The notes beneath the pieces are model-generated. The model ran no database searches. It saw nothing but the letters and a program-made list of their open reading frames with translations, and was not told the DNA's origin. From Nitrospirota bacterium (lineage in GTDB: Bacteria > Nitrospirota > Nitrospiria > JACQBW01): a DNA stretch of 57,014 nt. The position numbers and the translations under genes are program-made. Positions 1 through 57,014 of the stretch are shown here, one piece after another. Numbering within the stretch: the first letter of the stretch is position 1; each line of letters begins with the position of its first letter. Location of the stretch: positions 1 to 57,014 of the forward strand of contig JACOTA010000064.1 of assembly GCA_016178585.1 (NCBI GenBank). The letters are read 5' to 3'.

Positions 1-19
1 AAGAACAGAGTTAGAAAGC

Positions 20-97
20 TGTCATTGCGAACAAAGTGAAGCAATCTCAAGACTTTACGATAAGATTGCCACGCACCCTTCGGTGCTCGCAATGACA
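20..97. repeat. MITE-like inverted repeat
   Basis: The ends are near-perfect inverted copies: TGTCATTGCGA at 20-30 and its complement TCGCAATGACA at 87-97, with a second inner match, GCAATCT near 41 against AGATTGC at 63. There is also a small hairpin in the right half (GCACCcttcGGTGC). No open reading frame lies inside. Palindromic elements with TGTCATTGCGA-type ends are common in bacterial intergenic DNA and are thought to be non-autonomous mobile or REP-like repeats. No second copy of this one was noticed in the window. Confidence 0.65.
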
Positions 98-151
98 TGA
101 TTAATAAGTGGGTGCGAAGTCTATCGCTGGTCTTGGGTAACGGCGCATTTC

Positions 152-179
152 TTGACAGAATGAAGTTGCATGTTATACT
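152..179 (+). promoter_or_regulatory. Sigma70-type promoter for the 43-residue membrane peptide
   Basis: TTGACA at 152-157 and TATACT at 174-179 are separated by 16 bases. The predicted start near 186 leaves a leader of about 65 bases before the ATG at 252. Confidence 0.5.
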
Positions 180-251
180 AGAATGTTAATATCTCTATCA
201 CTGTTACGGCAGAAAATGATTAACATAATAAAGGTCAATTAAGGCTACTCT

Positions 252-383
252 ATGAAACAACACCCGCTAACTTCCGGAATTCCAGAAACTAAATTTGAGC
301 CAAATTCCAAACTTGAATGGAGAATCGGCTTAGGACTGTCTATCGTCTGTCTTTTGGGAATTTTAATCAATTTACTTGAGTAA
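252..383 (+). CDS. Small single-pass membrane protein, 43 residues
   Basis: This short frame runs from ATG 252 to TAA at 381-383. It has a promoter upstream (152-179) and an AAGG at 241-244 near the usual ribosome-binding distance. The protein has a polar N-terminal half (starting MKQHPLTSGIPE) followed by a hydrophobic helix, GLGLSIVCLLGILINLL, and ends with one Glu. That is the layout of a small inner-membrane protein with a cytoplasmic N-terminus. It matches no family I can name. The opposite-strand frame over the same bases looks like a shadow. Being real rests on the promoter, start context, hydrophobic helix and clean end before a terminator. Confidence 0.5.
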   Translation: MKQHPLTSGIPETKFEPNSKLEWRIGLGLSIVCLLGILINLLE

Positions 384-419
384 CAAAAAAAATCCCCTAG
401 AAACAATCGTTTCCGGGGA
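384..419 (-). terminator. Intrinsic terminator of the NifX-like gene
   Basis: Read on the minus strand, TCCCC(G)GAAAC at the 5' side pairs with GTTTC(TA)GGGGA across a short loop, with one small bulge, and is followed by eight T residues (A-run 384-392 on the plus strand). It sits 31 bases past the end of the minus-strand gene. It could also help stop the small plus-strand gene that ends at 383. Confidence 0.7.
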
Positions 420-449
420 CAGGATCCAGGATGAAATTTGGATCCGATC

Positions 450-776
450 TTAATGTTTACACTCATAATTTGTGCCGCCGATAGATCCCTTCTCGATATT
501 TAAGAACTTCGCAATGGCAGAATCAGGCATCGATTGATCCGAAATAATTGTCGATATCCCTTTTGAATCCAGGGTTGCTTTCAACTGTTCACTACATCCT
601 TTTGCGATCGCCACAGAACAATCGTTGATCACTTCCATTACATTTTCATCAAAAAACTTCATCTGAGCGCTTAATATTTCTTTGTCAGTTACATCGTAAA
701 CAATAAAGGCCATCGGACTATCCAGCGTTTCTCCTAAATTACTTCCATCATCGGTTGCAACGGCAATTTTCGGCAT
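450..776 (-). CDS. NifX/NifB-type dinitrogenase iron-molybdenum cofactor family protein
   Basis: A 108-residue protein that begins IAVATDDG and has the small alpha/beta fold sequence pattern of the Dinitrogenase_iron-molybdenum cofactor family (NifX, the NifB C-terminus, and many stand-alone archaeal and bacterial proteins). These bind metal-sulfur or cofactor precursors, or have unknown roles. The Cys residues (NDCS, KGCS, YECKH end) could bind a metal. I start it at ATG 776 because GGGAG lies five bases upstream; the in-frame GTG at 788 overlaps that site. No nif genes are nearby, so a nitrogenase role is unlikely. It stands alone, with a terminator downstream. Confidence 0.75.
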   Translation of the reverse strand: MPKIAVATDDGSNLGETLDSPMAFIVYDVTDKEILSAQMKFFDENVMEVINDCSVAIAKGCSEQLKATLDSKGISTIISDQSMPDSAIAKFLNIEKGSIGGTNYECKH

Positions 777-930
777 ATATTCTCCCACACAGGCTTATTA
801 AAATTTGTTCTTTTTAACTTTTTATCTCACGCCCCCATTGTTAATTTTTTCTTAGAAATGAGAGCATCTTCATCTTTTAAATTTAACAAGAAAACTCAAA
901 AAATACAAGCTCAAAATAGATAAAAACAAA

Positions 931-960
931 TTGATTTCAATTTATTAATTCTTATATAAT
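931..960 (+). promoter_or_regulatory. Likely gltB promoter
   Basis: TTGATT at 931-936 and a perfect TATAAT at 955-960, 18 bases apart. The start would be near 967, leaving a leader of about 70 bases to the ATG at 1039. Confidence 0.5.
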
Positions 961-1038
961 GAAAGACCAGCTTATTTTATACTTTGCATCCCCTTAATTA
1001 TTTTTTTGATTAACCCACTTTTAGTAACGTATCAAACT

Positions 1039-4000
1039 ATGACAGAAAAGATACAAAATGGTCGCCTTCCCGTGTCACAGGGACTCTATGATTCTGCCAA
1101 TGAAAAAGATTCTTGCGGGATCGGTTTTGCCGTTAACATTAAAGGGGTTCCCTCTCACGACCTAATTCTAAAAGGGCTTGAAATCCTTAAGAATTTATCC
1201 CACCGGGGTGCCGTAGGGTGTGACCCTTGTACCGGTGATGGAGCGGGGCTTCATGTCCAAATTCCTCATCTTTTTTTTAAAAATAAATTTCAGGAAAAGC
1301 TGATTGAACTCCCGGAACCGGGTTGTTATGGAGTTGGAATGGTTTTTCTCCCTTCTTCCCCTTCTGAAAAAGCCCAGTGTGAAAAAATTATCGAAGAAAC
1401 GACTCTGGAAGAAGGACAGCATTTTCTTGGCTGGCGGGATGTTCCCGTGGATCCCGGGAAAATAGGGAATTTGGCAAAGGAATCTGCCCCGGTTATCCGT
1501 CAATTTTTCATAGCCTGCCAGGGAATTAAAAATAATCAGTTCGAACGGAAGCTTTATATCATCCGGAAACAGATTGAGAATCAAACTTTAAACTGGGTCA
1601 AAGGGATTTTTTATATACCCAGCCTTTCCAGCAAAACCCTTGTTTACAAGGGACTGTTAACTCCTGAACAGATTCCTCTGTTTTATCAAGATTTAAACGA
1701 TCCTCGATTTATGAGCGCATTAGTTCTGGTTCATTCCCGGTTCAGTACCAATACGTTTCCAACCTGGAGCCTGGCTCATCCCTATCGCTATGTCTGTCAC
1801 AATGGTGAAATCAACACCCTGAAGGGAAACATCAATTGGATGAAGGCCCGCCAGGGCAGACTTTCTTCCGAAGTCTTTGGGAACGAAATCAACAAGCTTT
1901 TTCCGATTATTCGGGAAGGCCAAAGCGACTCGGCCTGTTTTGATAATGTCTTGGAGTTTTTGGTGATGGGAGGGCGCTCCCTACCCCACGCCATGATGAT
2001 GCTGATCCCCGAAGCGTGGGCCGGAAATCCCGACATGGACCTCGACCGACGGGGTTTTTATGAATATCACGCTTCGATGATGGAACCGTGGGACGGTCCT
2101 GCCGCCATGGCTTTTACCGATGGCACGCTGATTGGCGCAACCCTTGACCGAAACGGCTTGCGTCCAGCGCGGTATCTGGTGACAAAGGACAATCTGGTCA
2201 TTTTAGCTTCCGAGGCTGGGGTTCTTCCTTTTAAACCTGAAGAAATTTTAACCAAAGGGCGGCTTCAGCCCGGAAAGATGTTCCTGGTTGACACGGCTCA
2301 AGGGCGTATTATCGACGACGAAGAAATCAAGTCCAATATCGTTAAACGGAAACCTTACCGTCAATGGGTTTCGGCAAACAGGATTTCCATCGACGATCTC
2401 CCGGAACCGATCAATGTTTATCAACCCGATCCGGATACCATAAAAAAACGGCAAAAAGTATTTGGGTATACACTGGAAGACTTGAAATTGCTGATGGCTC
2501 CGATGGCGATTGCGGGCGAGGAAGCCGTCGGATCAATGGGAACGGATACGCCTCTCGCGGTGCTTTCCGATCGGCCTCAGTTGCTTTTTAACTATTTCAA
2601 ACAACTTTTTGCCCAGGTAACCAATCCTCCGATTGATCCGATTCGGGAGCAACTGATCATGTCCCTGGCAACCAATATCGGACCCAAACCAAACCTGTTG
2701 GGCGAAACGCCGGAGCATTGCCGGCGGATAAAGGTGGCCCAGCCGATTTTAACCAACTCCGACCTTGAAAAGATCCGGTCGATTGCCGATGGTCATTTTA
2801 AATCCAAAACCTTGCAAATCTTATTCCCGGTGTCTAACGGGCCAAAAGGGCTTGAGCAGGCGTTGGAACAACTTTGCCGGCAGAGCACACAGGCGATTAA
2901 GTCGGGTTACAATTTTATTATTCTAAGCGATAGAGGGGTCAGTCCCGAATGGGCTCCGATACCAAGCCTGCTTGCCATTTCAACCGTTCATCACCACCTT
3001 ATCCAGGAATGTTTAAGAGCCGAAGTCGGACTGATCGTTGAAACGGGTGAAGCCAGGGAAGTCCCCCATTTTGCCCTCCTCATCGGATATGGCGCTGGAA
3101 CCGTTAACCCCTATCTCGCTTTCGAAACGCTCACGGATATGGCGCGTTCCGGACTTTTTCCGGAAGCGGTCGACGCTGCCACGGCCGAAAGCAAGTACAT
3201 TAAAGCCATCAATAAGGGATTGTTAAAAGTTTTCTCCAAAATGGGAATTTCGACTGTTCAAAGCTATTGCGGAGCGCAAATCTTTGAGGCCATCGGGCTC
3301 AACAACAAGCTCGTTAATCGTTATTTTAATGGAACTCCTTCGCGTATTGAAGGAATCGGTCTCGACGAAATTGCCGCAGAAACCCTCGCCAAACATGCTG
3401 GAGCTTATTTCGACTATTCTTCGTTTAATGACGCACTGGACATTGGAGGAAATTATCATTACCGCCTGCAGGGAGAATACCATCAGTGGAATCCTGAAAC
3501 CATTATAAAACTTCAGGAGGCCACCCGAAGCAACAATGCCAAGACCTTCCAGGAATTTAGCCGCCTAGCCAATAATGAAAACCACCATGCCGCGACGCTA
3601 CGAGGGTTGTTTGAACTTAAAACAGTCAAGACTCCCCTCCCTTTAAAGGAAATCGAACCGGCTTCTGAAATTGTCAAACGGTTTGCCACGGGTGCAATGT
3701 CTTTTGGCTCAATCAGCAAAGAAGCCCATGAAACCATTGCCATTGCTATGAATCGAATGGGCGGAAAAAGCAACACGGGAGAAGGGGGAGAAGATGAAGC
3801 GCGGTTTGATACTGAAAAAGAAAGCGCTATTAAACAGGTTGCCTCCGCCCGTTTCGGCGTCACGACCAATTACCTGGTCCACGCTAAAGAACTACAAATT
3901 AAAATGGCGCAAGGGGCAAAACCTGGCGAAGGGGGACAGCTTCCCGGCCATAAAGTCGATGAAATCATTGCGCAAATCCGCCATTCTATTCCCGGCGTTA

Positions 4001-5571
4001 CCTTGATTTCTCCTCCCCCTCATCATGATATCTATTCCATTGAAGATCTGGCCCAATTGATTTACGACTTGAAAAATGTCAATCCTCAGGCCAGGGTTAC
4101 CGTCAAATTAGTATCAGAGGTCGGCGTCGGAACCGTTGCGGCAGGTGTTGCCAAAGCCCGCGCCGATATGATTCTTATCAGCGGAGACAGCGGAGGTACG
4201 GGAGCCTCTCCCCTCTCCTCGATCAAACATGCCGGGGCGCCCTGGGAACTTGGGCTTTCCGAAACACAACAGACGCTGGTACTAAACAACCTCAGGGGAA
4301 GGGTGAGAATTCAAACCGACGGCCAGCTTAAAACAGGAAGAGACGTCGTGGTCGCGGCTTTATTAGGAGCCGAGGAATTCGGATTCTCTACGGCGCCTTT
4401 AATCGTTGAAGGTTGTATTATGATGCGCAAGTGCCATTTGAATACCTGTCCCGTCGGCATTGCCACTCAGGACCCGGTTCTTCGCAAAAAATTTACCGGC
4501 CAGCCCGAACACATTATTAATTATTTTTTCTTTATCGCCGAAGAAATTAGACAATGGATGGCACAACTGGGATTCCGAAAATTTGATGAAATGGTTGGCC
4601 GCGTCGACAAAATTGAACCTAAAAAGGCAATCGACCATTGGAAAGCCAGGGGAATTAATTTAGAAAAAATTTTATATAAGCCGAAGGTTTCCCCCGACAT
4701 CCCGATTCATTGCGTCGAAACTCAAAATCACGGATTGGACGGGGCGCTCGATCATGCGTTAATCCAATTGGCTCAGCCCGCCCTTGAACACCGAGAACCT
4801 GTTAAAAAGAAACTCCCCATTCGAAACGTTCACAGAACCGTAGGGGCCATGCTCTCCGGGAAAATCACGCAAAAGTACGGCCCGGAAGGGTTGCCCGCCC
4901 ATACGATCCAATTTTATTTCCAGGGTTCCGCCGGACAAAGTTTTGGAGCTTTTTGCGTCAAAGGCCTTTCCCTCACCCTGGAAGGCGAATCAAACGACTA
5001 CCTTGGAAAAGGGATGTCGGGAGGGCAGATCGTCGTTTTTCCTCCAAAGGGGTCTCTCTTTAAACCGGAGGAAACGATCATTGTCGGAAACACCCTTCTT
5101 TACGGAGCCACAGGGGGGGAGGTTTTTATCTATGGGATGGCTGGAGAACGGTTTGCCGTCCGAAATAGCGGAGCCCGGGCCGTCGTCGAAGGGGTTGGAG
5201 ACCATGGCTGTGAATATATGACAGGAGGTACGGTGGTTGTCCTGGGAAAAACAGGCCGAAACTTTGCCGCGGGAATGAGCGGCGGCATGGCTTTTGTCTT
5301 TAATGAAGAAAAAGATTTCGAACGGCGCTGTAATTTAACCATGGTAGAGCTAGAAACCGTTTTAACCTCTGACGATAAGGCTTTTCTGAAAGACCTTATC
5401 GAAAAGCATGCCGGTTTGACCCATAGCACAAAGGCCCTGCGGATTTTAAAAGAGTGGAATGCCAGCGTGACTAAATTTGTCAAAGTCATTTCCGCGGAGT
5501 ACCGGAAAATCCTGGAACAAAAGCAAGCCTCTCTCCTCTCGTCTCAGAAGGAAACGCCAGTCAATGGGTGA
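1039..5571 (+). CDS. gltB: Glutamate synthase large subunit (GOGAT alpha)
   Basis: This enzyme moves the amide nitrogen of glutamine to 2-oxoglutarate, giving two glutamates, and works with GltD in ammonium assimilation. The protein is about 1510 residues, the full family length. A short propeptide ends before DSCGIGF, whose Cys26 would become the N-terminal nucleophile of the class II amidotransferase domain. The FMN-binding synthase domain follows, then the 3Fe-4S ligands Cys1126, Cys1132 and Cys1137 (CIMMRKCHLNTC), and a C-terminal beta-helix domain rich in GxxG repeats. An in-frame TTG at 1006 is possible; neither start has a clear Shine-Dalgarno site. I chose ATG 1039 because it leaves a propeptide of normal size (25 residues). 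gltD overlaps the 3' end. Confidence 0.97.
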   Translation: MTEKIQNGRLPVSQGLYDSANEKDSCGIGFAVNIKGVPSHDLILKGLEILKNLSHRGAVGCDPCTGDGAGLHVQIPHLFFKNKFQEKLIELPEPGCYGVGMVFLPSSPSEKAQCEKIIEETTLEEGQHFLGWRDVPVDPGKIGNLAKESAPVIRQFFIACQGIKNNQFERKLYIIRKQIENQTLNWVKGIFYIPSLSSKTLVYKGLLTPEQIPLFYQDLNDPRFMSALVLVHSRFSTNTFPTWSLAHPYRYVCHNGEINTLKGNINWMKARQGRLSSEVFGNEINKLFPIIREGQSDSACFDNVLEFLVMGGRSLPHAMMMLIPEAWAGNPDMDLDRRGFYEYHASMMEPWDGPAAMAFTDGTLIGATLDRNGLRPARYLVTKDNLVILASEAGVLPFKPEEILTKGRLQPGKMFLVDTAQGRIIDDEEIKSNIVKRKPYRQWVSANRISIDDLPEPINVYQPDPDTIKKRQKVFGYTLEDLKLLMAPMAIAGEEAVGSMGTDTPLAVLSDRPQLLFNYFKQLFAQVTNPPIDPIREQLIMSLATNIGPKPNLLGETPEHCRRIKVAQPILTNSDLEKIRSIADGHFKSKTLQILFPVSNGPKGLEQALEQLCRQSTQAIKSGYNFIILSDRGVSPEWAPIPSLLAISTVHHHLIQECLRAEVGLIVETGEAREVPHFALLIGYGAGTVNPYLAFETLTDMARSGLFPEAVDAATAESKYIKAINKGLLKVFSKMGISTVQSYCGAQIFEAIGLNNKLVNRYFNGTPSRIEGIGLDEIAAETLAKHAGAYFDYSSFNDALDIGGNYHYRLQGEYHQWNPETIIKLQEATRSNNAKTFQEFSRLANNENHHAATLRGLFELKTVKTPLPLKEIEPASEIVKRFATGAMSFGSISKEAHETIAIAMNRMGGKSNTGEGGEDEARFDTEKESAIKQVASARFGVTTNYLVHAKELQIKMAQGAKPGEGGQLPGHKVDEIIAQIRHSIPGVTLISPPPHHDIYSIEDLAQLIYDLKNVNPQARVTVKLVSEVGVGTVAAGVAKARADMILISGDSGGTGASPLSSIKHAGAPWELGLSETQQTLVLNNLRGRVRIQTDGQLKTGRDVVVAALLGAEEFGFSTAPLIVEGCIMMRKCHLNTCPVGIATQDPVLRKKFTGQPEHIINYFFFIAEEIRQWMAQLGFRKFDEMVGRVDKIEPKKAIDHWKARGINLEKILYKPKVSPDIPIHCVETQNHGLDGALDHALIQLAQPALEHREPVKKKLPIRNVHRTVGAMLSGKITQKYGPEGLPAHTIQFYFQGSAGQSFGAFCVKGLSLTLEGESNDYLGKGMSGGQIVVFPPKGSLFKPEETIIVGNTLLYGATGGEVFIYGMAGERFAVRNSGARAVVEGVGDHGCEYMTGGTVVVLGKTGRNFAAGMSGGMAFVFNEEKDFERRCNLTMVELETVLTSDDKAFLKDLIEKHAGLTHSTKALRILKEWNASVTKFVKVISAEYRKILEQKQASLLSSQKETPVNG

Positions 5572-7006
5572 TCCAAAAGGTTTTTTAAAGATTCCCCGCG
5601 AGGGCCCTAAGCGCCGCCCTGTCTCCGAACGGGTAAAAGATTTTCATGAATTTTATCAGGAATTTCCACCTGAAAAATTAAAATTACAGGCAGCCCGATG
5701 CATGGATTGCGGTGTGCCCTTTTGTCAGAGTGATACAGGCTGCCCGGTTCACAATCTCATTCCAGACTGGAATGATTTAATTTTTCAGGACAGATGGAAG
5801 GATGCCCTCACCCGTCTTCATTTAACCAACAATTTTCCTGAATTTACGGGAAGGCTCTGTCCGGCGCCCTGCGAATCGTCCTGCGTCCTGGGGATTATTG
5901 ATCAACCGGTCGCGATTCGTAATATCGAACAGTCTATTATCGACCGGGGATTTAAAGAAGGATGGGTCGTTCCTCTCCCTCCTAAAGTCAAGCTTGATCA
6001 AAAAGTGGCCATTATCGGATCGGGTCCGGCAGGTTTAGCTGCCGCCCAGCAATTATGCAGAGAAGGCTACCGCGTCACGCTTTTTGAAAAAGCAGACCGG
6101 GTGGGCGGACTCCTCCGCTATGGAATTCCCGATTTTAAAATGGAAAAAAGCGTTCTGGATCTCCGGCTCGATCAAATGCTCGCAGAAGGGGTAAATTTTG
6201 TCACCCATACCGAGATCGGAAAAGATATGCCGGTCTCAGAATTAAAGAAAAATTTCGATGCCGTTTGCGTGACCATTGGTGCCATGAAAACAAGAGACCT
6301 TCCTGTCCCCGGGCGCGATTTAAAGGGAATATATTTTGCAATGGACTACCTGACCCAGTCTAACAAAATCGTGGCCGGTGACAAAGTCGCTTCTGAACAG
6401 ATCATTTCCGCTAAAGGGAAACGGGTTGTCATTATTGGAGGAGGAGATACCGGCTCAGATTGCCTCGGTACCGCTCACCGTCAGGGAGCCAAATCAATCC
6501 ATCAATTTGAAATTTTGCCCCAACCTCCTGAGACCCGGCCATCGTCTACCCCGTGGCCTTATTGGCCCATGGTTTTACGATCTTCGCACGCGCATGAGGA
6601 AGGATGCGACCGCAAGTGGAACGTCCTGACCAGGTCATTTTCAGGCGAAATCGGAGTGGTTAAAAAACTCCACACGGCGAAGGTTGAACTTAAAATAAAC
6701 AGCAATGGCCAATCGCAATTTGTTGAAATTCCAGGTGCCGAGGAGGAAATGGATGTCGATCTCGTCCTGCTGGCGATGGGATTTATCCACCCGATTCACG
6801 AAGGTCTGGTTAAAGATCTTAAATTAAAATTAAATTCCAGAGGGAACATCCAGGTGGATGAAAACTTCATGACGAGTGAACCGGGAATCTTCGCGGGTGG
6901 AGATGCCGTCAGAGGGGCTTCTTTAATTGTCTGGGCGATTGCCGAAGGACGAAAAGCCGCGGCAGGAATTGAACGGTACTTAAAAACCAAAACCTCTGCT
7001 TCCTAG
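5564..7006 (+). CDS. gltD: Glutamate synthase small subunit (GOGAT beta)
   Basis: This NAD(P)H-dependent FAD subunit feeds electrons to GltB. It is 480 residues long, as expected. The N-terminal cysteine clusters for two 4Fe-4S centres are present (CMDCGVPFC, TGCPVHN, LCPAPCESSC). Two Rossmann motifs follow, IIGSGPAGLAAA for FAD and IIGGGDTGSD for NAD(P)H, and the C-terminal FAD contact is GIFAGGDAVRGASLIVWAI. The start at ATG 5564 overlaps the gltB stop by eight bases, which suggests translational coupling, and has AAGGA a little upstream. A longer frame from 5477 would lie entirely within gltB and is not needed. Confidence 0.96.
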   Translation: MGDPKGFLKIPREGPKRRPVSERVKDFHEFYQEFPPEKLKLQAARCMDCGVPFCQSDTGCPVHNLIPDWNDLIFQDRWKDALTRLHLTNNFPEFTGRLCPAPCESSCVLGIIDQPVAIRNIEQSIIDRGFKEGWVVPLPPKVKLDQKVAIIGSGPAGLAAAQQLCREGYRVTLFEKADRVGGLLRYGIPDFKMEKSVLDLRLDQMLAEGVNFVTHTEIGKDMPVSELKKNFDAVCVTIGAMKTRDLPVPGRDLKGIYFAMDYLTQSNKIVAGDKVASEQIISAKGKRVVIIGGGDTGSDCLGTAHRQGAKSIHQFEILPQPPETRPSSTPWPYWPMVLRSSHAHEEGCDRKWNVLTRSFSGEIGVVKKLHTAKVELKINSNGQSQFVEIPGAEEEMDVDLVLLAMGFIHPIHEGLVKDLKLKLNSRGNIQVDENFMTSEPGIFAGGDAVRGASLIVWAIAEGRKAAAGIERYLKTKTSAS

Positions 7007-7053
7007 GGAATTCAGATCTATATCGTACAGGATTACCGGATGCGTCCAGGGTT

Positions 7054-7151
7054 GCAGCCTGCACAGCGACCTCTTCGAAGTTTGTCTACCCTTCCATAGT
7101 GTAGAAATATAAGATTGCGGTAAACTTCGGAGCTCGAGCAGGGCAGGCTGC
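7054..7151. repeat. Long imperfect inverted repeat between gltD and bolA
   Basis: Arms of 30 bases at 7054-7083 and 7122-7151 match at 22 of 30 positions as reverse complements. The outer nine bases (GCAGCCTGC) match perfectly and the inner eight or nine (CGAAGTTT) do too, with a 38-base loop. It has no T-tract, so it does not look like an ordinary terminator. The 187 bases between gltD and the BolA start hold no other feature I can see. Confidence 0.5.
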
Positions 7152-7193
7152 TCCCCGGACATCACGGGATAGAGTTAACAGGAGGAAAATAAT

Positions 7194-7481
7194 CTGAGCA
7201 ACCGATCTCAAAAAACAAAAGAAAAAATTGAACAGATCATGAAAGATCAACTTTCCGCGGCCTATGTGGAAATCGAAGACGAATCGTGGAAGCATGAAGG
7301 ACACGCAGGCGCCGTTTCTGGAGGAGGCCATTTTAATATGATTATCGTTTCCGATAAATTTAAAGGCATCAATTTATTGAACCGAAACAGAATCGTGTTC
7401 AACGCCCTGACCGGTCTGATGAACAACGAAATTCACGCTCTGGCCATTAAAGCCAAAACGCCTGAAGAATGGAATCTTTAG
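7194..7481 (+). CDS. bolA: BolA/IbaG family protein, probable CTG start
   Basis: BolA proteins partner with monothiol glutaredoxins in iron-sulfur handling and stress responses. The class-II-KH-like core is clear: the EDESWKHEGHAG stretch, GGGHFNMIIVSDKF, and the closing IHALAIKAKTPEEW with the conserved His. The first in-frame ATG (7239) has no ribosome site and would cut the first helix. In the same frame, a CTG at 7194 sits eight bases after a perfect GGAGG (7181-7185) and adds LSNRSQKTKEKIEQI, which completes the usual N-terminal helix (95 residues in total). I therefore place the start at CTG. It may be co-transcribed with gltBD. Confidence 0.85.
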   Translation: MSNRSQKTKEKIEQIMKDQLSAAYVEIEDESWKHEGHAGAVSGGGHFNMIIVSDKFKGINLLNRNRIVFNALTGLMNNEIHALAIKAKTPEEWNL

Positions 7482-7584
7482 TGCGCAACCTTGAAAATCT
7501 GAACTTTCGAAATGCTTTGGCTACCCCTCCCGACTGGGCCCAAACCATCCAGGTCAGCTGTTCGTCATAAGAACCGGAGTCGTT

Positions 7585-8202
7585 CTAGGCAACGTAGAAA
7601 AGGATGGCAAAATAGTGGCTGGCACTTCCGGCCAGGACGAAAAGATGCCAGATTCCGTGGCTGTGAGCCAGCCGCTCTTCCAACGCAAAGAAAATTACGC
7701 CAATCGTGTAAAATAGCCCTCCGATGACAAGCCAGGCTACGCCGGCAAAGGGTAAGGCTTGAGCTAGTGGTTGTATCGCAATTAAGCCTGTCCAACCCAT
7801 CATAATGTAAATAACGACCGACAAAATTCTGGCCTCTTTCTTTAAGAAAGTCTCCTGCAGCATGCCAAAAATGGCCAGCACCCAGATCACCCCAAATAAC
7901 GACCATCCCCAGGGGCCCCTTAACGTAACCAGGGTAATGGGCGTATAAGTCCCTGCAATTAAAAGATAGATGGTTAGATGCTCAAGTTTTTGAAAAACGG
8001 TCTTGGCTTTACCATGAAAACTATGGTAAAGGGTCGAAAAGGTATAAAGAATCAATAAGATCGTGCCGTAAACGGTAAAACTGACAATTTTCCAAGGGTC
8101 ATTCTGCCGTGCCGCGATAACGATCAGAAACACCATGCCGATCCCGGCAAATACGGCGCCCAATAAATGGGTTAATCCGTTAAAACGCTCTCCCTTGTAC
8201 AT
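7585..8202 (-). CDS. Hemolysin III family (PAQR-like) membrane protein
   Basis: A 205-residue inner-membrane protein with seven predicted hydrophobic helices. It carries the family signatures: an N-terminal ERFNGLTHLLGAV, STLYHSF in the second helix, and a C-terminal HGIWHLFVLAGSASHYFAILFYV. The conserved Ser and His residues are thought to bind a metal, as in adiponectin receptors. The bacterial relatives (YqfA/TrhA, Bacillus HlyIII) are linked to membrane-lipid homeostasis; the true substrate is not known. The ATG has a strong GGGGAGG ribosome site. It stands alone between bolA and the large lipoprotein gene and is transcribed away from the latter's start. Confidence 0.88.
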   Translation of the reverse strand: MYKGERFNGLTHLLGAVFAGIGMVFLIVIAARQNDPWKIVSFTVYGTILLILYTFSTLYHSFHGKAKTVFQKLEHLTIYLLIAGTYTPITLVTLRGPWGWSLFGVIWVLAIFGMLQETFLKKEARILSVVIYIMMGWTGLIAIQPLAQALPFAGVAWLVIGGLFYTIGVIFFALEERLAHSHGIWHLFVLAGSASHYFAILFYVA

Positions 8203-8316
8203 AAACCTCCCCTTTTATTTTAGAAACCCGCGCGTGGAACAGCTCTTGATTTAATTTTTTTAGGCCCTTTATAAGAAGGCTCACTCCAAATGATACCACG
8301 TTACTGAAAATATTAT

Positions 8317-11202
8317 TCAAAATGAGTTTCCCATGCTGAAATAGATTTGTTTCTCTCCTGAGGAATTCAACCCTAAAGCGGTTCCAAGCCGGCCTCGTAC
8401 CGGCAAATGGTAAAAAAGATTGAAATCGACTTTGAATTCGGCTCCGACACCCGTTTTGAAATCCTGGATTGATGGCGTTTGATCCCAGGCGGCTCCGTAA
8501 TCCACAAATAAACCGGCATGGAGCCTTTTGACAAAATAGGGAATGGTTCCACTCCCTTTTTCAACGAGTGGGAAAGGAAACCTGTATTCAAGATTGGCAA
8601 CAATCATATTTTGTCCAATCATCTGATGAGAGGGATACCCTCTTAAAAAAAAATCATCCTGTTCTAGAAAGGGCTGATCAATGACTAAAGGGCCTCCCAA
8701 TTGAAACGCCCGCTGAGCGATTAGCTCCCCTTGACCGATTCCGCCGGTTATTTGGCCTGCCAGGACACCGTGAGGAACAAACAAAGCGTGGTATTCACGG
8801 ATATTTGCGATATATTTAACAAGGTTAAAATCACTTCCTAATTTTTTGTCCGAATCTTCTATCAAGAGCTGAACCGTTCTCCCCTCTTCATGGCTGATAG
8901 ACAAAGGGTATTCTTCGGAAGAGTCATAAATGTATCCCCCTTTGATCGTACTCAGGGTTCCCGTTTGCGGAGGTAGAAATCCAAAAGGAGAAGAAAGGGG
9001 CGAAAAACCTTTTCTTTCAAATCCTATTTTTAGAACCTGCTTTGAATGAAATCTTAAAAAAGGAAATAAAAAATTCGCTTTAAAAATTTGCTGGCGCTCC
9101 CAATAACTATTTCTTTGACCCGTCGAATTGACTAATAAATTGGCATAATATTTTGGCGTATCAGAATACCCAAGGTCAAGGGTAGAGTAGAATTGGTCAT
9201 TCATATAGTCTAACAGGTAAGAAAACCTCTTGCTTTCCAGACCATAAAGGCCCACGACCAGGTACCGATGTTGTCTTAAAACATCTATTCCGGTCGTCCA
9301 GGCTCCCAGTTGGGCCCCCGCTTCGTCAATGCCTCCCCAGGGCACCCAGAATTGGGGAAAAAGGGTCTTCCAGGGAGTATAAGGAACACTTTTAAAGGTT
9401 TCGGGAACCTGTATCTTTTTTGTGTGGTCTTGTCCCGGCCTTTCTTTTATTAAATCCTCTTTTTCTTGCTTCCCTGTGAAAAAAAATTTACTTTCCATCA
9501 CCGCAAGATCGAATCCTTTGGCGCCGTAGGTCGAAAATAAAATCTCTTTTCGACCAGGAGACACAGATGGGAGAAAAACGCCTCCCAGCACATTCGTTAA
9601 TTGACGAATCTCCTTTGTCTTTAGATCGTATCCATGCAGGTTATAGATACCGTTGCGATCTGACACAAACAGAATCTGATCGTCAGTCGTTCCGGGGACA
9701 GGAGTCAGATTTTGAAATGAATCGTCGGTCAGTTGCTCTTTTTCCCGGGTCTTCCGGTCAAATAGATAAATATTTTGTTTCCCCTTTTCCCACCCCGAAA
9801 AGACAATTTTTTCTTCATCATTCAGCCATCTGGGACTGGAAATCAGAAACGAATCTGAAAAAGGGGTCATTCCGATAACCGCTGACTTTTCGAAACTCCA
9901 AAGCGCCAATCTGTTTTTTCCCAGCTCCTCCTGGACAAAAACAAGAAAATGCCCCTGGGGAGAATAATCAACCTCTTTGCCCCTCAATCCATTCGTCAAT
10001 CTTTTGGTCTCTTTTTTTGAAAGATCGCGGGAGTAAAGATCACTAAAAAAGGAAAAGTTTTGATAAACCTCAAGCTGGGAATAGATGATTTTCTGACCAT
10101 CGGGAGACCATGCCGCGTCAAAACCGGTATTCCGCCGGGAAAGAACCCGGTCGTTTTTTCCCTCCCGATCGACAACGTGAAAAGAAGGATAATGATCCGG
10201 GCTATGCTCCGTATATAAAATATTTTTTCCGTCAGGAGAATACCGTCCGCCTAAAATCTCGTTCCCCCTATCCGTTAAAAGACGAACGGACGTAAGGCCC
10301 AAATCCCTGACCTTTTTTGCCGCCGTAGAATAACGAACATTTAATCCAGTCCTCCATTCAGCCCATAAATCAAGGTAATCTCTTTCCAAAACCTCTTCGG
10401 CTGTTTTTTCAACGCGAAACGGAAGCGTATTCCGGCTATATCTACGGCTGATTTCCGTTAACTTTTCGGGCCCATATTTTTTTGCGATAAATTGATAGAA
10501 CTTTGCGCCATAAAGATAGGGGAGAAAACCATCCGGCCAGATTGTTAACGCTCCGCTCGCCTGATCAATGGAATCAAGCTGATGATCCAGCACGGCCATT
10601 CGTAAAATCATTTCGGTAAAAGAGTTATCCATCCGGTCGCTGGTTCCTTCTGTGGTTTCCATATAAACCGCCAACCCTTCAATCATCCAAAGGGGCTGCC
10701 AGATATTTGGAATCGAAAATAACGGGACCGGATTTCTTCCAAAGAAATACCGCATCAATAAAGGGAAACCACCGACCGAATCAAGATGGAGAATATGCGT
10801 ATATTCATGGGTAATGACCACCCGAAGCCAATCCTCATATCGAATCGGTTGAATGCCTAATCCACCCGCGGGCTGGGTAGGGGTTATGGTGATAATATTG
10901 TTCGGAAAGGGGGTTGCCTGACCAAAAACAGCATCGAGATAATCCGAAATAATCAGATCGGTTTTAGACCCCGGCGTCCATTGAAACCGTTGAGAAAGTG
11001 ACTGGTGAACCTCTTCCGCGATCTGTGACGCTTTCAGGGCAATTTCTTGCTCATTTTGATGGTAATAAACCTGAAAATGAGGAGATTCAATAACTTCCCA
11101 TCGTAGCTGTGGATCAAACTTTTCAAAGGGAATGAAGGTTGGCCCGCATCCATAAAGAGAAAAAAAAATAATAAGGGCATAAATCAGCTTGAATCTGCGC
11201 AT
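8317..11202 (-). CDS. Outer-membrane lipoprotein: peptidase-like domain, TolB-like propeller and Omp85-like barrel
   Basis: A 961-residue protein. Residues 1-19 are a lipoprotein signal with lipobox LYGC (Cys19). Residues 36-290 look like a gluzincin metallopeptidase (peptidase MA type): HEYTH at 132-136 gives two zinc His and the catalytic Glu, and EGLAVY at 175-180 gives the third ligand. Residues 305-570 hold repeated SPDGK/WSPDGQ-type blades of a TolB/DPP6-like beta-propeller. From about 605 to the C-terminal Phe the pattern is an outer-membrane barrel of the bacterial surface antigen type, including an FLRGY motif like the Omp85 loop-6 VRGF/Y. No POTRA domain is visible. The architecture is seen directly; an envelope protease or protein-assembly role is inference. 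Confidence 0.8.
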   Translation of the reverse strand: MRRFKLIYALIIFFSLYGCGPTFIPFEKFDPQLRWEVIESPHFQVYYHQNEQEIALKASQIAEEVHQSLSQRFQWTPGSKTDLIISDYLDAVFGQATPFPNNIITITPTQPAGGLGIQPIRYEDWLRVVITHEYTHILHLDSVGGFPLLMRYFFGRNPVPLFSIPNIWQPLWMIEGLAVYMETTEGTSDRMDNSFTEMILRMAVLDHQLDSIDQASGALTIWPDGFLPYLYGAKFYQFIAKKYGPEKLTEISRRYSRNTLPFRVEKTAEEVLERDYLDLWAEWRTGLNVRYSTAAKKVRDLGLTSVRLLTDRGNEILGGRYSPDGKNILYTEHSPDHYPSFHVVDREGKNDRVLSRRNTGFDAAWSPDGQKIIYSQLEVYQNFSFFSDLYSRDLSKKETKRLTNGLRGKEVDYSPQGHFLVFVQEELGKNRLALWSFEKSAVIGMTPFSDSFLISSPRWLNDEEKIVFSGWEKGKQNIYLFDRKTREKEQLTDDSFQNLTPVPGTTDDQILFVSDRNGIYNLHGYDLKTKEIRQLTNVLGGVFLPSVSPGRKEILFSTYGAKGFDLAVMESKFFFTGKQEKEDLIKERPGQDHTKKIQVPETFKSVPYTPWKTLFPQFWVPWGGIDEAGAQLGAWTTGIDVLRQHRYLVVGLYGLESKRFSYLLDYMNDQFYSTLDLGYSDTPKYYANLLVNSTGQRNSYWERQQIFKANFLFPFLRFHSKQVLKIGFERKGFSPLSSPFGFLPPQTGTLSTIKGGYIYDSSEEYPLSISHEEGRTVQLLIEDSDKKLGSDFNLVKYIANIREYHALFVPHGVLAGQITGGIGQGELIAQRAFQLGGPLVIDQPFLEQDDFFLRGYPSHQMIGQNMIVANLEYRFPFPLVEKGSGTIPYFVKRLHAGLFVDYGAAWDQTPSIQDFKTGVGAEFKVDFNLFYHLPVRGRLGTALGLNSSGEKQIYFSMGNSF

Positions 11203-11222
11203 TCAGGATTTTCTTTAAATAA

Positions 11223-11267
11223 GAATTAAAATTTTGTCTGATCTTAAAGAGGAATTAAAATTTTGTC
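11223..11267. repeat. Short tandem duplication spanning the promoter of the minus-strand lipoprotein gene
   Basis: A 16-base unit (GAATTAAAATTTTGTC) occurs at 11223-11238 and 11252-11267, a 29-base period, and the sequences after each copy are also similar (ATCTTAAAG / ACTTAAAG). On the minus strand the unit contains the -35 box and spacer of the promoter, so the duplication copies part of a promoter. Confidence 0.75.
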
Positions 11268-11269
11268 AA
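11241..11269 (-). promoter_or_regulatory. Promoter of the 961-residue lipoprotein gene
   Basis: On the minus strand TTGACA (11269-11264) and TAAGAT (11246-11241) are 17 bases apart. The predicted start near 11234 gives a leader of about 30 bases before ATG 11202. Confidence 0.6.
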
Positions 11270-11293
11270 CTTAAAGAAAATATCTCTAAGAGA

Positions 11294-11322
11294 TTGATTA
11301 TTTTAAGTAAAAAGGCTATAAA
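11294..11322 (+). promoter_or_regulatory. msrA promoter, leaderless layout
   Basis: TTGATT at 11294-11299 and TATAAA at 11317-11322 are 17 bases apart. Only seven bases separate the -10 box from ATG 11330, so the transcript should start at or within the start codon. Confidence 0.6.
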
Positions 11323-11329
11323 GATATTA

Positions 11330-11890
11330 ATGAAACAGACGGAATCTTTTCAAAAAGAGAGGGGAATCGCGACCCTTGGAGGAGGGTGTTTTTGGTGCCT
11401 TGATGCTGTTTTCGCCGAGCTTGCCGGGGTGGAAAAAGTCGAATCGGGTTATTCCGGCGGTACGGTGCCCAATCCCTCCTATAAACAGGTTTGCACAGAA
11501 ACCACCGGACATGCAGAAGTGGTTCAGCTCACATTCAATCCTCAGGTTATCTCTTTTAAGGACCTTCTGGAAATCTTTTTTACTTTCCACGACCCAACGA
11601 CCTTAAATCGCCAGGGTGCGGATACCGGCACCCAGTATCGGTCAGCCATTTTTTACCATAGCCCGGAACAAAAAATGATGGCCGAACAGGTCATAAAAGA
11701 AATCAACGCCTCTCAAATTTGGAATGCTCCTATTGTCACTGAGGTTTTCCCATTTACAACGTTTTATCGCGCGGAAAACTATCACCAGGAATATTATAAA
11801 AACAATCCGGACCAGTTGTATTGCGTCGCTGTCATAGCGCCTAAAGTAGCGAAGTTCCATAAAAAATACTTTTCGAAACTTAAGAAATGA
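11330..11890 (+). CDS. msrA: Peptide-methionine (S)-S-oxide reductase
   Basis: MsrA repairs oxidised methionine (the S-sulfoxide) in proteins using thioredoxin. The protein is 186 residues with the active-site motif GGGCFWC (catalytic Cys20), the typical VESGYSGG, the HAEVVQ loop and HDPTTLNRQGADTGTQYRS. The frame is open back to TTG 11234, but that region overlaps the divergent promoters and encodes a Lys/Ile-rich extension absent in the family. ATG 11330 directly follows a -10 box, which fits a leaderless start. It is divergent from the large lipoprotein gene. Confidence 0.93.
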   Translation: MKQTESFQKERGIATLGGGCFWCLDAVFAELAGVEKVESGYSGGTVPNPSYKQVCTETTGHAEVVQLTFNPQVISFKDLLEIFFTFHDPTTLNRQGADTGTQYRSAIFYHSPEQKMMAEQVIKEINASQIWNAPIVTEVFPFTTFYRAENYHQEYYKNNPDQLYCVAVIAPKVAKFHKKYFSKLKK

Positions 11891-11957
11891 TTAATTTTTT
11901 AAAGTTTCTCTTCCGCAATCCTCCTCGCGAAATTTTTCTGGATAAATTTCATTTAAT

Positions 11958-11985
11958 TTGACAAAAAGTAAATATCTTGTAATCT
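11958..11985 (+). promoter_or_regulatory. Promoter before the DUF4845-like gene, leaderless layout
   Basis: TTGACA at 11958-11963 and TAATCT at 11980-11985 are 16 bases apart; ATG 11993 follows after seven bases. Confidence 0.55.
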
Positions 11986-11992
11986 TTAAAAG

Positions 11993-12367
11993 ATGAAGAA
12001 ACAATCTGGAAAAATTACTATTGGGTTTCTGGTATTTGCGGCGCTGTTTGGAATTGCTTTGGACGCGGCTTTTCAAATTGTTCCAATTTATATGAATTAT
12101 CTTAATTTTAAGAACGAAGTGGAAAGCAGGGCAATAGAGACTCAACAGTCATCTGTGGACAACGGTGAAAAAATTAGAGACGTATTAATGAAAAAAGCGT
12201 CGGAATATCATATACCCCTGGCTGACGAACGCTTATTAATCGATTTTGATAATCATTCAACCCATATTAAAGCGTCCTGGTCTGTAGAGGCAAAATTTCT
12301 TGGCGGGTATTACAAAAAAACCATTTCTTTTATAGCTGAAGCGACAAAAGCTAATTTAAGATCATAA
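11993..12367 (+). CDS. Small membrane-anchored protein resembling DUF4845
   Basis: A 124-residue protein with a basic N-terminus, one transmembrane helix at about 8-30 (ITIGFLVFAALFGIALDAA) and a soluble, probably periplasmic domain. The layout, with a helix followed by IVPIYMNYLNFKNEVESRA, then a short helix and beta-strands, resembles the DUF4845 family. I could not confirm that. No catalytic motif is visible. It has its own promoter whose -10 box lies seven bases from ATG. Its stop codon overlaps the end of dusB on the other strand by six bases. Confidence 0.65.
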   Translation: MKKQSGKITIGFLVFAALFGIALDAAFQIVPIYMNYLNFKNEVESRAIETQQSSVDNGEKIRDVLMKKASEYHIPLADERLLIDFDNHSTHIKASWSVEAKFLGGYYKKTISFIAEATKANLRS

Positions 12368-13372
12368 AACCGGAGCTGATTCAGCCGTCAGTGTCTCAAA
12401 AAAGCGCTCGACCGTTTCAAAAAAGACGCCTTTGTTTTCGGCCCGATTAATCTCCGCCCTGAATGTCCCTCCGTTCCGAAGGCCTCTGGTGTACCAGCAG
12501 GCATGTTTTCTCATAAGGATCGTTCCCTGATCCTCTCCATAAAATTGCATCATTAATTCAAAATGCTTTAGAAGAATCTCTTTCTTTTCAATCATTGAAG
12601 GCGGTCCTATCTTATGACCGGTTTTCAGGTACTCTTTGATCTGAGTGAAGATCCAGGGATTGCCAAAAGATCCCCGTCCGATCATGATCCCGTCACAACC
12701 GGTTTCCTTTAAAATCGCTTCCGCATCCTCCGGCGAATTAATATCCCCGTTTCCAATCACCGGTATTTTAATGGCTTCTTTTACTTTTTTAATCCAGCCC
12801 CAATTGGCTTTTCCGGAAAAGCCCTGTGCGACCGTCCGTCCATGAACGATGATCGCTGAAATCCCAGAATCCTCAGCCATTTTTGCCAGTTCTTCAGCAT
12901 AAATGTTCTGATCATCCATCCCAATTCTCATCTTCATCGTAACGGGGACCTTAACCGCCTTCACTGTCGATTCCAAAATGTCTCTCGCCCGGCAAGGGTC
13001 TTTCATCACGCCGGCCCCAGCCCCGGACCGGGTGACTTTTCGAACCGGACACCCAAAGTTAATGTCCACAATGTCCGCCCCATATTCTTCCGCAAATCGT
13101 GCCGCTCTGGCCATGGGTTCGGGATGATGACCAAAAATCTGAATGGAAAGGGGTTTTTCTTCCGGAAGCGAGGTCAGAAATCTTTTCGTTTTTTCGTTGT
13201 TCCTTACCAGGCCTTCACTGCTGATTAATTCGGTCACCACCAAACCACACCCGAACGCTTTAACGATTGTTCTAAAAGGAAGATCGCTTACGCCCGCAAT
13301 GGGGGCAAGAATCAGGTTGTTTTCGATAGACCGGCTGCCAATTTGTAAGGGATGGAGTCGTTCAAAAGTCAT
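12362..13372 (-). CDS. dusB: tRNA-dihydrouridine synthase
   Basis: This FMN enzyme reduces uridine to dihydrouridine in the D-loop of tRNA. The 336-residue protein has the TIM-barrel start LILAPIAGVSDLPFR, the signature INFGCPVRKVTRSGAGAG with the catalytic Cys, the HGRTVAQGFSGKANW phosphate and FMN region, GNGDI, and IMIGRGSFGNPWIF. It is followed by the helical tRNA-binding C-terminal domain. The DusB symbol follows the overall fit to the bacterial dusB/nifR3 group. Its ATG overlaps the tsaD stop by four bases (ATGA), so the two are translationally coupled. Confidence 0.93.
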   Translation of the reverse strand: MTFERLHPLQIGSRSIENNLILAPIAGVSDLPFRTIVKAFGCGLVVTELISSEGLVRNNEKTKRFLTSLPEEKPLSIQIFGHHPEPMARAARFAEEYGADIVDINFGCPVRKVTRSGAGAGVMKDPCRARDILESTVKAVKVPVTMKMRIGMDDQNIYAEELAKMAEDSGISAIIVHGRTVAQGFSGKANWGWIKKVKEAIKIPVIGNGDINSPEDAEAILKETGCDGIMIGRGSFGNPWIFTQIKEYLKTGHKIGPPSMIEKKEILLKHFELMMQFYGEDQGTILMRKHACWYTRGLRNGGTFRAEINRAENKGVFFETVERFFETLTAESAPVL

Positions 13373-14385
13373 CCATTGGCCTCCTCCAGGGTTAATGAGC
13401 CGACAGGATTTAAATCCAATGAAGCAAAATGTTTTTTTTCGAAATGGTCCAGTGCGGCGCGCGCGATCATGGCCGCGTTATCGGTGCAAAATCTTGGAGA
13501 AGGGATATGAACCTGGATCCCCTCCCTCTTCCCTTCTTCAGACATTTCAGCTCGTAAACGGGAATTGGCCGCCACACCTCCGACAATGACGATATTGGGA
13601 ATTTTAAATTCCAGCGCCGCCCGAAGTGTCTTCTTCACTAAAACATCGACGATCGCTTGTTGAAAGCCAGCGGCGATTTGAGGAAGCATCCCTTTAATTT
13701 CATCTTCGGTTTTCTTCTCCAGGAAAGTTCGAAGAGAAGTCTTTAAACCGCTAAAACTAAAGTCGTACGAATTTTTTGATAAAAAGGCTCGTGGAAAAAT
13801 GAATTGATCCGGGTCCTGGCGTTTTGCCAACTCGTCTATCACCGGTCCTCCCGGATATCCCAGGTTGAGCATTTTTCCAGCTTTATCCAACGCTTCTCCG
13901 GCCGCATCATCTATCGAATGCCCTAAAGAAAAATAGGATCCTGATCCTTCAACCCGGTACAGATTTGTGTGGCCTCCTGACACGACCAATGCAATAAAGG
14001 GATAGGGAAGACCGGGGTTTTCTAGAAAAATAGAATGGATATGGCCCTCAAGGTGGTGAATTCCAATTAAGGGAATATTCAGCGCATACGATAACGCTTT
14101 TCCAAACGACACACCAACGACCAATGCCCCGACTAATCCGGGTCCATAAGTCACGGCGACCGCATCTAATTCAGAAAATGGGAGGCCTGCCTGGCGAATG
14201 GCTTCTAATACCATCGGTTGAATCATCTCCATATGCTTTCGGCTGGCCAACTCAGGAACAATTCCTCCAAAGGGTGCATGAGTTGCAACCTGAGTAGAAA
14301 GTAAGTTGGCCAAAATGAGATGTCCGTCTTTCAAAACAGACACTCCTGTTTCATCACAAGAAGTTTCGATCGCTAAAATATTCAT
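13369..14385 (-). CDS. tsaD: tRNA N6-adenosine threonylcarbamoyltransferase
   Basis: TsaD transfers the threonylcarbamoyl group to A37 of tRNAs that read ANN codons. The 338-residue ASKHA-fold protein starts ILAIETSCDETGVSVL and contains HHLEGHIHS, whose two His bind the metal. VSGGHTNLY and the later GGVAANSRLR and DNAAMIA motifs complete the active site. It lies between the polysaccharide deacetylase gene (18-base gap) and dusB (four-base overlap), forming one minus-strand operon that links two tRNA-modification enzymes. Confidence 0.96.
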   Translation of the reverse strand: MNILAIETSCDETGVSVLKDGHLILANLLSTQVATHAPFGGIVPELASRKHMEMIQPMVLEAIRQAGLPFSELDAVAVTYGPGLVGALVVGVSFGKALSYALNIPLIGIHHLEGHIHSIFLENPGLPYPFIALVVSGGHTNLYRVEGSGSYFSLGHSIDDAAGEALDKAGKMLNLGYPGGPVIDELAKRQDPDQFIFPRAFLSKNSYDFSFSGLKTSLRTFLEKKTEDEIKGMLPQIAAGFQQAIVDVLVKKTLRAALEFKIPNIVIVGGVAANSRLRAEMSEEGKREGIQVHIPSPRFCTDNAAMIARAALDHFEKKHFASLDLNPVGSLTLEEANG

Positions 14386-14402
14386 TTTATAGCTCTAAAT
14401 CC

Positions 14403-15239
14403 TTACCTGACTAACGTTGAAATGGGTACGACATCTATCCCCTCTTGATCAAGATGGGACAAAAATTCACCTAAAGCCTTCATCGTGTTTCGCCTGGGGT
14501 GACCGATGGCAACGGCCGTCCCGTGTTGATGGGACAGCTTGATCAATCGGTTTAACTCTCCTTTGATCTCTTCAAGATTATCATCGTTATCGAGAAAGAC
14601 CTGCCGTTCGGCTGACTTGACCCCGATTTCTTCGGCCACCTCAAAGGCTACGGTTTCGGCCGTTGTTCGGCTATCGACAAAAAACAGGTTTTGCGATTTC
14701 ACCTCATTTAAGATAACCTCCATCTCCCCCCGGTTCGAAGTAATTCTAGACCCCATGTGGTTGTTCACACCCTGGATATACGGAAGGGCATGAATGTCTG
14801 AACGGGTTTGGCTTAAGATCGCGTCTTTTGTCATGTTATGGTAAATCGCTCCTTTTCCGGGGTTTTCCCTCCCTTCAGATTCCATTGGAAGATGGAGTAA
14901 GACATCAAAATGGTTGGCGTGCGCGTCCTCTGCGATTTTTTTCGAATAGGCTTGAAAAGGTAAAATCGCGTAGGATAAATGAGGGTCCATCGCCTTTAAT
15001 CTTTTATAGGCTTTCATATTCGCCCCAAGGTCGTCAATTAAAATAGCAACTTTATCCCTGTGCCCGACCAAAGGTTTAGAAACCGAACCGGTTTCGGGGT
15101 GAACCTTTCTTTCATGGCGTTCCGGTCGTTCCACCCTCTGGATTCTATTTAAGAATTGGTTTGTCACAAAGACCGAGAACCCCAAAGAAATTCCTAGAAA
15201 TATCCAAAACCGTATTTTATTTTTCTTTTTTTTCGCCAC
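14403..15239 (-). CDS. Divergent polysaccharide deacetylase family protein (YibQ-like)
   Basis: A 278-residue protein with a Lys-rich N-terminus and one transmembrane helix (about 10-28), then an extracytoplasmic domain. The domain keeps the family signatures VAILIDDLGAN, LLHLPMES, NNHMGSRIT, FFVDSRTT and AIGHPRRNT. These belong to the divergent polysaccharide deacetylase family (formerly DUF610), a NodB-like barrel of uncertain substrate often found near cell-wall genes. It starts at a GTG (15239) with no clear ribosome site. It is the first gene of the deacetylase-tsaD-dusB operon. Confidence 0.85.
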   Translation of the reverse strand: MAKKKKNKIRFWIFLGISLGFSVFVTNQFLNRIQRVERPERHERKVHPETGSVSKPLVGHRDKVAILIDDLGANMKAYKRLKAMDPHLSYAILPFQAYSKKIAEDAHANHFDVLLHLPMESEGRENPGKGAIYHNMTKDAILSQTRSDIHALPYIQGVNNHMGSRITSNRGEMEVILNEVKSQNLFFVDSRTTAETVAFEVAEEIGVKSAERQVFLDNDDNLEEIKGELNRLIKLSHQHGTAVAIGHPRRNTMKALGEFLSHLDQEGIDVVPISTLVR

Positions 15240-15262
15240 TGATCAGAACGTTTGGTCAACGA

Positions 15263-15300
15263 TAAAAAAAAACACACGCCCAGAAAGCTGAACGTGTGTT
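15263..15300 (-). terminator. Intrinsic terminator downstream of clpC
   Basis: AACACACG at 15271-15278 pairs with CGTGTGTT at 15293-15300. On the minus strand it is followed by eight T residues (A-run 15263-15270). It lies about 115 bases after the clpC stop. The plus-strand side also carries a short T-run. Confidence 0.8.
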
Positions 15301-15331
15301 TTCAACCTGTTTTTAAATAAAAGAAGTGAGG

Positions 15332-15406
15332 CAACCGGCTTGGCCGGTGCGGAACGCGGGGTTCGGGGGCATCGGAGAATGCGAAGCATCACACGGGCCC
15401 CTGAAT
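15332..15406 (+). repeat. Structured dispersed repeat, copy A
   Basis: A 25-base core (15353-15377, GCGGGGTTCGGGGGCATCGG inside it) is identical to one at 37774-37798. Upstream is a hairpin ACCGGC-ttg-GCCGGT (15334-15348). TTCGGGGGC (15362-15370) pairs with GCCCCTGAA (15397-15405), enclosing a small hairpin ATGC-GAA-GCAT (15379-15389). The inner hairpin differs in sequence from copy B but keeps its pairing and GAA loop. It lies just past the clpC stop, before the terminator. Confidence 0.75.
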
Positions 15407-15416
15407 ATAATAGCCT

Positions 15417-17846
15417 TTAAACTTCCGCCATTACTTCATCTTCGATGAAAACCGGCGCGTTATCTTTTAGAAGAACCTTAATTTTTTTCGTTTCTTTGAA
15501 TCTTCCCTTTAAAATTTCTTCAGAAAGAGGATCTTCAATTTTTCTTTGGATGCTCCGCCTCATCGGTCTGGCGCCATAGTTCGGTTCGTATCCTTCCGTC
15601 ACCAACCACTGCTTCACTTCCGGAGTCACCTCCAGGTGGATTCCTTTGACAGCAATTCTCTGGTTGACTTCTTCAATGAGGATATCGATAATTTTAATTA
15701 GATGTTTTTTATCCAACTGGTGGAAGACAACCATTTCATCGAGGCGGTTTAAGAATTCAGGATTAAAAGTTCTTTTCAGCTCGCTCATGATGCCATCTTT
15801 AATTTTCTTCTCCTGCTCATCATCCGTAGTTTTTTGAAATCCCAATGTCGAACTTTTCTCAATCATCCGGGCGCCCAAATTAGAGGTCATAATTAGAACG
15901 GTATTTTTAAAGTCAACTTTCCGGCCTAAGCTGTCTGTCAAAACACCATCATCCAAAACCTGAAGCAAAACATTAAAGAGGTCCGGGTGAGCCTTTTCAA
16001 TTTCATCAAATAGAACCACAGAGTACGGACGACGTCTCACTTTTTCAGTCAGTTGCCCCCCTTCTTCATATCCCACATATCCTGGAGGGGCGCCCATTAA
16101 TCGTGAACTGCTGAATTTTTCAGAATATTCAGACATATCAATCCGGATTAAGGCGTCTTCATCATCAAACATAAACTTGGCCAACGTTCTTGCAAGTTCT
16201 GTTTTTCCGACTCCGGTTGGCCCTAAAAATATAAAAGATCCAATCGGACGCCTTTCACCCTTGAGCCCGGCACGAGATCTCCGGATCGCTTTACAAACCA
16301 CGGAAATCGCTTCATCCTGCCCCACAATCCTCTTATGGAGTTCCTCTTCCATATGGATCAGTTTCTTGGTCTCTTCTTCTTCCAAACGGAACAGCGGGAC
16401 ACCTGTCATCTTGGAGACCACATAAGCGACTTCTTCCTTCGTAATGCTTGGTTTGTTCTTTTCCTGTGTTTTTTTCCACTCTTTCTTGGAATCTTCAAGA
16501 AGACGCTTGAGTCTTTCTTCCTCTTCTCTTAATCTAACCGCTTCCTCAAAGTTTTGAAGCTTAATAGCAAGGTCCTTATCTTTAGCGACCCGTTTAACTT
16601 CATTCTCAATATTGCGAATTTCCTGAGGTTGAGAATAGTTAATCAGTTTTGCTCTTGAACCCGCTTCATCGATAACGTCGATGGCTTTATCAGGGAGGAA
16701 TCGATCGGTGATATAACGATCGGATAAACGAACCGCTTCTACCACCGCGTCGTTTGTAATCTTAACGCCATGATGCTCTTCGTATCGGTCTTTTAAGCCC
16801 TGAATAATCTGAATGGTTTGCTCGGAGGTCGGAGGCTGAACAAAAATCGGTTGAAAACGTCTTTTAAGCGCGGCATCCTTTTCGATATGTTTCCGATACT
16901 CGTCGAGCGTAGTCGCTCCAATGCACTGGACCTCACCTCTGGCCAATGCCGGTTTCAACATATTAGAAGCGTCGATTGACCCTTCCGCGGCGCCCGCTCC
17001 AACCAAAGTATGCAACTCGTCGATAAAAATAATCACGTTTCCAGCGTTCATGATTTCTTTCATGACCACTTTCAAACGTTCTTCGAACTGACCCCGATAT
17101 TTCGTCCCCGCTACGAGAGACCCTAAATCCAGAGCAATCACCCTCTGATTCAACAAGTTATCCGGCACCTCACCGGCAATAATCCGCTGGGCCAACCCTT
17201 CGACTATCGCTGTTTTTCCGACGCCGGATTCTCCAATTAAAACCGGGTTATTCTTGGTTCTTCGGCTTAAAATTTGCAGAAGACGTTCAATTTCATCTGC
17301 TCTTCCGATGACAGGATCAAGGCCCGCCTCGCTGGCTAACTGCGTCAAATCGCGGCCAAATTCATCCAATGCAGGCGTATTGCTTTTTTTATCTTTTTCT
17401 CGCGGCGAGGCCTTGCGCAGTAAATTAATCGTCAACTGTCGGGCGGTTAAAAGATTCGACCCCAAACTCCGAAGAATTTTTCCGCCAATCCCCTCTTCTT
17501 CTCTCAACAAACCTAAAAGAAGATGTTCGCTTCCGATATAATTATGCCCCAGTAATTTCGCCTCTTCCATTGCGTATTCTAAAACTTTTTTAACCCGCGG
17601 AGTAAACGGAATCTCGCCGAACGTCATGGTGCTTCCGCCACCCGGGAGATTTCGCTCTATTTCAAGGCGAATCTGTTCGCTGGAAAGGCCCATCTTTTTT
17701 AAAACGGCCAGAGCCATTCCATCACCCTCACGCAAAACTGCCAAAACAAGATGCTCCGTTCCCAAATAATCATTCTGGTGCTTCTCGGCTTCTTCTCTTG
17801 CTAGGATGATGATTTTTCTTCCACGATCGGTAAATCGTTCGAACAT
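15417..17846 (-). CDS. clpC: ATP-dependent Clp protease ATPase subunit ClpC
   Basis: ClpC is a Hsp100 unfoldase that feeds proteins to ClpP and also acts as a chaperone. The 809-residue protein has an N-terminal double Clp repeat (1-145), first AAA+ module with Walker A GESGVGKT at 205-212, a middle UVR-type coiled segment (NFEEAVRLREEEERLKRL), and a second AAA+ module with Walker A GPTGVGKT and the ClpP-binding region. The short middle domain and UVR motif separate it from ClpB and ClpA. ATG 17846 has GGAGG four bases before it. No mcsA, mcsB or ctsR gene is adjacent. Confidence 0.96.
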   Translation of the reverse strand: MFERFTDRGRKIIILAREEAEKHQNDYLGTEHLVLAVLREGDGMALAVLKKMGLSSEQIRLEIERNLPGGGSTMTFGEIPFTPRVKKVLEYAMEEAKLLGHNYIGSEHLLLGLLREEEGIGGKILRSLGSNLLTARQLTINLLRKASPREKDKKSNTPALDEFGRDLTQLASEAGLDPVIGRADEIERLLQILSRRTKNNPVLIGESGVGKTAIVEGLAQRIIAGEVPDNLLNQRVIALDLGSLVAGTKYRGQFEERLKVVMKEIMNAGNVIIFIDELHTLVGAGAAEGSIDASNMLKPALARGEVQCIGATTLDEYRKHIEKDAALKRRFQPIFVQPPTSEQTIQIIQGLKDRYEEHHGVKITNDAVVEAVRLSDRYITDRFLPDKAIDVIDEAGSRAKLINYSQPQEIRNIENEVKRVAKDKDLAIKLQNFEEAVRLREEEERLKRLLEDSKKEWKKTQEKNKPSITKEEVAYVVSKMTGVPLFRLEEEETKKLIHMEEELHKRIVGQDEAISVVCKAIRRSRAGLKGERRPIGSFIFLGPTGVGKTELARTLAKFMFDDEDALIRIDMSEYSEKFSSSRLMGAPPGYVGYEEGGQLTEKVRRRPYSVVLFDEIEKAHPDLFNVLLQVLDDGVLTDSLGRKVDFKNTVLIMTSNLGARMIEKSSTLGFQKTTDDEQEKKIKDGIMSELKRTFNPEFLNRLDEMVVFHQLDKKHLIKIIDILIEEVNQRIAVKGIHLEVTPEVKQWLVTEGYEPNYGARPMRRSIQRKIEDPLSEEILKGRFKETKKIKVLLKDNAPVFIEDEVMAEV

Positions 17847-17922
17847 TACGCCTCCTTCGGAAAACCTCTTTATATAAAAAAAAGATTTTATTAAAGCACG
17901 ATCATCGTTTCCTTATGATTTT

Positions 17923-17952
17923 ATTCTAACTCCACATATAATATTCTGTCAA
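17923..17952 (-). promoter_or_regulatory. clpC promoter
   Basis: On the minus strand TTGACA (17952-17947) and TAGAAT (17928-17923) are 18 bases apart, with a leader of about 70 bases. No CIRCE or CtsR repeat is visible in the leader. Confidence 0.6.
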
Positions 17953-18056
17953 GTTTTTTCCCCGATTTGATTACAGACCGAAGACATTTCAATGTTAAAT
18001 TGGATCACCCAAACGCTATTTAAAGGCTATTCGATTCAAAGAAACCAAAAAATAAT

Positions 18057-18085
18057 TTGACTTTGAAAAAGAGTTGAGAGATTCT
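18057..18085 (+). promoter_or_regulatory. Possible bioF promoter, leaderless layout
   Basis: TTGACT at 18057-18062 and GATTCT at 18080-18085 are 17 bases apart; ATG 18092 follows after six bases. The -10 box is weak. No BirA-type palindrome is obvious. Confidence 0.35.
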
Positions 18086-18091
18086 TAAAAA

Positions 18092-19252
18092 ATGTTCCGC
18101 GAGAATTTGAAAAAGATAAAACAGGAAGGGCTTTATCGGTCCCTTATTTGCCAAATTCCGGAGGGAGGGCCTGTCATAAATATCGACGGAAAACCCTGCC
18201 TCTCTTTTTGTTCAAACAATTACCTGGGTCTTTCACACCATCCTTCCATTATAAAAGCAGGCCAGAACTCCTTGGAAAAATTTGGGTCAGGAAGCGGCGC
18301 TTCCCGCCTGTTATCAGGAACTTTTCCGCCTCATCAGGAACTAGAAATGGAAATAGCCAGATTTAAGAAAACCGAGGCCGCCCTGTCCTTTGGGTCCGGT
18401 TACCTGGCCAATCTCGCCTTGCTGACAACCCTGGTTGATCGGGGGGATCTCATTCTGGCTGATCGATTAAACCATGCCAGCCTGATGGACGGCTGCAAAC
18501 TCAGCCGGGCGACATTCAAAATCTTCAGACACAAAGACATGGATCACCTCAAACATCTTTTATCTAAAAAACCCTCCGATCAAAAAACACTCATTGTTAC
18601 AGAGGGTGTTTTTAGCATGGATGGCGACCTCGCGCCTTTACCGGAGATTGTCACGCTTGCAAAAGAGTATCACGCCAAGGTCATGGTGGATGACGCCCAC
18701 GGTTTCGCTACGCTCGGTGATCATGGGCGCGGTACGGCAGAACATTTCGGGGTGGAGAACCAGATCGACGTCCAAATGGGAACTTTTGGAAAGGCTGCGG
18801 GTGTTTATGGAGCTTTTGTCGCAGGGCCAAAATCGCTGATTGACTATTTAATCAATAAGGCAAAGTCATTTATTTTCACAACGGCATTACCCCCTGCCCT
18901 TCCTTCGATGTGTATCGCCTCTCTGAAAATTATCTCTCAGAATCCAAAGCTTCGCGAAACACTCAGAGAAAATCAAGCTTATTTTACCACGCGGTTAGCT
19001 CAAATTGGATTTCCCGTTCAAAAGAATCCCGCCCCGATCATTCCAATTCTTATTGGCGACGTTTTTAAAACGTTGGATTTCTCAAAAGCTTTATATGACG
19101 CCGGTCTCTTTATTCCCGCGATCCGGCCTCCAACGGTGCCCGAAGGAATGAGCCGTTTAAGGATCAGCCTGTCGGCTTCTCACACCCCGGAACATTTGGA
19201 TACCTGTATCAAGCAGCTTGAAATATGCGGAAAGTCCCTTGGGATCCTCTAA
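18092..19252 (+). CDS. bioF: 8-amino-7-oxononanoate synthase
   Basis: BioF condenses a pimeloyl thioester with L-alanine in the first step of the biotin ring pathway. This 386-residue alpha-oxoamine synthase has FCSNNYLGLSHHP, GSGSGASRLLSGT, the VDDAHGFATLG region and the PLP-lysine motif GTFGKAAGVYGAF. Its close relatives are KBL and HemA-type synthases; the position directly before bioD supports BioF. It opens a plus-strand operon with an SDR reductase and bioD. bioA and bioB are not in the window. Confidence 0.93.
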   Translation: MFRENLKKIKQEGLYRSLICQIPEGGPVINIDGKPCLSFCSNNYLGLSHHPSIIKAGQNSLEKFGSGSGASRLLSGTFPPHQELEMEIARFKKTEAALSFGSGYLANLALLTTLVDRGDLILADRLNHASLMDGCKLSRATFKIFRHKDMDHLKHLLSKKPSDQKTLIVTEGVFSMDGDLAPLPEIVTLAKEYHAKVMVDDAHGFATLGDHGRGTAEHFGVENQIDVQMGTFGKAAGVYGAFVAGPKSLIDYLINKAKSFIFTTALPPALPSMCIASLKIISQNPKLRETLRENQAYFTTRLAQIGFPVQKNPAPIIPILIGDVFKTLDFSKALYDAGLFIPAIRPPTVPEGMSRLRISLSASHTPEHLDTCIKQLEICGKSLGIL

Positions 19253-19970
19253 TCAAAATGTTTTAATTATTGGCGGTTCAGGCGGTTTGGGACTTGAGCT
19301 GACAAAACTGTTTTTAAGAAATCAAGACCGGGTTGCCGTTCATTTTTTTAAAAATAAGGCGCCTGTAGAGGCCGTTTTAAAATATTTTGATTCCCAAAAC
19401 AACGGGTTGGTTTGCCAGGCAGATGTTCAAAACGAAATGTCGGTCCATGCGATGTTTGATTTGCTTATGCGGAGATGGTCTCACCTCGATACCGTCATAT
19501 ACAATGCGGGCGTCACTGAAGACGTCCTATTGTCAAAAATGACCGAAACGCAGTGGGATCAGGTGATTCAGGTCAATCTAACAGGGCTTTTTTATTGTAT
19601 GAAACATGCCTTCGGATGGATGAGAAAAAACAAACGAGGACACTTTATTACGATCGCTTCGCGGAGCGGCTTAACCGGGAGGATTGGACAGGCCAATTAC
19701 TCAGCTTCAAAAGCGGGAGTTATCGGTTTGACCCGATCGGCAGCAAAGGAGTGGGGGCCAGATCAAGTTCAGGCCAATACGGTTTTACCCGGTTTTCTTC
19801 CCACGGCTATGGGATTGAAAATCGAGGAAAAAAAACGGGCCCGGATCCTTCGTGAAAATGTCTTGCAAAAACCTTCGACCCTTGAAGAGGTTGGCCGATT
19901 TATCTTTTTTCTGTCAAGACTGAATCATGTTTCAGGACAGGTTTTTAACCTCGACAGCAGACTGGTGTAA
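19239..19970 (+). CDS. Short-chain dehydrogenase/reductase (FabG-like) inside the biotin operon
   Basis: A classical SDR of about 243 residues. It has the nucleotide-binding NVLIIGGSGGLG, the NAG motif (IYNAGVTED) and the catalytic Ser (IASRSG) and YSASK, close to 3-oxoacyl-ACP reductase. The frame is open from TTG 19218, but the TTG at 19239 sits a short distance after GGAAAG and gives a normal N-terminus, so I start it there. It overlaps the bioF end and is followed after five bases by bioD. By position it may reduce the beta-keto pimeloyl chain; that is inference. Confidence 0.85.
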   Translation: MGSSNQNVLIIGGSGGLGLELTKLFLRNQDRVAVHFFKNKAPVEAVLKYFDSQNNGLVCQADVQNEMSVHAMFDLLMRRWSHLDTVIYNAGVTEDVLLSKMTETQWDQVIQVNLTGLFYCMKHAFGWMRKNKRGHFITIASRSGLTGRIGQANYSASKAGVIGLTRSAAKEWGPDQVQANTVLPGFLPTAMGLKIEEKKRARILRENVLQKPSTLEEVGRFIFFLSRLNHVSGQVFNLDSRLV

Positions 19971-19975
19971 GCTCA

Positions 19976-20647
19976 ATGGGAATTTTAGGGCCAGACCGGA
20001 ATATTTTCATCACAGGGACCGGCACGTCTGTAGGAAAAACCTATTTTGGCTGTCATTTGGCTCGTTTCCTGACCCGAAAAGGTTTCCGGGTCGGGGTCAT
20101 GAAACCGATCGAAACCGGAATTGTCCGGGACGATCGCTCCGATGGAGCGCTCCTTAAAAAAGCCGCCAAATCTGAAATTCCCTTGGAATGGGTCTCACCC
20201 TACCGGTTTAAAACCCCGGCGGCCCCGATCATCGCGTCCAGGTTGGAAAAAAAGAAAATCGGGATCCCGCTTATTTTAAAAAAATACCATCGGTTGGCTT
20301 TAGATCATGATTGGATGATTGTAGAAGGAGCAGGTGGACTCATGGTCCCGATTTTAAAGGGGTTTTACATGGCCGATTTAATCTTGTCCTTAAATCTTGG
20401 GGTTATTCTAATCGCGTCTGAACAACTGGGCACGATCAATCATACCCTTCTTTCCGTACACCTTGCCCAAAGCCGCGGGATAAAAATTTTCGCCATCATC
20501 CTGAATCAAAGGAAATCCAGGGAGGATTCAACAACTCGAACCCATGCGACGATCCTTCGGGAAAACGTTGATTTTCCGGTACTCACTTATCCCAAAAAAA
20601 TTAAAGGCTTTTACGAAGAATCATTTTGGGAACAATTGCTAATTTAG
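19976..20647 (+). CDS. bioD: Dethiobiotin synthetase
   Basis: BioD makes the ureido ring of dethiobiotin from DAPA, CO2 and ATP. The 223-residue P-loop protein has the Walker A GTGTSVGKT, KPIETG, and the EGAGGLMVPIL signature. It starts five bases after the SDR stop. Its stop codon overlaps the end of the minus-strand HD-GYP gene by four bases, marking the convergent edge of the biotin operon. Confidence 0.95.
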   Translation: MGILGPDRNIFITGTGTSVGKTYFGCHLARFLTRKGFRVGVMKPIETGIVRDDRSDGALLKKAAKSEIPLEWVSPYRFKTPAAPIIASRLEKKKIGIPLILKKYHRLALDHDWMIVEGAGGLMVPILKGFYMADLILSLNLGVILIASEQLGTINHTLLSVHLAQSRGIKIFAIILNQRKSREDSTTRTHATILRENVDFPVLTYPKKIKGFYEESFWEQLLI

Positions 20648-22074
20648 GCTTTTTCTTGAATGAAATCGGTGAATATTTTAACGAGATAAGGATCGAACTG
20701 TTTTCCGGCATAACGATTGAGTTCATCAATGGCTCTCTGGACAGGAACCGCTTGCCGGTAGGGCCGGTCTGTCGTCATGGCATCAAACGTATCGAGAATA
20801 GCGACGATTCTTGAACCCAGAGGAATTTGCTCTCCGGAAATTCCTTCAGGATAACCTGACCCGTCGTAACACTCCTGATGGTGGTATATAATAGGGGTAA
20901 CCGGCTTTAGAAAATTAATATTTTGTAAAATGTCTGCGCCTATTTTGGGATGCCGCTTCATTTCTTCATATTCAGCGGTGGTCAACTTTCCCGGTTTTCC
21001 CAGTATCGATTCTTTTATCCCAATTTTTCCAATATCATGCAGGGCGGCTCCATACCTCAATTTTTTTCGCTCTTCGTCTGAAAGATTCAGTTTATCTGCA
21101 AACATTAAGGAATGCTCTATCAGCCGGTCACAATGTCCGCTGGTATAGGCATCTTTGGCCTCAATTGCCGAGGCTAATCCTTTTAAGGATTCAAAATGGG
21201 CATTCTCAAGCTCTTCAATCAACCTGTAATTTTCCAAAACGATTGCCAATTGGTTTCCAATAATTGAAAAAAACTCATTGTCTCTTGCAAAAAAATGATT
21301 TTTTCTGGAAATTTTTCCACAAATTAAAAACCCCATCAAATGATTTTTGGAACGCAAGGGATAAACCATTAAAGACGAGTAATGAATCGATTGAATCTGG
21401 TTCACCACGTCCTGGTATTCTTCCCCCAACCCGGTAATGAGTAAAGGGGTTTCAAGGTGTTTAAAATGTGCCTTCACCCACTGAATAAAAGAAAAAATAC
21501 CTTGATGTGCCCCGGCAGGGGTCGTTTTCACTTCATCAAAAACGGAATCATTTAAGAAATTATGATAGGAGAAAGAAACCAGATCAGCTCCCGTTTCCCG
21601 CATGACCAAATTGACAATCTGATGAAAGATATCATTAAATTCAGGCCGCACCCCAAGATTTTGGGTCATCTCGAACAGGGGCAAAAGGAGTTTAAGCCTT
21701 ACATTTTCATTTAAGAGACGAAATTTCCAGAGCGACTCTTCAACCGTCGTGAGGATCTCTTGCCGGGTGAAAGGTTTTAAAATAAAACCATAAATTCCGG
21801 TCTTTAAAAATTCGACCGCAGTTTCAACCTCCAGGAACGATATCAACAAAAGACAGGGTAAATCCTTATAAAGTTCTTTGATTTTTAAAAATAAAGAATG
21901 GGTCGGTTTAAAAGGAAGATTGATTAAGACAAGGTCAAAGGGTTCTTCGTTTAATATCTTTAAAGCGGCCCCTGAGGAGTCTACAGCCAGAACAGAATAG
22001 TTCCTGAGGATATTTAAAATGACATGACGAATCGGTTCTTCAGAATCGACTAATAATATTTTACCGTTCACCAA
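20644..22074 (-). CDS. HD-GYP domain phosphodiesterase with degenerate receiver and GAF-like region
   Basis: A protein of about 476 residues. It has a CheY-like N-terminal domain, a GAF-like sensor region (about 130-280) and a full HD-GYP domain with HDIGKIGI and YHHQECYDGSGYPEGISG, followed by IVAILDTFDAMTTDRPYR. HD-GYP domains hydrolyse cyclic di-GMP. In the receiver, the phospho-acceptor Asp of the usual DLVLxD pattern is Asn here (FDLVLINLP), while the acidic VDSEE and the ILKPF Lys remain. So phosphorylation control is doubtful. The frame opens at GTG 22083, but AAGGAG overlaps that codon. TTG 22074, eight bases downstream of the site, is the better start. Confidence 0.9.
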   Translation of the reverse strand: MVNGKILLVDSEEPIRHVILNILRNYSVLAVDSSGAALKILNEEPFDLVLINLPFKPTHSLFLKIKELYKDLPCLLLISFLEVETAVEFLKTGIYGFILKPFTRQEILTTVEESLWKFRLLNENVRLKLLLPLFEMTQNLGVRPEFNDIFHQIVNLVMRETGADLVSFSYHNFLNDSVFDEVKTTPAGAHQGIFSFIQWVKAHFKHLETPLLITGLGEEYQDVVNQIQSIHYSSLMVYPLRSKNHLMGFLICGKISRKNHFFARDNEFFSIIGNQLAIVLENYRLIEELENAHFESLKGLASAIEAKDAYTSGHCDRLIEHSLMFADKLNLSDEERKKLRYGAALHDIGKIGIKESILGKPGKLTTAEYEEMKRHPKIGADILQNINFLKPVTPIIYHHQECYDGSGYPEGISGEQIPLGSRIVAILDTFDAMTTDRPYRQAVPVQRAIDELNRYAGKQFDPYLVKIFTDFIQEKA

Positions 22075-22159
22075 GAAAGACACTCCTTGAATAAAATTGG
22101 GTTAAAGGTAAAGATATTAGGAGAGTTTGTCAATTAAAAATAAAAGAAAATAGTCTTAT

Positions 22160-22798
22160 TCAGGAGCGACTGACGTTTTGAATTTCCTGTTTGAGCTTAT
22201 CGACGGCTTTTCCAACAGAAGGTTCATCCCATATAGAAGAAATCACCGCAATTCCGGATGCCCCGGCGCCAAAAATGGAAGAAACGTTCGTTGGGGAAAT
22301 TCCTCCTATCGCAAAAACCGGAATGGAAACCTCATCCCTGATCAATTTTAATGTTTCTAAACCAACCCGGTCTGTGTTTTCTTTGGAAGCGGTGGAGAAA
22401 ACTGAGCCAAAGCCGATATAATCGGCTCCACCGCTTTCAGCCTCAGTCGCCTGTTGGAAAGAATGGGTCGAAACCCCGATGATCTTTTCAGGGCCCATCA
22501 GGTTTCTGGTTAAATCCAGGGGGAAATCTTGCTGTCCGATATGGACACCGTCAGAATCTAAAGCTAACGCCATATCAATCTCATCATTAACGATAAATAA
22601 ACTTCGATATTGTCTGCATAGGTCGCGCAATCGAATAGCAACACGGAAACCCTCTTTTTTGGTTAATTGCTTATTTCTAAATTGGACAAAACGAATTCCA
22701 TGAGACAAGGCTTCCTCAAATCTTGGATAAAAAAGATCAGGGTTTCCGATATCGGGGGGCGTAATCAGACAAATCTTAAGGCTCGAATTTATTTTCAA
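22160..22798 (-). CDS. thiE: Thiamine-phosphate synthase
   Basis: ThiE joins the pyrimidine and thiazole parts of thiamine. The 212-residue TIM barrel has ICLITPPD, VQFRNKQLTKKE (the QxRxK pyrophosphate region), IVNDEIDMALALDSDGVHIGQQD, YIGFGSVFSTASKEN, and GGISPTN. It follows accC by 14 bases on the same strand and probably shares its transcript. No thiamine riboswitch is visible in that short gap. Confidence 0.93.
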   Translation of the reverse strand: MKINSSLKICLITPPDIGNPDLFYPRFEEALSHGIRFVQFRNKQLTKKEGFRVAIRLRDLCRQYRSLFIVNDEIDMALALDSDGVHIGQQDFPLDLTRNLMGPEKIIGVSTHSFQQATEAESGGADYIGFGSVFSTASKENTDRVGLETLKLIRDEVSIPVFAIGGISPTNVSSIFGAGASGIAVISSIWDEPSVGKAVDKLKQEIQNVSRS

Positions 22799-22812
22799 AT
22801 TAAAATTCGTCT

Positions 22813-24159
22813 TTAGTGGGAATTTGCAAATAATTTTTCCAGATAATTAGTGGCATATTTGCTTTTGATAAAACCGGGATCCTGAAATATTTTTTGATGC
22901 AAAGGAATCGTGGTTTGAATCCCCTCGATCATAAATTCATCCAGGGCTCTTCTCATCCGCATGATCGCTTCTGTCCGATTTTCTCCCCATACAATTAGTT
23001 TCGCAATCAAAGAATCGTAATAAGGCGGGACGGTATACCCGGAATAGGCTCCGGAATCGACCCGAACCCCCAGACCGCCCGGAGCGCGAAAAAGAGTAAT
23101 TAAGCCCGGACAGGGTTTAAACGTATCGGGTGATTCAGCATTAATTCTGCATTCAATACTGTGCCCTTTTCTTTTAATTTGGCTTTGTTTTAATTCCAGG
23201 GACCGTCCCGCCGCGATTTTTATTTGTTCTCGAATCAGGTCAACTCCTGTTACCATTTCCGTAATAGGATGTTCAACCTGAATTCGGGTATTCATCTCGA
23301 TGAAATAAAACTTCTGATCACTATCCATTAGAAACTCAATCGTCCCTGCATTGACATATCCAATGGAATCGACAATGTCCACGGCAATTCGACCCATTTC
23401 ATTTCGAGTCGCTTCGTCGACAACAGGAGAAGGGGTTTCTTCAATAATTTTTTGATGCCGGCGTTGGATCGAACAATCCCTCTCCCCCAGATGGACAATA
23501 TGGCCTTTTTCATCCGCAAGAACTTGAATTTCTATATGCCTGGGCTCCAGGAAAAATTTTTCCATGTAAACGCTATCGTCTCCGAACGCCGAAAGAGCCT
23601 CTGCCTGCGCCACATGGAACGCGTTTAAGAGATCGTCCGGTTTGTTGACGACCCGCATGCCCCGGCCGCCTCCACCGGAAGAAGCCTTGATAATCAAGGG
23701 ATAGCCTATTTTTTTTGCTGTTTCAACGGCGTTATCTTCTCCTGTTAATTTTCCTTCGCTTCCAGGAATGACTGGAATTCCGTTCTTAATCATGATTTCT
23801 CTGGCTTTCGCTTTATTGCCCATCAAAGAAATCGCCTCGGCGGAGGGACCTATAAATTTTATGCCTGCTGATTCACAAACCTCTGAAAAATACGCGCTTT
23901 CCGCAAGAAAACCGTATCCGGGATGGATGGCCTCCGAGTCTGTAAATTCAGCCGCGCTTAAAACATTTGGAATATTTCGATAACTGAGAGCGCCGTCTGC
24001 CGGTCCGACACAAACAGCCTCATCGGCAAACCGAACGTGAAGAGAAGAGGAATCTGCCTCCGAATGAATAGCGACAGTTTTGATCCCCATTTCCTTGCAG
24101 GCCTGGATTATCCGTAACGCTATTTCACCACGATTGGCTATTAAAATCTTTTTAAACAT
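22813..24159 (-). CDS. accC: Biotin carboxylase subunit of acetyl-CoA carboxylase
   Basis: AccC carboxylates the biotin on AccB with bicarbonate and ATP, the first step in fatty-acid synthesis. The 448-residue ATP-grasp protein has [44 protein letters not shown] and [20 protein letters not shown]. It lies 33 bases after accB. A biotin operon (bioF-SDR-bioD) is only a few kilobases away, but on the opposite strand. Confidence 0.97.
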
Positions 24160-24192
24160 TTTTTTCTTTTAATGTTTTAGAATGAATTACGA

Positions 24193-24657
24193 TTAAATGG
24201 GTTCAAGGACAAACAAAGGTTCGCCATATTCGACGGGATGCGCGTTTTCAGCCAGGATTTCAACGACTTTTCCATCGGTTTCCGATTCGATTTCGTTCAT
24301 CAGTTTCATCGCTTCGATAATGCAGACAATTTGGCCTTTTTTAACAATACTCCCGACTTCCATATAGGGCTCCGCATCTGGAGAAGGAGATCGATAAAAA
24401 GTTCCGACAATTGGAGATTTAATTAAAGTTTTGTTTTGGAGGTTTTTTACCTCCTGTGCAGGACGTTCTTGACCCGCGGCCTTGTTCTCCCCGGAGAAAG
24501 GGTTCCTGTTTCCGCTCGCGTCATTTTCGTTGGAGCCGACCCACGCCTCTTTACCTCTTTTTATCCTCACTTTAACACCGGCTTTTTCCAACTCAAATTC
24601 TACAATCCCGGAATTTTTCAGCACTGCAATGATTTCTTTAATCTCGTCGATGTTCAT
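24193..24657 (-). CDS. accB: Biotin carboxyl carrier protein of acetyl-CoA carboxylase
   Basis: This 154-residue protein carries biotin between AccC and the carboxyltransferase. An N-terminal domain (1-40) leads into a charged, Asn-rich flexible linker (40-80), and the C-terminal biotinyl domain has the invariant EAMKLMNEIE motif with the modified Lys. It is followed by accC and preceded by efp, an arrangement (efp-accB-accC) known in many bacteria. Confidence 0.97.
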   Translation of the reverse strand: MNIDEIKEIIAVLKNSGIVEFELEKAGVKVRIKRGKEAWVGSNENDASGNRNPFSGENKAAGQERPAQEVKNLQNKTLIKSPIVGTFYRSPSPDAEPYMEVGSIVKKGQIVCIIEAMKLMNEIESETDGKVVEILAENAHPVEYGEPLFVLEPI

Positions 24658-24692
24658 TTTTTTCGCCTATTTAGGTTTATTAGATTTTAAAT

Positions 24693-25256
24693 TTACTTCG
24701 ATACACGTTCGATATAGGTTCCTGTTCTTGAATCCACCTTGATCACGGTTCCCTCCTCTAAATGGAGGGGAACTTTAATCGACGCTCCCGTTTCTACCTT
24801 TGCCTGCTTGGATCCCCCGGTCGCGGTATCTCCCTTAACACCGGGAGGCGTCTCGACGATTTTAAGTTCCACAAACATAGGAGGTTCAACGGACAAGGCC
24901 TGTCCTTTATAAAAAATAATTTTAGCAAACATGTTTTCTTTCAAAAAATTTTGCGCCCCCCCCATCTGATGTTCGGGGACAAACAATTGCTCGTAATTTT
25001 TTACATCCATAAAATAATAATTCTTCGCTTCCTCATAAAGATATTGCATTTCTTTTTCTTCAATATCGGGAGCGTCAAATTTTTCACCGGAACGGAAATT
25101 GCGCTCCAGAACATTTCCGGTCTTGAGATTTTTCATTTTAGTTTTGGCAAAAGCCGCACCCTTTCCCGGTTTAACGTGCTGAAATTCAATGATTTCGTAG
25201 GGCTCTCCATTATATTCTATTTTGATCCCGCCTCTGAAATCCGTGGTTGAAATCAT
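24693..25256 (-). CDS. efp: Elongation factor P
   Basis: EF-P relieves ribosomes stalled at polyproline stretches. The 187-residue protein has three beta-barrel domains. The tip loop HVKPGKGAAFAKTK shows Lys32 at the position that is modified in several lineages; no modification enzyme is in the window. AAGGAAAG lies just before ATG 25256. It precedes accB by 35 bases and follows aroQ by 62. Confidence 0.97.
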   Translation of the reverse strand: MISTTDFRGGIKIEYNGEPYEIIEFQHVKPGKGAAFAKTKMKNLKTGNVLERNFRSGEKFDAPDIEEKEMQYLYEEAKNYYFMDVKNYEQLFVPEHQMGGAQNFLKENMFAKIIFYKGQALSVEPPMFVELKIVETPPGVKGDTATGGSKQAKVETGASIKVPLHLEEGTVIKVDSRTGTYIERVSK

Positions 25257-25318
25257 AAACTTTCCTTTTATCTAAAATTGGGTAAATTCTGATATCTGCT
25301 TTAAGTAAGGGAAAACGA

Positions 25319-25774
25319 CTACGCTTGATTCGTTTGATTAAGATGGTAAACTGCGGCCTGAAGGCCTAAAAGATAGCTATAAAGCCCGAACCCTGAAATT
25401 TGACCCATAGAAACCGGTGCGATCATCGAGTGCTGCCTAAATGCTTCTCTATTATAAATGTTCGAGAGATGAACTTCAACTGTTGGTATTAAAGAAGCCG
25501 AAATCGCATCACGAAGGGCAATACTGGTGTGGGTATAACCTCCCGGATTAAAGACCATTGCCTGATAGACCCCAATTGCCTTTTGAATGAAGCCGATGAG
25601 GTCTCCTTCGGAGTTTGACTGATGGATCTTAACGTCCGCCCCCAATCGAGTCGCCTCCTCAGTAATTTTCTTATTGATCTCTTCAAGGCTCGTTCGACCG
25701 TAAATCCCGGGTTCCCGCTGACCGGATAAATTAAGGTTCGGACCGTGAAGGATGAGAATTTGTTTTTTTTTCAT
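25319..25774 (-). CDS. aroQ: Type II 3-dehydroquinate dehydratase
   Basis: AroQ catalyses the third step of the shikimate pathway. The 151-residue protein has LILHGPNLNLSGQREPGIYG (with the catalytic Tyr), QSNSEGDLIGFI, NPGGYTHTSIALRDAI, and VEVHLSNIYNREAFR with the catalytic His and the Arg. It is four bases from the Roadblock gene and in the same run as efp-accBC, a linkage common in bacteria. Confidence 0.97.
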   Translation of the reverse strand: MKKKQILILHGPNLNLSGQREPGIYGRTSLEEINKKITEEATRLGADVKIHQSNSEGDLIGFIQKAIGVYQAMVFNPGGYTHTSIALRDAISASLIPTVEVHLSNIYNREAFRQHSMIAPVSMGQISGFGLYSYLLGLQAAVYHLNQTNQA

Positions 25775-25778
25775 TTTT

Positions 25779-26138
25779 TTATTGGAATTCGGTGATCAAC
25801 TGGCCCATTTCCCGTTTGATCAGGAAACGGCCTTTGCCGAAATTTCCTTCGGATTCAAGAACTAAAATCAAAAAATGATCGTTATTTATTTTCTTAAAAA
25901 TCAGAATAAGGGACTCGGTTAAAACAGAAAACTCGACTGGAGACCCCTTCTGAAGAAAATCTGTCTTCTCTTTAAATTCTTTAAAGGTTTTACAAAACTC
26001 GGCGCCCAGAACATAAAGATCGATGGAAGGATCCTTTTTATATTCTTCAACGACAATTCCGTCATTTGCGACAACAGCAGCGCCTATAGCATGGTCCGCG
26101 TCTTCGACAACTTTCTTCAAAATTTCGGAAAAACTCAT
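25779..26138 (-). CDS. Roadblock/LC7 domain protein (MglB-like)
   Basis: A 119-residue protein that is a single Roadblock/LC7 domain: a first helix (ILKKVVEDADHAIGAAVV), a beta-hairpin GIVVEEYK, then the long helix FCKTFKEFKEK and strands VEFSVLTESLILIFKKI. Such proteins bind small GTPases (MglA) or form scaffolds in regulation and motility. Its ATG overlaps the stop of the TPR gene by four bases (ATGA). No GTPase gene is beside it. Confidence 0.75.
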   Translation of the reverse strand: MSFSEILKKVVEDADHAIGAAVVANDGIVVEEYKKDPSIDLYVLGAEFCKTFKEFKEKTDFLQKGSPVEFSVLTESLILIFKKINNDHFLILVLESEGNFGKGRFLIKREMGQLITEFQ

Positions 26139-27358
26139 AGGTGTGCCTTTTTGAGGGTTTCAAGCCACTGTTTTATCCGGTTGATCTTTGCCTCTTTTTT
26201 CGGATTCAACATTTTTCCCCCCGAACCCTCTTGCGGGGAAATTTTCGAAATATTGGAAACACTTTGTTTTTGTTTTAAAGGATCCTCCGGTAAAATCGTT
26301 TGAAGAATTTCTTCTTCAATTTTCTTTGATTTATCTTTGATCCCCAAAAGGCTCCCAATAGTCTTTGCATCTTCTAGCTGTTGGCGGAGGGTCTCATTAT
26401 ACGGGTCTTGATCCAAAAACTTTTGGTAAATCTGAATTCCTTGATCATAATGACCCTGTTTGACGTAAAGCTCAGCCAGCGCGATCGTATCAAGATGCTC
26501 CTGGTTTTCTTTTGGACTGCCTGGTTTTTTTCCTTCCTTTGAGGCCTCGGACCTGTTTAGGGTGTCTGCAGGAGGCTTAATTTCTTCCTCCTTCATAACA
26601 TCCGAAAAGTTGATCCCTTTTTCGATTTCTTTCGGCGGGTAAACGTTTGATGATTTGGCCTCCGAAATTTTCGAAACCACAAGATTTTCCCCTTTTAAGC
26701 TCAAGAAATCAACAGGTTCTGGGACAGAGGGAGGCGGTGGAGGTATTGATTTTTGCAGAGGAGTCTGCGAAACGAACTCATTGGAAGGTATTGCTGCAAG
26801 GGGATGATTGGGAAAAGCCTTGCCGTCTTGTGAAGAATCATTCGGCTCTTTCCTCGCGGCCGAAATCATGGGTTCATCAACTTTGAGAGGAGAAACAACG
26901 TCGTTGGGTCCTGCCGATTTTTTTAAAGAACTCTGTTTGGCTTCTTTTATTTTTTGAAGGAGCGTTAAGGCCTCGGTATCCCTGGCATTAAAGAAAAGAA
27001 TTTGATTACAACAATTCTCCGCTTCCTGATATAAACTTTCATTAAAATAAATTGTAGAAAGTTTCTTATTGGCGATAATATTGTCAGGATTAATCTTAAG
27101 AATCTGTTCAAAGACTTCTTTTGATTCTTTTGTTTTTTGTTGGTCCGAATAAATTTTTCCTAATAAGACTTTGGCGCTTAAATAATTTGGATTCGCCTTT
27201 AACCCTGGACTTAAAACGGTTAAGGCTTCGTCCAGCATTCCAGCTTTATAATACTCCTCCGCAAGGTTGAAAAAAACCTTCGAATTGGGATCTTTCTGGA
27301 GCTTTTCGCTGAGCTTTTCAATTTCAGGGGATAAAATTCCCATGGGCTTTTCAGCCAT
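26135..27358 (-). CDS. TPR-repeat protein with Pro-rich linker
   Basis: A 407-residue protein with tetratricopeptide repeats at about 10-130, a long disordered middle (about 150-290, including the PPPPPS run and many Ser and Glu), then a further TPR segment near 290-340 (LAELYVKQGHYDQGIQIYQKFL) and a coiled tail. No enzymatic motif. TPRs usually mediate protein interactions, and the coupled Roadblock gene may be its partner. It has its own promoter (27396-27423) and an AAGGG ribosome site. Confidence 0.75.
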   Translation of the reverse strand: MAEKPMGILSPEIEKLSEKLQKDPNSKVFFNLAEEYYKAGMLDEALTVLSPGLKANPNYLSAKVLLGKIYSDQQKTKESKEVFEQILKINPDNIIANKKLSTIYFNESLYQEAENCCNQILFFNARDTEALTLLQKIKEAKQSSLKKSAGPNDVVSPLKVDEPMISAARKEPNDSSQDGKAFPNHPLAAIPSNEFVSQTPLQKSIPPPPPSVPEPVDFLSLKGENLVVSKISEAKSSNVYPPKEIEKGINFSDVMKEEEIKPPADTLNRSEASKEGKKPGSPKENQEHLDTIALAELYVKQGHYDQGIQIYQKFLDQDPYNETLRQQLEDAKTIGSLLGIKDKSKKIEEEILQTILPEDPLKQKQSVSNISKISPQEGSGGKMLNPKKEAKINRIKQWLETLKKAHL

Positions 27359-27395
27359 AATTTTCCCTTAAATAATAAGTAATTGCGATGAGTTT

Positions 27396-27423
27396 ATGAT
27401 AACAAATCTGCCTCAAAAGTCAA
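27396..27423 (-). promoter_or_regulatory. Promoter of the TPR-Roadblock genes
   Basis: On the minus strand TTGACT (27423-27418) and TATCAT (27401-27396) are 16 bases apart. It lies in the 112-base gap between coaBC and the TPR gene and can start a transcript into aroQ, efp, accBC and thiE. Confidence 0.5.
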
Positions 27424-27470
27424 GCTACACTCCCTTGCCCACCTGTTCGGGAAAGTGTCTGACGGCGCTC

Positions 27471-28658
27471 TTAAGATGCCAAAGTGAGAATTTTGTCAAA
27501 AATATTCTCGGCAACTTTTTTTTTTGAAAGAAGCGGAAATTGGTCTTTTTTTCCTTCGCGGTCGAAAAACACAACAATATTAGTATCTGAACCAAACTCT
27601 GCCCCTTTTAGAGTCACATTGTTCGCGACGATCAAATCAAGATTTTTTTCCTTAAGTTTTTTCAAAGGGGCCTCATCAAAAGATTCCGTTTCCGCCGCAA
27701 AACCCACCAAAATTTGTTTGGCTTTTGATTTCCCCAATTCGGCGAGAATATCTCTTGTTTTTACCAGTTTAAGCGCCATTTTCTCCTGACTTTTCTTAAT
27801 TTTAACGGTTGAAGGATGATCGACTTTAAAATCTGCCACTGCAGCGGCCATGATCACAATATCAGCCGTTGGAAAAACCTTAGAAACAGCTTCTGCCATC
27901 TGTTCTCCCGTTTCGACAAAAATAGCCTCGATCCCGGTTGGTGTTTCTAAGGCGGTGGGACCAGAAATTAACGTAACCCTGGCGCCCCGATTGAGCGCTT
28001 CCTGGGCCAAAGCAAATCCCATTTTTCCGGAAGAACGGTTTGAAATAAAACGAACCGGATCAATGGGCTCAAGAGTGGGCCCTGAGGTAATGCACACTTT
28101 TTTTGAGGCCAAATCACTTTTTTTATTAAAAAAAAGCTCGATCTCATTCAGGATAACCGCCTCCGAGGCAAACCGTCCTTCCCCAAATTTTCCCGACGCC
28201 AGCAACCCTTTTTCCGGCCAGATAAACTGAAAGCCTTGCTTTAACAAAGATGTTACGTTGTCCCGTGTCACTGGCTTTGTCCACATCTCTCCATCCATGG
28301 CGGGAACAAGAATCACCGGGGCAGACGAAGCGAGAATTAAGGCGCTTAATAAGTCGTCGGCCAGACCAGATGCCATTTTGGCAAGACAGTTTGCTGTAGC
28401 GGGAGCCACCACGATAAGGTCGACCTGGTCGGCCAGCGTAATATGGGACATTTCAAAGGAAGGCGGAAAAATATCCGTATGGACTTTTTGACCGGATAAA
28501 ATCTGAAAAGAGAGGGGGGTCACAAATTTTTGAGCCGATTCAGTCATGACCACGGTAACAGAAGCACCCGTCGATTTTAACTGGCGGAGGAGGGAAAGCG
28601 CTTTATAAGCCGCTATGCTTCCCGTTACTCCCAATATGATGTGTTTGTTTTTTAACAT
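27471..28658 (-). CDS. coaBC: Bifunctional phosphopantothenoylcysteine decarboxylase/synthetase, altered decarboxylase residues
   Basis: CoaBC makes 4'-phosphopantetheine for coenzyme A: the C-terminal half (CoaB) joins phosphopantothenate and cysteine, and the flavin-containing N-terminal half (CoaC) decarboxylates the product. The 395-residue protein keeps VTGSIAAYK, the active-site His (SHITLA), VVAPATANCLAKMASGLADDL, and in CoaB TSGPTLEPIDPVRFISNRSSGKMG. In CoaC the usual PAMNxxMW is PAMDGEMW (Asn to Asp) and the usual LACG is LASG (Cys to Ser); both are clear in the bases. The gene is in the yicC-gmk-rpoZ-coaBC group. Confidence 0.93.
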   Translation of the reverse strand: MLKNKHIILGVTGSIAAYKALSLLRQLKSTGASVTVVMTESAQKFVTPLSFQILSGQKVHTDIFPPSFEMSHITLADQVDLIVVAPATANCLAKMASGLADDLLSALILASSAPVILVPAMDGEMWTKPVTRDNVTSLLKQGFQFIWPEKGLLASGKFGEGRFASEAVILNEIELFFNKKSDLASKKVCITSGPTLEPIDPVRFISNRSSGKMGFALAQEALNRGARVTLISGPTALETPTGIEAIFVETGEQMAEAVSKVFPTADIVIMAAAVADFKVDHPSTVKIKKSQEKMALKLVKTRDILAELGKSKAKQILVGFAAETESFDEAPLKKLKEKNLDLIVANNVTLKGAEFGSDTNIVVFFDREGKKDQFPLLSKKKVAENIFDKILTLAS

Positions 28659-28670
28659 TCTCGATGCAAA

Positions 28671-29030
28671 CTAGTCTCCTTCCGGCTCTTTAACAAGCGA
28701 ATCATCGACATAGACACTGAGATCTTTTTTAATTTCAGTCACCATTTCCCCTTCTTTCGCGATCATGGCTTGTGTTTTCATTTCTTCCTCTCTCACCCTT
28801 TTGGCTTCCTTTTGGGCCTGTCTAGCCTCTTTACCGGTGAAGAAAACAACTTTGTTCTCCAGGATTTCCTCTACGGAAACACTCGTTGCTTTCTCATACC
28901 TTGTATCGATAGGGGCCGTAGGAGCCTCGATAATCTGTTTTGCCCGCTGGGCCGCGATAATAACCAAACGGTGTCTGCTGTCAATTTTTTTATTCTCAAT
29001 CACAATAGGTAAAGATATGATATCTAACAT
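28671..29030 (-). CDS. rpoZ: RNA polymerase omega subunit
   Basis: Omega supports assembly of RNA polymerase and binds ppGpp in some lineages. The 119-residue protein has the core HRLVIIAAQRAKQI, followed by the region RYEKATSVSVEEI and a charged, Lys/Glu-rich C-terminal helix. It sits six bases after gmk and 12 before coaBC, the classical order. The C-terminal extension (about 55 residues past the core) is longer than in E. coli. Confidence 0.9.
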   Translation of the reverse strand: MLDIISLPIVIENKKIDSRHRLVIIAAQRAKQIIEAPTAPIDTRYEKATSVSVEEILENKVVFFTGKEARQAQKEAKRVREEEMKTQAMIAKEGEMVTEIKKDLSVYVDDSLVKEPEGD

Positions 29031-29035
29031 TTAAA

Positions 29036-29674
29036 TTAAACTCCTTCTTTGACTTTAATGAAAGTTTCTTCGATCCATGAAAAGTTCATGCGTCTCATTT
29101 TAATTCGTTCCGCAAGAATGATGGACTTTAGATCCTCTATGGCTTCTTTAAATTCGTCATTGATAATTAAATAATAATACTCCCTGTAATTCCAAATTTC
29201 CTCTCTCGCTTTTTTCAATCGTTTAGCAATTTCTTCCGGGGAATCGGAATTTCTTTCCATGAGCCTGGATTTTAAAATTTCAAAAGAAGGGGGGAGAATA
29301 TAAACATAAACGCCTTCCTTATATTTTTTTTTTAATTGCATCGCTCCCTGTGAGTCGATATCCAAAAGAAGGTCATACCCCTGTTTTTGAAGCGTCATCA
29401 ACTGATTGCGTGAAGTTCCATACAGGTTTCCATGGACTTCGGCGTACTCCAAAAACTCATTGTTTTCAATCATCGCTCTAAACTGGGCTTTATCGATAAA
29501 ATAGTAATCCTGTCCTTCAACCTCGCCGTTTCGACAACTCCGGGTGGTATAGGAAATCGAAATTTTAACATCTTTAACCTGTTCAACCACTTTTTTGCAT
29601 AATGAGGTCTTCCCGGCGCCGGACGGCGCAGAAACAATAATGAGTTGCCCTTGTTTGTTACTCCCCTCGTTCAT
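29036..29674 (-). CDS. gmk: Guanylate kinase
   Basis: Gmk converts GMP to GDP. The 212-residue protein has the P-loop SAPSGAGKTSLC, the GMP-binding YTTRSCRNGEVEGQDYYF and LLDIDSQGAMQLKKKY, and the lid ending in KAREEIWNYREYYYLIIND. It lies between yicC and rpoZ in a conserved cluster. Confidence 0.97.
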   Translation of the reverse strand: MNEGSNKQGQLIIVSAPSGAGKTSLCKKVVEQVKDVKISISYTTRSCRNGEVEGQDYYFIDKAQFRAMIENNEFLEYAEVHGNLYGTSRNQLMTLQKQGYDLLLDIDSQGAMQLKKKYKEGVYVYILPPSFEILKSRLMERNSDSPEEIAKRLKKAREEIWNYREYYYLIINDEFKEAIEDLKSIILAERIKMRRMNFSWIEETFIKVKEGV

Positions 29675-29723
29675 TCCCTTGTTTTCCTCTTGATTTAAGT
29701 GTCATCGTTCAATCATCGCAAAG

Positions 29724-30602
29724 CTATTCGATATTCTGAACCTGTTCTCGAAGGATTTCAAGCTCTTGTTTAATGAAAATTGTAGCTGAAGATCCCCCGA
29801 TTTTCGAAACAATCGTATTCATTTCACGGTGCATTTCCTGAAGCAAAAAGTCCATTCCCCTTCCTGCAGGTCCGTCTCCGTTTACCATCGTATAAAACTG
29901 TGCGATATGGCTTTGTAACCTTGTCATTTCTTCTAAAATATCCATCCGGTCCGAAAACAAAACCACTTCATGAGCGATTCTCTGGGGATCTACCTCTATC
30001 GTGCCTTTCAACTCGTCGATTTTCTTTTGAAGGCGGTTTTGATAATTTTGGATGACGGATTCTCTCGATCCCTCGATTTCTTTAATCTTGTTTTTAAGCA
30101 ACCCTAAATGAAAAATAATGTTTTTCCCAAGGGCGCTCCCTTCTTCGGTCCTCATTTTTTCGAGATCCGCCATGGCCTTTTCCAAAAGAGCATCCATATT
30201 TTCTCCCACCGACTTGAAGTCTATGGGAGGCTTTTTTTGGACAAAAACATCTTGAAACTTCAACAGATGGGACAAGGACACGTCTTCCGCGATTCGGAGC
30301 TTTTTTTTTAAATCCGCCAGGGCATCAAAACACTGTTTCACAACGTCGAAATCAAAAAAAGGCCCTCTTGAAAAACCCTCCTCCGATAGAGAAGTAAGAT
30401 GAAAAGAAAGATAAAAATGCCCCCGGCCAAATCTCGCCGCAATGAGTTTTCTAATTTTCGACTCTAAATAACTCAGACCCGGGGGAATATTCGATAGGGA
30501 AATTTCACAAAAACGATGATTGACAGATTTGAGTTCTACATCAAATTTGCTTTCATTTATTGGAAATTCAGCTTTCCCGTAACCCGTCATGCTTTTGATC
30601 AT
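29724..30602 (-). CDS. yicC: YicC/YloC family endoribonuclease
   Basis: YicC-type proteins are metal-dependent endoribonucleases; the E. coli member acts on the small RNA RyhB. The 292-residue protein has the N-terminal MIKSMTGYGKAE and SVNHRFCEIS motifs and the C-terminal DUF1732 with RIAHEVVLFSDRMDILEEMTRLQSH, GRGMDFLLQEMHREMNTI and EIEILREQVQNIE-like closing helix. It is the first gene in yicC-gmk-rpoZ-coaBC. Confidence 0.94.
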   Translation of the reverse strand: MIKSMTGYGKAEFPINESKFDVELKSVNHRFCEISLSNIPPGLSYLESKIRKLIAARFGRGHFYLSFHLTSLSEEGFSRGPFFDFDVVKQCFDALADLKKKLRIAEDVSLSHLLKFQDVFVQKKPPIDFKSVGENMDALLEKAMADLEKMRTEEGSALGKNIIFHLGLLKNKIKEIEGSRESVIQNYQNRLQKKIDELKGTIEVDPQRIAHEVVLFSDRMDILEEMTRLQSHIAQFYTMVNGDGPAGRGMDFLLQEMHREMNTIVSKIGGSSATIFIKQELEILREQVQNIE

Positions 30603-30659
30603 TGTCGGGGATTCAGAGACAAAACCTTTCCTTGGCTAAAGTGGAAAATTTCCGATAAA

Positions 30660-30732
30660 AGCGGGTGACGGGATTTGAACCCGCGACACCAAGCTTGGGA
30701 AGCTTGTACTCTACCAGCTGAGCTACACCCGC
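30660..30732 (-). tRNA. tRNA-Gly (anticodon CCC)
   Basis: The 73-base minus-strand cloverleaf has acceptor GCGGGTG/CACCCGC, D-arm GCTC...GAGT, anticodon stem CAAGC/GCTTG with the loop TTCCCAA (anticodon CCC, reading GGG) and T-arm CGGGTTCAAATCCCG. The discriminator is T. CCA is not encoded, so it would be added after transcription. Confidence 0.96.
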
Positions 30733-30775
30733 AGACTCACTTAATCCTAAGCAGGACAAAAATATTTGTAAGTGG

Positions 30776-30804
30776 ATTATAATGAAATACAACTACTGAA
30801 TCAA
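30776..30804 (-). promoter_or_regulatory. Likely tRNA-Gly promoter
   Basis: On the minus strand TTGATT (30804-30799) and TATAAT (30781-30776) are 17 bases apart. It lies just after the stop of the upstream TPR gene, about 45 bases before the tRNA. Confidence 0.55.
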
Positions 30805-30809
30805 GCTTT

Positions 30810-32786
30810 TCAATTGTTTTTTTTGCGTAGAAGAGTAATTTTCTTCGCAACATCGCGATAATGGACATTTTCTTTATAAATATCACTCAAAACATCGATG
30901 GCTTCCTGAAAAGTTTCCTGTAATTCATATAGATTTGCCAGCTCGTACTTCAAACTATGAATTTGGTCGGAATTGAGCTCTTTGATCTGGATAGCCTGAA
31001 GAATTTGCTCTACCGCCAGCTTGGTCAGGCCTTCCTCGACGTAGCATTGCGCAAGCATGACCGCGGAATCTACCGTCCTTGCCGCTCCCTTGACCGAAAT
31101 TTGGAACTCCCCGATGGCTTCTGTTCTTAAGCCCATTTCCTTATACGCGATCCCCAAATTAAAATGAGTTTCAAAATCTTTTTCTCCGATATTTTTCTGA
31201 ATGCCCCGTTGAAACTCTTTTATGACCTTGCTAAAATCATCATCCTGGATTTCCGCCTCCGGAGCCTGGTGAAGATCATCCTCGAAATCCTCCTCCAGTT
31301 CTCCCAATAAATTTACAAAGTCGGTTTTTTCGGTTTTATCGAGAACAGTCGTCTTGAGTTTAACTTTTCCTGGCACAAAGGAAGCCGGGGAAGGATTTTT
31401 TGGAGCCGGTGGAGGCCTATCCGTAATTTCTTCAGGTTGTACGTCCGCTGGTTCGGCGGGAAGTTCCAATGAAACCGCCTCAGAAATTTCCTGCACGGGA
31501 TCTAAAATGGCTGTATTTTCCGTTTCATTTAAATCGATCAAAACCTTTTTCAGCTTTATCTTTGCAAGCGTGTTATCTGGAGAAAATCGCAAAATGGTCT
31601 CGTAAATAATTCTGGCTTCACCCAAAAGCCCCTGCTGGCTGTAAAACTCTCCTTCTGCCAGTTTTTCCTCAATTTTCCCATCGTCCAGGGAAAATAAAGA
31701 AGATGGAGACGTCGTTTCTTTTGACAATAGCTCAGGCTCCTCAGCCGGGGACAGCTCAGAAAATGACGGATCATTTACGACAGGAATCATGTCCACGCCT
31801 TCTTTTGACTGTCGAATGGTTTGTAAAAGATTTTGAGCTTCTACATGGCCTGGATCAACCAGGATAATTTGGCGGAGAATTTCTTCCGCCTTATTCCATA
31901 AGCGGTAATTGACATAGCCCTCTGCTTCACCCATTAAAGTTGGAATATCGATTTGTTTTTCATCCTGTGTCTCGATGGGTTTTTCTTCAACGGTAAGATT
32001 ATTCGAAGGGCTTATTACTTCGGCTTCCGCCGCAGGCTCGGCCTTTTCTTCAACCGGACGATTCGAAGTTATCGTAAACTCCTGATACCCGGCTATTGAA
32101 GGAAAGTTTTCAGAAGGGGTCGTCGAAGCGTTTGGCTCGGTAACAGACAACGTTTTAAGATCCTCCAATAACCTGGAAGCTTGAGAATGCCCGGGGTCTA
32201 AGGAAAGCGCCCTTCGAAGGGTTTCTTCCGCTTCGAGAGTCTTTTTTTCCGTTTTGTAAATGATGGCAATTTTAATATGTTGTTCAACGGCGTCCGCTTT
32301 TTGTCCTTCCTTTACACAAAGGTCTGCGAGCTTGGTTCGCATCGCAACATTATTTGAATCGAGGTTGACGATTTTTTTGTATATTGGAATCGAATCTTTA
32401 TTAAACCCGCTTTGAGAATTGTGTTTAATGACTTTTAAGTATTCTTCAATTGCGTTTCCGATGAGGCCTCTTTCCGCGTCCAAATCGGCGAGCTTGATAT
32501 AAATGTCATAGTTTTCTGGATTAATTTTGATTATTTTTTTGTAGACAGCAATGGTTTTTAAAGAAAAACCAGCTTTATCAAAAGCACTGGCGGCTTTAAG
32601 GTATGCGGCGATGGCCTCTGAATTGTTATTCTTTTTTAGATAAAGATCGCCTATGATATTATAAATATTTCCATCATTAGGGGTTTCTTTAATGAGTTTT
32701 TGCCATTCATCGATGGCTTTATCGATTTGGCCCTTGATCGTGAATTTTTGTGCATTTTGAATAATAACGGTTTTTTCTAAAGCCAC
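30810..32786 (-). CDS. Large TPR-repeat protein
   Basis: A 658-residue protein. Residues 1-215 hold about five tetratricopeptide repeats (AIDEWQKLIKETPNDGNIYNI, AIAAYLKAASAFDKAG and similar). A low-complexity linker rich in Pro, Glu and Ser follows, then single TPRs at about 280-320 and 365-410, and a C-terminal TPR block from about 530 (NLGIAYKEMGLRTEAIGEFQ). No signal peptide, so probably cytoplasmic. The start is GTG 32786 after GAGGAAAAGC. It resembles the smaller TPR protein at 26135 in layout and may be a paralogue or scaffold. Function unknown. Confidence 0.75.
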   Translation of the reverse strand: MALEKTVIIQNAQKFTIKGQIDKAIDEWQKLIKETPNDGNIYNIIGDLYLKKNNNSEAIAAYLKAASAFDKAGFSLKTIAVYKKIIKINPENYDIYIKLADLDAERGLIGNAIEEYLKVIKHNSQSGFNKDSIPIYKKIVNLDSNNVAMRTKLADLCVKEGQKADAVEQHIKIAIIYKTEKKTLEAEETLRRALSLDPGHSQASRLLEDLKTLSVTEPNASTTPSENFPSIAGYQEFTITSNRPVEEKAEPAAEAEVISPSNNLTVEEKPIETQDEKQIDIPTLMGEAEGYVNYRLWNKAEEILRQIILVDPGHVEAQNLLQTIRQSKEGVDMIPVVNDPSFSELSPAEEPELLSKETTSPSSLFSLDDGKIEEKLAEGEFYSQQGLLGEARIIYETILRFSPDNTLAKIKLKKVLIDLNETENTAILDPVQEISEAVSLELPAEPADVQPEEITDRPPPAPKNPSPASFVPGKVKLKTTVLDKTEKTDFVNLLGELEEDFEDDLHQAPEAEIQDDDFSKVIKEFQRGIQKNIGEKDFETHFNLGIAYKEMGLRTEAIGEFQISVKGAARTVDSAVMLAQCYVEEGLTKLAVEQILQAIQIKELNSDQIHSLKYELANLYELQETFQEAIDVLSDIYKENVHYRDVAKKITLLRKKNN

Positions 32787-32901
32787 GCTTTTCCTCGATC
32801 CATCTCACTATCTAACGAACTGGTGGAAATTTAAAGCTTTTTTAAAAAGTATCATATCGTCCAGGGTTCGTCAAGAAAGGGGAATTCGGAGTGAAAAAGA
32901 T

Positions 32902-32926
32902 AAAGCCCCGTTAAAAACGGGGCTTT
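32902..32926 (-). terminator. Terminator downstream of the small lipoprotein gene
   Basis: AAAGCCCCG at 32902-32910 pairs perfectly with CGGGGCTTT at 32918-32926 around a seven-base loop. It lies 22 bases past the end of the minus-strand lipoprotein gene and works without a long U-tract, so it may be weak. Confidence 0.7.
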
Positions 32927-32947
32927 ATAAAAAGAGAAATGGAAACC

Positions 32948-33142
32948 TTATTTTGCAGCGGTTGGAGCTGATGTGGGAGCAGATGCAGCCGGAGCTGATG
33001 TGGGCGAAGACTCTGTTGGAGCAGGAGTCACGGCCTCGGGAGCAGTTGCTTTTGGAGCTTCTGACTGTTTTTCATAACAGCCCCCCAAAATAAAAGCAAA
33101 TAAACCTGCAAGCAAAAGCATACCGGAAAGACCTTTTTTCAT
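32948..33142 (-). CDS. Small Ala/Pro/Ser-rich lipoprotein, 64 residues
   Basis: The sequence has a basic N-terminus (MKKGL), a hydrophobic stretch (LLLAGLFAFIL) and the lipobox LGGC, giving a lipidated Cys near residue 22. The mature part (about 43 residues) is low complexity, made of Ala, Pro, Ser, Thr and Glu repeats such as TSAPAASAPTSAPTAAK, like a disordered tether. ATG 33142 is preferred over the in-frame GTG 33151 because GAAAGGGG lies nine bases before it. Function unknown. The two-codon-longer option differs only at the N-terminus. Confidence 0.7.
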   Translation of the reverse strand: MKKGLSGMLLLAGLFAFILGGCYEKQSEAPKATAPEAVTPAPTESSPTSAPAASAPTSAPTAAK

Positions 33143-33313
33143 TCGTTTCACCCCCTTTCATTCCGAGTTTAAAAATGGCTTTTTGTTCCATTAGATTAAT
33201 AAATAGAATTTGAGATTCAGCTAAAAAGTAAGAATTCAAAATCCTCAATTGAACGAAAGATAGCTTGTATCATATGAAAAATAAAATTGTCAAGGCTTTT
33301 CGCAAGGAAACTG

Positions 33314-33342
33314 TTTACAATGCTTTGAAAATCCATTATATT
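33314..33342 (+). promoter_or_regulatory. lptF promoter, leaderless layout
   Basis: TTTACA at 33314-33319 and TATATT at 33337-33342 are 17 bases apart; ATG 33352 follows after nine bases. Confidence 0.55.
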
Positions 33343-33351
33343 TTGACCGCT

Positions 33352-34488
33352 ATGGCGATCATCGACCGTTACCTGATTAAAGAAATTATTCCACCGTTCC
33401 TGATTAGTCTCTCCATTCTCACCGGGATGTTGTTTATTCAACAATTAATGGAATTTATTGAACTTTCGCTAAACAAAGGGGCTGATTTATTCAGCCTCAT
33501 CAAAATTTTTATTTTCGCGGTTCCTTCCCTTTTGGTCATTACGCTTCCGATTGCCGTTCTCATCTCCTCAATAACCGTTATGAGCCGATTGTCGTCTGAT
33601 AATGAGCTGATTTCTCTTCGGTCAGCCGGAATGAATTTTTACAGGATGATTCGTCCGGTTTTTTTTTTCTCGGTCGCCGTCGGCCTTTTAACGCTGCTCC
33701 TTTCCACGCTGGCTAAACCCTGGGGAGGAAATTCGTTGAAGGAAGTCTCTTTTGAAGTGTTGAAAAAAAGGCTAAATGTCGCATTGGAAGAAGGGATATT
33801 TAATGACCTTTTCGATAAAATGATGATTTATGTTGAAGAAATGCCCACTTATTCAGATCTAAAGGGAATCTTCATTTCTGATTTACGTAATCCTGATGAC
33901 CCCAGCCTGATTCTGGCCCAGGAAGGAACCTTCGTAACTGACCAAGCGACCAATACGGTCGGATTTCAATTGGTCAATGGGAATATTTATAAAAAAGGAA
34001 AGAATGAACGGGTTTTTCAACAGATTGTCTTTTCGAAGTACGATCTTAAAATCGATTTATCGGCCTATATCAAGAAACCCGATGTCGGCATAAAAGAACG
34101 TCTCGGGTTACAGGCCTTGAGAGAAAAAATTGCCAGAACCGGAAATAACAAGGCCGATCTGGAAGATCTTCAAAAACTGCAGGAGTATTACAAAACCTAT
34201 GCTCTCCCTTTTACGACAATCCTCTTTGGCATCCTGGGGCCTCCCCTGGGAACCTACACGCGGAGGTCAGCCGGACAGTTAGGCGGATTCGCAATTGGAA
34301 TCGGCATTGTCGTTCTTTATTATTTTCTCACCGTGATAGGAGATTATTTTCTGGCCCAAAATTGGGTCTCTCCTTTCTTATCGGCTTTTTTGCCAAATGG
34401 GGCTTTGCTTCTATGTTCAATCCCTCTACTCATTAAAACCGACCGTCAGGTATTATGGCGCTCAAAAAAATCGCATGACGCTGCTTAA
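33352..34488 (+). CDS. lptF: LPS export permease LptF
   Basis: LptF is one of the two membrane subunits of the LptB2FG transporter that lifts lipopolysaccharide out of the inner membrane. The 378-residue protein has the YjgP/YjgQ pattern of six transmembrane helices with a periplasmic jelly-roll domain between helices 3 and 4. It opens with MAIIDRYLIKEIIPPFL and carries DNELISLRSAGM, a typical family motif. The frame is open from 33265, but that extension lies across the promoter, so ATG 33352 is the start. It overlaps lptG by 14 bases. Confidence 0.92.
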   Translation: MAIIDRYLIKEIIPPFLISLSILTGMLFIQQLMEFIELSLNKGADLFSLIKIFIFAVPSLLVITLPIAVLISSITVMSRLSSDNELISLRSAGMNFYRMIRPVFFFSVAVGLLTLLLSTLAKPWGGNSLKEVSFEVLKKRLNVALEEGIFNDLFDKMMIYVEEMPTYSDLKGIFISDLRNPDDPSLILAQEGTFVTDQATNTVGFQLVNGNIYKKGKNERVFQQIVFSKYDLKIDLSAYIKKPDVGIKERLGLQALREKIARTGNNKADLEDLQKLQEYYKTYALPFTTILFGILGPPLGTYTRRSAGQLGGFAIGIGIVVLYYFLTVIGDYFLAQNWVSPFLSAFLPNGALLLCSIPLLIKTDRQVLWRSKKSHDAA

Positions 34489-35560
34489 CCGTTATATTTT
34501 AAAAGAATTTTTAAAAGTATTTACTCTTGCTTCATTTACCCTGCTTTTCATTTATCTCCTCATCGATTTTTTTGAAAAGGTCAGAGTTTTTTTGCGATAC
34601 AAGCCTGACCTTTTTGTCATCTTTGAATACTTTTTATATCAGCTCCCGAAGATATTTTATGACATCAGCCCGATTGCCATCCTCATTTCAACCCTGATTA
34701 CCTTTGGCACATTTACAAAAAATAACGAGATCACAGCTCTAAAAAGCGCTGGGATCAGCCCTTTTAAAACCGCTATACCCATTTTGGCGGCGGTATTTGT
34801 TCTGGCATTTTTTTTGTTGTACGCCAATACCAGCATGATTCCCTCAGGAATAAAACAAGCAGAGTTTGTCAGATCGATCTACATTGAAAAGGGAAGTGAA
34901 ACTTCGTATTTTCGACAAAATAAAATATGGTTTAGAACAAAAAACCATATTTTATTCAACGTTCAGTTAATTGATCCCGAAAAAAGTAAAATTTTAGGAA
35001 TAGGGATTTATAAACTTTCAAACAATTTTTCATTGATTGAAGAGATTGACGCTAAAGAACTTGTCTATGAGGGGTCTGATTGGTACCTCCTGTCGGGAAT
35101 TAAGAGAAAATTTTCAGGAGACGGGCAAATCACGACGGGTACGTTTGATAAAGAAAAATTTTATCTTGATAAGACGCCTGCAGATTTTAAACAGATTGAA
35201 ATACAACAAGACCGGCTGAAGTACGATGAACTCAAAAATTATGTTAAGAAGCTGACTTCTGAAGGATATGTCGCCACTCGCTATTGGGTCGATTTATATG
35301 GGAGAGTGGCTTTTCCGTTTGTAAATATCCTAATGGCCTTGATTGCCATTCCGTTTGGATTAAAAAATGATAAAAGATCGGCCGGCATATCCAAAGGAAT
35401 CGGAATCAGCCTGGCCATAGGGTTCAGTTATTGGATTATCTATGCCCTCAGCACCTCTTTAGGCCATAGCGGGATTCTCCCGCCGCTCCTCTCTGCCTGG
35501 CTCGCCAACCTGTTGTTTTTGGCCATTGGAGGCTATCTTTTCGTAACCATTCGACAGTGA
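34475..35560 (+). CDS. lptG: LPS export permease LptG
   Basis: LptG pairs with LptF in the LptB2FG transporter. The 361-residue protein starts MTLLNRYILKEFLKVF and has six membrane helices around a periplasmic domain (about 125-255), with NNEITALKSAGISP matching the family motif. The ATG at 34475 overlaps lptF by 14 bases in another frame. Its end is two bases from the convergent DUF3108 gene. lptA, lptB and lptC are not in the window. Confidence 0.93.
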   Translation: MTLLNRYILKEFLKVFTLASFTLLFIYLLIDFFEKVRVFLRYKPDLFVIFEYFLYQLPKIFYDISPIAILISTLITFGTFTKNNEITALKSAGISPFKTAIPILAAVFVLAFFLLYANTSMIPSGIKQAEFVRSIYIEKGSETSYFRQNKIWFRTKNHILFNVQLIDPEKSKILGIGIYKLSNNFSLIEEIDAKELVYEGSDWYLLSGIKRKFSGDGQITTGTFDKEKFYLDKTPADFKQIEIQQDRLKYDELKNYVKKLTSEGYVATRYWVDLYGRVAFPFVNILMALIAIPFGLKNDKRSAGISKGIGISLAIGFSYWIIYALSTSLGHSGILPPLLSAWLANLLFLAIGGYLFVTIRQ

Positions 35561-35562
35561 AC

Positions 35563-36360
35563 CTATTCGACCTCGTCTTCTTTCGAGACCAGCAACGCAG
35601 TAACCGAACCGATAACCACTTTACTTTTCATTTGAACCGGAACATGGCGGTGATCATCGGTAAACCAAACCGTGATATCGCCCTTATTTAAAAAAACCCC
35701 TTCAAACCGGGCCATGATAATGGTTTTAATCGTGTTAAAACTCCCTATCGGCGTATCGATGGTTTCTTTTTCTAAAACTTTGATTTCCAGGTCCCAGTTT
35801 TTCCCCCCTTCATAGACTTTAATAAAAGCGGATTCTCCGGGCAGTGGGAATGCAAGCGTCCTGAAAAAATAAAGAGCAGACAAAGCATCCTGGGCGCCGG
35901 GAGCAATATCAAAGGTCTCTTCTTTTCCTTCTTCTACCTGTGAAACCTTATGATTGACTTGATCATAAATGACTTCCCGATCTTTCGTCCGCCTTCCTTC
36001 TCTTTGATGGGCTTTAAATTTCAAGGGAACGAGATTGTCAACATCCATAAAAGTCTCGATCCGATCTTCAACAGGAAAAAAGCGCGAAATAAAATTGTTT
36101 GACGTAGCCGTCGACGTAATATGAAAAGCTTTACTCGAACCAACCTCTATCGTCTTACCCACTTCTAGAATCGCTTTTCCGGCATTGATTCCCATCCAGT
36201 TAATTGAAAACTCCAATCTTTCTCCGGATTGAATAGCGCGGGTGTCCTTTTTTTCATTTGGATTAATGGAAGAAAAGGCGGGATATTGCGAAATGTGGTT
36301 TAAGAAGACAAAAAGGCTTAAGAACGATAAAATCGCTGTTAGGTTGGTTTTTCTTAACAT
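35563..36360 (-). CDS. DUF3108 family exported protein
   Basis: A 265-residue protein with an N-terminal signal peptide (about 1-30) and the DUF3108 fold: SGERLEFSINWMGINAGKAIL at the start of the domain, then FFPVEDRIETFMD, LPFKFKAHQREG-like strands (VPLKFKAHQREGRR) and VWFTDDHRHVPVQMKSK. Many DUF3108 proteins sit near LPS or envelope genes; the function is unknown. Neighbouring convergent lptG fits that. A strong promoter (36379-36407) and GGGGAG ribosome site drive it. Confidence 0.85.
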   Translation of the reverse strand: MLRKTNLTAILSFLSLFVFLNHISQYPAFSSINPNEKKDTRAIQSGERLEFSINWMGINAGKAILEVGKTIEVGSSKAFHITSTATSNNFISRFFPVEDRIETFMDVDNLVPLKFKAHQREGRRTKDREVIYDQVNHKVSQVEEGKEETFDIAPGAQDALSALYFFRTLAFPLPGESAFIKVYEGGKNWDLEIKVLEKETIDTPIGSFNTIKTIIMARFEGVFLNKGDITVWFTDDHRHVPVQMKSKVVIGSVTALLVSKEDEVE

Positions 36361-36378
36361 TCAGGCTCCCCTTTTGGG

Positions 36379-36407
36379 ATAATAGTCAGGGAATCAGATT
36401 TTGTCAA
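36379..36407 (-). promoter_or_regulatory. Promoter of the DUF3108 gene
   Basis: On the minus strand TTGACA (36407-36402) and TATTAT (36384-36379) are 17 bases apart. It is back to back with the plus-strand promoter at 36417-36444, with only nine bases between the two -35 boxes. Confidence 0.7.
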
Positions 36408-36416
36408 GAAAAGCCT

Positions 36417-36444
36417 TTGCCTTGTTTAACTTTAATGGTATAAA
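36417..36444 (+). promoter_or_regulatory. Promoter of the outer-membrane barrel gene, leaderless layout
   Basis: TTGCCT at 36417-36422 and TATAAA at 36439-36444 are 16 bases apart; ATG 36452 follows after seven bases. Confidence 0.5.
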
Positions 36445-36451
36445 CAAACCC

Positions 36452-37282
36452 ATGCATCTTCTTGTTCTAATCATTTTTCAACTCTTATTCTTTCTAAGCC
36501 CTGCGTGGGGATCTGTTTCAGCAGGAATGGGTCCGGAATATTTTGACTGGCGGGAATTGGATGCCGACGGGAAACAGTTCCTGGAAGAAAGTGGTTTCCG
36601 TTACGCCGTTAGATTGGATTGGACGCAAGACCGGAAAGATCGCGTTTTTTTTGGCTATGAAGGAAAACTTTATTTAGGAGCGGTTAAATACGACGGTCAG
36701 ACCTTAGAGACCGGAGTTCCCGTCACGACGACCACGAGTTATTCAGGCTTTCAAAACGAAGGGCATCTTAACCTCCGGTCTTCTCTAAACAACTCCCTAT
36801 CGCTTGACGTCATCACCGGCCTGGGATGGGATCATTGGAACAGAAACATCCAGGGTCAGGTTGAAGATTACGACATCGTTTATGTCAAATTGGGTCCCCG
36901 TCTTTCACAAAAAGGAGAAGAGGGCATCTGGTTCACCATAGGAGGGAAATATCCCCTCTATACTTTTGAGAACGCCCATTTGACCGATATAGGTTTTGAT
37001 CAAAACCCTCCTCTGCACCCCGGAAGACAATTGAGTCTTTACGCGAATTGCGGTTTCCGTTTTAATCCTCTTTTTGAAATCGTCATTGACTACGATTCTT
37101 ACCGTTTTTCAGAATCACAGAGGGAAGCCGTTAATTGGATTGGACACGGCCCAAGACTCGTGCGGCAACCTGAAAGCAATATGTGGATTCTTGGCCTGCA
37201 ACTGGTTTTTCACCTTCAACAGAGACAACCAGACCCACCGTTACCGACAATTGACTCTTCAGCCTCAGATGGACTAAAATAA
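36452..37282 (+). CDS. Probable outer-membrane beta-barrel protein
   Basis: A 276-residue protein with a signal peptide (MHLLVLIIFQLLFFLSPAWG) and a mature part of alternating amphipathic beta-strands with turns rich in Gly, Asp and Asn (FFGYEGKLYLGAVKYDGQTLE, DVITGLGWDHWNRN). It ends in a disordered Pro-rich tail. This matches a small outer-membrane barrel or OmpW/Ail-like porin, but I cannot assign a family. The frame is open from TTG 36401, upstream of the -10 box; ATG 36452 is used. It lies divergent to DUF3108 and is followed by a CBS gene. Confidence 0.65.
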   Translation: MHLLVLIIFQLLFFLSPAWGSVSAGMGPEYFDWRELDADGKQFLEESGFRYAVRLDWTQDRKDRVFFGYEGKLYLGAVKYDGQTLETGVPVTTTTSYSGFQNEGHLNLRSSLNNSLSLDVITGLGWDHWNRNIQGQVEDYDIVYVKLGPRLSQKGEEGIWFTIGGKYPLYTFENAHLTDIGFDQNPPLHPGRQLSLYANCGFRFNPLFEIVIDYDSYRFSESQREAVNWIGHGPRLVRQPESNMWILGLQLVFHLQQRQPDPPLPTIDSSASDGLK

Positions 37283-37312
37283 AAACTCATTTAAACAGCC
37301 GAGGGAAATCCC

Positions 37313-37693
37313 ATGCTTCCGCTATCGATTCTGATGACAAAAGAAGTAAAAAAAGTCGATTCAAAAACCACGATTTACGAAGCCGCCCAGCTTATGAAAA
37401 ATTATAAAATTGGCTCCTTATTGGTTGAACAGGGGCATGAGTGTATCGGAATCGTCAGCGAAACTGATTTAGTGCGAAAAGGTTTAGCGGAATCGGTCGA
37501 ACCGTATAAAACCCGCGTAGATTCCATTATGAGTTCACCTGTCATATCAATCGATATCAAAAAATCCGCCAAGGACGCAAATGATATGATGAGCGAACGA
37601 GGAATTCGACATTTGGCCGTCACCGAACATGGAAAGATAATCGGAATGCTTTCAGTCAGGGATTTACTGATCTATTTCAAAAACGCTTTCTAA
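37313..37693 (+). CDS. CBS-domain pair protein
   Basis: A 126-residue protein made of two CBS motifs (Bateman module). Each motif has the strand-helix pattern of adenosyl-ligand domains: the first begins LMTKEVKKVDSKTTIYEAA and closes with GIVSETDLVRKGL, the second has MSSPVISIDIKKSAKDAN and closes with GMLSVRDLLIYF. Such proteins sense AMP, ATP or SAM and regulate partners. ATG 37313 has GAGGG upstream. It lies 30 bases after the barrel gene and may share its transcript. Confidence 0.9.
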   Translation: MLPLSILMTKEVKKVDSKTTIYEAAQLMKNYKIGSLLVEQGHECIGIVSETDLVRKGLAESVEPYKTRVDSIMSSPVISIDIKKSAKDANDMMSERGIRHLAVTEHGKIIGMLSVRDLLIYFKNAF

Positions 37694-37720
37694 ACCCTAC
37701 TTTCATTTTAAATAGTAAAG

Positions 37721-37832
37721 CACCTGGCTCTGCCAGTGACGGACTTGGGAATGGTCGTAGTTAGACCGAGCAAAACGCGGGGTTCGGGGGCATCGGAGGA
37801 GTTCACGAAGTGAACCCGCACGGGTCCCTGAA
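37721..37832 (+). repeat. Structured dispersed repeat, copy B
   Basis: Contains the same 25-base core (37774-37798) as copy A. Upstream is a hairpin CTGGC-tct-GCCAG (37724-37736), and between that and the core lies a spacer with GGTC/GACC that copy A lacks. TTCGGGGGC (37783-37791) pairs with GTCCCTGAA (37824-37832) around GTTCAC-GAA-GTGAAC (37801-37815). It lies directly before the start of the MFS gene. Confidence 0.75.
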
Positions 37833-37841
37833 TAGAGGCAT

Positions 37842-39155
37842 TTGAAAACAGAACGCTGGTGGATGGGAGTAACAGGCTATCAATGGCTGGTCTTAACTGT
37901 CGCCTGGTTGGGCTGGGTCTTTGATTCGATGGACTCTACCCTCTACGCCATGGTCCTCCATCCGGCGCTTCACGAATTGCTGGGTGTCGGGGCTTCGACG
38001 CAAGGAATCGAATGGTATGGAGGAATTATCTTTTCGGTTTTCCTGATGGGGTGGGCCCTGGGCGGGATTTTATTTGGCACCCTGGCTGATTACATCGGCC
38101 GGACCAAAACCATGATCCTGACGATTCTCATTTATTCTGTTTTTACTGGAATGGCCGCCCTATCGCACTCCTGGTGGCAGTTAATGATTTACCGTTTTTT
38201 AACGGCCCTGGGAATCGGAGGCGAATGGGCCGCCGGGGCCTCGCTTGTGGCAGAAATCTGGCCCCAGGATAAAAGGGCTAAAGCTGCGGGAATTTTACAA
38301 TCAGCCTGGGCGGTTGGTTTTTTCCTCGCCGCGCTGGCCAATCTCTTTTTCGGAGCCTCCGGGTGGAGGATTTTGTTCCTCATCGGAATTCTACCGGCCC
38401 TGGTTACCCTCTTAATCCGTTTCTTCGTTAAGGAACCGGAAGCATGGGTAAAGATTAAAGTACACCGCGACAAACTTTTAAAAAAAAATCCCTCCATTCA
38501 CCCTTCGGAGAAAGACCGGGAACTTTTAACTTTTAGCCTCAAAAGGTTATTTAACCGAGATTTGAGAAGACAGACGGTGATTGGATCAATCCTGGCGTTT
38601 GTGGCCGTCTTTGGCCTTTGGGGAGCCACAAACTGGACCCCGACACTGATTCGCCAACTGTTGGCCCCAAAAAACCTCGATTCGGAAATGGTAAACCGGT
38701 ATGTTAGCTTTGCCGTGATGAGCCTGAACGGCGGGGCATTGGCCGGGTATTTGGCCTTCGGTCCAATTGCAGATCGCATCGGCCGCCGCCTTACGTTTTT
38801 TCTCATGTGCCTGGGCAGTTTTATTATGCTCCCCGTCACATTTTTGACTCCGCGAGATTACACCGTGATGTTATGGCTTCTTCCCGTGTTAGGTTTTTTT
38901 AACAATGGAATTTTTAGCGGCTTTCCAATTTATCTTCCGGAGCTTTATCCCACTTCAGTTCGGGCCACGGGGGTCGGATTCTGTTTCAATATTGGAAGGA
39001 CTCTGGCCTCAGCGGGGCCCTTTGTAAAAGGTTATTTAGGAACTCTTTTTGAACCAGGGAAAGCCGTCAGTTTAATCGGAATCGTCTATCTTTTAGGAAT
39101 GGTCATTCTTCCGTTTGCGCCGGAGACGAAAGGGAAGCCTCTTCCCGAAAAATAA
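37842..39155 (+). CDS. MFS transporter, metabolite:H+ symporter type
   Basis: A 437-residue major facilitator protein with 12 predicted helices. It carries the conserved loop 2-3 signature (GTLADYIGRTK) and its repeat in the second half (GPIADRIGRRL). GWVFDSMDSTLYAMVLHPAL at the N-terminus and the GIGGEWAAGASLVAEIWP motif resemble lactate/sialate or carboxylate:proton symporters, so a small organic acid is a plausible substrate. The start is TTG 37842 after AGAGG (three-base gap) or ATG 37863; both fit. It overlaps the convergent DUF1284 gene by 53 bases. Copy B of the repeat lies in its leader. Confidence 0.85.
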   Translation: MKTERWWMGVTGYQWLVLTVAWLGWVFDSMDSTLYAMVLHPALHELLGVGASTQGIEWYGGIIFSVFLMGWALGGILFGTLADYIGRTKTMILTILIYSVFTGMAALSHSWWQLMIYRFLTALGIGGEWAAGASLVAEIWPQDKRAKAAGILQSAWAVGFFLAALANLFFGASGWRILFLIGILPALVTLLIRFFVKEPEAWVKIKVHRDKLLKKNPSIHPSEKDRELLTFSLKRLFNRDLRRQTVIGSILAFVAVFGLWGATNWTPTLIRQLLAPKNLDSEMVNRYVSFAVMSLNGGALAGYLAFGPIADRIGRRLTFFLMCLGSFIMLPVTFLTPRDYTVMLWLLPVLGFFNNGIFSGFPIYLPELYPTSVRATGVGFCFNIGRTLASAGPFVKGYLGTLFEPGKAVSLIGIVYLLGMVILPFAPETKGKPLPEK

Positions 39156-39585
39156 GGCCTTCCTTACAGTAATTCAGGGGCAACCAGGGACATTCCCCGC
39201 AAATTTCATTTAGCATTTCAGGCCTGACCGTTGCTGAAATTTTTTTCAAGATTGTTTCCCAGGACAGAATATCCCCGCTTTTCAAACCTAAACGCCGCAT
39301 CACTTCTTTATCCTGCTCAACCATAGTGACTTCCGTTCCGTCTCCGTGAAGCCTGCAACTATTTTCAGCGGAAAGATTAGGACAAGAATGACAAAAAGTA
39401 TCCGGAGACGTCATGACTTGAACAAGAATGTGTGGATCCTGGGTCAAACGTCGATGAATCGCAGACATATGGGCGGTAAACATCGGATCATATCCTTCTC
39501 CGCGAAAACCCTGCAGGCAGAGAAGGGTATGCCCGCGAATGGGGACAGGATCCATTTTAAACCGGGATTGAAACGCAACCTTCAT
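39103..39585 (-). CDS. DUF1284 family protein
   Basis: A 160-residue protein with PIRGHTLLCLQGFRGEGYDPMF and eight or so Cys residues. These include CHSCPNLSAENSCRLHG and ICGECPWLPLNYCKEG, which look like a metal or iron-sulfur site. This matches DUF1284, whose function is unknown. It is nine bases after thyX and on the same strand, so the two form an operon. Its 3' end overlaps the MFS gene by 53 bases. Confidence 0.88.
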   Translation of the reverse strand: MKVAFQSRFKMDPVPIRGHTLLCLQGFRGEGYDPMFTAHMSAIHRRLTQDPHILVQVMTSPDTFCHSCPNLSAENSCRLHGDGTEVTMVEQDKEVMRRLGLKSGDILSWETILKKISATVRPEMLNEICGECPWLPLNYCKEGLIFREEASLSSPAQTEE

Positions 39586-39594
39586 GACAGCACT

Positions 39595-40428
39595 TTACCT
39601 TCCTTCCCGGGAAAGAATTTTCCGCTTAAATTCCTCCAGTTCTTTTCCTTTCAACGGATTCTCACGACCGGCCAGAATTTCCCGAACCGCAGCGGTTTCA
39701 GTTCTGGAAAGACGAGTTCCGTGGAGAATATGCTCTTCAAAAGCTTCATAGGCCATCGGTGCAACGGCTTTGGCCATCATGGCCATCACCTCGCCATAAA
39801 CGCGAATCTCTTTTTGGGCGTGATCATCCATGCGCAAACGTAAGAAATGAAACAAATTATGGAGGTCAATCTGCCAATACCATTGGGTGAAAAGGCTCAA
39901 AGGAAGATTAATCCGGGCAAGTTCCCTGGCAACATCATCCTTAATCATGGCTTCGTAATTGGCGTAAACCGAAATTTGGTCCTTTTTAAGAATTTCAATG
40001 ACTTTGGCCTGTAATTCCGGAGAGACTTCCTCGCCTCGTCCCTGTTTATTATTTTGACTCTGATACCGGATGTCTTCTGGAGCCGGAAGATAAAATTCGT
40101 CCGGCATCACGCTGTACCGCCCGGAAATTTCATTTAGACGCGCGGTACGGTGACGAATCCATTGGCGAGCGACAAAAATCGGCATCTTGGCATGAAAGGT
40201 CAGACTGACCTGCTCAAACGGCGAAGTGTGAAGGTTTTTCATCAGATAGTTAATCAAGCCTTTATCTTCGCGAACAGTTTTAGTTCCGCTGCCATAAGAA
40301 ACGCGGGCCGACTGGACAATCCGTTCATCACCGCCCATGTAATCAACCAGCCGGACAAATCCTTTGTTAAGAACGGTAAACTCCTTGTCTAAAATCGCCT
40401 CTGCGGCAGGGACAATACTATGCGCCAT
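39595..40428 (-). CDS. thyX: Flavin-dependent thymidylate synthase
   Basis: ThyX methylates dUMP to dTMP with methylenetetrahydrofolate, FAD and NADPH. The 277-residue protein has the signature RHRTARLNEISGRYS and the upstream HTSPFEQVSLTFHAKMPIFVARQWI, then the C-terminal LRLRMDDHAQKEIRVY. The Ser/His/Arg set is intact. A -10/-35 pair (TTGTGA-17-TATAAA, 40499-40471) and AAAGG precede ATG 40428. Confidence 0.97.
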   Translation of the reverse strand: MAHSIVPAAEAILDKEFTVLNKGFVRLVDYMGGDERIVQSARVSYGSGTKTVREDKGLINYLMKNLHTSPFEQVSLTFHAKMPIFVARQWIRHRTARLNEISGRYSVMPDEFYLPAPEDIRYQSQNNKQGRGEEVSPELQAKVIEILKKDQISVYANYEAMIKDDVARELARINLPLSLFTQWYWQIDLHNLFHFLRLRMDDHAQKEIRVYGEVMAMMAKAVAPMAYEAFEEHILHGTRLSRTETAAVREILAGRENPLKGKELEEFKRKILSREGR

Positions 40429-40470
40429 AAAGTTAAGCCTTTTGTGAAAAGAATCAGGTGTTGACAGGAT

Positions 40471-40499
40471 TTTATACCATATTCATTTTGAGATCACAA
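40471..40499 (-). promoter_or_regulatory. thyX promoter
   Basis: On the minus strand TTGTGA (40499-40494) and TATAAA (40476-40471) are 17 bases apart, leaving a leader of about 35 bases. Confidence 0.55.
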
Positions 40500-40523
40500 C
40501 CCGGGTGATAAAACGTTTCGCTA

Positions 40524-40551
40524 TTGACAGACAGAATACATCTTATGTTAT
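40524..40551 (+). promoter_or_regulatory. Promoter before the HAD hydrolase gene
   Basis: TTGACA at 40524-40529 and TGTTAT at 40546-40551 are 16 bases apart. ATG 40565 follows after 13 bases. Confidence 0.4.
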
Positions 40552-40564
40552 GGTTAAACGATCT

Positions 40565-41251
40565 ATGTTAAAAGCGGTCATTTTTGATTTTAACGGTATC
40601 ATCGCCGATGATGAGCCTATTCATTTCGAGCTTTTCGCAAAAGTCATGGCGGAGGAACGAGTCCTCATTTCCAGAGACGAATACAATCATTTTTACCTCC
40701 ACTTAAATGATCACGACGCCTTTGAAACAGGACTTCGAAGGCACAATAAAACCTTTACGCCGGACAGCCTCTCGAAACTGATTCATCGGAAAACCATTTA
40801 TTATAATGAGGTCATCTCAACCCGTGAAGTGTTATTCCCGGATGCGCCTGATTTTATCAGAAAAACAGCCGGCCTTTTTCCTTTAGCCATTGCTTCAGGC
40901 GCCTTAAACGCTGAAATCGAGTTTATCCTTAAACGTGCCGGCCTTGAGGAGTTTTTCCCGGTGATCATCGCCGCTGAAAGAACCTTTCACGGGAAACCTC
41001 ATCCGGAATGTTATTTAAATGCCTTGCGGGGCCTGAATGCCTTTTATCAAAAAAATTCCCCTATAAAACCTTCTGAAGTTCTGGTGATTGAAGATTCAAT
41101 CGGTGGAATTGAAGGAGCCCACCGGGCAGGAATGGTCTGTCTTGCCGTGACGAATAGTTATCAAAAAAATGAGTTAATCGAAGCCGATATGATTGTCGAT
41201 TCACTCAGTGAAATCGATTTCAAGAAAATACGCCCTTACTTTGAAAAGTAA
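40565..41251 (+). CDS. HAD-superfamily hydrolase (beta-PGM-like)
   Basis: A 228-residue protein with an alpha-helical cap domain (about 20-90) and the HAD core. Motif I is DFNGIIADDE, where the second Asp (usual DxDG) is Asn, an unusual change at the general acid/base position. Motif II is IASGA, the motif III Lys lies at HGKPHPE, and motif IV is VIEDSIGG. It may be a phosphatase or phosphomutase; substrate unknown. The frame is open from 40505 but that extension crosses the promoter, so ATG 40565 is used. It overlaps the synthase gene by about 44 bases. Confidence 0.85.
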   Translation: MLKAVIFDFNGIIADDEPIHFELFAKVMAEERVLISRDEYNHFYLHLNDHDAFETGLRRHNKTFTPDSLSKLIHRKTIYYNEVISTREVLFPDAPDFIRKTAGLFPLAIASGALNAEIEFILKRAGLEEFFPVIIAAERTFHGKPHPECYLNALRGLNAFYQKNSPIKPSEVLVIEDSIGGIEGAHRAGMVCLAVTNSYQKNELIEADMIVDSLSEIDFKKIRPYFEK

Positions 41252-42068
41252 TTTTTATTATTCTTTCTTTTTTCTCCGCCCTGAAGAAAAAGAAGCCCTC
41301 TTCAGTTTTTATTCTTTTTGCAGACAGATTGACGATGAAATTGATTTACCCTCCTCTCCCGCTGATCCTTCAGCCGAAACGATCGCTGGAAAAATAAAAA
41401 AAATTCAAACCTGGCGGGCCGAATTGAAAAAATGCTTTGATGGGAAACCCTCTCACCCGTTAACAGCGAAACTCCAACCTTTTTTCAAACTCTATCATTT
41501 AACGCCTCTTTATTTTGATGAAATTCTCAAGGGAATGGAAATGGATATTCATCCCTTTTCCGTCGGTACTTTTGAAGAGCTTAAACTTTACTGTTACCGG
41601 GTAGCCTCTGCCGTTGGACTCGTTTGTATGGAAATTTTCCAGGACAGGTCTGTTGATGCAAGGGAGTGCGCCGTGAATCTGGGAATCGCTTTCCAGATGA
41701 CAAACATTCTCAGGGATATTTTTGGAGACCTTGAAAAAGGACGATTATACCTGCCGAAAGAAGACCTGGACCGGTTTTCTTATTCTGAAAATGACCTTAA
41801 AGACCATTTAAAAACAGACGCCTATGTTAAGTTAATCCAGTTTGAAATCGACCGGACGAAAATTTATTATCAAAAGGCCGAAATGAATTTACAGGGATGT
41901 GAAAATGTGGGTAAAAATATGATTGAGGTCATGACGAAGACTTATTATCGACTTCTTTTAGAAATTGAAAAAAACATTTTAAGACTTGACCAAAAAACCA
42001 TAGCGCTGTCAACACTTAATAAACTTTTGATTGCGGGCGGGGTTTGGGTCAAAAGTCGATTCCTCTAA
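41208..42068 (+). CDS. Squalene/phytoene synthase family protein (HpnD/CrtB-like)
   Basis: An all-helical prenyltransferase-like protein of about 286 residues. Two Asp-rich sites are present: RQIDDEID near the start and NILRDIFGDLEKGRLYLP later. These bind the Mg-diphosphates that condense two prenyl diphosphates head to head. It could be presqualene diphosphate synthase (HpnD) for hopanoids or phytoene synthase; no hpnC, hpnE or desaturase is in the window to decide. The start is uncertain: GTG 41208 or TTG 41193, both inside the HAD gene. The C-terminus overlaps the LOG gene by four bases. Confidence 0.85.
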   Translation: MKSISRKYALTLKSNFYYSFFFLRPEEKEALFSFYSFCRQIDDEIDLPSSPADPSAETIAGKIKKIQTWRAELKKCFDGKPSHPLTAKLQPFFKLYHLTPLYFDEILKGMEMDIHPFSVGTFEELKLYCYRVASAVGLVCMEIFQDRSVDARECAVNLGIAFQMTNILRDIFGDLEKGRLYLPKEDLDRFSYSENDLKDHLKTDAYVKLIQFEIDRTKIYYQKAEMNLQGCENVGKNMIEVMTKTYYRLLLEIEKNILRLDQKTIALSTLNKLLIAGGVWVKSRFL

Positions 42069-43159
42069 TTCTGGTTTAAGAAGTTGATCAATTGCCGCAA
42101 ACGGCCGTAATTTCTTCGGTTGAATTGGAAGGAAATTCTTTCGAGGTGGTTCAGTTCAGGATAAGGGGTTTCCTCTTCCGGCAACGCCTTGGCCTGTTCA
42201 AATTTTCCAGCGACCAAAATTTCTTTAAACGCCATGTTTAAATGATTTAAAAGTCTCTCATCCACACCATGTTTTAAACGAATGATCAGTTTTTCACGCA
42301 CAAACTGCATGGAATGATAATTCGCATAAAAGTGAGTGATTTCCTCCACCGCCGCTTCAACGGTGGTTACAATTTTAAACAGATCGAGGTCATCACGTGA
42401 AATAAGACCTCTTTTTAATAAACAGGCGTCGATAAACTCCTTCCATTTCGTCCAATAAGGTCTTTCCGGATTTTCGACAAAAACCACGGGCAAGGGGTCA
42501 CATTTCCCGGTTTGCAATAGCGTCAATGTTTCGAACCCTTCATCGTGGGTTCCAAATCCTCCTGGAAAAAGAACCACACCGTTGGTTTCTTTGATAAAAA
42601 TCAATTTTCGGGTAAAAAAGTATTTGAACGTGACCAATTTAGGGTCTTTTTCAATAAACAGGTTTGCGGATTGTTCGAAAGGAAGCATGATGTTTACGCC
42701 AAAGCCTTTTTCGGCGCCAGCCCCCCCCTGCGCCGCCTTCATAATTCCCTCCCCGGCGCCCGTAATAACCATAAATTCGTTTTTAGCCAGCGACTCCCCG
42801 ATTTTAAAAGCCATATGATAATCGGGATCATCCTCACCCGTTCGAGCGGAACCAAAAATACTGACCTTTTTAATTTTCCGATAGGGAGCAAAAATCTTGA
42901 AAGCATACCTTAATTCCTTAAGGGTCGTGCTGAGGATTTTCATATCCAGACGGTCGGCATTCATTTCGACAAGTTTAGTCAAGGTCGTCAATATCTGCTG
43001 GACCATGTCGGCGTTTTCAAATTCTTTGGAAACTTTCGATAAATTTAATGCCAGCTCTTCCAGGTTTTTATTATTTTGGAATTTGCTGGTTTTGAATCCG
43101 GAATTTTTAGAATTTTTCCTGTTTTCTTTATTCGCTGCATTCATGGGTTGCGTTTCCAA
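42065..43159 (-). CDS. LOG family (lysine decarboxylase-like) nucleotide hydrolase
   Basis: A 364-residue protein. The Rossmann core has VSIFGSARTGEDDPDY, TGAGEGIMKAAQGGA and PGGFGTHDE, the PGGxGTxxE signature of LOG (cytokinin riboside monophosphate phosphoribohydrolase) family proteins, which hydrolyse nucleotide monophosphates. The central domain is followed by about 90 residues and preceded by a 90-residue Asn/Lys-rich extension, so it is longer than plant LOG. The TTG start (43159) follows GAGG by seven bases. Confidence 0.85.
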   Translation of the reverse strand: METQPMNAANKENRKNSKNSGFKTSKFQNNKNLEELALNLSKVSKEFENADMVQQILTTLTKLVEMNADRLDMKILSTTLKELRYAFKIFAPYRKIKKVSIFGSARTGEDDPDYHMAFKIGESLAKNEFMVITGAGEGIMKAAQGGAGAEKGFGVNIMLPFEQSANLFIEKDPKLVTFKYFFTRKLIFIKETNGVVLFPGGFGTHDEGFETLTLLQTGKCDPLPVVFVENPERPYWTKWKEFIDACLLKRGLISRDDLDLFKIVTTVEAAVEEITHFYANYHSMQFVREKLIIRLKHGVDERLLNHLNMAFKEILVAGKFEQAKALPEEETPYPELNHLERISFQFNRRNYGRLRQLINFLNQN

Positions 43160-43269
43160 GAAAAAACCTCAAGATTAAATCGTTCACTTTTTCAATTCAA
43201 TTAAAGTATGACCGAGAAAGTTAGAATCGTCAATTTCGGGTAAGCCGAAGGCGGAAAAGAAGGACTTTG

Positions 43270-44613
43270 TTAATTCCCGGCAATGGTCATTTTTGAAATT
43301 TTTAGAGTCGGCGCGACAATCGATCCGTTAAATTCGAGATCCTTTCCAACCATTTCAATATTCAAAAACATTTCTTTTAAGTTCCCGGCAATGGTAATCT
43401 CTTCAACGGGATAAGCGAGTTCCCCATTCTCAATCCAGTACCCTGCCGCGCCTCGCGAAAAATCCCCGGTGATCATATTCACCCCAAAACCAATCATTTC
43501 GGTTAAATAAAGCCCTGATTTTACGGACCCTATAATTTCTTCGGGTGTGTCATTTCCTTCTTTCATAAAGAAATTGCCGGGGCCGACAGAGGGCGCATCG
43601 CCGATCGATCGGGAGGCATTTCCGGTTGATTTCATTTTTAACTTTTTTGCGGAATAGGTATCTAAAAGATAATTCCTTAAAATCCCGTTTTCGACGACGA
43701 ATTTCCGGCGAACCGGCAATCCTTCCCCATCAAACGGCTTGGACCCTAAACCTTCGGGAAGCGTCCCGTCATCGATCACGGTGACCAGGGAAGAAGCCAC
43801 CCGGGCATTTAATTTCTCAACCAGGAAAGAAGCTCCGCGATAGAGGGCGCTCCCGGAAACGGCTGAAAACAGATTTCCTAAAAGGCTCCCGGCCATTTCG
43901 GGATCAAAAACCACCGGGACCGCACAGGTCTTTATTTTCCGGGCCCCCAGCCTTCGCACCGTCCGTTGGGCCGCCTTAATCCCGACTTCAGAAGGCCTGG
44001 CTAACCGGCTGAATTTTCGATGGGTAGAATACCAGGAGTCCCGCTGCATGTCACCTTGTAGCCCGGCAATCGGAGAAACGGAAATCGAAGAACCTGCCGC
44101 CGGAAAATCACCGTTAAACCCATGGCTATTCATATACCAGATATGACTCCGGTAATGGCTGAGGTCTGCGCCTTCAGAATTGGTGATTTTGGGATCAAAC
44201 GACAAAGCGGCCTGTTCCATCTCTTTGGCCATTTCAATTTTTTGATCAACGGACATTTTTTCGGCGCTGACGTCGTCCAGATTAAGGTCAGGATAATTCC
44301 TGGCCAATTCTTCAGGCTGGGGGAGCCCCGAAAAAGCGTCTTCCTCCGTAGCCTGAGCCATTTCACAGGTGTTATTTAACAAAGTTTCGAGCGATTGACG
44401 GCTCAGATCAGACGTCGCCGAAATAGAAGTCCGCTTTCCAAAAAAAAGTCGTAATCCCAATTTCTTTCCATTGGCTTGACTGATCTTGTCGAGCTTTCCC
44501 ATTCGGACCTGAACCGAAAAGGAATGACTCTCGACAATGATCACATCCCCTTCTGTCGCACCTTTTTTTTTGGCTTTAGCTAAAAGATTTCTGCCGATTT
44601 CCGGATCGATCAT
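43270..44613 (-). CDS. pmbA: TldE/PmbA metalloprotease-complex subunit
   Basis: PmbA (TldE) forms a heterodimer with TldD that degrades or processes peptides; in E. coli it acts in microcin B17 maturation and CcdA turnover. The 447-residue protein has the conserved LGLRLFFGKRTSISATSDLS-like N-terminal half and the C-terminal GDFSRGAAGYWIENGELAYP, which fits TldE (no HExxxH in this subunit). It overlaps the end of tldD by four bases (ATGA). Confidence 0.93.
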   Translation of the reverse strand: MIDPEIGRNLLAKAKKKGATEGDVIIVESHSFSVQVRMGKLDKISQANGKKLGLRLFFGKRTSISATSDLSRQSLETLLNNTCEMAQATEEDAFSGLPQPEELARNYPDLNLDDVSAEKMSVDQKIEMAKEMEQAALSFDPKITNSEGADLSHYRSHIWYMNSHGFNGDFPAAGSSISVSPIAGLQGDMQRDSWYSTHRKFSRLARPSEVGIKAAQRTVRRLGARKIKTCAVPVVFDPEMAGSLLGNLFSAVSGSALYRGASFLVEKLNARVASSLVTVIDDGTLPEGLGSKPFDGEGLPVRRKFVVENGILRNYLLDTYSAKKLKMKSTGNASRSIGDAPSVGPGNFFMKEGNDTPEEIIGSVKSGLYLTEMIGFGVNMITGDFSRGAAGYWIENGELAYPVEEITIAGNLKEMFLNIEMVGKDLEFNGSIVAPTLKISKMTIAGN

Positions 44614-46058
44614 ACTGCAGACCCTCCTACGGTCATCCCTTCAATTTTAATGGTTGGAAGCCCTACCCCGACCGGGACCGACTGTCCATCTTTCCCGCAG
44701 GTCCCTACGCCGGGATCCAGCTGTAGATCGTCTCCCACCATGGACACACGGGTCAAAACATCAGGCCCATTTCCAATTAACGTCGCCCCTTTAACCGGCC
44801 TCGTCACTTTTCCATCTTCAATTAAATAAGCCTCGCTGGCCGAAAAAACGAATTTCCCGTTTGTAATGTCCACCTGACCGCCCCCGAAAGATACCGCATA
44901 CAACCCTCTCTTAACGCTCGAAATAATATCTTCTTTTTTATCTTTGCCCGGCAACATATAGGTATTCGTCATTCTCGGCATCGGGATATGCGCATAACTT
45001 TCTCGCCTGCCGTTCCCGGTGGGGGCCATATTCATCAACCGGGCATTTAGCTTGTCCTGGAGATATCCTTTTAAAATGCCATTTTCGATCAGGACGGTTT
45101 TCCGGGTTTCCGTTCCCTCATCGTCTATATTGAGCGACCCTCTTCTCCCTTTGATTGTTCCATCATCGACAATGGTGCATAACGAAGAAGCGACTTTTTG
45201 ACCGATTCTGTCCGAAAAAGCAGACGTTTTTTTCCGGTTAAAATCCCCTTCCAGGCCATGACCGATCGCCTCATGGAGGAGAATCCCCGGCCATCCGGGG
45301 CCTAAAACAACGTCCATTATGCCCGCGGGTGCGGAAACCGCTGAAAGGTTGAGGACTGCCTGGCGTGCCGCCTCTTTGGCATAAAACTCAAAGAGATGAT
45401 GATCAAGAAAAAACGAAAATTCGTTCCGGCCGCCGCCTCCATAAGTTCCGATTTGACGTTCGCCGCCATCTTCCGCGATGCAGGTAATATTTAAACGGGA
45501 TAAAGGCTGAACATCCCCTACCGCTATCCCATCGGAAGTGACCACATAAATTATCTTATGTTCACTTGAAAACGAAAGCATGACTTTTTTAATTCTCGGA
45601 TCATAGGCCCGGGCAATTCGATCCATTTTTTGCAAAATCTCAACCTTATCTTTAAACGGAACCTCGCTGATCGGCGTATGAACCGGATAAAGATCTTTTT
45701 TAACAGGCTCTTTTCCCGCAATCCCGGTTCTTTTAATCAAAGCCGGCGAAGAGGTAATATATTTTGCCGTATCGGCGGCGATTTCAATATTCTTAAGGGA
45801 AATCTCGTCAGAATACGCAAATCCGGTTTTTTCCTCGGCAGTCGCCCGAACCCCGACCCCCTGACTGATGTTTTTATTGGCTTTCTTAATAATCCCCTCT
45901 TCAAGTGAAATGGAATCGTTCGTCCGGTATTCAAAATAAAGGTCCATATAATCGACCTTATTCCCAAGCGCACGACTCATCGTCTTTTCAAGTTGAGAGG
46001 ATTCTAAACCAAACTTTTCAACAAAAAAATGGTCTGGACTCATAAATTCGTTTGCCAT
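44610..46058 (-). CDS. tldD: Metalloprotease TldD
   Basis: TldD is the catalytic subunit of the TldD/E protease. The 482-residue protein has the metal site HEAIGH (262-267, HExxxH) in LLHEAIGHGLEGDFNRKK, and the later IVDDGTIKGRRGSLNIDDEGT and FSASEAYLIEDGKVTRPVKGATLIGNG. A GGGG site precedes ATG 46058 and a promoter is at 46106-46134. It is coupled to pmbA downstream. No RiPP precursor or modification gene is visible nearby. Confidence 0.95.
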   Translation of the reverse strand: MANEFMSPDHFFVEKFGLESSQLEKTMSRALGNKVDYMDLYFEYRTNDSISLEEGIIKKANKNISQGVGVRATAEEKTGFAYSDEISLKNIEIAADTAKYITSSPALIKRTGIAGKEPVKKDLYPVHTPISEVPFKDKVEILQKMDRIARAYDPRIKKVMLSFSSEHKIIYVVTSDGIAVGDVQPLSRLNITCIAEDGGERQIGTYGGGGRNEFSFFLDHHLFEFYAKEAARQAVLNLSAVSAPAGIMDVVLGPGWPGILLHEAIGHGLEGDFNRKKTSAFSDRIGQKVASSLCTIVDDGTIKGRRGSLNIDDEGTETRKTVLIENGILKGYLQDKLNARLMNMAPTGNGRRESYAHIPMPRMTNTYMLPGKDKKEDIISSVKRGLYAVSFGGGQVDITNGKFVFSASEAYLIEDGKVTRPVKGATLIGNGPDVLTRVSMVGDDLQLDPGVGTCGKDGQSVPVGVGLPTIKIEGMTVGGSAV

Positions 46059-46105
46059 ATTTTCCCCAAGATTAATTTCAATGAAATAGGTTTAATTAAA
46101 ATTTA

Positions 46106-46134
46106 ATCGTAACGGCTAGAGGGTTCAACGTCAA
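46106..46134 (-). promoter_or_regulatory. tldD promoter
   Basis: On the minus strand TTGACG (46134-46129) and TACGAT (46111-46106) are 17 bases apart, with about 40 bases of leader. Confidence 0.5.
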
Positions 46135-46180
46135 GAAAATAAGATTTATCACGAAAAACAGGGAAATTCTTTAATTTTTA

Positions 46181-46209
46181 TTGACAATTTTTCACTTTCT
46201 TGTTTTACT
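46181..46209 (+). promoter_or_regulatory. Promoter of the MoeA-like gene
   Basis: TTGACA at 46181-46186 and TTTACT at 46204-46209 are 17 bases apart, and an AAGGAG ribosome site follows at 46219-46224. Unlike several other genes here this transcript has a leader. Confidence 0.55.
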
Positions 46210-46228
46210 AACAAAAACAAGGAGTAAC

Positions 46229-47230
46229 ATGATGAATTCCCAAACGGATGACCCCATTCAAACGGCATTAGCGAAGTTTTTACCTGAAATCCCGGAAGGA
46301 AACCTTAAAAAAGAAATCATCCCTTTGTCAATGGCGCTTCACAGGGTTTTGGCCAAAGATATTAAAGCTCCTATGGACTCGCCTCCCTATTCCAGATCCA
46401 TTATGGAAGGCTATGTCGTCAATATTCAAGACACAGAATCGGCGGCTACCAATAACCCCATCGGAATCGTCCCCAAAGGGGAAATCCCGCTCGGTTTTTC
46501 AAAAATAAAGGCCATCCCGGTTGGAACGGGTCTTTCCGTCACGACGGGAAGCTATATTCCTCCAGGAGATTATGCGGTTATTCGTCCTTTTGACTATGAA
46601 CCAAGAAATAACAAATTTTATATTAAACGGGCCTTCAAACCAGCTGAGAATATTGAAACCCAGGGATGCGACCTGAGAAAAGGGAGCTTTCTTCTAAAAA
46701 AGGGTAAACTCCTGAACCCGGCCGATATCGGTCTTTTGGCTTCAATGGGGATTCTCAAGGCGCAGGTCTCCTGCAAGCCAAAAGTCTCAATCTTTTCCTC
46801 CGGCAACGAGGTGATTTCCCCGACTAAGAAATTCAGCCCGGGTTTTATCTGGGACTCCAATTCCTACGCCCTTTCCGCGGCGGTTGAAGAAGCCGGCGGC
46901 ATCCCTCTTTTTAAGGGGATTGTTAAAGATGACTTTAACTCTTTTAAAAAAGAGCTTCAAAAAGCGTTAAAAACCAGCGACATGATTTTAATTTCCGGCG
47001 GCACTGCTGTCGGGGGTAGAGATTTTGTCGCTGAGATAATTAATGCCCTGGGAAAACCTGGAACACTCGTAAACGGCGTTCCGATGCGGTCCGGGAAACC
47101 GATGGTGAACGGAGTCGTCGGTAAAACCCCAATAGTTTGCGTTGCCGGACATCCTCCAGAAGCGATGAGAGGCTTTCTTTTCTTTGGAAAAGCGGCTATT
47201 TACCGCTTACTCGGAAGAAATCCGGAATAG
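46229..47230 (+). CDS. Divergent MoeA-like molybdopterin-binding protein, no C-terminal domain IV
   Basis: MoeA inserts molybdate into adenylylated molybdopterin. This 333-residue protein has the MoeA order (VLAKDIKAPMDSPPYSRSIMEGYVV, then GLLASMGILKAQVSCKPKVSIFSSGNEV, DSNSYALSAAVEEAGG, SGGTAVGGRDFV, GVPMRSGKPMV and VAGHPPEAMRG). It departs at sites usually strict: SIMEGY for S(A/I)MDGY, GGTAVGGRD for GGVSVGxxD, and VAGHPP for GLPGNP. It also ends about 70 residues early, without the last domain of E. coli MoeA. It may be a paralogue with a changed role. Start ATG 46229 or ATG 46232, both after AAGGAG. Confidence 0.75.
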   Translation: MMNSQTDDPIQTALAKFLPEIPEGNLKKEIIPLSMALHRVLAKDIKAPMDSPPYSRSIMEGYVVNIQDTESAATNNPIGIVPKGEIPLGFSKIKAIPVGTGLSVTTGSYIPPGDYAVIRPFDYEPRNNKFYIKRAFKPAENIETQGCDLRKGSFLLKKGKLLNPADIGLLASMGILKAQVSCKPKVSIFSSGNEVISPTKKFSPGFIWDSNSYALSAAVEEAGGIPLFKGIVKDDFNSFKKELQKALKTSDMILISGGTAVGGRDFVAEIINALGKPGTLVNGVPMRSGKPMVNGVVGKTPIVCVAGHPPEAMRGFLFFGKAAIYRLLGRNPE

Positions 47231-47965
47231 AAATGTCATCATCTTTTCAAAGACCTTTTCAATTAAAGGGTTTTCAAGAGTCGTCATCACATGGGGAACC
47301 TGATCCCCTTTTTCATAAGTAACGATTTCCTTAATTTTTGATTGAACCCTCTGCTCAATCGTGAAACCGCTTTTTGGGTCTACTCTAACATCCATTTTAG
47401 ACTGCATCACCAAAATGGGCTGACTGATTTTGTAAAGGTTAGCCTCAACATCTCTTCCCAACTTAATCATCTCCTGCAACGCATGAAAAGAATGCTTTGG
47501 ATAATAGAAATCCTCAAGCTCAGGGCGCAACGGACGGAACTGGTATTTCCTGAAATATTTGAAAATAGAAATGAAGAGTTTGAGGGAAGTTTTAAGGTAA
47601 AGGGGAGCTGAAAGTGAAATAACCGCGTCGCATTTTTTACCTTCAGCGAGATAAAGGGCGGTAAGCCCGCCCAACGACAGACCGCAAACCACGATTTTAT
47701 CGGCGAAATGCTGAATCAGGTTGATTCCTTCCAGTCCGGATTGAATCCAATCTTGAAACACCTTCTGGTCGAGATCCTCCAGGGTGGTCCCATGGCCTGC
47801 TAATCGGACACCATACACGTTGAACCCCTTCTCATAGGCTCGCCTGCCGATTTCAACCACTTCCCAGGGTGAGGCGGTTAAGCCATGAATCAGTAAAAGG
47901 CCGATGGAAGTTCTATGAGGATAGGAAAAAAGAAAGGGAGCTCTCCTGGAATCCGCTCCCTGCAT
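47207..47965 (-). CDS. Alpha/beta hydrolase (carboxylesterase or monoacylglycerol lipase type)
   Basis: A 252-residue alpha/beta-hydrolase. The oxyanion-hole region is IGLLLIHGLTASP, the nucleophile elbow is CGLSLGG (catalytic Ser), the acid is the Asp of DVRVDP and the His is in QVPHVMTT. It resembles Est30/BVI carboxylesterases. Its 3' end overlaps the convergent MoeA-like gene by 24 bases. No clear ribosome site precedes ATG 47965. It follows the ferredoxin gene by 47 bases and could share its transcript. Confidence 0.88.
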   Translation of the reverse strand: MQGADSRRAPFLFSYPHRTSIGLLLIHGLTASPWEVVEIGRRAYEKGFNVYGVRLAGHGTTLEDLDQKVFQDWIQSGLEGINLIQHFADKIVVCGLSLGGLTALYLAEGKKCDAVISLSAPLYLKTSLKLFISIFKYFRKYQFRPLRPELEDFYYPKHSFHALQEMIKLGRDVEANLYKISQPILVMQSKMDVRVDPKSGFTIEQRVQSKIKEIVTYEKGDQVPHVMTTLENPLIEKVFEKMMTFLFRISSE

Positions 47966-48012
47966 TTGGAGATATTGATGGAGTGTTTTTTGAAAAAGGG
48001 CTTTCCCCTCTT

Positions 48013-48327
48013 CTATTCCTGAATCAGAAGACGTTTTACCACCTCCCCTTTTTCAATATGTTTATCAATAATTTCAATAACATCGATTTCATTTTGAATC
48101 GAGTACCACACCCCCTCGGGGTAAATGACCACCACGGGGCCTCGCGCACACATGTCAAGGCACCCCGCTTTGTTTGCCCGGACTGTTTTCTTTAATCCAC
48201 GGTTGTGAATCTCTTTTTTGAAAATTTCCTGAAGTTCCTTTGCCCTTTTTGCGGCACAGGATCCTTTGGGGTCGTCGACCGGTCTTTCGTTAGTACAGCT
48301 AAAAATATGATATTGGTACTTCGGCAT
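48013..48327 (-). CDS. Thioredoxin-like [2Fe-2S] ferredoxin
   Basis: A 104-residue protein of the Shethna/NuoE-like thioredoxin-fold ferredoxin family: HIFSCTNERP, then GSCAAKRAKELQEIF and KAGCLDMCARGPVVVIYPEGVWY. The Cys residues at about 11, 24, 56 and 60 bind a 2Fe-2S cluster. It may be an electron carrier with unknown partner. The family is typical of diverse anaerobes and aerobes. Confidence 0.9.
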   Translation of the reverse strand: MPKYQYHIFSCTNERPVDDPKGSCAAKRAKELQEIFKKEIHNRGLKKTVRANKAGCLDMCARGPVVVIYPEGVWYSIQNEIDVIEIIDKHIEKGEVVKRLLIQE

Positions 48328-48455
48328 GTTTTTTTGGGATAGACCTGAATTTATAAAATATTAACAGATGCCCCGTTAAAGTTGCAATCGTTAACCTAAA
48401 TATGATAATTTATTTTTCATTCAAATAAGACTTTCACAAGTGAAGGGTTTTCAAA

Positions 48456-48839
48456 ATGAGTGAAGAAAATCAAGGATTTACGGTCTCAGATAAAAGAATT
48501 AAATTAGACGAGCCTGTCGCAGAACCCCCAAAAGAAAAGGCGCCTTCTCAACCGCAAGAAAATAAAAATACTTCTCAGCCGAAAACAGAAGGGGTCGCCC
48601 TCAACTTTTCCGGTTTTCTCCTTTCACTGGGAACTTCCGCCCTTGTCCATTTAGGGGAAAACGCTCTCCCTGACCAGGGGAAAGCAGAACTGAATCTCCC
48701 TCATGCGAAAGAAATCATCGACCTCTTATCCCTTTTAGAGGAAAAAACAAAAGGAAATCTGACCAAAGAAGAAAATAGTCTCCTGTCAAATCTTCTTTAT
48801 ACACTCCGGATGAAGTTTATTGAACTAAAAAACAGGTAG
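48456..48839 (+). CDS. DUF1844 domain protein
   Basis: A 127-residue protein with a disordered N-terminal third (Lys, Glu, Pro and Gln) and the DUF1844 pattern: LNFSGFLLSLGTSALVHLG, then LPHAKEIIDLLSLLEEKTKGNLTKEE and NLLYTLRMKFIEL. DUF1844 proteins are small helical proteins of unknown function in many delta-proteobacteria, Nitrospirota and relatives. It starts at ATG 48456 after AAGGG and leads a plus-strand run with tamB 20 bases further on. Confidence 0.85.
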   Translation: MSEENQGFTVSDKRIKLDEPVAEPPKEKAPSQPQENKNTSQPKTEGVALNFSGFLLSLGTSALVHLGENALPDQGKAELNLPHAKEIIDLLSLLEEKTKGNLTKEENSLLSNLLYTLRMKFIELKNR

Positions 48840-48859
48840 AGTTGTGTCTGGAGTCATGA

Positions 48860-51800
48860 TTGCGGAAAAGAATCATTTTTATTTTCTCTTTAATTATACT
48901 TTCTCTTCTAATCATCAATCTTCTTTTTCGAGGCGGGTTATTTTCCGAGCCTTTAAAAAGATTTGTGGTTAAAAAAATAGAACAAGAACTCCATGCGTCA
49001 GTAGCGGTCGACAAGGTCCGTCTAACTCTATTTCCCGCCTTTCTGATCCTGGATGATTTCGAATTGGAAGAGTCGAAGGATGCTCCCCGGGTATTAAAAT
49101 CGAAACAAATTATCCTTTCTTTTAGTCCATGGTCCCTTCTCACCGAATTTCTTCTCATTAATAAAATCCATTTCCAGGATCCGGAAATCCATCTGATCTG
49201 GAATCATGAAGGAAAAACGAATTTCGATTTTCTTAAAACGGCGTTTGTCCGTTCCAGAGCGCCAAACCAGAAATCCCCTGTCATTATTCAGAAAATCACT
49301 CTTATCAATGGATCTCTTGATATTGATCAAGATCTGAAAAATAATCATGTTTCCATGAAACATATCGAGTTTAAAACCGACACAGACCCAACCATGACCT
49401 TTTTTCAGATTTCCGGATCAGCTAAAAAAATCTCGTATCAGTCGGGCAGAAAAGATGTCGAGACTTTCGCCAGTGCGGATTGGAGATTATCCATAACCCC
49501 GCAGCATTTAGAAATCAAAAGATTCGCTGTCTCGGCCAAAGAAACAGCCGTCACCCTAAAGGGAATCGTCAGTTTTCCGCCTAACCAAAAAACATACCCA
49601 TTTAAAGTCGATTCCGATTTCCATTTCGGCACAAGAGCTTTGCTTGCCGGTTTTGATACTTTAACCGGCCATGGATTGATTGAAGGAAACTACGACGGGG
49701 AAAAACAGATTAAGGGCAGCCTGATCCTGTCTCATCTCGCTTTTGAAAAAGATAAAGGGGTCCACAAGTTTGGGGAACTTAAGAGCCGCTTTTCTTTTGA
49801 GCCCGGGTTGATTTTTTTCGACGATTTTAATTCAAAGTTCTTTGGGGGGAAAATTGACGGAAAAATCAAGTTCCGGTTTAATGACTCCTCCAGCCTTTTG
49901 GAAACCGACTATCGTTTGCATAATGTCTCTTTATCCCAGCCAGTCTTATTGTTTTTTCCCCGCTACAAAATTTATTCAGACGGAAAAACGCTTGACGCCT
50001 CGGGAACCTTGAAATTAATCAATATGGATATGCACCAGCTCAGTGGTTCCGGACACTTTCGTCTGACGGGAACGCCCCAAAGGGTTTTAAACTCCAAAAC
50101 CCCGTTATGGGAAAGCGCAATGAACGCCCTCGTCCTCGCAGAGACTGATTATGAGTTGCGCTCTTCTGCCTTTTTTTTTAGCCATTCCTCTTTGCAAATC
50201 GGCTCCTCTTTGATTAACGGAAACGGCGCCGTACAGCAGGGGGGAACATTTTCAACTTTTCTAAACTTAAGATCGGAAAACGGCGGAGAAGTCATTTCCT
50301 GGTTGGGGTATCCTCAGTGGTCGGGCGCGGTTGACTTTACCGGAGAAGCCCGGGGAACATTCACCTCTCCCGTATTCGAAGGCAAAGGAACCGCTTCCAA
50401 TGTGTTTTTTGACAATCATTCATTGGGAACAGGGTCGGCTCATTTAAAATATTCCGATCACCGGCTCGAGTTTACCCAGGTAAAAATAAATAAAGGCAAA
50501 GGAGAATATTCCGGAGAAGGCAACATTCACTGGAAGTCCCTGGATGAATTTAATTATCAAATCAATGCCTTCGCCTCGCCCGGAATTCCTGACGACATCA
50601 TTCGTATTTTTATTGACAACATTCCTCTCTATACTCAAGCCACGGGACCGGTCGTCATCAGCGGAGACCATCAAACATTCAGCGTAAAAGGAAATTTGGA
50701 CGTGGCGAACGGATTCATTTACGATCAAGGTTTTGATCAAGGGCACGTTGAAATTGAAATTACCGGGTCCGGCGTTTCCTTCAACAAAACATCGTTAGTT
50801 CATGGAAACTCCTCCGTCACCGGAAAGGGAAAAATATTCTTCAACGGAGAATACGAAGGGGAATTAAAATCTGAAAATTTTCGTTTCACGGATTTAACCG
50901 TTTTAAATCAAACTCTTCCTGAAGTTCAAGGCTCCTTCAACGGAAACATCCACGGCAGTGGAACATTTGAACATCCGGACCTGATACTGGCGGGCGCCCT
51001 GGCGGATTTATCTTATAAAAATCAAAAAATAAAACCAGGATTAATCGCCCTCACCCTGGCGGATAAAGAACTTAAAACACATCTCACATTTAATGAATAT
51101 CCCATGATCGTCGACGGGTCTATCGGCATCACGACTCCTTTTGTTTCAAAACTTGAAATTCAGGGAGAAAAAATCCCTTTGGGTTCCTGGTTCAACGCCT
51201 TTAACGCCGAATCCAATTTTCAGGCCCAATCTTTTACGGGCTCCGTTTCAGGAAAAATCGGGATTGAGGGGCCCTTGAACGATCCCAAAAGTTTAAACCT
51301 TTCAGCCCATTTGACCCAATTAAAAGCCGATTTATCGGGTTATGAGATTATCAATCAGGAAGAGATCGTTTTTACCCTTTCCGATGGAAAACTCAACATA
51401 GATTCATGCCGATTAAAAGGCGAGGGAACGACCCTGTCCATTGCCGGCGGATTAGATCTCTTCAGGCAATATCGGCTTTTTATAACGGGGGAAGCCGATC
51501 TGTCGTTATTAAAAGCGCTAAGGAAGGAGATTACTTACGGAAAAGGAAAGGCCTATCTGGCCCTTAATATTTATGATCGTTGGAATGATCCAAAACTACA
51601 GGGTGGTCTAACCATTCAGGATGGTCAAATTCGAACCACGGCCGTTTCTCAGGCTATCCGTATTTCTTCAATGGCCCTTTTCTTTAATGAACGTCAGGTT
51701 TTTCTTGAATCATTGGATGCCGGGTTTGGAGAAGGAGCGCTTCACGGGACCGGAAAAATTGATCTCGATCGCTTTAAAGTCGCACATTTCGGATTGATAT

Positions 51801-52759
51801 TGGAGGCCAAAGAGAGTCGTTTTTCGCTTTTTCCGGGTTGGACATCCACTGTTTCAGGAAGTCTCTTTTACCAGGGAGACCTTTCCACTCAGGCTCTTCA
51901 AGGAGAATTGACGCTGAATCACGGGGTCTATAACAAAAAAATTGACGTTAGATCGTTATTGACTAAATTGTCCGAACTGGAAGAAAAAACAGAGCCGACG
52001 CCTTTAATAGGAAAAACACGATTAAACGTCCGGCTTACCGGGGATGACGATTTAAGAATCAATAATAACCTTGCCCGGCTTCCTTTCACGGTGGATTTAA
52101 CCGTAAAGGGAACTGTAGACCATCCCGTATTAATTGGAAGAATGGAGGCTGACTCCGGTTCGATTCTCTTTTATAATCGAACTTTTAGCGTCAATTCCAT
52201 CGCGGTCGATTTTATCGATCCCGAAGCCATCAAACCCCTCATTGATTTAAAAGCCCGGACCCAGGTTACCGGGAAAGACAACAAATCTTATCAAATTGAT
52301 TTAAGTTTTGCCGGGGGTTTGGATAAGATTAAGCCAACGCTTACCGCAGACGACCCGGGTCTCACGGAAACGGATATCCTGTCTCTCATTCTTGCGGGTC
52401 GAACGGCGACAGAGGTTGCAACGGATCCTTTTTCTCAGCAGCAAATCGGCGGCCAGTTCGTCCCTTTAGTGATCGAATCTCCCCTGGAAGGGTTATTGGA
52501 GGATCTCACGGGAGTCAACAGGTTATTTATTGAACCCTTGCCTTCCGGAATACGGTCAACCGGCGGGCCTCGAGTCACCGTAGAACAACGTTTATTGGGA
52601 GAAAAGCTTCTATTGACCTATTCGTATACCATTAACCCCTCACAGGATCAAATTATCAAGATGGAATATTTAATTAACCGCCATATTTTTTTACAGGGAA
52701 TTAGAAACGAAGAAGGAAACGCCGGAGGCAATTTAAAGTTTCGTTTTGAATTTAAATAA
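48860..52759 (+). CDS. tamB: TamB-like translocation and assembly protein
   Basis: TamB is anchored in the inner membrane and spans the periplasm as a long beta-groove, working with TamA in outer-membrane protein assembly and phospholipid transport. The 1299-residue protein has an N-terminal membrane helix (about 4-25), an AsmA-like region and a very long beta-rich body. Its C-terminal DUF490 includes PFTVDLTVKGTVDHPVLIGRMEADSGSI-like strands, the typical TETDILSLILAGR, and a closing strand. TTG 48860 has GGAG six bases before it. The Omp85 gene follows after 11 bases, so this is a TamB-TamA type pair. Confidence 0.92.
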   Translation: MRKRIIFIFSLIILSLLIINLLFRGGLFSEPLKRFVVKKIEQELHASVAVDKVRLTLFPAFLILDDFELEESKDAPRVLKSKQIILSFSPWSLLTEFLLINKIHFQDPEIHLIWNHEGKTNFDFLKTAFVRSRAPNQKSPVIIQKITLINGSLDIDQDLKNNHVSMKHIEFKTDTDPTMTFFQISGSAKKISYQSGRKDVETFASADWRLSITPQHLEIKRFAVSAKETAVTLKGIVSFPPNQKTYPFKVDSDFHFGTRALLAGFDTLTGHGLIEGNYDGEKQIKGSLILSHLAFEKDKGVHKFGELKSRFSFEPGLIFFDDFNSKFFGGKIDGKIKFRFNDSSSLLETDYRLHNVSLSQPVLLFFPRYKIYSDGKTLDASGTLKLINMDMHQLSGSGHFRLTGTPQRVLNSKTPLWESAMNALVLAETDYELRSSAFFFSHSSLQIGSSLINGNGAVQQGGTFSTFLNLRSENGGEVISWLGYPQWSGAVDFTGEARGTFTSPVFEGKGTASNVFFDNHSLGTGSAHLKYSDHRLEFTQVKINKGKGEYSGEGNIHWKSLDEFNYQINAFASPGIPDDIIRIFIDNIPLYTQATGPVVISGDHQTFSVKGNLDVANGFIYDQGFDQGHVEIEITGSGVSFNKTSLVHGNSSVTGKGKIFFNGEYEGELKSENFRFTDLTVLNQTLPEVQGSFNGNIHGSGTFEHPDLILAGALADLSYKNQKIKPGLIALTLADKELKTHLTFNEYPMIVDGSIGITTPFVSKLEIQGEKIPLGSWFNAFNAESNFQAQSFTGSVSGKIGIEGPLNDPKSLNLSAHLTQLKADLSGYEIINQEEIVFTLSDGKLNIDSCRLKGEGTTLSIAGGLDLFRQYRLFITGEADLSLLKALRKEITYGKGKAYLALNIYDRWNDPKLQGGLTIQDGQIRTTAVSQAIRISSMALFFNERQVFLESLDAGFGEGALHGTGKIDLDRFKVAHFGLILEAKESRFSLFPGWTSTVSGSLFYQGDLSTQALQGELTLNHGVYNKKIDVRSLLTKLSELEEKTEPTPLIGKTRLNVRLTGDDDLRINNNLARLPFTVDLTVKGTVDHPVLIGRMEADSGSILFYNRTFSVNSIAVDFIDPEAIKPLIDLKARTQVTGKDNKSYQIDLSFAGGLDKIKPTLTADDPGLTETDILSLILAGRTATEVATDPFSQQQIGGQFVPLVIESPLEGLLEDLTGVNRLFIEPLPSGIRSTGGPRVTVEQRLLGEKLLLTYSYTINPSQDQIIKMEYLINRHIFLQGIRNEEGNAGGNLKFRFEFK

Positions 52760-52770
52760 TAATCGGACCT

Positions 52771-55560
52771 ATGAACCTGCTCCCTTTTAAACGCCCATGC
52801 CTGATTTTTTTCGTGATCCTCCTTCTTTTTTACCCTCTGGTGGAAGCTATCGGTTTTGAAACGGATTCGTCGGTTCCGATCGTAACAAGCATTTCCATTC
52901 AAAACCCCCAGGGAGAATCCTATAAACGCCTGATCAAAGATTTACCCATTTCCGTTGGAAGCCGTTTTTCAACAAAAGTCGTTAAAAAAAGCATGGAGCG
53001 GCTTTACGAAACGGGCCTTTTTTCTAACGTCATCGTCGCCACCGATAAGGGTTCAAGCGGGATTTCGATAAAACTAATCGTATTGGATAAGTTGAGAATT
53101 GGAGGTTTCGTTTGGAAAGGAAACGAATATTTTTTCCGCGAAAGGTTGGAAGAGGTTTCCAGGTTAAAGGTTGAGGATGAGCTCGTTCAGGGATGGGAGA
53201 AAGACCTTGAACAGACGTTAATCCGGTTTTATCATCGTGAAGGTTTTTTCAACGCAAAAATCGACGTTGGGTCTCGCCCCATGGGGAAGCCCAGCCGGCT
53301 TCAGGTCGAGATTAAGATCCAGGAAGGGATTCAAAGTACCATTGGAAATATCTATTTTTCCGGGAATCCCGGCTTCGATCAAGAACGGTTGCTGGAAGTT
53401 TTGAGGATTCATCCCGGTTTTTATTACTCAAGAGAGACGATTCAAAATGATATCGAAAATTTAAAACCCTTTTATTACAGGGCAAGGTATTTAAAAGTGA
53501 AAATCAGAGACTTTGCCGTTCACACGCAGGGCGACGATAGAGTCGCCATTGAAATACCTGTTGAAGCAGGTCCCCGAATATTCACGTTTATTTCCTTCAA
53601 AGGTCCCCGCCACTATCTGAAGACGACGCTGGTCCGGCAACTCCTGATCGACGAAGAAAAAAGCATCGACGATGCGACAATAGAAGAAAGTAAAAAACGG
53701 CTTTCGGAATTCTATCAAAATGAAGGGTACCCTTTTGTTGAAATAACGGTTGAACGCCGGGAAGAAAATAACGGGAAAATCGTCAACGTTTATTTCCATA
53801 TTGCGGAAGGCCCGGCAGTCCTTTTGACCCGCCTGGTTTTCAAAGGAAACGCCTCAATATCAGACGACATTTTGAAAAATGTCATTGGCCATCAAAAAAC
53901 AGGATTTTGGATTCCCCGCTATCTCCAGCTTCCCGCGCTTCAAAATGACCTGGAATCTCTGCTCAAGGTTTACCGGTCACATGGTTTTCTGTCAGCCAAG
54001 ATTAATAAATCCCTTCATTATTCCCCCGACCAGGCCACTGTTGCTCTCGAATTTGAAATCTCGGAAGGGGTCCAGACCCTCGTTCAATCCGTGACCCTGG
54101 AGGAAATCTCACAAACCTTTCTTCCGGATATTTTAAAAAAAATTCAGATCCGAGAAAATAGTCCTTATAACGAGGCCGTGATTCTCGAAGATAAGATCGC
54201 TATTGCTTCTTACTACCATAAGCTTGGTTATCCGGACGTCAACATCGAGGCAACAGCCGCCTTCAGCAAAACCACGGACCGCGTAGATGTCAAATATAAG
54301 GTTGATGAAGGAAATCAAATAAAGATCGGAAAAATCCTGGCAACAGGAAACGAAAGAACCCGGACGGGCGTCATTTTGAGAGAGTTGTATTTCCATTCAG
54401 GGGACCTTTACCAGGAAGAACTTCTTTTGAAAAGTCAAAGAAAGATCTCCCAGCTCGGTTATTTCCAATTTGTGAACATCCGCCCAAAAGACGCAGAGGA
54501 AGACCAGGTCGTTCGCGATGTTGAAGTCAATGTAAAGGAACGAGACGCCGGCGCATTTGAGTTTGGAGCGGGTTACGCCGATGTCGAACGATTTAAGGGT
54601 TTTGCTGAAATTTCACATAAAAATATCGGAGGAACCGGCCGAAGGGCAAGTCTGGGAGCAGAGGTAAGCCAGATTGGGGATAAAGAGACCGCCAATTATA
54701 CCGAACCGTGGATATTTGATTTTCCCCTGGATGCCAGGGCCTCAATTTATCACGAATCGATACAAAAACTACCCGCGAGTTACACCCAAACCACCGTCGG
54801 AGGCTCTGTGGGGGTCGAGAAATCGTTTTGGGATTATTATAAATTTTCTCTCCAGTACCAAAACGACATTTTTCATTTTATCAATGTTCCTATAAATGCC
54901 GTGTTAACACAGGAAGACAAGGACCGCGTAAATATTGCAAGTCTAAATCCATCACTATTCAGAGACACACGGGATGATTTTTTAAACCCTAAAACGGGAT
55001 CTTTTAACGCGATCTGGTTCCGCTGGGCAGCGAATTTTTTGGCTTCCGAAATACAGGAAGTTAAGCTCACCCTCCAGTCAAGCTGGTATTTTCCCCTGAC
55101 ACCTAACCTGATTATGGGGATTTCTTCACGCGGCGGAGTCGCGTATAACTTTGGGGAAACTCCAGATGTCCCAATCAGTGAACGTTTCAAATTGGGAGGA
55201 CGATCAACAGTAAGAGGGTACGCGGAAGATACCCTGGGCACCCTCGGACAAACGATTAACCCTTCGATGATTAACCCGTTGGTCTTCACTCCGACGGGAG
55301 GAAACTCCATGTTGGTTTTCAACTGGGAATTCCGGTTCAACCTTCCAAAAAACCTGGGGCTTGTCTTCTTTTTTGATTCCGGAAATGTCTGGCGATATCA
55401 TAATTCCATTTGGTCCTCACCGCTGAAGTCTTCGGTCGGACCAGGTTTGCGGTATAATACTCCTATAGGCCCTATTCGGTTTGACGTCGGATATAAATTA
55501 AACCGGGAGGAATGGGAAAGCGCTTCAGAATTTCATTTTACTCTGGGCCACGCTTTTTGA
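52771..55560 (+). CDS. Omp85-family outer-membrane protein with seven POTRA-like repeats (TamA/BamA-like)
   Basis: A 929-residue protein with a signal peptide (about 1-26). Residues 36-592 hold seven POTRA-like units, each ending in a long strand. Boundaries, by eye, are 36-106, 107-187, 188-267, 268-348, 349-434, 435-514 and 515-592, with motifs such as FYHREGFFNAKI, FYQNEGYPFVEI, YRSHGFLSAKI and YYHKLGYPDVNI. The C-terminal 16-strand barrel (about 593-929) has VRGYAEDTLG for the loop-6 motif and ends in Phe. BamA has five POTRAs and TamA three. Being next to tamB suggests the TamA role; a BamA-like role is possible. Confidence 0.92.
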   Translation: MNLLPFKRPCLIFFVILLLFYPLVEAIGFETDSSVPIVTSISIQNPQGESYKRLIKDLPISVGSRFSTKVVKKSMERLYETGLFSNVIVATDKGSSGISIKLIVLDKLRIGGFVWKGNEYFFRERLEEVSRLKVEDELVQGWEKDLEQTLIRFYHREGFFNAKIDVGSRPMGKPSRLQVEIKIQEGIQSTIGNIYFSGNPGFDQERLLEVLRIHPGFYYSRETIQNDIENLKPFYYRARYLKVKIRDFAVHTQGDDRVAIEIPVEAGPRIFTFISFKGPRHYLKTTLVRQLLIDEEKSIDDATIEESKKRLSEFYQNEGYPFVEITVERREENNGKIVNVYFHIAEGPAVLLTRLVFKGNASISDDILKNVIGHQKTGFWIPRYLQLPALQNDLESLLKVYRSHGFLSAKINKSLHYSPDQATVALEFEISEGVQTLVQSVTLEEISQTFLPDILKKIQIRENSPYNEAVILEDKIAIASYYHKLGYPDVNIEATAAFSKTTDRVDVKYKVDEGNQIKIGKILATGNERTRTGVILRELYFHSGDLYQEELLLKSQRKISQLGYFQFVNIRPKDAEEDQVVRDVEVNVKERDAGAFEFGAGYADVERFKGFAEISHKNIGGTGRRASLGAEVSQIGDKETANYTEPWIFDFPLDARASIYHESIQKLPASYTQTTVGGSVGVEKSFWDYYKFSLQYQNDIFHFINVPINAVLTQEDKDRVNIASLNPSLFRDTRDDFLNPKTGSFNAIWFRWAANFLASEIQEVKLTLQSSWYFPLTPNLIMGISSRGGVAYNFGETPDVPISERFKLGGRSTVRGYAEDTLGTLGQTINPSMINPLVFTPTGGNSMLVFNWEFRFNLPKNLGLVFFFDSGNVWRYHNSIWSSPLKSSVGPGLRYNTPIGPIRFDVGYKLNREEWESASEFHFTLGHAF

Positions 55561-55574
55561 TTATAAGGACCCCA

Positions 55575-56864
55575 ATGAGAAAAATATTTTTTTTCGGTTT
55601 GTCAGGAATGGTTATTCTGTTTTTGGTTTATTTCACGACCGGGAAAACCTTTCAAAGCTCGCAGATTCAGACCGGAGCCGTTCGGAGAATTCAGGATTCA
55701 AATCCAGCCGTGGTTAAGCTGAATCAGGCCGGGTTGCGCTATTTTGAATCCAAACAATTTGAAATGGCGAGAGACCAGTTCAAGTCGGCGCTTGAACTAT
55801 CGCCAAACGACCCTACGCTCTTGAATAACCTGGCGTTTTCCCAAATGGAAATCGGAAAAATTCAGGGACAAAAACTTCAATTAAAGGAAGCCATTGCCTC
55901 TTTTGAATCGGCCATTCAAATTAATCCGAATATTTCTACGTTTCATGTCGGCGCCGGGTGGGCCTATGACAAAGCGGAACAGGAGGAAAAGGCCCTCCAG
56001 GAACTGGAGGAAGCCATTCGCCTAAATCCAAAAGAAATATTGGCCTATCAATTGCTGGGAGATATTTACTACAAAAATGACAACCCTGATAAGGCCATAG
56101 AGGCCCTGGAAAAAGCCCTTGCCCTTCAGCCTGATGAGAAATCACTTCAACAGCGATTGGCGAAAATTAAACAGGACCGAAATACCGAGTCTAAATTTGA
56201 AAAATCCGCTTCTTTTCACTTTACAATAAAATTTGAAGGAGAAGAAAACAAAGAGATCGCTCAAAAGGTTTCAGAAATTTTGGAAGCGGCCTACCGTGAC
56301 ATTGGATCCATCTTTTATCAAAAATCTTTTCGTCCGGTGATCGTTATTCTCTATTCCGATAAATTGTTTCGGGAAACGGTTCACAGTCCCTCATGGGCGG
56401 GAGGGATATACGACGGAAAAATCCGGATTCCGGTCCAGGGGTCCGCCAAAGACCCTGAAGGACTTAGAAGAATCTTATACCATGAGTACACCCACGCGGT
56501 CCTTTTCCAACTTACGCCGTCCCCTATTCCGACCTGGTTAAATGAGGGATTGGCAATGTATTTTGAAGGAAACCATTCTATGAATAACGCCCTTCAAATC
56601 GTAGATTCCGCGAGGCGGGAGGGAAGGTTGATCCCTCTGCGCCGCCTGCAGGGAACTTTTATGGATATGGACGCAAACACCTCTGAGCTGGCCTACCAGG
56701 AAAGCAGAATTGCCGTTCAAAACTTAATCGATCATTACAGTATCAAGCGCATTCGCGACGTTTTAGAAAGGTATAGAGGACTTGACCAATTCGCTTCGGT
56801 TTTTGAAGAGGGCTTTCTGATCTCCTATGATGACTATGAAAAGTCCTTTATGGCCGGTAAATAG
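55575..56864 (+). CDS. TPR protein with peptidase MA-like metalloprotease domain
   Basis: A 429-residue protein with an N-terminal membrane anchor or signal (about 4-22) and three to four TPRs (about 45-200; AGLRYFESKQFEMARDQFKSAL-type repeats). The C-terminal domain has HEYTH (303-307) followed by PTWLNEGLAMYFEG (EGLAMY 324-329), a gluzincin-type zinc site of peptidase MA. ATG 55575 has AAGGA five bases before it; the frame is open from 55512 but inside the Omp85 gene. It follows the Omp85 stop by 14 bases, so one transcript is likely. Periplasmic protease or chaperone is inference. Confidence 0.85.
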   Translation: MRKIFFFGLSGMVILFLVYFTTGKTFQSSQIQTGAVRRIQDSNPAVVKLNQAGLRYFESKQFEMARDQFKSALELSPNDPTLLNNLAFSQMEIGKIQGQKLQLKEAIASFESAIQINPNISTFHVGAGWAYDKAEQEEKALQELEEAIRLNPKEILAYQLLGDIYYKNDNPDKAIEALEKALALQPDEKSLQQRLAKIKQDRNTESKFEKSASFHFTIKFEGEENKEIAQKVSEILEAAYRDIGSIFYQKSFRPVIVILYSDKLFRETVHSPSWAGGIYDGKIRIPVQGSAKDPEGLRRILYHEYTHAVLFQLTPSPIPTWLNEGLAMYFEGNHSMNNALQIVDSARREGRLIPLRRLQGTFMDMDANTSELAYQESRIAVQNLIDHYSIKRIRDVLERYRGLDQFASVFEEGFLISYDDYEKSFMAGK

Positions 56865-56905
56865 TGATCAACATGGGCCTGCGACATAGAAGTAGGGAAA
56901 TTCAG

Positions 56906-57014
56906 CTAGGCTGTGCGTTGTTCCCAGAACTCCTCTATTTGGTTGGAGAGATAGCCGCACCGGAGGGCGATGATTGCATTGGCGCCCCGCACGGTCCACT
57001 CCATACCAGATTGT
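56906..57014 (-). CDS. Transposase C-terminus (probable ISKra4 family), cut by the window edge
   Basis: On the minus strand the last 35 codons read QSGMEWTVRGANAIIALRC...IEEFWEQRTA then stop (TAG, 56908-56906). I recognise this ending from ISKra4-like insertion-sequence transposases, where the GMxWxVxGAxAIxxLR string precedes a short FWEQR tail. Only the C-terminus is in the window. It lies 41 bases from the stop of the TPR-peptidase gene, so the IS inserted just outside the Omp85 cluster. Confidence 0.6.
   Translation of the reverse strand, partial: QSGMEWTVRGANAIIALRCGYLSNQIEEFWEQRTA

Follow-up and report, generated by a model that had tools for sequence, protein, structure and literature searches.

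The window analysed here is a 57,014-nucleotide stretch of DNA from a Nitrospirota bacterium. An open reading frame of 961 codons plus stop, with an ATG start, fills positions 8317..11202 of the minus strand exactly; a plus-strand reading of this interval was rejected, as it contains 43 stops. Its neighbours are a gene of the haemolysin-III family (7585..8202, minus strand) and, divergently oriented on the other side, a gene for methionine sulfoxide reductase (11234..11890, plus strand), so that the ORF may be monocistronic or be followed by the haemolysin-III gene in the same transcript. Upstream of it, at 11269-11241 on the minus strand, is a 10/12 match to the consensus promoter, from a type of scan that often matches by chance. 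Its features are:

8317..11202, minus strand: whole gene, 961 aa, with a gluzincin domain, a TolB-like propeller and an Omp85 barrel (ORF, Pfam, NCBIfam, AlphaFold2)
11146..11202, minus strand: signal peptide with lipobox LYGC, putative lipidated Cys at residue 19 (sequence; Cys kept in the Nitrospiria clade)
10303..11100, minus strand: M1-like gluzincin (peptidase MA) domain, residues 35-300 (AlphaFold2, Foldseek to M1 aminopeptidases)
10795..10809, minus strand: HEYTH, putative zinc-binding motif, residues 132-136 (H132, E133 and H136 invariant in 94/94 relatives)
10669..10680, minus strand: EGLA, residues 175-178, with putative third zinc ligand E175 (E175, G176 and A178 invariant in 94/94)
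10507..10518, minus strand: YLYG, residues 229-232, at the position of the M1 catalytic Tyr (YxxG-x11-G; Y229 and G232 in 94/94)
9493..10287, minus strand: TolB-like beta-propeller, residues 306-570 (NCBIfam TolB 3.9e-29, Foldseek TolB 7.3e-13)
9391..9492, minus strand: low-confidence linker, residues 571-604 (pLDDT about 55-75 in the model; the split form described below breaks at the same boundary)
8320..9390, minus strand: 16-strand Omp85 barrel, residues 605-961 (DSSP of the model, Pfam Omp85, Foldseek BamA/TamA)
8635..8646, minus strand: LRGY of barrel loop 6, residues 853-856 (R854 in 91/94, G855 in 93/94)

The domain anatomy of this protein is secure. A whole-chain AlphaFold2 model built from an 82-sequence alignment (A2) had a mean pLDDT of 91.9 and a pTM of 0.92, the latter implying a defined packing of the domains. 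A sequence-only reading of this DNA had described a zinc-peptidase-like domain, a propeller and a barrel in one chain, and proposed structure prediction as a check, with 16 barrel strands within the last 350 residues as supporting evidence; Pfam, NCBIfam and 94 relatives agree with that description, and the model contains all three domains and the expected barrel. Foldseek searches with the whole chain returned matches to single domains only (TMq at most 0.27).

In the model, HEYTH lies in helix 125-141 and E175 in the neighbouring helix 171-184, and HEYTH and EGLA come together in an M1-like fold, as had been anticipated. The peptidase domain modelled alone had a pLDDT of 91.6; its Foldseek matches, with E from 7.2e-6 and probability 1.0, were M1 aminopeptidases, among them IRAP (E 7e-6, probability 1.0), and LTA4 hydrolase. 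The predicted structure thus places an HExxH and a downstream Glu in the fold that defines gluzincins. The profile searches that had been suggested were positive for PD40 and Omp85, both above cut-off, but Peptidase_MA_2 (PF13485) reached only 15.5 and 19.8 bits in this protein against a cut-off of 32.4; homologues at loci L153 and L165 passed that cut-off. With a profile of 48 peptidase domains, the matches at E 0.08 were zinc metalloproteases and a cold-active aminopeptidase, which is weak taken alone.

Conservation was assessed in the 94 full-length relatives. H132, E133, H136, E175, E182, R190, Y229 and G232 are invariant (94/94), the full YxxG-x11-G spacing is kept in 91/94, and the peptidase is the best conserved of the three domains (mean majority frequency 0.54, versus 0.47 and 0.45 for the others). 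Of the two seed patterns used to call up relatives, one contained the EG motif and neither contained HExxH; all 27 relatives found without motif seeds carry the full metal site. With the same layout in 94 relatives and the metal-site residues invariant throughout, this pattern is not due to chance. Since the HExxH, Glu and Tyr positions are invariant in the best conserved domain, catalysis appears to be under selection. The GxMEN motif that precedes HExxH in M1 exopeptidases was absent across the 94 relatives (one stray match), which suggests an endopeptidase; together with the retained YxxG-x11-G, we infer an active enzyme other than an M1 exopeptidase. Peptidase activity is thus likely, and the motifs point to zinc as the bound metal. 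The domain shares the catalytic-domain fold and the HExxH...EGxA...YxxG series with M1 aminopeptidases, but differs from them in lacking GxMEN and in a His-to-Glu spacing of 34-49 residues across its family, longer than the roughly 18 residues of M1 enzymes.

The propeller was detected by Pfam PD40 (31.2 bits, cut-off 20.9). NCBIfam models for the TolB propeller (3.9e-29) and an Omp85 family (9.8e-11) also matched, both under their equivalog/subfamily cut-offs, and a sequence search of the PDB returned mostly TolB entries, with BamA marginal. The linker between propeller and barrel is disordered in the AlphaFold2 model. In the barrel, Pfam Omp85 matched residues 743-961 at 38.2 bits (cut-off 24), and the model has 16 strands from residue 620 on, five of them after the LRGY loop, as in BamA. 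Foldseek matched the barrel to Deinococcus BamA (4.2e-10) and to TamA, while a profile of 48 barrels found a POTRA-domain protein (4.7e-8), Deinococcus BamA and Pseudomonas TamA. In the relatives, both the loop-6 RGY and the Omp85 strand EYRFP are strongly conserved. By its predicted 16-strand C-terminal barrel and RGY-type loop 6 the protein belongs to the Omp85 superfamily, although such a barrel need not be an active insertase.

BamA and TamA are further defined by POTRA domains, which the fusion protein lacks: a search of its own genome with PF07244 gave 13 matches, none of them in the fusion gene, in agreement with the sequence-only reading. The suggestion that the propeller replaces POTRA holds as anatomy but does not extend to the cell, as the genome keeps both BamA, with five POTRAs, and a TamA-like Omp85 protein rich in POTRAs. 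By this gene content, the fusion protein is best read as an addition to these proteins and not their substitute; replacement of BamA was rejected, the five-POTRA BamA being encoded on contig C19.

The lipobox-like LYGC19 is present as had been read, with an off-consensus Tyr at -2; the Cys and the small residue before it are kept throughout a single clade of 10 rows (SH-aLRT 99) within the class of the window (Nitrospiria, by titles of related records). Lipidation is not a defining property of the family, as it would be confined to this clade: most relatives have no lipobox, and those outside the clade carry mostly ordinary, SPase I-type signal peptides. In E. coli, the residue at +2 after the lipidated Cys sets outer-membrane sorting. 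In the clade members checked (L004 by eye) this residue is Gly, Ala, Ile or Val and never Asp, which is consistent with outer-membrane sorting of the Nitrospiria lipoprotein form. Lipidation and a C-terminal barrel in one chain had been considered odd, but Omp85 lipoproteins are already known as the 'Lipo' subfamily (PMC4104836). These likewise combine a lipid anchor and an Omp85 barrel in one chain, but have three POTRAs and are found in Bacteroidetes and Chlorobi; the protein described here has the lipobox and no POTRAs.

The layout is not isolated, as a check of orthologue distribution revealed. The 94 non-redundant full-length relatives have the same three-part layout and span several phyla: Nitrospirota, Gallionellales and Gammaproteobacteria, Mariprofundus, Myxococcota, Acidobacteriota, Latescibacterota, Aminicenantota and Margulisiibacteriota (taxa as titled). 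They were pooled from searches of relatives, of the phylum and of a genome-contig collection with an alignment as query; a single-protein scan of that collection gave no match, and the alignment was needed. Matches occurred in 34/296 Nitrospirota genomes (full-length model, E <= 1e-30). For an acidobacterial locus, its phylum gave matches in 67/149 genomes (peptidase model, E <= 1e-15); for an Anaeromyxobacter locus, the phylum gave 96/117, and for a gammaproteobacterial locus, the class gave 27/229 (both at E <= 1e-40). Many of the matches in Myxococcota and Acidobacteriota belong to a more distant branch of about 1000-aa proteins that was only sampled; one of its members (L167) has the HExxH and no Pfam peptidase or Omp85 match. 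The Latescibacterota protein L165 has Peptidase_MA_2, PD40 and Omp85 in one chain, all above Pfam cut-offs. A candidate barrel-less variant from Cloacimonadota (L100) was rejected, as it runs off the contig end.

The genome holds another copy at G000:C79:3496-6417 (L002, L157), 41% identical to the window protein. The window protein is a divergent second copy and groups with Manganitrophaceae proteins (support 93); the C79 copy groups elsewhere within the same clade. The C79 copy is preceded by a lipoprotein gene of unknown family, which also precedes the copies in L009 and L129. In the tree, Gallionellales copies nest within Nitrospirota, which suggests their acquisition from Nitrospirota by transfer. 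A member from a record titled Bifidobacterium breve (L112) groups with Acidobacteriota; its bin probably carries the wrong name or is contaminated. Two copies, one in Manganitrophus GAC4 (L048) and one in L012, are broken into two frames close to residue 823, through a frameshift or an assembly error.

Three genomes of one family (G059, G076 and G084; loci L152, L153 and L154) carry a split form, in which a peptidase-propeller lipoprotein of 567-576 aa is followed by a separate barrel-only Omp85 gene. The first protein of L153 has Peptidase_MA_2 above cut-off (36.3 bits), and the barrel genes encode 386 aa in L153 and 393 aa in L154 (Omp85 42.5-46.1 bits); the L152 barrel gene is cut by the contig end and lay outside the Omp85 scan. 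Both halves align with the fusion protein by hhalign (peptidase-propeller E 3.1e-46, barrel E 1.6e-26). The adjacency of two genes homologous to the two halves suggests that peptidase-propeller and barrel probably work together, and is the strongest evidence here that they act as a unit. Some POTRA-less 'noNterm' Omp85 proteins may have similar separate partners.

The split form also bears on a type Vd-like surface display, in which peptidase and propeller would leave the cell through their own barrel and work outside it. Surface peptidases are common, which lends this some appeal. Such display was first proposed for the patatin-Omp85 protein PlpD, but later work located the enzyme domain of PlpD in the periplasm (PMC11116518). 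As the split genomes have the peptidase-propeller as a separate lipoprotein, not covalently joined to the barrel, we regard surface display as improbable.

No universal partner gene was found beside the fusion gene across the loci searched. Recurrent neighbours, named by eye or Pfam (recN, nadK, dapB, mutS, a YfgM-like gene and others), are lineage-specific, and the BamE-like gene seen in Gallionellales and the YfgM-like one in Acidobacteriota are weak links as well. By eye, six Gallionellales loci (L045, L046, L049, L050, L054 and L074) have the gene downstream of a BamE-like gene and dapB, with recN most often further upstream. In Manganitrophaceae, a type IV pilin-like gene directly precedes the copy in L006, L007 and L008, with an N-methylation motif in L006. 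This adjacency to type IV pilin/pseudopilin-like genes could be read in favour of a secretion-and-processing channel, whose barrel would translocate a dedicated substrate, as FhaC/TpsB does, while the peptidase would trim this substrate in the periplasm, ahead of export or as it proceeds; Omp85 barrels do include translocases (PMC4104836). We consider this unlikely, however, as no conserved exoprotein gene was found beside the fusion gene across the loci and there is no POTRA for substrate capture.

The wide, patchy, partnerless distribution and the low-confidence linker before the barrel would also suit a tethered periplasmic peptidase that turns over peptides or proteins in general at the outer membrane, with the barrel serving as an anchor only. 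The loop-6 RGY and EYRFP strand are strongly conserved, as is the split partner barrel; a plain anchor would have no need of them, and the Nitrospiria form would already have a lipid anchor. A mere tether is therefore doubtful, if slightly easier to entertain than the channel.

A further pairing of peptidase and Omp85 barrel lies in the same window:

48860..52759, plus strand: TamB
52771..55560, plus strand: TamA-like Omp85 protein with about seven POTRAs
55512..56864, plus strand: TPR/Peptidase_MA_2 gene with HEYTH and EGLA, overlapping the Omp85 gene

An Omp85 neighbour was found beside this TPR/Peptidase_MA_2 gene in 18/30 loci, which are short and include the locus of the window itself. 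The gene product looks like a BepA-like partner of the TamA-like protein. With the fusion and the split form, this row gives at least three predicted arrangements in which an MA-clan peptidase is paired with an Omp85 protein.

The propeller-Omp85 part of the architecture is already known. The sequence-only reading had found no characterised system of this form; a propeller-Omp85 layout without POTRA was in fact named 'WD40-Omp85' in 2014 by Heinz and Lithgow, who compared it with a BamA-BamB fusion (PMC4104836), and the subfamily has stayed uncharacterised, WD40-like Omp85 proteins being described as not well characterised in the 2024 PlpD paper (PMC11116518). The protein described here shares with WD40-Omp85 a C-terminal Omp85 barrel, an N-terminal WD40-like propeller nearest to TolB and the lack of POTRA, but differs from its published description in the gluzincin with an invariant metal site that precedes the propeller and in the lipobox of the Nitrospiria form. 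The peptidase domain appears to be unreported: the text of Heinz and Lithgow has no word beginning 'peptidase', its 'metalloprotease' group is defined by PF00149 (PMC4104836), and full-text literature searches, with most subscription papers outside their cover, returned no description of a peptidase-propeller-Omp85 protein. The zinc peptidases BepA, YcaL and LoiP are linked to outer-membrane protein assembly (PMC13067283, PMC8423444). In E. coli, BepA with the BAM complex likewise sets an MA-clan zinc peptidase at an Omp85 barrel, and BamB of that complex is a propeller lipoprotein; BepA, however, is a separate M48 protein with TPRs, whereas here an M1-like domain, a propeller and a barrel form one chain. 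PlpD also has an enzyme domain fused N-terminally to an Omp85 barrel, but this is a lipase with one POTRA.

Taken together, the data favour, with a probability of roughly 0.45, a zinc endopeptidase that docks in the periplasm beneath an Omp85 barrel and takes part in outer-membrane protein quality control or processing, much as BepA does at BAM. The barrel would sit in the outer membrane, and the TolB/BamB-like propeller would dock beneath it on the periplasmic side, carrying the M1-like zinc endopeptidase; in Nitrospiria the N-terminus would be lipid-anchored as well. Substrates of the peptidase would be polypeptides engaged with the barrel or undergoing assembly close by, so that stalled outer-membrane or exported proteins would be cleared or processed, as BepA serves the BAM complex. 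The periplasmic orientation is probable; proteolysis and the class of substrate we infer, and the role in quality control is a reasoned guess. The pTM 0.92 model, the M1 match, the 94/94 metal site, the split form, the TamB-Omp85-TPR/peptidase row, the role of BepA, YcaL and LoiP in outer-membrane protein assembly and the periplasmic enzyme domain of PlpD speak for this proposal, while the lack of a universal partner and a genome already equipped with BamA and four M48-family peptidases speak against it. More tentatively still, the relatives may form a class of POTRA-less Omp85 machines in several phyla, whose periplasmic portion consists of an active M1-like peptidase and a propeller. Such a machine would amount to the BamA barrel, BamB and BepA fused into a single chain, and would serve the quality control or processing of outer-membrane proteins next to the normal BAM.

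The predicted, invariant zinc-peptidase site gives WD40-Omp85, without a function since 2014, its first testable activity, and E133 is the single residue to mutate for testing it. Judging by the split form and the TamB-Omp85-TPR/peptidase row, the pairing of a peptidase with an Omp85 barrel seems to have arisen more than once, which is relevant to the way in which bacteria other than the E. coli model may police their outer-membrane proteins.

Follow-up and report, generated by a model that had tools for sequence, protein, structure and literature searches.

Results

The four genes of the cluster

The window, a stretch of 57,014 nucleotides, is the whole of one contig of a Nitrospirota genome, and near its end it carries four plus-strand genes that encode a DUF1844 protein (48456..48839), a TamB-like protein (48860..52759), a second, BamA-like Omp85 paralogue with seven POTRA domains (52771..55560), and a membrane-anchored protein with TPRs and a C-terminal gluzincin domain of the Peptidase_MA_2 type (55575..56864). 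All features described below lie on the plus strand, except the contig tail (56865..57014), which runs up to the end of the window and has no strand. The initial annotation had placed the four genes here with gaps of 20, 11 and 14 bases, and the list of open reading frames confirms both. The fourth frame is listed from 55512, which would overlap the Omp85 gene, while the ATG at 55575 restores the gap of 14 bases and is followed by a signal-anchor-like hydrophobic stretch. The genes are probably transcribed as one unit; in the cluster region there was no clear excess over shuffled sequence of sigma-70-like sites (15 vs 12.3) or of terminators.

The DUF1844 protein (127 aa; PF08899 at 92 bits, cut-off 27) has neither a signal peptide nor any hydrophobic or membrane segment and is therefore probably cytoplasmic. 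Its model (pLDDT 74.5, pTM 0.54) predicts a three-helix C-terminal domain with helices at residues 51-65, 81-97 and 104-126; no structural match to the model was found in the PDB at E up to 0.001, and phmmer gave no match up to E 1.

The TamB-like protein (1299 aa, TTG start) has an N-terminal signal anchor with a hydrophobicity maximum of 3.03 at residues 5-23, Pfam AsmA and DUF748 matches at the N-terminus, and a C-terminal TamB domain (PF04357, 51728..52753; 124.3-133.8 bits, cut-off 22.4) that extends to the last-but-one residue. It scores 33.6 bits against the NCBIfam TamB equivalog NF047952, which has a cut-off of 825. We take that model to describe the TamA-partnered type, and we call the protein TamB-like only in the sense of the broader Pfam family.

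An Omp85 that is neither TamA nor the BamA of the cell

The Omp85 (929 aa) is matched by Pfam with POTRA in seven stretches and with Omp85 at 181.8 bits, and with a local POTRA model residues 29-599 resolve into seven domains in a row (52855..54567; i-Evalues 3e-7 to 3e-19). The motif VRGY at residues 814-817 (55210..55221) is the Omp85 loop-6 signature. The BamA model TIGR03303 gives 510.4 bits with a cut-off of 297.15. The other Omp85 of the genome (L066) has the five POTRA domains of a BamA; this protein, of 768 aa, is encoded on contig C19 next to an OmpH/Skp-like (OmpH-domain) gene, and genomes without the seven-POTRA protein have the same five-POTRA type as well. The POTRA count covers proteins above 300 bits, with one BamA entered twice and L065 in two pieces.

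In the Omp85 tree, from which ten loci chosen beforehand as near-copies or fragments and all loci outside five named groups were omitted, nine BamA rows form one clade (support 100) and five TamA rows form another (100), with the window protein outside both. The TamB-linked rows of Nitrospirota group together in 38 of 39 cases with moderate support (SH-aLRT 87), and L183 falls outside. The five-POTRA protein beside the OmpH-domain gene and the tree led us to reject canonical BamA, and the window Omp85 is a paralogue of BamA. The cluster had been called TamAB, and the gene does adjoin tamB as a TamA gene would, but the protein reaches 123.3 of the 625 bits set as cut-off by the TamA model NF047950, lies outside the TamA clade and has the wrong POTRA type, so the name is not supported. 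The TamA-type first POTRA (PF17243) is not among the matches listed for it at E up to 1. True TamA-TamB loci are present in the relatives, and the true TamAs L211 and L196 do match PF17243.

Conservation among relatives

A conserved gene neighbourhood had been proposed as a check of the cluster, and we found it for the central pair. In 25 of the 29 loci from relatives, the gene immediately before the large Omp85 is TamB, a count that leaves out the window itself and two genomes with a fragmented Omp85 (G026 and G044); in the remaining four the contig runs out within at most 369 bases upstream of the Omp85. The cluster is thus more than a chance arrangement, and it is an evolutionarily conserved gene set for building the outer membrane. 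Downstream, no more than 16 of the 29 loci continue with the TPR-gluzincin, and NtrY is found in 22, DUF4390 in 21 and NtrX in 20, where the start codon of one gene often overlaps the stop codon of another; in several loci the peptidase and DUF4390 genes share a few bases. Among 19 non-TamA loci from other Nitrospirota families, Omp85 comes directly after TamB in 16, none carries the peptidase, and GlnD or other genes are found upstream instead.

Across 58 genomes, tallied from lists compiled by hand, the seven-POTRA Omp85 is present in 32 and absent from 26. TamB accompanies it in 30 of the 32 and is found in none of the 26; at odds with its absence in family f12 is one weak match (E 1.8e-6) in G186. 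Since 22 of the 26 joint absences fall within one family (f2), they represent few independent events. One genome of family f1, G002, lacks the seven-POTRA Omp85, TamB, the peptidase, DUF1844 and NtrY together, and 5% of it is possibly missing.

The TPR-gluzincin protein

The fourth protein (429 aa), secreted or membrane-anchored, has TPRs and Peptidase_MA_2 (PF13485; 64.2 bits, cut-off 32.4) according to Pfam. Its zinc-site motif HEYTH (residues 303-307, 56481..56495) is followed by NEG (residues 323-325, 56541..56549). H303, E304 and H307 as well as N323, E324 and G325 are invariant in all 17 cluster peptidases aligned, which gives the gluzincin pattern of HExxH and a downstream Glu; we take Glu324 to be the likely third zinc ligand. 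The model has a mean pLDDT of 85.7, and the structure search matched TPR proteins only, with the catalytic part hardly covered. Among the best 25 of 37 Pfam families PF13485 is the peptidase listed, and PF01435 (Peptidase_M48) is not among these; the genome holds four M48 matches elsewhere. The BepA equivalog NF052400 gives 27 bits with a cut-off of 570, over the TPR part only. In BepA the TPRs follow the protease, whereas here they precede it.

The peptidase had been seen as part of an assembly cluster with TamB and the seven-POTRA Omp85, and as a sign that assembly is coupled to proteolysis. The domains are all there; the linkage is looser, with 16 of 29 loci as given above, and 10 of the 32 genomes that carry the seven-POTRA Omp85 gave no peptidase match at E up to 1e-30. 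Several genomes of family f8 keep TamB-Omp85 and have no peptidase match. The protein is accessory and not essential to the TamB-Omp85 core, and because of these counts we regard a coupling of assembly to proteolysis as no more than possible. Among papers on Peptidase MA, TPR and the outer membrane, judged by title, we found no related one.

A neighbouring three-component system in most relatives

Of the 32 genomes that carry the seven-POTRA Omp85, 30 have DUF4390, and it was not found in the remaining 26 genomes, so that presence and absence agree in 56 of 58. In the relatives it stands directly before NtrY-NtrX, the gene order of the PlrP-NtrYX three-component system. In eight of the 30 genomes with DUF4390 the block lies away from the cluster, and seven of these displaced copies are followed by NtrY, while for the eighth the sequence stops shortly behind DUF4390. 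DUF1844 now adjoins NtrYX in relatives that have neither TamB nor this Omp85, and DUF1844 and NtrY-NtrX occur together in all five loci examined from genomes without TamB. In the genome of the window itself DUF4390 was not found, and its NtrY and NtrX orthologues close another contig, C10, so that here they are at best putative neighbours of the cluster. The two-component system is beyond the edge of the window and was outside the view of the initial annotation.

Most NtrX proteins carry GAFTG. With a -24/-12 consensus, the sequences preceding the cluster genes contained no sigma-54 site that agreed in 10 or more of 12 positions, where 0.08-0.26 were expected per set, and autoregulation by NtrX through sigma-54 was rejected. 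No paper tying TamB to NtrY was judged relevant from titles and abstract openings.

Discussion

The initial annotation knew of no characterised system with this set of genes, but for the core there is one. In Acidobacteria a duplicated BamA with seven POTRAs forms an operon with TamB, and a second, canonical BamA is present in the genome (Heinz et al. 2015, PMC4494059; the sole match in our literature search for "seven POTRA" and Omp85). By our own count, 14 of the 16 acidobacterial Omp85s that we scored have seven POTRAs. The order in that paper is BamA-TamB, whereas in the Nitrospirota window it is TamB-Omp85, and the terms "nitrosp" and "peptidase" occur nowhere in its text. The TamB-Omp85 core is a further case of this known acidobacterial arrangement. 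The proteobacterial TAM similarly is an operon of TamB and a second Omp85 dedicated to it, and it probably serves the assembly of outer-membrane proteins or lipids, but TamA has POTRA_TamA_1, fewer POTRAs and a clade of its own. In Borreliella, an example from the Spirochaetes, the C-terminus of TamB binds the POTRAs of BamA according to the title of PMC11361582; the order TamB-BamA and the BamA-type partner are as here, but that partner is the sole BamA and has five POTRAs (Heinz et al. 2015).

The most rational explanation of the cluster, to which we give a probability of roughly 0.6, is that it encodes a non-proteobacterial outer-membrane assembly machine of the TAM type together with accessory genes. 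TamB is anchored in the inner membrane and crosses the periplasm, and its C-terminal domain would dock on the POTRAs of an Omp85 of its own, derived from BamA and with seven of these domains in place of five. By analogy with the literature on TAM and on TamB-BamA, the two would then insert some of the outer-membrane proteins, deliver phospholipids to the same membrane, or do both.

The accessory proteins can be placed more tentatively. BepA is described, in the parts consulted of PMC8423444 and PMC7950410, as a periplasmic M48 metalloprotease with TPRs that acts on LptD at BAM. It shares with our protein a periplasmic zinc-protease motif, TPRs and the tie to an Omp85 assembly machine, but ours is a Peptidase_MA_2 and not an M48 protein. 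The TPR-gluzincin is probably held on the periplasmic side of the inner membrane, and by this analogy its TPRs would hold clients that have stalled or been misassembled while its HExxH site cuts them, a proposal with the odds somewhat against it. In most relatives, DUF4390 (PlrP)-NtrY-NtrX, a periplasmic regulator with a two-component system of the envelope type, may report on the state of the machine or tune its expression. According to excerpts of the respective papers, PlrP is the third component of a three-component sensor, PlrP-NtrYX, in Bordetella (PMC13001219), and NtrYX controls the cell envelope in Rhodobacter (PMC7240162). The PlrP-PlrS-PlrR system consists, in the same order as in our relatives, of DUF4390, an NtrY-like kinase and an NtrX-like regulator, but in beta- and gamma-proteobacteria rsmB precedes it in the part consulted of PMC13001219, whereas TamB-Omp85-(peptidase) precedes it here. 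Taken furthest, the locus would monitor its own assembly work: a TamB-Omp85 conduit, a periplasmic protease that clears or processes failed clients, and PlrP-NtrY-NtrX sensing the state of the conduit, with PlrP or the protease as periplasmic reporter and DUF1844 as cytoplasmic partner of the inner-membrane end. We consider this whole picture distinctly doubtful.

The locus could also be an ordinary TAM, made of TamB and a duplicated BamA, with the peptidase, DUF1844 and NtrYX as bystanders that are carried along by shared transcription or an order inherited by chance. This fits the phylum-wide occurrence of the pair without the peptidase (16 of 19 loci paired, none with it) and the fact that the peptidase and NtrYX blocks are separable. 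Against it, DUF4390 tracks the seven-POTRA Omp85 in 56 of 58 genomes, seven of its eight displaced copies still precede NtrY, and the peptidase, DUF1844 and NtrY are missing together with the Omp85 and TamB in G002, of which 5% may be absent. On balance we find it rather doubtful. Alternatively, the TPR-gluzincin might serve the NtrYX sensor and not TamB, and might respond to faults in the outer membrane by cleaving or binding a signal protein in the periplasm, for which PlrP/DUF4390 and the sensor domain of NtrY are conceivable candidates. DUF1844-peptidase-NtrY does persist without TamB-Omp85 at the locus in L203, L129, L134 and L152, four of six such peptidases group with 18 of 20 cluster-linked ones, and the small overlaps of the peptidase and DUF4390 genes point the same way. 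However, six loci (L042, L044, L048, L051, L056 and L061) have DUF4390-NtrY(X) after Omp85 and no linked peptidase, and the literature searched gave no cleavage site or precedent, which makes a signalling protease unlikely. That the window Omp85 is the functional BamA of the organism and the cluster its BAM locus, as NCBIfam would annotate from 510 bits (cut-off 297), is very improbable, since the genome already has a five-POTRA Omp85 (768 aa) next to an OmpH-domain gene and that type is kept in genomes without the seven-POTRA protein, which marks the latter as the dispensable one.

The conserved TamB-Omp85 / PlrP-NtrYX locus makes it testable whether the state of the assembly machine sets the phosphorylation of NtrX, which bears on the signals read by NtrYX and PlrP and on the supervision of TAM-type machines. 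Automatic annotation will name the seven-POTRA protein BamA, and such names should be read with caution. The published acidobacterial pairing of a BamA duplicate with TamB is now extended across Nitrospirota, and some genomes (e.g. G036, G042 and G004) keep the seven-POTRA pairing beside a true TamA-TamB.

The envelope gene cluster and its conservation

The cluster occupies positions 48456-56864 of the window, which is the whole of contig C64 from a genome of 2.45 Mb that is 96% complete. The initial annotation placed its four genes on the plus strand with gaps of 20, 11 and 14 bases, and a check of the open reading frames bore this out. They encode a DUF1844 protein of 127 aa, in which a sequence scan found neither a signal peptide nor a membrane segment, a TamB of 1299 aa (TTG start) with an N-terminal anchor and AsmA/DUF748-like and TamB domains, an Omp85 of 929 aa with a barrel and seven POTRA stretches, and a TPR-gluzincin protein of 429 aa (ATG at 55575) with a hydrophobic N-terminal segment, TPRs and a Peptidase_MA_2 domain. 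The peptidase is 62% identical to that of the nearest relative, G001, which belongs to the same family.

A seven-POTRA Omp85 was found in 32 of the 58 relatives searched, 30 of them by matches of at least 394 bits and two (G026 and G044) by fragments, and TamB is present in 30 of these 32 genomes and in none of the remaining 26. TamB lies upstream of the Omp85 on the same strand in 25 of 29 annotated loci, and at the other four no more than 369 bases are available upstream. In 17 of the 29 loci TamB is preceded by DUF1844, and in 16 the TPR-gluzincin gene follows the Omp85; an NtrY-like kinase (22/29), DUF4390 (21/29) and an NtrX-like regulator (20/29) are also found downstream. In locus L039 the DUF4390 match scores 104.9 bits, the NtrY-type kinase carries HAMP and PAS domains, and the response regulator has a sigma-54 activator domain. 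Over much of this run the stop codon of one gene overlaps the start codon of the next, as in L059.

DUF4390 occurs in 30 of the 58 genomes, all of which also have the seven-POTRA Omp85; of the 32 genomes with that protein, only the window's genome and G001 gave no DUF4390 match. DUF4390 has moved away from the Omp85 in eight cases. NtrY still comes directly behind it in seven of them, with NtrX next in six, and in the eighth the sequence stretch ends just past DUF4390.

A second BamA-like protein

Judged by its sequence, the window Omp85 is the second BamA-like protein of its genome. NCBIfam scores it at 510 bits as BamA (cut-off 297), and a TamA identity was rejected at 123 of 625 bits. The genome's other Omp85, of 768 residues, adjoins an OmpH-domain gene; a local POTRA model gives it five domains and the window protein seven (residues 29-599). 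A tree of 72 Omp85s places the BamA rows (n=9) in one clade and the true TamA rows (n=5) in another, both with support 100, and a third (support 87) holds 38 of 39 TamB-linked Nitrospirota rows, with L183 outside. By the same POTRA model, seven domains are present in 21 of 30 rows for Nitrospiria, 17 of 18 for other Nitrospirota and 14 of 16 for Acidobacteria; several of the remaining Nitrospiria rows are contig fragments or have shortened starts.

Duplicated BamAs with seven POTRAs, accompanied by TamB, were already described in Acidobacteria by Heinz et al. 2015 (PMC4494059), who propose that TAM arose from BamA-TamB. To these statements we add the distribution of the seven-POTRA Omp85 and TamB across Nitrospirota, their coexistence with true TamA-TamB in G036, G042 and G004 of this class and G153 of another, the occurrence of the peptidase in a single class, and the neighbourhood of DUF1844 and PlrP-NtrYX. 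No description of the combination TamB-Omp85-peptidase-DUF1844-PlrP-NtrYX was found in the parts of the literature searched. True TamA and TamB loci (L211, L196, L237, L238) lie in genomes that also have the seven-POTRA system, which makes two TAM-type systems per cell; PF17243 was found in the TamA of L211 and L196.

Possible function and regulation

TamB and the Omp85 could form a periplasm-spanning assembly conduit, a reading suggested by the TAM literature and by a report that TamB binds the POTRAs of BamA in Borreliella (PMC11361582). The zinc site of the peptidase is likely to be active, since the HExxH...NEG set is invariant in 17 of 17 aligned cluster peptidases. The nearest working analogy is BepA, a periplasmic zinc peptidase reported to mature or degrade LptD at BAM (PMC8423444); that the cluster peptidase is BepA itself was ruled out by score.

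PlrP (DUF4390) of Bordetella is reported to hold back phosphatase activity in an NtrY-type sensor (PMC13001219), and loss of NtrYX in Rhodobacter sphaeroides to alter the envelope and raise outer-membrane permeability (PMC7240162). From gene order and co-occurrence we infer a putative regulatory link of PlrP-NtrYX to the cluster; no sigma-54 site was found upstream of the cluster genes.

The window ends 150 bases past the peptidase, and in G001 an NtrY-like kinase begins some 20 bases beyond the stop codon of the peptidase. The only NtrY match in the window's genome at E up to 1e-20 is on contig C10, where it begins about 460 bases from the contig end and is followed by NtrX. Because both contig ends are assembly breaks, the peptidase and this NtrY may adjoin across a gap, which would make the cluster and NtrY-NtrX neighbours. 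Near the C10 end (L261), NtrY is separated from the end of the contig by a repeat-like stretch and a small ORF on the opposite strand, which may account for the break.

Distribution and loss

TamB occurs in 140 of 245 Nitrospirota genomes and 54 of 60 Acidobacteriota genomes. At 19 non-TamA TamB loci from other Nitrospirota families, a large Omp85 is directly 3' of TamB in 16, a few genes off in one and not nearby in two; DUF1844 is nearby in four and the peptidase in none. Omp85s adjoin TamB in most of 20 acidobacterial loci fetched, none of which has a cluster-type peptidase. From its presence across these groups, the TamB-Omp85 pair is old and widely distributed; among the loci examined, the peptidase link is characteristic of the window's own class and its close relatives (L116, L118). 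A GlnD-type protein with a GlnD domain lies just upstream of TamB in one locus (L190:3928-6492), as does a GlnD-sized gene in several others, including L185 and L187. A SurA-like protein is encoded downstream of TamB in L190 and L185, in the latter together with NfeD and band-7 genes.

DUF1844 is found in 51 of the 58 relatives. All five loci examined (L203, L205, L206, L216, L217) from families f2 and f12, which have neither TamB nor the seven-POTRA Omp85, carry DUF1844 followed by NtrY and NtrX, and in L203 only, the peptidase stands between DUF1844 and NtrY. The order DUF1844-peptidase-NtrY recurs in L129, L134 and L152 among 80 loci from named genomes. One group of the peptidase tree (31 rows, support 96) holds 18 of 20 cluster-linked and four of six remnant-type proteins, although long branches make its details unsure. 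Most joint absences fall in one family, so independent losses are few. In G002, of the window's family and 95% complete, no match was found to the seven-POTRA Omp85, TamB, the peptidase, DUF1844 or NtrY, possibly through a missing stretch of the assembly. The GAFTG motif of NtrX is kept in L205 and L216 and absent from L203, L206 and L217.

Other genes

Divergent from DUF1844, on the minus strand at 48013-48327, is a gene for a small 2Fe-2S ferredoxin-like protein (fdxn_Clost 102.9 bits, under the cut-off of 150). Also on the minus strand, at 43270-46058, are a TldD metalloprotease (615.8 bits, cut-off 513) and a neighbour of 447 residues, perhaps PmbA, that overlaps it by four bases. A minus-strand protein of 961 residues at 8317-11202 combines PD40/DPPIV-like propeller repeats with a C-terminal Omp85-type barrel and has no POTRA match; elsewhere in the genome, on contig C79, a frame of 976 residues gives another weak Omp85 match.
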